From a candidate division KSB1 bacterium (GTDB lineage Bacteria; Zhuqueibacterota; JdFR-76; DREG01): DNA of 23,042 bases. The notes under the pieces are model-generated. The model was given only the letters and a program-made list of their open reading frames with translations. It made no database searches and had not been told where the DNA came from. The position numbers and the translations under genes were made by a program. Of this stretch, positions 1 to 23,042 are shown one piece after another (the first letter of the stretch is position 1; each line of letters begins with the position of its first letter). The stretch spans positions 1 through 23,042 of the forward strand of contig JADFJB010000078.1 in the NCBI GenBank assembly GCA_022566355.1, in the 5' to 3' direction.

Positions 1-115
1 ATTTCAGCCTGATCACTTCTCAGTAAGACAAAATAAAAATATTATTTCCGATTCGCGTAAGAATCATTGTGTAGCCACACCCTGCAAAAACCTCCATAAA
101 TCCAGTATATGAATC

Positions 116-316
116 ATGGAGAGATTTTACAGTCTGAAAACAGCAGCCGATAAGTTAGACATTTCGATACGGACGTTACGCAGAATTATCGAAAACGAAG
201 ATATTGAAGTCTATTAGGTCGGTAACAGACTCAGGCTGTCAGAGTCTCAATTAAAATCCATGATCAAGCCGCAAAAGTCGGCTAAGACCATCGTGGATGA
301 AATATTGAATGCATAA
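116..316 (+). pseudogene. excisionase-like (helix-turn-helix) gene with in-frame TAG
   Basis: An open frame starts at ATG 116 and would give a 66-residue protein ending at TAA 314-316, but codon 34 is TAG (215-217). The N-terminal half (MERFYSLKTAADKLDIS, then RTLRRII) has the look of the MerR/excisionase-type winged helix used by phage Xis proteins; after the stop the same frame continues with VGNRLRLSESQLKSM, the expected 'wing' of this family, so the reading frame itself is intact. The stop sits where the family usually has a basic residue, so a single base change (for example AAG or CAG to TAG) would explain it. It lies 15 bp upstream of the recombinase at 332, the usual xis-int order. 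Function is inferred from motif and neighbour. A real sequencing error at this base is the main alternative. Confidence 0.6.
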
Positions 317-331
317 ATCCATGGAGGGTGT

Positions 332-1021
332 ATGGCTACGATACGGAAGGTAAAGGGAAGAAAAAAAGAAACATACGAACTTGATTACTATAATCAGAAT
401 GGAAAACGCGTTCGGAAGATGCTTTACGTTGACGAGAAGACTGCTGAACGCATTCGGAAAGAAATGGAACTTCGCGTTGAAAGGATTAAACTTGGTATTG
501 AGAAATCACCAATGGAATCACCCTATTTCAAATTATTCATTCCCGAATACTTAAAATACAAGGAAGGTGTTGTATCATATGGAACTGTAAAACGAGAAAA
601 ATTCACTCTTCATAGATTCCTGAAGTTTTTGGGTAATAAGCGGCTTTCAGAAATTTCGATTAAGACTATTGATGACTATTCCGTTCAAATGCGAAAAGAA
701 TTAAGTGAAGCAACCGTCGGAATTGAATTACGTCATTTAAAGGCAGCACTTAATACAGCCAAACGATGGGAATACATTGCAAAAAACCCTCTTGTAGGAT
801 ATAAAATTCCTGATGGCGCACCGCAGCATATTAGAGTATTATCTAAAGATGAGATATCAAAATTATTCTCAGTTGTCGATGATACTGAAATGGAAGATGT
901 TTTGCGTATCTATCTCTCAACCGGAGCAAGACGTGCCGAACTTCTTAAGCCTAAGTTTAGATGGGACAACGTCGATTTTAAAAATAATAGGATTAGATTG
1001 CAGACCTTGGGCGATAAGTGA
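332..1021 (+). pseudogene. tyrosine recombinase/integrase, C-terminally truncated
   Basis: ATG 332 follows a good ribosome site (GGAGGG, 323-328 region). The 229-residue product has an Arm-like N-terminus (about 1-60), a SAM-like core-binding domain (about 65-165, with TVGIELRHLKAALNTAKRW and KNPLVGY), and the beginning of the catalytic domain: STGARRAELL carries the first catalytic Arg, followed by WDNVDFKNNRI. The family then needs Lys, HxxR, His/Trp and the nucleophile Tyr over another ~130 residues; all are missing, and the frame ends at TGA 1019-1021. Beyond about 1000 the sequence instead reads, on the other strand, as the secreted protein at 917-2563. So the enzyme cannot be active. 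It looks like the remnant of an integrated element whose body has been lost, or an assembly join. Confidence 0.85.
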
Positions 1022-2563
1022 GCCATCAACAATTAAGCTGGTTGCTAATTGGAACTTAACCGTGACGCCAGATTCTATATTCAGAGTAATACCGTTTTGG
1101 ACTGTAATAGAATTCTGAACAATATAAGGACTTCCAGCTATCCAGCCATGAGATGAATCAACAAAACAAACATCATCAAAATGCAGTGTGTAACCAGTTG
1201 ATACCTTATTCCAGGTTAATCCCCCATCCATGGTTTTTAAAACCAACCCCTCATCACCAACTATCCAACCAATTAATCTATCTAAAAAAATAAGATCTCG
1301 TAATTTAAATGAAACCCCACTTTCTTGCGTTATCCAAGTTTGACCACCATCACTGGTCTTTTTTATGAGTCCGCCTCTGCCAATTCCCCACCCGACCTCA
1401 TTGTCGACAAAGTGAAGTTTAAGAATTTCAAATGGTAAATCCGAAATTTGTTTAAACCACGAAGCCCCCCCATCTGTGGTCTTTGCAATAAATAAATCTT
1501 TATTAGATGGAAAATTCGTACCAGCAACCCAACCGGTTTCTGCATCGACAAAATCAACAGTATTTAACCGATCAATGCCAGGAGCGAAAATGTTTACTGT
1601 TTTATTTTCCCAATTCCGGCCACCATCGATACTATGATTTAAACTTGACCATATTTCTTGCTGATTAATAAAAAAAGCGGATTTGTACCTCTTGGTGGAT
1701 ACCATTTCCCAATTTGTCCCACCATCTGTTGTTTTGTAAATTCCACGGTTCATCCAATCGTCGGCCAACACAATGCATGTATCAGGACTAAACGGGTATA
1801 CAATACCCGTCATGGCACTTGGCGTTTCTAACCAGCTTAAGCCGCCATCTTCTGTTCGCATTACTCTTACCAACTGGTAATCTGAATTTTCTAAACCGCT
1901 CGCCCAACCATACGTTGTATCCACTAAACTGAATTTGGTATATGCGGCAAGTGTGGAGTCACGTGTCCAGGATTGACCTCCATCAAGTGTTTTGAAGGCA
2001 AAACTTTGCCATCCCCCTATCCAGCCTCGATTGGCATCCCTGAAAGAGAGTTTAAGGTCGTATTCCCTATCATGGATGGATTGATCTTGTGCTTGCTCGG
2101 TCCAGGTATCACCACCGTCACTGGTATACCACAAATTAGAATTTCCAATAACCCAGCCAATTTTAGAATCAATAAATTGTATGTCGTGTCCTCTGTATGG
2201 AGAATCTTGAAATACTTGTTGCCAGGTGAGCCCGCCATCTTTCGTTCTATAAATACCATATTTCCTGTCGTTGAACTGATGGCTTCCGAGGCCAAAACCA
2301 GTATTTTCACTAACGAAATATATATTTGCAAATATTACATCTGTTGGAATACGTTCCCAGGATTCACCACCATTGGTTGTTTTGTAAATATTGGCAGACC
2401 TCGGTATGAAAAATCCAGTCAACTTGTTTACAAAAAGTATTTGATTGATACCATCCCCCTGCGGTTTGGGATTGAGCCATTCCCAAACTTGACTTAAACC
2501 AGGTGAAACAGAACATAATATAGTTGCAAAAAATATTGACGAGCTTAATAGTAGTTTTATCAA
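917..2563 (-). CDS. secreted YCF48-like repeat protein, C-terminus lost
   Basis: The start is TTG at 2563, with AGGAGA about 14 bp upstream; no in-frame ATG precedes it. Residues 1-24 form a signal peptide (KLLLSSSIFFATILCSVSPG). The body has ten T-x-D/N-G-G-x-x-W motifs (TTNGGESW, TKDGGLTW, TSDGGDTW, TEDGGLSW, TTDGGASW and so on), the hallmark of YCF48/BNR-type beta-propeller repeats, alternating with GWxxG motifs. Around residues 485-528 it turns into a beta-helix-like segment (NGITLNIESGVTVKFQ, then VDGSLIAQG), typical of the next domain in large secreted FCB proteins. From about residue 529 (below ~980) the frame runs antisense through the recombinase gene, so the last ~20 residues are not native. 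Probably an exported or surface protein; the sorting domain that would say which is missing. The specific role is unknown. Confidence 0.75.
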   Translation of the reverse strand: MIKLLLSSSIFFATILCSVSPGLSQVWEWLNPKPQGDGINQILFVNKLTGFFIPRSANIYKTTNGGESWERIPTDVIFANIYFVSENTGFGLGSHQFNDRKYGIYRTKDGGLTWQQVFQDSPYRGHDIQFIDSKIGWVIGNSNLWYTSDGGDTWTEQAQDQSIHDREYDLKLSFRDANRGWIGGWQSFAFKTLDGGQSWTRDSTLAAYTKFSLVDTTYGWASGLENSDYQLVRVMRTEDGGLSWLETPSAMTGIVYPFSPDTCIVLADDWMNRGIYKTTDGGTNWEMVSTKRYKSAFFINQQEIWSSLNHSIDGGRNWENKTVNIFAPGIDRLNTVDFVDAETGWVAGTNFPSNKDLFIAKTTDGGASWFKQISDLPFEILKLHFVDNEVGWGIGRGGLIKKTSDGGQTWITQESGVSFKLRDLIFLDRLIGWIVGDEGLVLKTMDGGLTWNKVSTGYTLHFDDVCFVDSSHGWIAGSPYIVQNSITVQNGITLNIESGVTVKFQLATSLIVDGSLIAQGLQSNPIIFKIDVVPSKLRLKKFGTSCSG

Positions 2564-3007
2564 TTTACTTTTCCAAATTCTCCTTTTTCATTAAATCGAA
2601 AAATATACTTTAAGTTTCCCGATTGAAAAACAATTAAGGTACAGAGTATCTTTTATTATTTTTATTACTAATTAATTACGTTAATGTCCATCAGGAAAAC
2701 CCTGAAAAATGGGTTCGAAAACCCTTAACCTGGCATCAGGAAATGGATGATTATATTAGCTATTTCCCCTGAACTATTGTAAAAGGAATGCCTATTGCGC
2801 AAAATAATTAGCCATGAACTGTTAAACCAATCACACGTTGAACTTGCAATTTACCCATCGTCTTTTCCCCAAAGTCCTGTTCAAATATCTCAGTGGTAAA
2901 TTTATTCATAGCCTATTCATTCACATCTTAGTACTTGCTTCCAGTAAGAAAAGCAAATATATTCAATAAATTTAAATGATCATTTATCAAAATAACAGGA
3001 AATAAAA
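2564..3007. other. intergenic region with three small hairpins
   Basis: No convincing gene is seen between the divergent genes. Three short inverted repeats lie close together: TCAGG/CCTGA (2691-2705), GGGTT-CGAA-AACCC (2711-2724, a perfect palindromic arm pair), and TCAGG..AAAT/ATTTCC..CCTGA (2736-2772). Read on the - strand the middle hairpin has a TTCG loop and is followed by ATTTTT, which looks like an intrinsic terminator, but no - strand gene lies upstream of it. Promoters for both flanking genes must be here; I could not assign boxes with confidence. Confidence 0.4.
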
Positions 3008-4540
3008 TTGGCTCGCCTGCACGAATATCAAGGGAAAGAATTACTAAAACAACACAAAATCTCTACTCCCCATGGCAGATTGGCAAACAGTATAGATGAG
3101 GTCGAAGAGATACTCACTGAAATAGGATTTCCCGCAGTTTTAAAGGCCCAGGTATGGTCTACAAAACGGGCGAAAATGGGAGGAATTCAATTTGCTGATA
3201 CTTTGGAAAGTGCGTTAGAAAGTGCAGAAAAACTGTTCAAATTAAAGGTGAGTCATTTCCAGGTTGATTCTGTTCTCGTCGAAGAGAAATTGGACATTCT
3301 ATCTGAGTATTATTGCGGCCTTATTATCGATGATTCAAAAAAACAACCGGTGATGATCTTCAGCAGCGTGGGGGGTAGCGGGATCGAAGAAATTGCACAA
3401 GAACATCCTGACAAAGTCAGCTCTATAGGTATCGATCCGGCTGAAGGATTTCGCAATCATCATGCTCGTAATTTGGTTCGCAAAACTGGTATATCCGGAA
3501 AACTGCAATCCCAACTTGCAGATATTCTAACCAAGTTGTACATAGTTGCGAAGAAATATGAGGCCAGATCAGCCGAAATTAATCCTATCGTCTTAACCAA
3601 AGATAACCGGCTGATGGCTGTCGATTGTCGCATTACTGTCGATGATTATGCAGTTTTTCGCCATCCGGAATTAGGCATCGAGATTGCCCGGGAGTTTGAC
3701 CGTCCGCCTTCCAAACTAGATCATATTGCTTATGATGTTGAAAAAAACGACTATCGCGGCACATTTTATTTTATTCAATTGGAGCGAGAATTTGAAAAAA
3801 GTCAAAGGTATATAGGATTCCATGGCGCAGGTGGTGGTGGATCGATGATGTCAATGGATGCGGTACTAAAGTGCGGTTTTAAGATCGCAAATTTTACCGA
3901 CACCAGCGGTAACCCACCCGCTTCGAAGGTCTATCGGGCTGCAAAAATTATCTTAGCTCAAAAAAATATCATAGCCTATTTTGGCTCCGGATCAGGCGTG
4001 GCCAGTCAGGAGCAATTTCACTCCGCCCGTGGATTGGTAAAAGCTTTTCGGGAAGAAAATTTAGCCATTCCAACCGTCATCCGTTTAGGAGGCAACCAGG
4101 AAGACCTGGCCGTTGAAATTCTGGAAAATTATACACAAGATCTGCCGGCGCCCGTGGAAGGTTACAAGAAAGATGATTCAGCTGATTTCTGCGCTGAAAG
4201 GTTGAAGACGCTTGTGGATGAATTTGATTATTCTAAAGACAGCCGAAAGAAATCAACAGTAAAAAGAGATTTTTCGGAACCCTATCGTTTTGAAACGTTA
4301 ACGGGTGAGATTACTTACGACCATGCATTATGTATGAATTGTGATTCAAAAGCATGTATTACCGCGTGCGGACCGCAAATTTTGAAATTAGAAAACAACA
4401 AACCTGTTTTAGCAATTACTACTGAGGAAGCAAAAAAAGGGAAGTGTACCGAATGCCTTGCATGCGAAATTGAATGTGAATTTCATGGTAATAAAGGTGC
4501 ATATATTTCACTTCCGATTAAAGGACTTGATGGAGCTTAA
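3008..4540 (+). CDS. succinyl-CoA-synthetase-beta-like acyl-CoA ligase fused to a ferredoxin domain
   Basis: Starts at TTG 3008 after CAGGA; MARLHEYQGKELLKQH matches the usual SCS-beta N-terminus, which fixes the start. Residues 1-235 are the ATP-grasp part: AEINP (E190, N192) and D206 in AVDCRITVDDYAVFRHP fit the Mg-nucleotide site, while the usual GGRGKAGG loop is altered to STKRAKMGG. Residues 268-372 are the CoA-ligase flavodoxin-like domain (FHGAGGGG, then FGSGSGVASQ). Normal SCS-beta stops near residue 390; here a linker and a ferredoxin-like domain follow: C442-x2-C445-x4-C450-x3-C454 and C480-x2-C483-x2-C486-x3-C490, enough for two [4Fe-4S] clusters. The family forms acyl-CoA from a carboxylic acid, CoA and ATP/GTP with an alpha subunit, encoded 27 bp downstream. 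Substrate is not known; neighbours point to a citrate-like acid. The cluster could carry electrons, sense redox state, or be structural. Confidence 0.85.
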   Translation: MARLHEYQGKELLKQHKISTPHGRLANSIDEVEEILTEIGFPAVLKAQVWSTKRAKMGGIQFADTLESALESAEKLFKLKVSHFQVDSVLVEEKLDILSEYYCGLIIDDSKKQPVMIFSSVGGSGIEEIAQEHPDKVSSIGIDPAEGFRNHHARNLVRKTGISGKLQSQLADILTKLYIVAKKYEARSAEINPIVLTKDNRLMAVDCRITVDDYAVFRHPELGIEIAREFDRPPSKLDHIAYDVEKNDYRGTFYFIQLEREFEKSQRYIGFHGAGGGGSMMSMDAVLKCGFKIANFTDTSGNPPASKVYRAAKIILAQKNIIAYFGSGSGVASQEQFHSARGLVKAFREENLAIPTVIRLGGNQEDLAVEILENYTQDLPAPVEGYKKDDSADFCAERLKTLVDEFDYSKDSRKKSTVKRDFSEPYRFETLTGEITYDHALCMNCDSKACITACGPQILKLENNKPVLAITTEEAKKGKCTECLACEIECEFHGNKGAYISLPIKGLDGA

Positions 4541-4567
4541 TAGGAATATCCACTGGATATCAATGAG

Positions 4568-5476
4568 ATGGCAATATTAATAGATCAAACTAACAAGGTT
4601 ATTGTGCAGGGGATTACGGGCCGCGAAGGCATGGCTCGTACCGAGCTGATGATGGGATATGGCACACAAGTTATTGCCGGTGTGACTCCCGGAAAAGGAG
4701 GAATGGAGGTTCTGGGAGTGGCAGTTTATGATACTGTCGATGAATGTGTGGAGAAATTCGGACAGGTTGATATCAGCGTCATTTTTGTTCCAGCTCCCCT
4801 GGTGAAAGATGCGGCTATTGAAGCTTTTGATGCCGGCATTAAATTTATTGTCATTGTTCCGGATCGGGTACCAATTTGGGATGTCCTGGAAATCGCGAGT
4901 AAAGCCAAACAAACGGGGGGAAGATTTGTTGGCCCCAATACCCTGGGTTTATTAAGTCCAGGGAAAGCAGTGCTTGGGATGATTGGAGGACGCGCAGAGT
5001 CAGCCAGGAAATGGTTCAAACAGGGGTCTGTTGGCATTTCATCTCGCAGCGGAGGAATCACCTCATCCATAGCCTATTATTTAAGCCAGGCCGGGGTTGG
5101 ACTTAGCACGATCGTCCATGTAGGTGGTGATGCCATTGTTGGCACTCCTCATCCTGATGTCATGCAGCTATTTGAAGAGGACCCGGAAACTGAAGCTGTA
5201 GTACTGTTTGGTGAAATAGGTACATCTCAAGAGGAGCAAGTTGCCGATCTCATCGAGGCTGGTAAATTTACAAAGCCTTTGGTCGCTTTTATTGGCGGCA
5301 AAGCCGCAAAAGAGGGCACGCGTTTTTCGCACGCTGGTGCAATTATTGAAGGTGGCCGGGGTACGTATGAAGGAAAAGTACGCAGGCTTCGAGAAGTGGG
5401 TGTAACCATAGTAGAATCTTTCAATGATATCCCCGAAGCAACAACTGAAGTCTTACGAAAAATCCATTCAAACTAA
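4568..5476 (+). CDS. succinyl-CoA-synthetase-alpha-like subunit
   Basis: A full-length 302-residue homolog of SCS-alpha/ATP-citrate-lyase-type subunits. The N-terminal CoA-binding Rossmann domain has QGITGREG (14-21) and GVTPGKGG (38-45). VGPNTLGLLSPG (121-132) matches the GPN-x-x-G-x-x-x-P-G loop. The phosphohistidine is H255 in FSHAGAI, and E216 in FGEIGT matches the Glu that positions it, so the catalytic core is complete. It would accept phosphate from ATP bound by the beta partner and pass it to the acid. Gap of 27 bp from the beta gene and 18 bp to the lyase gene indicates one transcript. Homologs with this fold use succinate, malate (malate thiokinase) or citrate (citryl-CoA synthetase); the sequence alone does not decide, but the following lyase favours a citrate- or methylcitrate-like substrate. 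Confidence 0.88.
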   Translation: MAILIDQTNKVIVQGITGREGMARTELMMGYGTQVIAGVTPGKGGMEVLGVAVYDTVDECVEKFGQVDISVIFVPAPLVKDAAIEAFDAGIKFIVIVPDRVPIWDVLEIASKAKQTGGRFVGPNTLGLLSPGKAVLGMIGGRAESARKWFKQGSVGISSRSGGITSSIAYYLSQAGVGLSTIVHVGGDAIVGTPHPDVMQLFEEDPETEAVVLFGEIGTSQEEQVADLIEAGKFTKPLVAFIGGKAAKEGTRFSHAGAIIEGGRGTYEGKVRRLREVGVTIVESFNDIPEATTEVLRKIHSN

Positions 5477-5494
5477 ATAAGATAGAGAAATGCG

Positions 5495-6271
5495 ATGGAA
5501 GAAAATAAGTGGCAGACAAAAATAACGAAGATTGAACCGAATCGGATTCAGATTCGTGGTTACTCGGTTGATGAATTAATGGGAAAGGTTTCATTTTCCC
5601 AGGCTATTTACCTGGTCATCAAAGGAGATTTACCCTCAAAAGAAATAGGCCAGCTTATGGATGCCATATTGGTTTCCTCAATCGATCATGGTGTTACACC
5701 GCCTTCAACGATAGCAGCTTTAACTGCTGCTTCAACCGGGGCATCGCTAAATGCTGCATTGGCTGCGGGTATTTTATCCATCAACAAACATCATGGCGGC
5801 GCTGTGGAAGGCTGCATGAAGTTTTTATATGAAATCAAAAGCTGCCTGACTGACAAGGGACTCAACACAGAATCAGCTACCATTGAGATCATCACAAGTT
5901 ATCGGGAAAATAAAAAGAGAATTCCAGGTTTTGGGCATCGATTGCATACGGAAGATCCACGCAGTGTGGCGCTTTTTAATTTATCAGACTCCTTGCATTT
6001 GTCCGGGCAATTTGTTAAAATTGCACGTTGTGCTGAAGTAAGTCTACCGGAAATTGTTAATCGGAAACTACCTTTAAATGTGGATGGTGCAATTGCGGCG
6101 CTATTATGCGAGCTTGAATTTCCAATAGAGTTGGCAAACGCCTTTTTTATTATGGCACGAGTACCTGGTTTAATATCACATATCTATGAAGAGCAGTCCC
6201 AACAAAGACCCATGAGACATATCAATTCAAAAGAAAGTGAATATAGCGGGCCGGAAAACTTAAAAATATAG
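5495..6271 (+). CDS. citryl-CoA lyase-like enzyme (citrate synthase fold)
   Basis: 258 residues, the short form seen in stand-alone citryl-CoA lyases rather than ~430-residue citrate synthases. All three citrate-synthase-type catalytic residues are visible: His in NKHHGGAVEG (H100), His in PGFGHRLH (H148) and Asp in LNVDGAIAALL (D197). The NVDG form resembles citryl-CoA lyase and the C-terminal module of ATP-citrate lyase, while citrate synthases usually have NVDF. R222 in ARVPGL and RPM near residue 238 fit the acid- and CoA-binding arginines. The expected reaction is reversible cleavage of an acyl-CoA such as citryl-CoA to acetyl-CoA and oxaloacetate. Its place 18 bp after the ligase alpha subunit fits a two-step ATP-driven cleavage. 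A Si-type synthase for another 2-oxoacid is possible. Confidence 0.8.
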   Translation: MEENKWQTKITKIEPNRIQIRGYSVDELMGKVSFSQAIYLVIKGDLPSKEIGQLMDAILVSSIDHGVTPPSTIAALTAASTGASLNAALAAGILSINKHHGGAVEGCMKFLYEIKSCLTDKGLNTESATIEIITSYRENKKRIPGFGHRLHTEDPRSVALFNLSDSLHLSGQFVKIARCAEVSLPEIVNRKLPLNVDGAIAALLCELEFPIELANAFFIMARVPGLISHIYEEQSQQRPMRHINSKESEYSGPENLKI

Positions 6272-6307
6272 CAACTGTTCAGACTGTCAAACAGGCGGAA
6301 CAGTTGC
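6271..6307 (+). repeat. intra-operon stem-loop after the lyase gene
   Basis: GCAACTGTTC (6271-6280) and GAACAGTTGC (6298-6307) form a perfect 10-bp stem with a 17-base loop that itself contains CTGT/ACAG. It begins on the last base of the lyase stop codon and sits 34 bp before the next start. No T-run follows, so it is more like an mRNA processing or stability element, or a partial attenuator, than a terminator. Confidence 0.55.
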
Positions 6308-6340
6308 AACAGAAAATTCTTATTCCAATATGAGGTTAAC

Positions 6341-6874
6341 ATGTCAGAAAACATCCTTGCAATGATTCCGGAATTTAATGAAATACGTGATCCGCAACTT
6401 CGAGAAAAATCCATTGCCGTGTGGCAAGAAGCCATGGAATATCGCAATTGGACCACTGAGGAAATAACTTCCATTCCATTTACATTACTGGTGGATAATG
6501 TAAAAATTACGTATTTAGAGCATGTCCGAACAGTCTGCAAAATGTGTATTGCTTGTGATAAAATCCTGACCGAAGCTTATGCAGAGCGGAAAACTCCTGT
6601 AAATCGTGACTATTTAATTGCCGGCGCACTGTTAGCGGATGTGGGGAAATTATATGAATATGAAAAAAAAGATGGAAAAGTCGTCAAAAGTCATCATGGA
6701 AAATATTTAAGACATCCATTTACCGGGGTGGCTTTGGGGTTCAAGCATGGCTTACCGGAAGAGGTTTTACACCTTGCTGCGGTTCATTCCAAAGAAGGGG
6801 AGGACTTTAAAAGATCGCCGGAGGCCATCATTTTACACCATGCTGATTTTATTGATTTTGAATTAGTTAAGTGA
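6341..6874 (+). CDS. HD-fold protein with altered HD motif
   Basis: 177 residues resembling HD-domain phosphohydrolases. The first His is H61 in YLEHVRTV; the motif that gives the family its name reads LLADVGKLYEYE (A99-D100) instead of HD-x-GK; later family positions are present, H125 in LRHPFTG, H149 in AVHSKEG and D169 in LHHADF. HD enzymes bind metals through H...HD...D and hydrolyse phosphoesters, often nucleotides. Loss of the middle His would weaken or remove one metal ligand, so this may be a non-catalytic regulator, or may use another His. ATG 6341 follows TGAGG. It lies between two enzyme genes of the cluster, 69 bp after the lyase and 62 bp before the dehydrogenase, so it is probably functionally tied to them. 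No substrate can be named. Confidence 0.7.
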   Translation: MSENILAMIPEFNEIRDPQLREKSIAVWQEAMEYRNWTTEEITSIPFTLLVDNVKITYLEHVRTVCKMCIACDKILTEAYAERKTPVNRDYLIAGALLADVGKLYEYEKKDGKVVKSHHGKYLRHPFTGVALGFKHGLPEEVLHLAAVHSKEGEDFKRSPEAIILHHADFIDFELVK

Positions 6875-6936
6875 TTGATTTAGATTAGACTATCAGAGTT
6901 GAAATGAACCTATAAATACGGAGCCATTGAAAAACG

Positions 6937-8049
6937 ATGTATAAAATTGCAGTTCTTCCCGGAGACGGTGTCGGCAAAGAGGTAATGGAGGCGGCATTAC
7001 TTGTTTTAAATAAAATGAATTTCGAAGCAGAATATAAATATGGAGATATTGGCTGGAAGTTTTGGTGCAAAGAAGGGTGTCCATTACCGGACCGGACTAT
7101 TCAATTGCTAAAAGAGACGGACGTCTGTTTGTTTGGAGCCATTACTTCCAAACCAAAAGAAGAAGCCCAGATGGAGCTTATTCCGGAATTACAGGACAAA
7201 GGGCTGGTTTATAGCAGCCCAATTGTGGGACTCAGGCAACTGTTTAACCTGCACACCAATTTACGGCCCTGTAAAGCGTTTGCGGGTAATCCTTTGAATT
7301 ATCGTGACGGTATTGACCTGGTCGTATTCAGAGAAAATACCGAAGATCTTTATGTTGGAATCGAATATCATCCACTGCCTGCGGAATTAATGGAAGTTTT
7401 AAATACGACACACCCTAAAATGAAAAGGTTTGCCGACGTTCCATTAGAAGATATTGCCATTTCTTTGAGACTGTTGACTCGAAAAGGATGTCAAAGTATC
7501 GCCCGGCAAGCATTTAATTATGCAAAAAAACATGGTTACAAGACAGTAACAGTCGTAGAAAAACCAAATGTGGTGCGCGAAACCAGCGGATTGATGGTGC
7601 GCGAAACCCGCAAGATTGCGAAAGATTTTCCCGGCATTGATTTGTGGGAGGCAAATATCGATGCGATGACAATGTGGCTGGTTAAGAATCCGCAGGATTA
7701 TGGTATTCTGTTATCTACCAACATGTTCGGCGATATCATATCCGATCTCAGCGCTCAACTTGTGGGTGGGTTAGGATTTGCCAGCAGCGGAAATATTGGC
7801 GATAACTATGCCGTGTTTGAACCGACTCATGGCTCGGCACCCAAATACGCAGGTCAGTATAAAGTCAATCCTATGGCAATGTTACTGACAACTAAGTTGA
7901 TGTTTGATTACCTGGGTGAAAAGCAACACGCTGAGGTATTGGAAAAAGCGATCGGCAGAGTGATTCAGGAAGGTAAAGTTAGAACTTATGATATGGGCGG
8001 TAACAACAGTACAATGGAAGTCGCTGAAGCAGTAGCTAATTATTTGTAG
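6937..8049 (+). CDS. isocitrate/isopropylmalate-type dehydrogenase
   Basis: 370 residues, full length for the beta-decarboxylating dehydrogenase family. Visible sites: LPGDGVG (7-13); R100, R110 (NLRP) and R132 (FRENTEDLYVGIEY, with Y139) for the carboxylates; K209 in VEKPNVVR; D242, D266 and D270 (NMFGDIISDL) for the metal. HGSAPKYAGQYKVNP (299-311) has the K303-Y304 pair typical of NADP-dependent isocitrate dehydrogenase of the E. coli type, so NADP is favoured. The substrate loop reads S94-P95-I96-V97-G98-L99-R100: the Ser of isocitrate dehydrogenases is kept, but the Asn two residues on is Ile, so the exact substrate (isocitrate, a homolog or methylisocitrate) is open. The reaction is oxidation and decarboxylation of a 2-hydroxyacid, reversible in principle. 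Its 3' end is duplicated downstream. Confidence 0.85.
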   Translation: MYKIAVLPGDGVGKEVMEAALLVLNKMNFEAEYKYGDIGWKFWCKEGCPLPDRTIQLLKETDVCLFGAITSKPKEEAQMELIPELQDKGLVYSSPIVGLRQLFNLHTNLRPCKAFAGNPLNYRDGIDLVVFRENTEDLYVGIEYHPLPAELMEVLNTTHPKMKRFADVPLEDIAISLRLLTRKGCQSIARQAFNYAKKHGYKTVTVVEKPNVVRETSGLMVRETRKIAKDFPGIDLWEANIDAMTMWLVKNPQDYGILLSTNMFGDIISDLSAQLVGGLGFASSGNIGDNYAVFEPTHGSAPKYAGQYKVNPMAMLLTTKLMFDYLGEKQHAEVLEKAIGRVIQEGKVRTYDMGGNNSTMEVAEAVANYL

Positions 8050-8286
8050 TAGCACCCTGAGCGATCAGTAGAGTGATTCGGGAAGTGAAGTTAGAACTTA
8101 TGATATGGGCGGTGACAATACCACAATGGAGGTCGCTGAAGCAGTAGCTAATTATTTGTAGTAGCACCCTGAGCGATCAGTAGAGTGATTCGGAAAGGTG
8201 AAGTTAGAACTTATGATATGGGCGGTGACAACAGCACAATGGAGTTCGCTGAAGCTAGTAGCTAATTATTTGTAGTAGCACCCTGA
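7948..8286 (+). repeat. three tandem copies of the dehydrogenase gene tail (~113 bp each)
   Basis: Copy 1 (7948-8060) is the last 34 codons of the dehydrogenase plus 11 bp after its stop. Copies 2 (8061-8172) and 3 (8173-8286) repeat it with substitutions and small indels. Each copy ends with TAGTAGCACCCTGA and the next begins with GCGATC. Copies 2 and 3 share changes against copy 1 (for example GATCAGTAGAG for GATCGGCAGAG, and GGTGACAA for GGTAACAA), so copy 3 came from copy 2 or the reverse, after the first duplication. The indels break the frame, so copies 2 and 3 are not translated. They fill the space between the dehydrogenase and the PrpD-like gene. Confidence 0.93.
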
Positions 8287-8302
8287 GCGGAGTCGAAGGG
8301 TG
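8279..8302. repeat. REP-like palindromic element
   Basis: CACCCT (8279-8284) and AGGGTG (8297-8302) flank GAGCGGAGTCGA, giving a small hairpin. The motif CCCTGAGCGGAGTCGAAGGG is, from general knowledge, a widely scattered intergenic repeat in many bacterial genomes. Its left half (CACCCTGAGCG) is also found at the end of tandem copies 1 and 2, where the right half has been replaced by dehydrogenase sequence. Confidence 0.65.
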
Positions 8303-8329
8303 TTGATGCGAAAAAGGTAAGGGTTATCA

Positions 8330-9709
8330 ATGGACACAATTTCAAGAAAATGGGCTCAATTCACAACGAAATTACAATATGAAGATTTGCCGAAAAATGT
8401 AGTCGATGAAGTAAAGCGATTCTTATTTGATACCATTGGTTGTGCTTTGGGCGGTTACAAAGTTGAAGATGCTGAAATATTTATCGAAGTGCTAAAAGAA
8501 TCAGGGGGAACGCCGGAAGCCACTGTCATTGGTTCCGGAGATAAGACTTCGGCGTTCAATGCCACCTTAGCCAATAGCTTAATGGTTCGGGCAATGGATT
8601 ATAACGATATTTACTGGAAAGAAGACCCGAGCCATCCGAGTGATATTATTCCGGCGGCCTTGTCTCCCGGTGAAGTTCAAAAATCTACCGGCAAAGAAAT
8701 CATAACAGCCATCGTCCTGGCTTATGAATTTGAGCAGCGATTATGCGAATTTGCAAAACCGGGCATTCGGGAAAGAAAATGGCACCATGCAACCCTTACG
8801 CAATTTGTTTCACCGCTGGTTGCCGGTCGAATTTATGGACTTTCTGAAAATCAAATTGTCAATGCGATTGGCATTTCGGCGTGTCACAATTTTACTCCGG
8901 GCGTCGTTGCTGCCGGCCATCTCACAATGATGAAAAATACGGTGGATCCCCTGGCGGTACAATCCGGTGTTTTGGCTGCCCAATTAGCAGCAAAAGGCTA
9001 CGTTGGTCCGGAAGCGATCTTTGAAGGCAAGGAAGGTTTTGTCGATACTTTCGGCGGTGAATTCGATCTGGATATTTTGGTCGATGGCCTGGGTAACAGC
9101 TATCGAATTCTTGAATGTTCCATGAAAGCCTTTCCTGTCGAAGCATTGTCACATGCCCCGATTTCCGCAACTTTATCCTTGATGCGGGATAATCAATTGC
9201 AGCATTCGGACGTCGAAAAAGTAATTGTCAAAGTAACCCATCGTGCCAAGGACATCCTTGCCGATCCGACAAAATACAATCCAACCAGCAAGGAAACAGC
9301 CGACCACAGTCTGCCATATGTGATCTCCGCAGCGGTGGTTTCGGGTAAAATTACGCCGGAAGAATTTAGTAAAGCCAAAATTATGGATCCGGATATTCGT
9401 GCTATGCTGCCCAAAATTGAGGTTGTAGCTGATGAGAAAATCGAGAGTGTATTCCCTCGTTTAAAAGCGGCGGATGTTGAAATTCAACTCAAGAATGGCA
9501 AATCATTTACCAAATGGATTGATTATCCAAAAGGCGACTACCGAGCGCCCATGTCCGAAGAAGAACTATTGACCAAATTTCACAGCCTGGCTGATCCGGT
9601 TATGACGAGAAATTGCCAGGAAAAGATTGGCGAAATGATCTGGAATTTAGAAACTGTGCCGGATATTGGCCAGTTGATGACAAATCTTAAATCTGATGTA
9701 GCTGAATAA
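8330..9709 (+). CDS. MmgE/PrpD family dehydratase
   Basis: 459 residues, the normal length for 2-methylcitrate dehydratase/cis-aconitate decarboxylase relatives. Visible family sites: MDYNDIYWKEDPSHPSD with D90, D93 and H102; WHHATLTQF (H152/H153); MMKNTVDPLAVQSG (K202); and SMKAFPVEALSHAPISA (K266), which is closer to PrpD (FK-x-x-FPAE-x-H) than to the KxYP of itaconate-forming decarboxylases. PrpD enzymes dehydrate or hydrate citrate-like acids without an Fe-S cluster, and E. coli PrpD is known to have weak aconitase-like activity. Here it could link a citrate-type and an isocitrate-type acid for the dehydrogenase upstream. ATG 8330 has AAGGTAAGGG before it. It is the last gene of the cluster; no clear terminator follows. 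An epimerase or decarboxylase role is the alternative. Confidence 0.82.
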   Translation: MDTISRKWAQFTTKLQYEDLPKNVVDEVKRFLFDTIGCALGGYKVEDAEIFIEVLKESGGTPEATVIGSGDKTSAFNATLANSLMVRAMDYNDIYWKEDPSHPSDIIPAALSPGEVQKSTGKEIITAIVLAYEFEQRLCEFAKPGIRERKWHHATLTQFVSPLVAGRIYGLSENQIVNAIGISACHNFTPGVVAAGHLTMMKNTVDPLAVQSGVLAAQLAAKGYVGPEAIFEGKEGFVDTFGGEFDLDILVDGLGNSYRILECSMKAFPVEALSHAPISATLSLMRDNQLQHSDVEKVIVKVTHRAKDILADPTKYNPTSKETADHSLPYVISAAVVSGKITPEEFSKAKIMDPDIRAMLPKIEVVADEKIESVFPRLKAADVEIQLKNGKSFTKWIDYPKGDYRAPMSEEELLTKFHSLADPVMTRNCQEKIGEMIWNLETVPDIGQLMTNLKSDVAE

Positions 9710-9796
9710 AAAGCACGTTAAATATACAACGGATACTCCGGACATATTATTTGAAAATATAAATTTCGGGCATTAAATTCTATTTTAAACGATTGA

Positions 9797-9991
9797 TTAT
9801 TTATTAACCTTTGAATACAATCGAACTTTTGCGATCTCGCCAATGAGACGGCTGTGAACCGAATAAATATTGTGGCTTACCCGAATGGTGCTGCTGGGAC
9901 CAACTTTGATCTCCATGTTTTTACGGCAATCCAGACGAGAATTGGGTAAACGATGCAAAACAGTCAATTCCTCTTCAATCGGTCTCTTCAT
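9797..9991 (-). pseudogene. istA: IS21-family transposase (IstA) C-terminal fragment
   Basis: A 64-codon open frame whose residues about 8-60 (TVLHRLPNSRLDCRKNMEIKV, SSTIRVSHNIYSVHSRLIGE, VRLY) match the beta-barrel region near the C-terminus of IstA/Mu-type transposases. A full IstA is about 400-500 residues; here the upstream side is cut by a TGA two codons before the ATG, and the C-terminal end breaks off after VRLYSK. No IstB gene, catalytic DDE region or terminal repeats are seen nearby, so the element is dead. Confidence 0.75.
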
Positions 9992-9996
9992 CGCTC

Positions 9997-10155
9997 AGAT
10001 TGCGATATGAAAAAGATGAAGATGCAACCTATTTCGGCAATAGCAAGCCCTCAGAGTCGAAAAAACGTCTGGCAGACATTGCGCAAAACATGTACGAGCT
10101 CATCTGCCAATTCAAAGGCCATACAGCCGTCAACTCACTGTATAGCTATAGATAG
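9997..10155 (+). pseudogene. unidentified C-terminal coding remnant
   Basis: Directly against the IS21 fragment, on the other strand, a frame without its own start reads LRLRYEKDEDATYFGNSKPS, ESKKRLADIAQNMYELICQF, KGHTAVNSLYSYR and stops at TAG 10153-10155. Composition is protein-like (charged, few rare residues), unlike the same bases in the other frames. I cannot assign a family; a distant resemblance to the end of creatininase-type amidohydrolases is too weak to rely on. The rest of 9710-10336 shows no gene or clear terminator. Confidence 0.35.
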
Positions 10156-10336
10156 TTTTTCTATTTTTAAAATCTGCAAATATCATGAATGAATAAAATA
10201 ACCAGATTAATAATTAGGAGAGACTTTCGATAACGACGTAGATTCTCTGATTCTTGGTTTATGCTTAGATCTGTCACCTTATCGATTGAAATATTTTATA
10301 CAAATATAGAAATTAAGCTAAATACAAAAACACTTA

Positions 10337-10954
10337 TTAAGATTTATTTACTCTTTTTTCCCCGGCCTTAGGCCTCGGTGGTGTGATCATGATATGTGCC
10401 CGGTAAGTGCCGGCATCCATCAGCCAGGGCATACCCGGTCCGGTAGGTTTGGTAGAGAGACCAGTTGTCTCGGTTGTTGCAAAAGGGATATAAACCACAG
10501 AGCGGGGGAATGCATCATTTACTTTACCTGCAACTGGATCATATTTTCCATTCTTTCCGGAAAGGACATAAAGCGTAGAGGGTCCTGCAGGCATTTTTAG
10601 AGTACCTTCCTTTACTTCAGTCCCACGGATTTTGAGTATTTCTTTGGAACCTTTACCTTCGGCCCTGAGCTCTCGTCCCCGTGCCATCAAAGGTTCAAGC
10701 GCTTTGTGGTAGCAGGCAACACTAAAACCATCACGATTGGGATCGTCGGCTAGGCAAATCATTTCGTTGGTGCCTTGGCGTAGCGTGACCAGCTTTCCAT
10801 CAGAATTATAACCCAGCACCATGGCCCCATCGCGAGATGCTTCCGGGGCCGCCATAACTGCAGCGCCAATCTGAAGTTCAGGGGATGGAACCTGGGCATA
10901 TGAGACAATTGTAAATAAACATAAAAACAAGGTGAGTGTATTTATTTTTTTCAT
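10337..10954 (-). CDS. secreted protein of unknown function
   Basis: 205 residues starting at ATG 10954 with a strong ribosome site (AAAAGGAG, 6-7 bp upstream). Residues 1-20 are a signal peptide (KKINTLTLFLCLFTIVSYAQ) with cleavage probably after SYA. The mature protein is soluble, has no membrane segment, and has recognisable blocks: GYNSDGKLVTLRQGTNEMICLADDP, a Cys pair (ICLADD and VACYH), EPLMARGRELRAEGK, and near the end PGMPWLMDAGTYRAHIMITPPRP. I have a sense of similar hypothetical proteins in environmental bacteria but cannot name a domain. Single gene: the next - strand gene upstream is nearly 590 bp away and ends in its own terminator. An exported, possibly ligand-binding, protein is all that can be said. 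Confidence 0.75.
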   Translation of the reverse strand: MKKINTLTLFLCLFTIVSYAQVPSPELQIGAAVMAAPEASRDGAMVLGYNSDGKLVTLRQGTNEMICLADDPNRDGFSVACYHKALEPLMARGRELRAEGKGSKEILKIRGTEVKEGTLKMPAGPSTLYVLSGKNGKYDPVAGKVNDAFPRSVVYIPFATTETTGLSTKPTGPGMPWLMDAGTYRAHIMITPPRPKAGEKRVNKS

Positions 10955-11450
10955 AGTGATCTCCTTTTATAATAATGTAATCAATTCAATATTTAAGGAC
11001 AAGTCATAAATTGTAATTGTATTAATTTTCTTTTCGGTAAGAAAAAATTACAAAAAACAAATCCCCCCAAAAAATCAATTCTAAGGCCAAGGTTTCCAAA
11101 TCGCAAACCGGATTCAATGCACGAATTGATGTCATTCAGATGTAATCAATTGCAGCCTATGTAAGTTGTTGTTTTTTAAATAGATCCCGTCAAGACGGGA
11201 GGATATATTTTGGATTTTTGGACTTCCACAAGAAACCATTCTAATCCATGACTAAAATATCCTTTTCACATAACCTTATTAAGTCTGTGCATCAATGACA
11301 AAAACAAAACCTTCTTACTGTTTCAAATAAAATAGTCCATTTAATTTATTATTTTGAAATCCTTTTTCACTTGTTAATCCTGTCAAGAAATTCTTAAAGG
11401 ATAGTAAGTAACTATTAAGTGCCATAACATCGTGGCACTTGTCAAGTAAC
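10955..11450. other. intergenic region with two hairpins
   Basis: No gene is seen here. Two compact inverted repeats are present: TCCCGTC-AA-GACGGGA (11185-11200, 7-bp arms) and AAGTGCCA/TGGCACTT around an 8-base loop (11417-11440). Neither is followed by a convincing T-run. The first resembles scattered intergenic palindromes. The promoter of the - strand gene at 10954 must lie in the left part. Confidence 0.4.
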
Positions 11451-11488
11451 AAATAAAAGCCCCTGTTGCAGGAAGCATACAGGGACTT
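11451..11488 (-). terminator. intrinsic terminator of the HDOD/lipoprotein operon
   Basis: On the - strand AAGTCCCTG (11488-11480) pairs with CAGGGGCTT (11465-11457) with one T-G wobble and a 14-base loop, followed by TTATTTGTT. It lies 52 bp after the stop of the lipoprotein gene. Confidence 0.75.
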
Positions 11489-11540
11489 GAGTTTACATGG
11501 CTCCCCTATAATTGAACAATTGAATAATCAGATTGGTTTG

Positions 11541-12131
11541 TTAATCTGAGGTTACAACATATTTAGAGAAATGAGGTATTTTTACGTTTTGAACATTAAC
11601 ATATCCGGTTAAAATATTTACGGTCACTGCTTCGTTCTCCATTTCTTCCCATTGACCACTTTCCGGATTATCATAGTAAACCCTGATTGCATTCGGATTA
11701 ATACCTTCCAGATTCAAACCCATAGCATAAATATTCAAAATAGCCGGTTGGCCAAAAGTTAATCCAGCCGGGGTAAAATGTAACTCTAAACTAACATCAT
11801 CGAGAACTAAAGTAATTTCCGTATCTTCACTAATCGTATTTGGTAATACTTCAAAAGAAATATTGGCATACACCAAACCTTCATCGTCAAGTGTATGATT
11901 CAATACCAGTATCCCACCTTCATCGGCTGAAATTGCCTGGGATACTGTAATAGTTTTTTTTAGGGATGGTTTGACGTTTTTGAATTTTAATATTTTGATT
12001 TTCTTTAAGGCCTTATCCTCATTTGGGACTACGGGTAACTTTTCCATGGAACAAGAGCTGATAAATAGTATCATCCCAACAAATATCCCGACGTTTAAAA
12101 TCCCACCAAAATTTTTAATTCTTTCATTCAT
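11541..12131 (-). CDS. small lipoprotein, probably beta-rich
   Basis: 196 residues from ATG 12131, with AAGGAG 9 bp upstream. The N-terminus is a lipoprotein signal: a hydrophobic stretch (GGILNVGIFVGMILFI) then SSC with C27 as the likely lipidated residue. After a Lys-rich linker (residues 40-60), the rest alternates in a beta-strand pattern: TVSQAISADEGGILVLNH, ISFEVLPNTISEDTEITLVL, LHFTPAGLTFGQPAILNIYA, and YYDNPESGQWEEM. This resembles the ZU5-like modules found in many FCB lipoproteins (EGG then F-x-x-P-x-x-T... then F-x-P-x-G-x-x-F), but the match is by eye. It is 22 bp downstream of the HDOD gene and ends in a terminator, so both are co-transcribed. Role unknown; perhaps an envelope partner of the HDOD pathway. 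Confidence 0.7.
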   Translation of the reverse strand: MNERIKNFGGILNVGIFVGMILFISSCSMEKLPVVPNEDKALKKIKILKFKNVKPSLKKTITVSQAISADEGGILVLNHTLDDEGLVYANISFEVLPNTISEDTEITLVLDDVSLELHFTPAGLTFGQPAILNIYAMGLNLEGINPNAIRVYYDNPESGQWEEMENEAVTVNILTGYVNVQNVKIPHFSKYVVTSD

Positions 12132-12153
12132 ATTATAATCTCCTTCATTGGGT

Positions 12154-13035
12154 TTATGTTAATATCAAATTTATAGCTTCATCTTTTAGTTCTAGCAGTT
12201 CGCCAAGCAACAGCAGTAAACTGGTTTTATCAAGGGATAACATATCCGCGATTACTTGCTTGATTTCTTCTTGCTTTTTCGGGTTCATTACGTTCATGGT
12301 TAGAATAGAAAAGAGATTACTCAAAATTACAATACGAATAAATGGTTTGGCCGAGTTTTGGCTTTCGGAAAGTGAGTCAATATCATGTAGTGAGTGATAC
12401 AAACAGACATCTTTAATTCGTTGCGGTAGTCTCCATCGATCACATAAAAGGCCACCTAAATAAGCGCTTGAAGGCAATGAATATTCTGCTTCAGCTTCAC
12501 TAAACAGGCAGCCATTCATTTCAGCCAGCTTACTTATCGCTTTATAATGGTCGGGAAAGAATTTTAGGTAAACTAACTTACCAATATCATGCAATAAGCC
12601 TAATGTCCAAACTTCACCGGGATCCAGAAATGGTTCGTACTTAAGAGCCAGGTTTTTTGCGCAAAGTGCTGTATGAAGAGAATGTGACCAAACCTGGTTA
12701 AACAAGTCTTCTTCACCGTCAGCCAGGCCATTCATAATCGAAATGTTAAGGACGATCCTGTGAATTTCGTTAATGCCCAAATATGAAAGAGCCATTTTTA
12801 CCTTGGTTACTTCAAAAGGCAAGCTATAATAAGCCGAATTTACAATTTTTGTAACTTGTGCAGTTAAGGCTGTGTCTTTTTGGATCAATTCAGTAATTTC
12901 CGTAAAGTCACCTTCCCCGGAATTGATGAGCTTTTGAATTTTTATCAAAATTGTCGGTAAAGCTGGTAAAGAGCAATGTTTATATAAAAAAGTCTTTGGA
13001 TCTATATTTATTGGAGGAAGCATATTTAGTCTCAA
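12154..13035 (-). CDS. HDOD domain signalling protein
   Basis: 293 residues if TTG 13035 is used; ATG 13023 (residue 5, MLPPINID) is an equally good start, and neither has a clear Shine-Dalgarno site. Residues about 18-215 match the HDOD fold: LPALPTILIKIQKLINSGEG, LIQKDTALTAQVTKIVNSAYY, LGINEIHRIVL, and WTLGLLHDIGKLVY with an intact HD-x-GK. Stand-alone HDOD proteins are regulatory scaffolds linked to second messengers, chemotaxis or the cell cycle; most do not need catalysis. No receiver or cyclase domain is attached. The C-terminal ~50 residues are Leu-rich helices (SLLLLLGELLELKDEA). It heads a two-gene operon with the lipoprotein at 11541 and is divergent from the sigma factor at 13371. 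Confidence 0.85.
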   Translation of the reverse strand: MRLNMLPPINIDPKTFLYKHCSLPALPTILIKIQKLINSGEGDFTEITELIQKDTALTAQVTKIVNSAYYSLPFEVTKVKMALSYLGINEIHRIVLNISIMNGLADGEEDLFNQVWSHSLHTALCAKNLALKYEPFLDPGEVWTLGLLHDIGKLVYLKFFPDHYKAISKLAEMNGCLFSEAEAEYSLPSSAYLGGLLCDRWRLPQRIKDVCLYHSLHDIDSLSESQNSAKPFIRIVILSNLFSILTMNVMNPKKQEEIKQVIADMLSLDKTSLLLLLGELLELKDEAINLILT

Positions 13036-13370
13036 AGGTTTAATATAAACTAATGTCCAATTTTAAGCCTTAATCTGCATTCTGGTGTTTATTATTTTCG
13101 GAATTACGAATTGTCAATTCAAAGTTGATATTATTTGTTTTTGGTTAAAATTATTTAGTACTGTACTCAAATAAGTTATTTATATAGTTAATGTCGCTTA
13201 TTGATGACAAATGGTCACAAAAAACAAGATTATATTTTGATTAAATAATATAAACCAAACCTTATTTTTTTTACTTTAAAGCATAAAATATTCAAGTAAT
13301 GGCGATTTTGTAAGAGTTTTGAGTTAAAACGCGATATATTATTACTGGTCGAAACTAAAAACGCTATTCA
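13036..13370. other. divergent promoter region
   Basis: 335 bp of strongly AT-rich DNA between the - strand HDOD operon and the + strand sigma/CHAT set. No gene is visible. A small palindrome GAATT-GTC-AATTC lies near 13109-13121. Promoters for both directions must be here but no box pair with normal spacing stands out, which would fit use of an alternative sigma factor. Confidence 0.4.
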
Positions 13371-13943
13371 ATGAAAAAGAAAAATGAAAAGAAACTAGCT
13401 GATCTGTTAATAAAAGCCCAGTCAGGAAATCGTGAATCACTTCAAATGTTATGCAAAGAATTAGAGGGATTTATACGTGGTTATTTTAGGCTAAAATTTA
13501 AAAATGATGAGATCGTAAATGACCTTTGTCAAGAAACTTATATAAGGTTTCTTAAAAGTATTTTGTTGGTCAGAGACAGAATGAAATTAAAAAGTTTTGT
13601 TGCAAAAGTAGCGTTGCACGTAATGCAAGACTATTTAAGACAGAAATATCGGTTAAGGGAAGAAAGTCTGGAAACGTCTTCTAAATCTAATGAAGAACAA
13701 GGAAAAATAAAGACGGAAGTTTTGCAACTTCTTACTGATGATTTCGATGGCCAGAGTATATTGAATAATATCGATTTATATAGAGCTTTCGATCAATTGT
13801 CTGAAAAATCAAGGAACATTTTGATGTTAAGGACCAAAGGACTTGACTATAAAGAGATATCTGCTAAGACCGGACTTTCGATTAGCGGCGTTAAGATGCA
13901 AATGAAAAGAAGCATAGAGCAATTAAGGTTAATTCTATTCTAA
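13371..13943 (+). CDS. ECF-type RNA polymerase sigma factor
   Basis: 190 residues with a sigma-70 region 2 at about 25-95 (NDEIVNDLCQETYIRFLKS, then KLKSFVAKVALHVMQDYLR) and region 4 at about 130-188 (AFDQLSEKSRNILMLRTKGL, then DYKEISAKTGLSISGVKMQM), the helix-turn-helix that reads the -35 box. Regions 1 and 3 are absent, as in ECF factors. ATG 13371 has no evident Shine-Dalgarno site, common in this type of genome. It is followed after 82 bp by a membrane protein with zinc-finger-like motifs and then by the TPR-CHAT gene, so it probably controls those genes and perhaps its own promoter. Its target promoters cannot be read from this window. Confidence 0.88.
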   Translation: MKKKNEKKLADLLIKAQSGNRESLQMLCKELEGFIRGYFRLKFKNDEIVNDLCQETYIRFLKSILLVRDRMKLKSFVAKVALHVMQDYLRQKYRLREESLETSSKSNEEQGKIKTEVLQLLTDDFDGQSILNNIDLYRAFDQLSEKSRNILMLRTKGLDYKEISAKTGLSISGVKMQMKRSIEQLRLILF

Positions 13944-14025
13944 GTGACCTTTTATTTCATTAATTCGACTCTATATCTAGAACTTAATTCATCGAAAAAT
14001 TAATGAAAAAAAAGAAAGGGTTGAA

Positions 14026-15060
14026 ATGGATAATTGTTCGTGCGTATATGAAAAAGTAATATTCTTTAATGAGGTTAATGAAAATGAACGACAGAAAATT
14101 AAAAATCATGCGGATAATTGTAGTTCGTGTCATAAGGTTTTGCAACAAGTGGGAATAATTATGACTTCTTTGGATAGAGACATTAATCAACATTCCGTTG
14201 ATGACGAACTTCTTCTTCGTTATAGTATCTATTTATCAGCGCCAAAAGAAGCGGATTACGACGGGAGAAAATTAACTCAATCCGAAATTGCGAATATTCG
14301 AGATCATATTGCCGGCTGCGGCGCATGCAGGAATAACGTGGAACAGTATTGTCAAGATTTTCAAGAAATTGAAGAATACTGGGAGAGAGAAAAACTTCCA
14401 TCTTTGATGCTTAATCCTAAATTATTATTTGAAACTCTCAATCAAAGAATGGCTGGATTTCTGAAAAAAGTTGCTAACTATAACCCGTTTATTTTCAAAC
14501 CGAGATTCTTTCCTATTGCACTTGGGACATCAGTTCTTGTAATCCTATTATGGGTTGGACCATTTTTTCGAGGGGATCAGATTCTGTACAATCAGTTAAC
14601 ATCTTTGGATGAGGTTTCGTTATTAACACGAAGTAGCTTGCCCGATCCTTTGAGTGAGGCCCTGTCTGCTTTTCATGAATCCAACTATAATCAATCAATT
14701 CAGGATTTGGAGAGCTTTATCTCTAGCAACACATCAGGCCCTTCGCTGTTCTATGCCCATTATGTATTGGGAATCTGTTATCTTTATGAAGCGCAAAGCG
14801 ATTTTTTAGGGCGATTTCGAATATTTAATGCTATGTTAATTAACAAAGGAATTCAAAATTTTGAACGTGCCAGTGTTTTATCCGGGAATCCTGGAATTGA
14901 AGAGGATTGCCTTTGGTATATCGCGAAAGCTTTTATAATGAAAAAAGAAGAAGAGAAGGCTATACAAACCTTTGAAAGTATAATTCGTTTTGAAGGTAGG
15001 AGATTTAAAGAAGCCAAGGAAGCTTTGAATAGTATTGCCAGTTTGATGAATATTCGATAA
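14026..15060 (+). CDS. membrane protein with two zinc-finger-like motifs and a TPR-like tail (putative anti-sigma factor)
   Basis: 344 residues. The cytoplasmic part has two H-x3-C-x2-C motifs, H28-C32-C35 (NHADNCSSC) and H94-C98-C101 (DHIAGCGAC), the pattern of zf-HC2 anti-sigma factors; two in one protein suggest a duplicated zinc-binding domain. C4 and C6 could add ligands. A single transmembrane helix lies at about 162-181 (FPIALGTSVLVILLWVGPFF). The outer part (about 205-340) has helical, TPR-like repeats (ALSAFHESNYNQSIQDLESF, then AKAFIMKKEEEKAIQTFESI). Gene order sigma factor - zf-HC2 - CHAT and the 29-bp gap to the CHAT gene suggest it restrains the sigma factor and passes a signal from outside, perhaps through TPR-TPR contact. 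Anti-sigma activity is inferred. Confidence 0.75.
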   Translation: MDNCSCVYEKVIFFNEVNENERQKIKNHADNCSSCHKVLQQVGIIMTSLDRDINQHSVDDELLLRYSIYLSAPKEADYDGRKLTQSEIANIRDHIAGCGACRNNVEQYCQDFQEIEEYWEREKLPSLMLNPKLLFETLNQRMAGFLKKVANYNPFIFKPRFFPIALGTSVLVILLWVGPFFRGDQILYNQLTSLDEVSLLTRSSLPDPLSEALSAFHESNYNQSIQDLESFISSNTSGPSLFYAHYVLGICYLYEAQSDFLGRFRIFNAMLINKGIQNFERASVLSGNPGIEEDCLWYIAKAFIMKKEEEKAIQTFESIIRFEGRRFKEAKEALNSIASLMNIR

Positions 15061-15089
15061 GCATTACAAACCATCTTTGCTGCAATTTT

Positions 15090-18000
15090 ATGACAAAAGT
15101 AAAACGATTGAGAGCAGCATTTTTGGGGATGATTAACGGGTTAATTTTCTTGACCTTGTCTATGCAAGGGTCTGCCTTTTCACAGGTAAACAGTTCCGGT
15201 CAAACTTATTATTTGAATGCTCTAAAAATGGTAGGGGAAGGAGATTATGACGGTGCTATATCCCGGTTTAAACAAATAATCCAAAAATCGCCTGATTTTT
15301 CCGAAGGCTTCCGGAAACTGGTAGAAACTTATATTTTTACAAATGAATATGAATCAGCACAGGTTTACTTTGAAAAATTACTCCACGAAGGTATCAACCA
15401 ACCTGCTGTTCTTTATAGTCTGGCTCGAATTGATTTTGCCAAGAAAAACTATGATGGAGCAATTCAAAAGTTAAAAGAAGTTGTCAAACTAGATCCCAAA
15501 TTTGCTGATGCGTATAGTTACAGAGGAGGACTACCGGAAGTTTATAATGCAAACAATGATTTGGATACTGCCATGGGATTTTTTTCCGAGATGGTCCAAA
15601 AAGATCCGGAAAATGCATGTGCCTATTATGGTCTCGCTCGAACCCATCTGAAAAGGTACGAGTGGGATGCCGCATTAGAATTGCTGTCCAAGGCAATCGA
15701 GCTTGATCCGGAATTTACTATCGCCTACCATTCTATAATTAATATTTATTTTTCCACGAGTAGGTATAATAAGACGCTCGAATTTAGTAAGGAACTCCAA
15801 TCAATTGCCGAAAGGGTAAATGACCTTGAAATGTTATCCTATTCAACCATGATGATCGGCACTACTTATTTTCTGACAGGTGACTATTTGAATGCTTTGT
15901 ATTACTTAAATGAAGCATTAAAAAAAGCTAAAAACATCGGAGACAAACGGCGAGAAGGAAACTGTATCAATAACATCGCCGCTGTTTACGCAATGTCGGG
16001 AAACTATCAAAAATCCACAGAATATTTTAAAAGGGCATTATTCTTATCCCAAAAAATCGGAAATAATTCAACTGTTGTTCGAGCACTTGTTAACATCGGC
16101 AATGTTTACAAGGATCAAGGCAGTTTTGATCAAGCGCTTGAATACTACAATAAAGCTTTGGAAATGTCTAAAATGAACACATTAAAATATTTAGAAAGTG
16201 CAACCCTTTCCAGCATGGCTGAAGCATACCAGGAAAAAAAACAATTTATAAAGGCCCTGGCTTTTCAGAATTATGCGCTTGAAATCGCTAAAGAAATTGA
16301 AGAAAAATCACAAGAAGGTTATATACTAAAAAGTCTTGGGAAGCTTCACATGGACTTAGGGAAATTTCATGACGCCTCAAAATATCTGAAGGAGGCACTT
16401 GCGATTGGTGAATCGATTCAGGATGTTCAAACCATTTGGGAATCGCAAGCCGGATTAGGTTCTTGCTTCGCCAAACAGGGGAATATACAACAGGCAATCA
16501 CATACTACGCAAACGCAATTTCAATCTATGACTCAGTTAGGAGTAATCTTAACATTGAATCACTTGGTAATAACTTTCTGGAAGACAAATATGAAGCCTA
16601 CCCCGCTATTGTTCAGCTTCTTGCCCAGAACGGAAAATATGATGAAGCATTTGTTTATGTAAATAAATATAAGGCCAAAGCTGTATTAGATGTTCTTTTT
16701 CAGGGTCAGAATTATTTATCCGAATTGTTGCCTGAAAATATAAGAATTCAATTGAATGAAATTACCGCCAATCTTGAGGCCATGCACAATGAGCTTTCAC
16801 AAGAATTGTCTATGTCCGAGAAAGATAATGAAAAGGTCCTCACATTGGATCAACAAATAACTGGTTTGGAGATCAGAAAAGCTGCTATTGTTGAAGATTT
16901 AAAAAGACAACACCCACAATACTATCAGCTAACCTCACAAAAAGTCCTGACAATCAAAGACATCCAGGAAAGAATTTTAGGAAAAGGACAAGCTCTGTTG
17001 CAATACATCGTCGGACCGGAAGAATTGTCGCTGTTTGTTGTAACTTCTGACACCTTCAATTATACTCAAGTACCGGTTAGTCGGGATAGCATCCATTCTA
17101 TTTTAGCAGAATTGAGTCCTATTTTTAGCGATAAAGCAAGAAAAGACCGATTTCAGATTCTTAATCCACAAATTGCTGACTTTAGCATTTCTCCAGCTTA
17201 TCGTCTGTTTGAAATTCTCATCAAACCCGTAGAATCTTGGCTTCAAAATACAAAGGAATTAATCGTCGCGCCTGATGACATCTTGTACTATTTACCCTTT
17301 GAAATGTTGGTCTATGATACTACCAAATCAGAAACTGAATACGATTTAGAGAATGCCAAGTTTCTGTTGGAGAAATATGAAATTTCTTATGTGACGACCC
17401 CTGATCAGGTTGATAAAAGCCTGCAAAAAACAAGAAAGCCAAATAAGGGAATATTAGCTTTTGGTAATCCGGATTTTGATTCTGAGGAAGATTTGGAAAT
17501 GGTGCTTGTAACGTCGGAAATGTCATCTACACAGGGTATTATGAGAGGAGAAAAACTGGCAAAGCTGCCAAATTCTGAGGTAGAAGTAAGAGAAATTGGC
17601 AAGGCTTTTGGAGGGACAGGAAACAAAATTCTGGTTGGAAATGAAGCCACAGAAGAATATCTCAAAGATCATGCCGCAGATTACAGAATTCTTCATTTTG
17701 CCACACATTTCCTCATCAATGATGACCAACCGCTATATTCCAAAATTGTGTTGGCTCAGAATAGCAAGTCGAAAGAAGATGGTTACTTGCAAACATATGA
17801 AGTCTTTAACATGAAATTGAATGCTGATTTAGTGGTCTTGAGTGCATGCAACACAGGATTGGGTAAAATAAGAAAAGGGGAGGGAGTGATTGGCATTTCC
17901 AGGGCTTTTTTATATGCAGGTGTACCAAGTCTCCTGGCCAGTTTATGGAGTGTGGATGACCAATCAACTGCAATAATTATGAAGAGCTTTTACAAGTATT

Positions 18001-18245
18001 TACAATCTGGCTCCAATAAAAGGCAGGCACTTAGCCTTGCTAAACTCGATTATTTCAAGTCCGCCAAAGGGATAAAGAAAGATCCGTTTTATTGGGCGCC
18101 TTTTATCTTAATGGGAGATTGGACTTCTATAGATATGGAAACGAAGGCCGACAAACCAATCGGTATGATGATTCTATTGGGATTTTTTGTTACGATTACA
18201 GTATTGTGGCTTTACAGAATCAGAAAACGCGTTTCTAATAACTAA
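15090..18245 (+). CDS. exported TPR-CHAT (caspase-like) protein
   Basis: 1051 residues. An N-terminal signal sequence (RAAFLGMINGLIFLTLSMQG) is followed by about ten TPR units from 38 to 485, for example YDGAIQKLKEVVKLDPKFAD, YQKSTEYFKRALFLSQKIG and FDQALEYYNKALEMSK. A helical linker (540-615) leads to a CHAT domain (about 630-1010): VAPDDILYYLPFEML, then RILHFATHF with catalytic H873, and ADLVVLSACNTGLG with catalytic C920, then GISRAFLYAGVPSLLASLWSVDD. Both dyad residues are present, so it should be an active cysteine protease of the caspase-like clan. A C-terminal membrane helix (1023-1042) is followed by a basic tail (RIRKR), so the TPR-CHAT part is predicted outside the inner membrane with the tail inside. 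Last gene of the sigma set. Substrate unknown; the membrane regulator upstream is a natural candidate. Confidence 0.88.
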   Translation: MTKVKRLRAAFLGMINGLIFLTLSMQGSAFSQVNSSGQTYYLNALKMVGEGDYDGAISRFKQIIQKSPDFSEGFRKLVETYIFTNEYESAQVYFEKLLHEGINQPAVLYSLARIDFAKKNYDGAIQKLKEVVKLDPKFADAYSYRGGLPEVYNANNDLDTAMGFFSEMVQKDPENACAYYGLARTHLKRYEWDAALELLSKAIELDPEFTIAYHSIINIYFSTSRYNKTLEFSKELQSIAERVNDLEMLSYSTMMIGTTYFLTGDYLNALYYLNEALKKAKNIGDKRREGNCINNIAAVYAMSGNYQKSTEYFKRALFLSQKIGNNSTVVRALVNIGNVYKDQGSFDQALEYYNKALEMSKMNTLKYLESATLSSMAEAYQEKKQFIKALAFQNYALEIAKEIEEKSQEGYILKSLGKLHMDLGKFHDASKYLKEALAIGESIQDVQTIWESQAGLGSCFAKQGNIQQAITYYANAISIYDSVRSNLNIESLGNNFLEDKYEAYPAIVQLLAQNGKYDEAFVYVNKYKAKAVLDVLFQGQNYLSELLPENIRIQLNEITANLEAMHNELSQELSMSEKDNEKVLTLDQQITGLEIRKAAIVEDLKRQHPQYYQLTSQKVLTIKDIQERILGKGQALLQYIVGPEELSLFVVTSDTFNYTQVPVSRDSIHSILAELSPIFSDKARKDRFQILNPQIADFSISPAYRLFEILIKPVESWLQNTKELIVAPDDILYYLPFEMLVYDTTKSETEYDLENAKFLLEKYEISYVTTPDQVDKSLQKTRKPNKGILAFGNPDFDSEEDLEMVLVTSEMSSTQGIMRGEKLAKLPNSEVEVREIGKAFGGTGNKILVGNEATEEYLKDHAADYRILHFATHFLINDDQPLYSKIVLAQNSKSKEDGYLQTYEVFNMKLNADLVVLSACNTGLGKIRKGEGVIGISRAFLYAGVPSLLASLWSVDDQSTAIIMKSFYKYLQSGSNKRQALSLAKLDYFKSAKGIKKDPFYWAPFILMGDWTSIDMETKADKPIGMMILLGFFVTITVLWLYRIRKRVSNN

Positions 18246-18447
18246 TTTGGATATTTTGTACAGAGAGATAACTGCATTCTTTTCCTTCTTAATTGACTAA
18301 TATCTCTTTCCATAAGGTGCTTGATATTGGGAGTATGTTCAATTTCGTAATTTGTCCAATGCTGGTCTTTTAGCCTTTTCGAAAAATTGTTAAAATAGGG
18401 ATCTTAATCATAATCAAAATAATATTTTTGATAACCAATTTAATATG

Positions 18448-18497
18448 ATTCTGCGTTCGAGACGTTCGTGCAATCGGAAATCGGTCGATCGCAGAAT
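18448..18497. repeat. imperfect stem-loop
   Basis: ATTCTGCG (18448-18455) pairs perfectly with CGCAGAAT (18490-18497) across a 34-base loop rich in CG steps (TTCGAGACGTTCGTGC). It lies about 200 bp after the CHAT gene. Role unknown. Confidence 0.4.
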
Positions 18498-18564
18498 GAT
18501 AATATTTTCCTAAGATTCTTTGAGTTAATCGGTTAATAAGTAAACCAATTTATCAATAGTAAGA

Positions 18565-18693
18565 TCATGAGAAGTTGAATTTTGTACTTCCGAAGTTATT
18601 TACAGTGGTCCCTTCCTCAGCATGGACTGTTACACTGCCCAGAACCCAGTTACATTCAAATTTGACATCATTACTAGTATTTAAGTATTTATA
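18565..18693 (-). pseudogene. remnant of a secreted beta-rich protein
   Basis: Between TAA (18694-18696) and TGA (18565-18567) on the - strand, a 42-codon frame without a start reads NTSNDVKFECNWVLGSVTVH, AEEGTTVNNFGSTKFNFS. The alternating polar/hydrophobic pattern looks like the end of a beta-strand domain. No upstream part is found in any frame, so this is a fragment at best. Confidence 0.3.
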
Positions 18694-18763
18694 TTAAAGT
18701 AAATATACCACCATATAAAAAAGTAAAAATCTACTATTATTATTAACTGTCAGCATTTTTAGG

Positions 18764-18925
18764 ACGACACCGAGTCTGGAGGCTAGAGACTCGTAGCTGG
18801 GTGTTTGATGCTGGATGCTAGATACTAAAGATGACTGGATGCATTAATTAAGAAAAGGACGCGGTATGAATATCTGGTGTCAGTAGCGCTTGTGTCACTA
18901 ACACTGGTTTCACTATCACAAGTTT
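18764..18925. repeat. degenerate low-complexity words
   Basis: Repeated variants of CTGGATGCT/CTAGATACT (18808-18842) and of TGTCAGTA/TGTCACTAACACTG/TCACTATCAC (18877-18920), plus an inverted pair GAGTCT/AGACTC at 18773-18793. Such runs are common between genes in these genomes and have no coding sense here. Confidence 0.4.
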
Positions 18926-19049
18926 AAAAGTGGCTCATTGACACTGCCTACTGGCTGGTTTGATGACCGGATCATTCTCTTTGCTGGAAATCGATATAGA
19001 CGCCGCGAGGATGAGCTGCCGTTCAGTTTCGGACCCTCGGGCTGCGAGT

Positions 19050-19475
19050 TCAGTACATCAGCGACCATCCGGGGATTGTTAACTCTTCTATTTTCTCTAA
19101 CAATTCTTTGGCATTATAAGGCTTGGTGAAGTACGCATTTGCACCAACTTGCTTTCCGATTTCTTTATCACTGCTTTGACTTTTTGCTGTAAGCATAATA
19201 ATTGGAATTGACGCATACTCTTCATCGAATTTCAATAATCTACAGACAGAAAATCCATCAATATTCGGCAACATCACATCTAACAAAATCAGATCCGGTC
19301 TTAAACTTTTTGCCAAGTTGCAACCTGTTTCACCATTAGCAGCGGTATAGACTTCGTAACCGGCATATTCTAATTTCTTTTTAAGAGCGAATAATGTTTC
19401 TTCCACATCTTCTACAATCAAGATTCTTTTCTTTTTCATAATACGATCTCTATAGTCATTATTTTTTACAAGCAT
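19050..19475 (-). CDS. stand-alone response regulator receiver (CheY-like)
   Basis: Up to 141 residues from ATG 19475, but ATG 19439 (MKKKRILIVEDVEE) is the better start: the receiver fold begins there and AGAGAT lies 8 bp before it. All receiver sites are present (numbered from 19475): E22-D23, phospho-acceptor D66 (LILLDVMLP), T96 (MLTAKS) and K118 (YFTKPYN). The protein ends a few residues after the last helix (ELTIPGWSLMY), with no output domain, so it would act by phosphorylation-dependent binding to a partner. The final eight residues read into a GC-richer stretch, so the true C-terminus may have been altered. No histidine kinase is in the window; it stands alone in a gene-poor region. 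Confidence 0.88.
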   Translation of the reverse strand: MLVKNNDYRDRIMKKKRILIVEDVEETLFALKKKLEYAGYEVYTAANGETGCNLAKSLRPDLILLDVMLPNIDGFSVCRLLKFDEEYASIPIIMLTAKSQSSDKEIGKQVGANAYFTKPYNAKELLEKIEELTIPGWSLMY

Positions 19476-20081
19476 TACTTCTTCTATTGTTGTTATCCCT
19501 TTAACACACTTTAATAGTCAGTCTTGTTTTAAGGACTTCATACCTCCGTTGATGGCTACGATTCTTAGTGTTCAGCCGATGTATTTGCCGTGATTAACTT
19601 CTTCATTTTATCGTCAATTTTCAGGATTTCAAAAGAAGAATTAAATTTTCTAGAACCCCTGCTTTGAATTGACCCAATTGATACGGATTTGAAACCACAG
19701 TATTCTTATACTATCCGCGAATTGCTGTCGCATAACGACAGTGATGTAGCACACAAAATAGATAAAAGCGGTCGTTGGAACAAAATTCATTCAATCAGTT
19801 TCGACAATTAGGACCCCAGGATACCCCGAAAAATTTTTATAAAATTATCCTCTAAATAAGAAATTTAAAATATGACAAACTTGTAAAAAGTCGACAACAT
19901 TTTTGTGGACACAATATTAATGTGGTTAAGTCAAGGGTGAAATGTCAATATATTGTATGTCCTTCTAATCTTTCGACTTTTTACAAGTTCGTCATGATTA
20001 GAAATCCCGTCCAGCACTTTACTCGAAATCGATGATCAGCAAAAAACATTAGAAATTCAAGACTAATATTTACAAGTACAT
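19476..20081. other. intergenic region with decayed reading frames
   Basis: About 600 bp with no intact gene. Two overlapping open frames of 45-50 codons on opposite strands (19565-19717 on -, 19668-19811 on +) both look somewhat protein-like, so neither can be trusted. A hairpin CTGTCG-CATAA-CGACAG lies at 19725-19741. The striking feature is the inverted repeat at 19872-19995, listed separately. Confidence 0.4.
19872..19995. repeat. 23-bp inverted repeat (22/23) spanning 124 bp
   Basis: The left arm 19872-19894 (ATGACAAACTTGTAAAAAG then TCGA) and the right arm 19973-19995 are complementary at 22 of 23 positions; the single mismatch becomes a G-U wobble if the - strand is transcribed. The 78-base interior has a further partial pairing (GGACACAATAT with ATATTGTATGTCC). 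It could be a miniature transposon-like element, a structured RNA or a protein-binding repeat. I see no clear target-site duplication outside it. Confidence 0.8.
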
Positions 20082-20112
20082 AAAAAACCCCGCCTGAATA
20101 ACAGGCGGGGTT
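20082..20112 (-). terminator. strong intrinsic terminator
   Basis: AACCCCGCCTG (20086-20096) and CAGGCGGGGTT (20102-20112) form an 11-bp GC-rich stem with a 5-base loop. On the - strand the stem is followed by TTTTTT (20087-20082), so it ends - strand transcription, most likely from the gamma-glutamyltranspeptidase operon about 290 bp upstream. A second stem just before it (GGAGC..TCCGA with TCGGA..GCTCC, about 20122-20166) may belong to the same 3' end. Confidence 0.9.
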
Positions 20113-20141
20113 AATTCTTATTGGAGCTTCCGAAGCCAGTG

Positions 20142-20216
20142 CTAACAAGCTTCCTCGGAGGCTCCTATTATACAGTGACTACAAATAGGACCACCTCCTT
20201 TCTTCAGGGCATTCAT
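20142..20216 (-). CDS. possible 24-residue Gly-Cys peptide
   Basis: ATG 20216 to TAG 20142-20144 on the - strand gives a peptide that begins MNALKKGGGP, then has ICSHC and a last-residue Cys. It lies between the transpeptidase stop and the terminator, in its presumed 3' region. The KKGGG part recalls the leader/core border of Bacteroidota peptide precursors (often ...MNALKGGG), but the leader is absent: an in-frame TGA lies two codons upstream. The Shine-Dalgarno site is weak (GAG 5 bp before). Caution: the KKGGG codons contain AAGGAGGTG, a perfect ribosome-binding sequence, so the resemblance may be chance. Confidence 0.25.
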   Translation of the reverse strand: MNALKKGGGPICSHCIIGASEEAC

Positions 20217-20400
20217 AATCGCTCAGAATTACTTCCCTGGTTAAGTACCCGAGCAAGAGTTTAATTAATACATGCAATATAAATAATAAAGGTCGCAAAA
20301 TCAATAAATAATTTGTTAGGTTTATTTAGTTTTCCTTACCTTGATAATAATTCTTAGATAATTCAGGCCAATGAAGTTACTGGAGTTTTCGAAATGAAAT

Positions 20401-22074
20401 CTAATAGCCTTTTGCAATACCCTCACCTCTTGGATCGGCGCCTCCGGTAAATCGAATCGGTTTGCCATTCTCATATTCAATAGCAAGTCCATGAGCATTT
20501 CCCAATCCTTTTACAACTTGGATATTATGTCCTAATTTAATAAGTTGATCCCGGGTTGATTCTGCAATTCCTTTCTCCACTACAATCCTATCAGGCTCAA
20601 TAAAACTAATGCGAGAAGCTGCGATTGCTTGCTGGATATTCATATCAAATTCAATCATGTTTAACACCATTTGAGGAACAGTCTGGCCAATTGTATGTCC
20701 ACCAGGGGTGCCAATAGCAACCCATGGTTTACCGTTTTTAATGATTAGCGTCGGACAATCACCGGAGAGTTTGTGACGTCCGGCATGAGCGTCCATAGGA
20801 TTGCCTTTCGGTTCAAACGTGCAATATGCTAAAGAATTATTCAGCCAGATACCAGTGCCTTTCGGCATGATTCTACTGCCAAAGGAATTACCTAAAGTTT
20901 GAGTTGCACTTACGATATTTCCCCATTTATCTGCAACAACAAAATGGGTTGTATTGATACCTTCTTTTGCAAATTCGGTAGGAGGAACGAATTGTTTTGC
21001 CTCATCAGGCGAAATAGCTGAAATCTGCTGGCTCCAATATTCATTCGATAAAAGTGTTTCAAGGGGTGGAGGGTTTTTTTCAGGGTCGCCAGCATACCGA
21101 AGCCGACACCAAAAAGCGTGTTTCGTTACTTCAGCAAACCTGTGAAGATATTCGGAGCTATTATGACCCACTGCCTGGTTATCATATAAACTCATCATTC
21201 CCAATCGAATTAGTGACGGAAAAGCCGTTGATGGTGGTGAAGCGGTTATCACCTGATATTCATGATAATCAATCCGGATAGGTTCATACCATTCAGCCTC
21301 ATTGCTCTTCATATCTTCGATTGAGAGAAATCCTCCGGCTTTTCGCATGGCTGCATCAATAGCTTGTCCGATCTCTCCGCCATGAACAACTTTTGCTCCC
21401 TGTTTTGCAATTTTCCGAAAAGAATCGGCGAGGTCTTTTTGGATGAGCAACTCTCCAGCACTTAAAGGAGCATCGTCTTTACCATAAAATTCTTTTGCAT
21501 GATCAGGAAAACTTGGATACGCGCTTTGGATTAACCTGGCTGTCCGGTCATTTAGAATCACGCCATTTTCGGCAGTCTTTATTGCTGTCTCAAATAGTTC
21601 TTCCCAGTCCATGGACCCAAAACGTTTCCACATAGACTCCCAGGCAATTACATTTCCCGGAGTGGAAACTGCCTTTGCTCCCCGTCTATTTTCTTTATAA
21701 TTCGGCGTTGGAGCACGATAGACATCTGAGTCTACGTTTTTTGGAATTCGTCCGCTACAATTCAAAAACAGAGCTTGTTGCTTTTCGGCGTCATAAACTA
21801 GTACAGTCCCATAACCGCCAATTCCGGACATCATAGGCTCTACAACATTGAGCATCGCTGCGATAGAAACAGCCGCATCGAAAGCATTTCCACCGGCTTT
21901 TAAGATATCAAGACCCGCTTTGGTTGCCAATGGATGTGCCGAACTAACCATTCCATGGGTTCCAATGGCCGGTGCCGTATCAGAATTTTGAGTTGAATAA
22001 GTTGTACTATTGCGATCACAAGAAGTGCTAAAAACCAATATTTGAAGAAATAGAAAGAGAACTATTCGTCTCAT
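20401..22074 (-). CDS. ggt: gamma-glutamyltranspeptidase, lipoprotein form
   Basis: 557 residues from ATG 22074; the ATG at 22080 (MLMRR) directly abuts the AAGGAG site, so the second ATG, 6 bp away, is the likely start. The N-terminus is hydrophobic and ends in FSTSC (C21 in 22080 numbering), a probable lipoprotein signal. The proenzyme layout is complete: GNAFDAAVS and EPMMSGIGGYG in the large subunit, autocleavage before T377 in GINTTHFVVADKWGN, and FGSRIMPKGTGIWLNN and TPGGHTIGQTVPQM in the small subunit. The Arg in CSGRIPKN (R111) fits the substrate carboxylate contact. The loop after LNN is shorter than the E. coli lid. It would hydrolyse or transfer gamma-glutamyl groups of glutathione or peptides in the periplasm. 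Last gene of a three-gene - strand operon. Confidence 0.93.
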   Translation of the reverse strand: MRRIVLFLFLQILVFSTSCDRNSTTYSTQNSDTAPAIGTHGMVSSAHPLATKAGLDILKAGGNAFDAAVSIAAMLNVVEPMMSGIGGYGTVLVYDAEKQQALFLNCSGRIPKNVDSDVYRAPTPNYKENRRGAKAVSTPGNVIAWESMWKRFGSMDWEELFETAIKTAENGVILNDRTARLIQSAYPSFPDHAKEFYGKDDAPLSAGELLIQKDLADSFRKIAKQGAKVVHGGEIGQAIDAAMRKAGGFLSIEDMKSNEAEWYEPIRIDYHEYQVITASPPSTAFPSLIRLGMMSLYDNQAVGHNSSEYLHRFAEVTKHAFWCRLRYAGDPEKNPPPLETLLSNEYWSQQISAISPDEAKQFVPPTEFAKEGINTTHFVVADKWGNIVSATQTLGNSFGSRIMPKGTGIWLNNSLAYCTFEPKGNPMDAHAGRHKLSGDCPTLIIKNGKPWVAIGTPGGHTIGQTVPQMVLNMIEFDMNIQQAIAASRISFIEPDRIVVEKGIAESTRDQLIKLGHNIQVVKGLGNAHGLAIEYENGKPIRFTGGADPRGEGIAKGY

Positions 22075-22080
22075 GAGCAT

Positions 22081-22086
22081 CTCCTT
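22081..22086 (-). promoter_or_regulatory. ribosome binding site of ggt
   Basis: On the - strand AAGGAG (22086-22081) lies directly against the upstream ATG (22080) and 6 bp from the ATG at 22074. Normal spacing therefore selects the second ATG. Confidence 0.75.
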
Positions 22087-22121
22087 TCCGTAGTTAAATT
22101 CTTAAATCTGTAATTGACATC

Positions 22122-22256
22122 TTAATCCTGGATAATAATAAATCCTTCATATCTAAAACTGATGACCATAAAATCAAGCCATCTTACAGGTTGATCTTTT
22201 ACCATCAGTATTGCCGTTGCATCGCTAACCCCCATCTTTACGCGTAAAAAGGCCAT
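22122..22256 (-). CDS. 44-residue protein of unknown function
   Basis: ATG 22256-22254 to TAA 22122-22124 on the - strand. The start overlaps the stop of the gene before it (TGATG), which is a strong sign of translational coupling and of a real gene. The product has a basic N-terminus (MAFLRVKMGVSDATAILMVK), then DQPVRWLDFMVISFRYEGFI and a short acidic end. It has no Cys, no signal peptide and no membrane segment of normal length; the second half is a likely pair of beta strands. I recognise no family. It lies 36 bp before the ribosome site of ggt. It could also be the C-terminal piece of a broken gene. Confidence 0.5.
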   Translation of the reverse strand: MAFLRVKMGVSDATAILMVKDQPVRWLDFMVISFRYEGFIIIQD

Positions 22257-22477
22257 CACTTATCATTCAGACTACGAAGATACTGTAGCATGGAAAGTGC
22301 CTCTTCCTCTTGCTCAATGCCACCCTTCTCTAAGCTCAGGAGATCATGCTCAACTTTTTGAAACATCATGAGCATTGCAGATTTATTGTTTTTCTGAGTG
22401 TCCATTTCATCAATTGTCTTTCGGATATCTTCAAGAGCTTTCATTCTTAGTGTCATACTGTTAATTATTTCCTGCAT
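22256..22477 (-). CDS. 73-residue helical protein of unknown function
   Basis: ATG 22477 to TGA 22258-22256. The sequence is almost all helix-forming with heptad-like hydrophobic spacing (IINSMTLRMKALEDIRKTID, then MLMMFQKVEHDLLSLEKGG), so a coiled coil or helical hairpin is likely. It is Met-rich (7 of 73) and acidic overall. GGGGAG lies 12 bp and GAGGA directly before the start. The same frame stays open further upstream (LLNFGESVEE and beyond) but without another ATG, so a longer protein is possible. Its stop overlaps the start of the 44-residue gene. No family is recognised. Confidence 0.5.
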   Translation of the reverse strand: MQEIINSMTLRMKALEDIRKTIDEMDTQKNNKSAMLMMFQKVEHDLLSLEKGGIEQEEEALSMLQYLRSLNDK

Positions 22478-22568
22478 TTCCTCAACCGACTCCCCAAAAT
22501 TTAGCAGTTCAGGTACAGACCAAGCGATAGCAGTAGCCGTATATCGTATTTTGTAGTTTGTATCTTGT

Positions 22569-22811
22569 ATGGAAATGCCTCAGAAAATTAAGTCTTTCGC
22601 CGATCTTAACGCATGGAAAGAAGGACATAAGCTCGTTTTAACGATTTATAAAACAACAGATCAATTCTCTCAAAAAGAAGTTTTTGGACTTAGGGACTTT
22701 TGTCGTACACCTATGGAAACCTGGCTCATTGCTTTGATAAAAATTTTATTACCTTCGGATTGTTTGGAGATAGCTCAACGAATAGAAAAAGCATGCAATT
22801 CTTATTTTTAA
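22569..22811 (+). pseudogene. S23/four-helix-bundle protein, N-terminus only
   Basis: 80 residues; residues 6-41 (KIKSFADLNAWKEGHKLVLT, then IYKTTDQFSQKEVFGL) are a clear match to the first helices of the S23 (23S rRNA intervening-sequence / four-helix-bundle) family, which is normally ~115-125 residues. After FGL the expected Ser-Gln-x-R-R-A-A and SNIAEG motifs are missing and are replaced by an unrelated tail (RDFCRTPMETWLIALIKILL and so on) to TAA 22809-22811. The other forward frames do not restore the family sequence, so this is a rearrangement or deletion rather than one frameshift. The 30 bp before the start (TATCGTATTTTGTAG, TTTGTATCTTGTATG) are simple TTGTATC-like words often seen before such genes. 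These proteins are of unknown role and are often mobile or repeated in a genome. Confidence 0.65.
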
Positions 22812-22846
22812 ATTAAGGATAGACCTAAAACAAATATTCAAGAACC

Positions 22847-23042
22847 ATGAAAGAAAGATATTTCAATTTAACGCACACCTCGTTTTTAGTATTAGCAGTC
22901 ATATTTTTTTTCCCATGCTGCCAAAATCAGTCTTCTTTTGACATTTCAGAACAGGACCGACTCCTTTTTGAGTCAGCTCAAAAAAATGCCGTACTGGCCA
23001 ATGAAGGATTTATCAGGTGTGAAAACTTCGTGAACGGCTGGC
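22847..23042 (+). CDS. lipoprotein, cut by the window edge
   Basis: ATG 22847 opens a frame of 65 codons that runs off the end. Residues 1-24 are a lipoprotein signal (THTSFLVLAVIFFFPCC) with Cys in FFPCCQNQ as the likely lipidated residue. The visible mature part (SEQDRLLFESAQKNAVLANE, then GFIRCENFVNGW) resembles, by eye, the start of helical (alpha/alpha toroid) proteins of the glycosidase kind in FCB and Planctomycetes genomes, but too little is present to assign. No strong Shine-Dalgarno site is visible before the ATG. Confidence 0.6.
   Translation, partial: MKERYFNLTHTSFLVLAVIFFFPCCQNQSSFDISEQDRLLFESAQKNAVLANEGFIRCENFVNGW

Follow-up and report, generated by a model that had tools for sequence, protein, structure and literature searches.

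The window, that is, the whole stretch of 23,042 nucleotides that was analysed, carries between positions 3008 and 9709 a run of six open reading frames, all on the + strand, which were delimited in a preliminary description and which we confirm. The first, ligB (3008..4540, +), starts with TTG and encodes a protein of 510 amino acids, the ATP-grasp/SucC-like beta subunit of an acid-CoA ligase (6e-51); ligA (4568..5476, +) encodes the SucD-like CoA-binding alpha subunit (3e-90). Then come ccl (5495..6271, +), for a short lyase of citrate-synthase fold and citryl-CoA lyase type; a gene for an HD-domain protein (6341..6874, +) in which the dyad His has become Ala and a CxxC motif has been gained; icd (6937..8049, +), for a beta-decarboxylating dehydrogenase of the isocitrate/homoisocitrate type (Iso_dh, 5e-86) with the NADP-type signature KYxGxYKV; and a prpD-like gene (8330..9709, +) of the MmgE/PrpD dehydratase family (5e-68). 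The profile matches bear out the families first proposed for all six genes.

Two features had been overlooked. LigB ends, at residues ~435-505, in a ferredoxin-like domain (4310..4522, +) with a weak match to Fer4_7 and eight cysteines: Cys442, 445, 450 and 454, then Cys480, 483, 486 and 490. Between icd and prpD lie two degenerate, non-coding copies of the 3' end of icd, of ~112 bp each (8059..8290, +). None of the eight cysteines varies, either among ten LigB proteins of the same phylum or in a wider set of 37 sequences drawn from many phyla; the domain probably holds two [4Fe-4S] clusters.

The six genes are a conserved operon. The order ligB-ligA-ccl-HD is retained in 10 of the 59 relatives searched, with icd present wherever the contig extends that far, and the order ligB-ligA-ccl-HD-icd(-prpD) recurs in relatives, whose proteins are 53-80% identical, and also in other phyla. 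The arrangement is thus far beyond chance, and the gene families do stay together across genomes, which was one of the checks put forward in the preliminary description. Among 84,980 species genomes scanned, 358 loci bear the LigB signature, and the 80 best of them cover more than ten phyla. The theme has its variations: in Anaerolineae, LigA and CCL are fused into one protein of 570-610 amino acids; in other related operons, a homoaconitase/aconitase-family Fe-S enzyme is inserted between HD and icd; in Deltaproteobacteria, ligB-ligA-ccl lies downstream of genes for fumarase, a fumarate-reductase/SDH-like flavoprotein and a 2-oxoacid:ferredoxin oxidoreductase whose top match is of the 2-oxoglutarate type, below cut-off. 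Single-protein searches gave no match for CCL over genome contigs, nor for the HD protein over viral contigs, and plasmid searches returned nothing but generic SucC and CoA-transferase-associated lyases; three of these plasmid lyases have lost the catalytic residues and were used as contrast only.

The lyase passes the cut-off of the NCBIfam citryl-CoA lyase model NF004869 (259 bits, cut-off 212), and its best solved relative is the H. thermophilus citryl-CoA lyase (6hxp, 7e-58). The three catalytic residues that the preliminary description had recognised are indeed there: His100, His148 and Asp197, none of which varies across all the lyases of these operons, Hydrogenobacter CCL and citrate synthases. 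In a tree, the operon lyases and H. thermophilus CCL fall within one clade of 56 rows (support 96/94), but the latter sits on a long branch with CoA-transferase-associated lyases.

The ligase has the make-up of a citryl-CoA synthetase (CCS): separate SCS-like alpha and beta subunits, an ATP-grasp domain, and a phosphohistidine, His255 of LigA, that is invariant (58 of 58 aligned residues). The predicted structure of LigB (pLDDT 90.9) has the fold of SCS, CCS and ATP-citrate lyase (ACL), and its relatives share the N-terminus MARLxEYQGK. When the C-terminal half is compared alone, its top match is H. thermophilus CCS, with 56 bits versus 50 for the best SCS. The substrate segment reads GGGGS, ANFTD and GNPPA, as in that CCS, where SCS has GAGL, ANFLD and GGxxx; at one related locus, the Thr of ANFTD is replaced by Cys. 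The second Arg of the CCS motif VVRR, which in ACL (VVRR/VRR) is a contact with citrate, is Leu in all ten same-phylum LigB proteins, as in SCS.

Among solved folds, the predicted structure of the HD protein (pLDDT 93.7) is nearest to the HD domain of YhaM (Z 16.5); this likeness yields no substrate, and a role based on the fold was dropped. The top NCBIfam model for the icd product is AksF2 homoisocitrate dehydrogenase, below its cut-off (335.7 bits versus 540), and at the position of E. coli Asn115 it has an Ile, as in Thermus homoisocitrate dehydrogenase. A methylcitrate reading of icd was rejected, because 2-methylisocitrate is a tertiary alcohol that this class of enzymes cannot oxidise. 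The PrpD-like protein scores below the NCBIfam PrpD cut-offs (65 versus 458 bits, and 107 versus 950) and is nearer to cis-aconitate decarboxylase and IDS epimerase than to PrpD. The position aligned to the active-site His277 of cis-aconitate decarboxylase is Glu in all 15 operon PrpD-like proteins.

What else do the hosts encode? The window's genome has citrate synthase, a 908-amino-acid aconitase, AcnA, isocitrate dehydrogenases and succinyl-CoA ligase (SucC). AcnA is its sole PF00330 gene, so that a PF00330 search finds no HacAB-type homoaconitase; nor is there a ~1200-amino-acid pyruvate:ferredoxin oxidoreductase, the only substantial POR_N gene being of the 611-amino-acid type. Since citrate synthase, isocitrate dehydrogenase and succinyl-CoA ligase are present, the operon is an added branch in this host, and the full ordinary TCA set that, together with inactivity of the operon proteins on tricarboxylates, would have counted against the preliminary proposal is found as far as genes go. 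Across 50 operon genomes, full-length citrate synthase is kept in 31 and absent in 17, although the AlaRS control fails in only 5. In three Chloroflexota genomes that lack citrate synthase (G085, G092 and G098), no intact gene of the aconitase or Iso_dh family exists outside the operon.

We consider it fairly probable that the operon's products link acetyl-CoA plus oxaloacetate with citrate by way of citryl-CoA, and that they include enzymes that lead onward to 2-oxoglutarate. Gene content, conserved order, catalytic residues and the eight cysteines are read directly from sequence. The citryl-CoA route itself is well supported. It is suggested by a lyase whose nearest characterised relative is H. 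thermophilus CCL and which has kept its catalytic residues; by a LigB substrate segment that matches H. thermophilus CCS best; by the fusion of LigA with CCL in Anaerolineae and the TCA-type neighbours in Deltaproteobacteria; and by the genomes in which citrate synthase is missing, or in which the operon is the sole source of aconitase- and Iso_dh-family enzymes. The earlier pairing of ligase and lyase as citryl-CoA synthetase and lyase is supported. For the operon proteins, neither an experimental structure nor an assay was found.

Under this proposal, CCL would join or split acetyl-CoA and oxaloacetate as citryl-CoA, and the predicted LigAB, whose substrate would be citrate, would interconvert citryl-CoA, ADP and Pi with citrate, CoA and ATP. 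An aconitase-family enzyme, the PrpD-like protein, or both, would carry out the dehydratase step on citrate, and the NADP-type dehydrogenase would give 2-oxoglutarate and CO2; every step is reversible in principle. The roles of the HD and PrpD-like proteins can be assigned only presumptively, as can that of the ferredoxin domain, which may tether the ligase to the ferredoxin pool or let the pool gate it. In the window's organism, we infer that the route probably runs in the oxidative direction, as an ATP-conserving alternative to citrate synthase, because the operon's neighbours in this phylum are genes for PDH E1 alpha/beta, lipoamide dehydrogenase, lipoate ligase and complex I, because no pyruvate:ferredoxin oxidoreductase was seen in the window's genome, and because there is a precedent: ATP-citrate lyase works oxidatively in Desulfobacter postgatei (Moller 1987, as cited in PMC9768450).

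Some observations were counted against the citryl-CoA reading: the Leu in the VVRR motif; the homoaconitase scores of in-operon enzymes and the homoisocitrate dehydrogenase model that heads the list for icd; the citrate synthase, AcnA and isocitrate dehydrogenases already held by the window's genome; a complete Coatesbacteria chromosome that has ligB-ligA without any citrate-synthase-fold gene; and the long-branch placement of H. thermophilus CCL with CoA-transferase-associated lyases.

Could the operon instead serve to cleave citrate within a reductive TCA cycle of the Hydrogenobacter kind, whether to fix CO2 or for anaplerosis? The nearest characterised enzymes are the CCS/CCL pair of that cycle, icd is of the NADP type, a ferredoxin domain would suit ferredoxin-linked metabolism, and the 2-oxoacid:ferredoxin oxidoreductase and fumarate-reductase-like genes adjoin the operon in Deltaproteobacteria. 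However, the lone 611-amino-acid POR_N gene, the genes for PDH and complex I near the operon in the window's phylum, and the 31 genomes that retain citrate synthase make this rather doubtful.

It is also conceivable, but unlikely, that the product is homocitrate: CCL would join acetyl-CoA and 2-oxoglutarate, the ligase would free homocitrate with a gain of ATP, the two half-steps of its isomerisation would fall to the PrpD-like and homoaconitase-like enzymes, and 2-oxoadipate would be the product of icd. The in-operon enzymes of 650 amino acids found in related operons match homoaconitase TIGR00139 with 670-890 bits (cut-off 530), the AksF2 match and the Ile of icd point the same way, a complete citrate set already exists in the window's genome, and the PrpD-like protein could supply the separate enzyme needed for the first dehydration in the fungal and Thermus pathways (PMC3556520). 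Against this, the three Chloroflexota genomes have intact aconitase- and Iso_dh-family genes nowhere but in the operon, the window's genome has no HacAB-type gene, the Deltaproteobacteria neighbours are TCA genes, icd stays under the AksF cut-off, and no lysine-pathway gene occurs among the annotated neighbours.

We hold it quite improbable that the ligase acts on succinyl-CoA, or another dicarboxylate, with the lyase on a separate substrate. Full-length LigB is nearer to SCS than to CCS (223 versus 136 bits), it shares the Leu of SCS, the Coatesbacteria chromosome does without the lyase fold, and one of the ten operon genomes of the window's phylum has no other SucC; but the other nine have a separate SucC, the ligase misses the NCBIfam cut-offs (257 versus 376 bits for SucC, 302 versus 353 for SucD), a conserved GSGSGVASQEQ block replaces the SCS substrate-loop motif, and LigA can be fused to CCL. 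The self-contained, Fe-S-avoiding branch of the preliminary description, in which the PrpD-like protein stands in for aconitase, is just as improbable: prpD occurs with no aconitase-family gene downstream of ligB in at least four related operons and in the window, but aconitase-family Fe-S enzymes accompany it in 5 of the 12 PrpD-carrying operons with at least 8 kb downstream, which is why an obligatory replacement was rejected, the host has its AcnA, the ligase carries eight conserved cysteines, and the best solved relatives of the protein are cis-aconitate decarboxylases, not PrpD.

The ferredoxin-carrying ligase operon is thus most likely a variant of the entry step of the citric acid cycle, making or splitting citrate via citryl-CoA, and no such variant is described in the open-access literature searched. 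Open-access papers on citryl-CoA in these phyla describe neither a ferredoxin-fused ligase nor the six-gene operon, and the predicted ferredoxin-fused citryl-CoA ligases of these little-studied phyla apparently form a large, undescribed family. More tentatively, we suggest a widespread ATP-conserving citryl-CoA entry to the oxidative TCA cycle, with a ligase gated by, or electrically wired to, the ferredoxin pool through its fused domain. Some uncultured Chloroflexota may form citrate by this entry alone, and in the window's phylum it may be a second route under redox control. Synthesis or cleavage of citrate defines the TCA cycle and is the usual genomic marker of its reductive versus oxidative operation; predictions of autotrophy that rest on this marker would be misled by such ligases where they occur in phyla that look heterotrophic. 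If true, the proposal would mean an ATP-conserving entry to the cycle, possibly with a direct redox switch on citrate metabolism, and suggests a way for some lineages to live without citrate synthase.

Among known systems, the methylcitrate (PrpC/PrpD/AcnB) and alpha-aminoadipate pathways likewise pair a PrpD-family dehydratase with an aconitase-family hydratase, and homoaconitase- and homoisocitrate-dehydrogenase-like models are matched here; but the operon has no PrpB-type or homocitrate-synthase gene, the window's genome has no HacAB, and lyase and ligase replace the synthase. Planctomycetes OTU-14/DG20, compared by description only, have CCS-CCL genes that are uncharacterised, occur apart or fused and bear the annotations SucCD and citrate synthase; they are reported to stand midway between CCS-CCL and type II ACL, and the section on them in PMC5459899 describes neither a ferredoxin fusion nor an operon with HD, icd and PrpD. 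ATP-citrate lyase (AclAB; Chlorobium limicola, Methanothrix) has the same folds, and the LigA-CCL fusion of Anaerolineae resembles its alpha subunit, AclA (617 amino acids in 6hxj), whereas in the window ligase alpha and lyase are separate chains, a ferredoxin domain is present and the similarity is weaker (4e-23 for LigB against 6hxj_A). H. thermophilus CcsAB and Ccl share with the window the two-subunit ligase, the separate short lyase, the catalytic residues and the GGGGS, ANFTD and GNPPA motifs. The window's large subunit differs by its added ferredoxin domain, its Leu for the second Arg and an ATP-grasp part nearer to SCS; genes of this type share their operon with HD, icd and PrpD-like genes, often joined by homoaconitase-like ones, and the hosts of such operons mostly keep citrate synthase.

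The window is a whole contig (C78) from a metagenome-assembled genome of 4.6 Mb and 98.5% completeness, whose closest named relatives are labeled KSB1/Calditrichota-type bacteria. The six reading frames of the preliminary description are present as described (plus strand, 3008-9709): ligB and ligA, for SucC-/SucD-like acid-CoA ligase subunits, ccl, for a citryl-CoA-lyase-type protein, an HD-protein gene, icd, for an isocitrate/homoisocitrate-type dehydrogenase, and a prpD-like gene. Translation of ligB starts at TTG, as supported by the N-terminus MARLxEYQGK that its relatives share.

A close ccl homolog is found in 10 of 59 relatives, a number that includes the window's own genome. Each of the ten has ligB, ligA and the HD gene adjoining it in conserved order, and icd and prpD are also present wherever the contig extends far enough. 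Scanning GTDB, one genome per species, with the C-terminal half of ligB yielded 358 loci, and the best 80 were fetched. Their labels are KSB1, Marinimicrobia, Cloacimonetes, Gemmatimonadetes, Zixibacteria, Acidobacteria, Chloroflexi, WOR-3, Hydrothermota, Aminicenantes, Coatesbacteria, Deltaproteobacteria and Deinococcota (Trueperaceae). At 42 of the 80 loci the sequence continues for at least 8 kb downstream; there, same-strand genes within 9 kb include ligA (38/42), ccl (37/42), HD (24/42), icd (17/42) and prpD (12/42), with aconitase-family genes at 13 loci and a solitary ligB at 4; since the best 80 are the most similar loci, these frequencies may differ over all 358.

The operon lyase passes the NCBIfam citryl-CoA lyase (CCL) cut-offs, its top solved relative is the CCL of H. 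thermophilus, and the catalytic His/His/Asp are invariant. In Anaerolineae, ligA and ccl form a single protein. The ligase is a mosaic: searched separately, the C-terminal part of ligB first matches CcsA, the large subunit of H. thermophilus citryl-CoA synthetase (CCS), with which it has GGGGS, ANFTD and GNPPA in common, unlike succinyl-CoA synthetase (SCS), but the full-length protein is closer to Thermus SCS, and the second Arg of VVRR is an SCS-like Leu. The AlphaFold model of ligB is confident (pLDDT 90.9), and its SCS-like part matches structures of SCS, CCS and ATP-citrate lyase. Residues 435-505 carry two four-cysteine motifs, C442-x2-C-x4-C-x3-C and C480-x2-C-x2-C-x3-C. The Pfam match to this ferredoxin-like domain is weak; all eight cysteines are invariant in 10 same-phylum proteins and in 37 proteins across many phyla, and probably hold two [4Fe-4S] clusters.

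Genes of the TCA cycle or of pyruvate oxidation lie next to the operon: in the window's phylum, PDH E1 alpha/beta, lipoamide dehydrogenase, lipoate ligase, complex I and an aconitase-family large subunit; in Deltaproteobacteria, 2-oxoacid:ferredoxin oxidoreductase, a fumarate-reductase-like flavoprotein and fumarase. Full-length citrate synthase was not found in 17 of 50 operon genomes, with fragments only in two more. The control, AlaRS, is absent or fragmentary in 5 of the 50, and citrate synthase is missing in 15 of the 45 that have AlaRS. In three genomes (G085, G092, G098), the sole intact PF00330 and PF00180 genes are the operon's own: there, the operon must be the route from acetyl-CoA and oxaloacetate to 2-oxoglutarate, unless another source of 2-oxoglutarate exists. 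Two others (G082, G101) have one extra PF00330/PF00180 pair, with a LeuB-type gene close by.

These observations, and the absence of HacAB from the window's genome, make it unlikely that the substrate is homocitrate instead of citrate. On the side of homocitrate, the 650-aa aconitase-type proteins encoded in some operons exceed the TIGR00139 homoaconitase cut-off, and the best model for icd, though below cut-off, is homoisocitrate dehydrogenase. Compared with E. coli ICDH, icd keeps Ser113 and has Ile for Asn115; the NADP-type signature KYxGxYKV occurs in nearly all members that extend to it. The homocitrate route would also give the PrpD-like protein a sensible job, the first dehydration, since fungal homoaconitases require a second enzyme for that step (PMC3556520). 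This protein is far below PrpD cut-offs and closer to cis-aconitate decarboxylases and IDS epimerase, with Glu at their active-site His position. Between icd and prpD (8059-8290) lie two degenerate copies, about 112 bp each, of the icd 3' end, 67-93% identical depending on register, apparently non-coding leftovers of tandem duplication.

With citrate as substrate, the operon is a second route in the window's genome, which also encodes citrate synthase, AcnA, SucC and two more isocitrate-dehydrogenase-type genes (contigs C9, C32, C42, and C2 and C15). It has one 2-oxoacid:ferredoxin oxidoreductase, of 611 aa; no pyruvate:ferredoxin oxidoreductase of about 1200 aa was seen there. Given the oxidative neighbors in the phylum, we favor oxidative operation, which would gain ATP; the ATP-citrate lyase of Desulfobacter is reported to work in this way (Moller et al. 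1987, cited in PMC9768450). Elsewhere in this genome, an isopropylmalate/isocitrate-dehydrogenase-like gene (C7, 30420-31392) is interrupted by TAA; a LeuC-type gene was not found either, a hint that leucine synthesis was lost. Within the window, ORF translations at 13371-18245 read consecutively as a sigma-factor-like gene, a zinc-finger/TPR protein and a 1051-aa TPR protein with a CHAT-like C-terminus.

The HD protein (6341-6874) is well modeled (pLDDT 93.7), YhaM being its nearest solved fold. Across the window and loci L040-L117 there are two types: the window type, LLADVGK or LLCDVGK, replaces the HD-dyad His by Ala or Cys and gains a CxxC after the first His; the other, LLHDVGK without CxxC, keeps the dyad intact in WOR-3, Aminicenantes and some further operons. 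This suggests a switched metal site; our guess is that the protein serves regulation or housekeeping of CoA intermediates.

A divergent version of the cluster lies at L038, 1520-7847, in genome G020: its HD homolog is distant (37%), and with it stand two aconitase-family large subunits, a LeuD-type protein, HDOD and a 361-aa CCL-like protein. The Anaerolineae context upstream of ligB differs from that of other phyla, with ADP-ribosylglycohydrolase-family and sugar-type ABC transporter genes (L064, L068, L093 and similar loci). On the complete Coatesbacteria chromosome CP070633.1 (L070, genome G074), ligB-ligA adjoin an MFS transporter gene, and no citrate-synthase-fold gene was found across the whole chromosome. 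Annotated citryl-CoA lyases on plasmids of Sinorhizobium, Paracoccus and Burkholderia (L201, L202, L203) have kept only one of the three catalytic residues and accompany CoA-transferase, ring-cleavage dioxygenase or acyl-CoA/biotin-carboxylase genes, which makes the annotation doubtful.

Neither the ferredoxin fusion nor this operon turned up in the open-access literature, and descriptions may exist elsewhere; according to a 2017 paper, Planctomycetes carry uncharacterized CCS-CCL genes, either separate or fused (PMC5459899). The ligase-lyase operon is built as a variant of CCS/CCL and predicted to work like it, and is not a strict member, since its function is predicted from sequence and ligB differs from CCS at one substrate-motif residue, the second Arg of VVRR.
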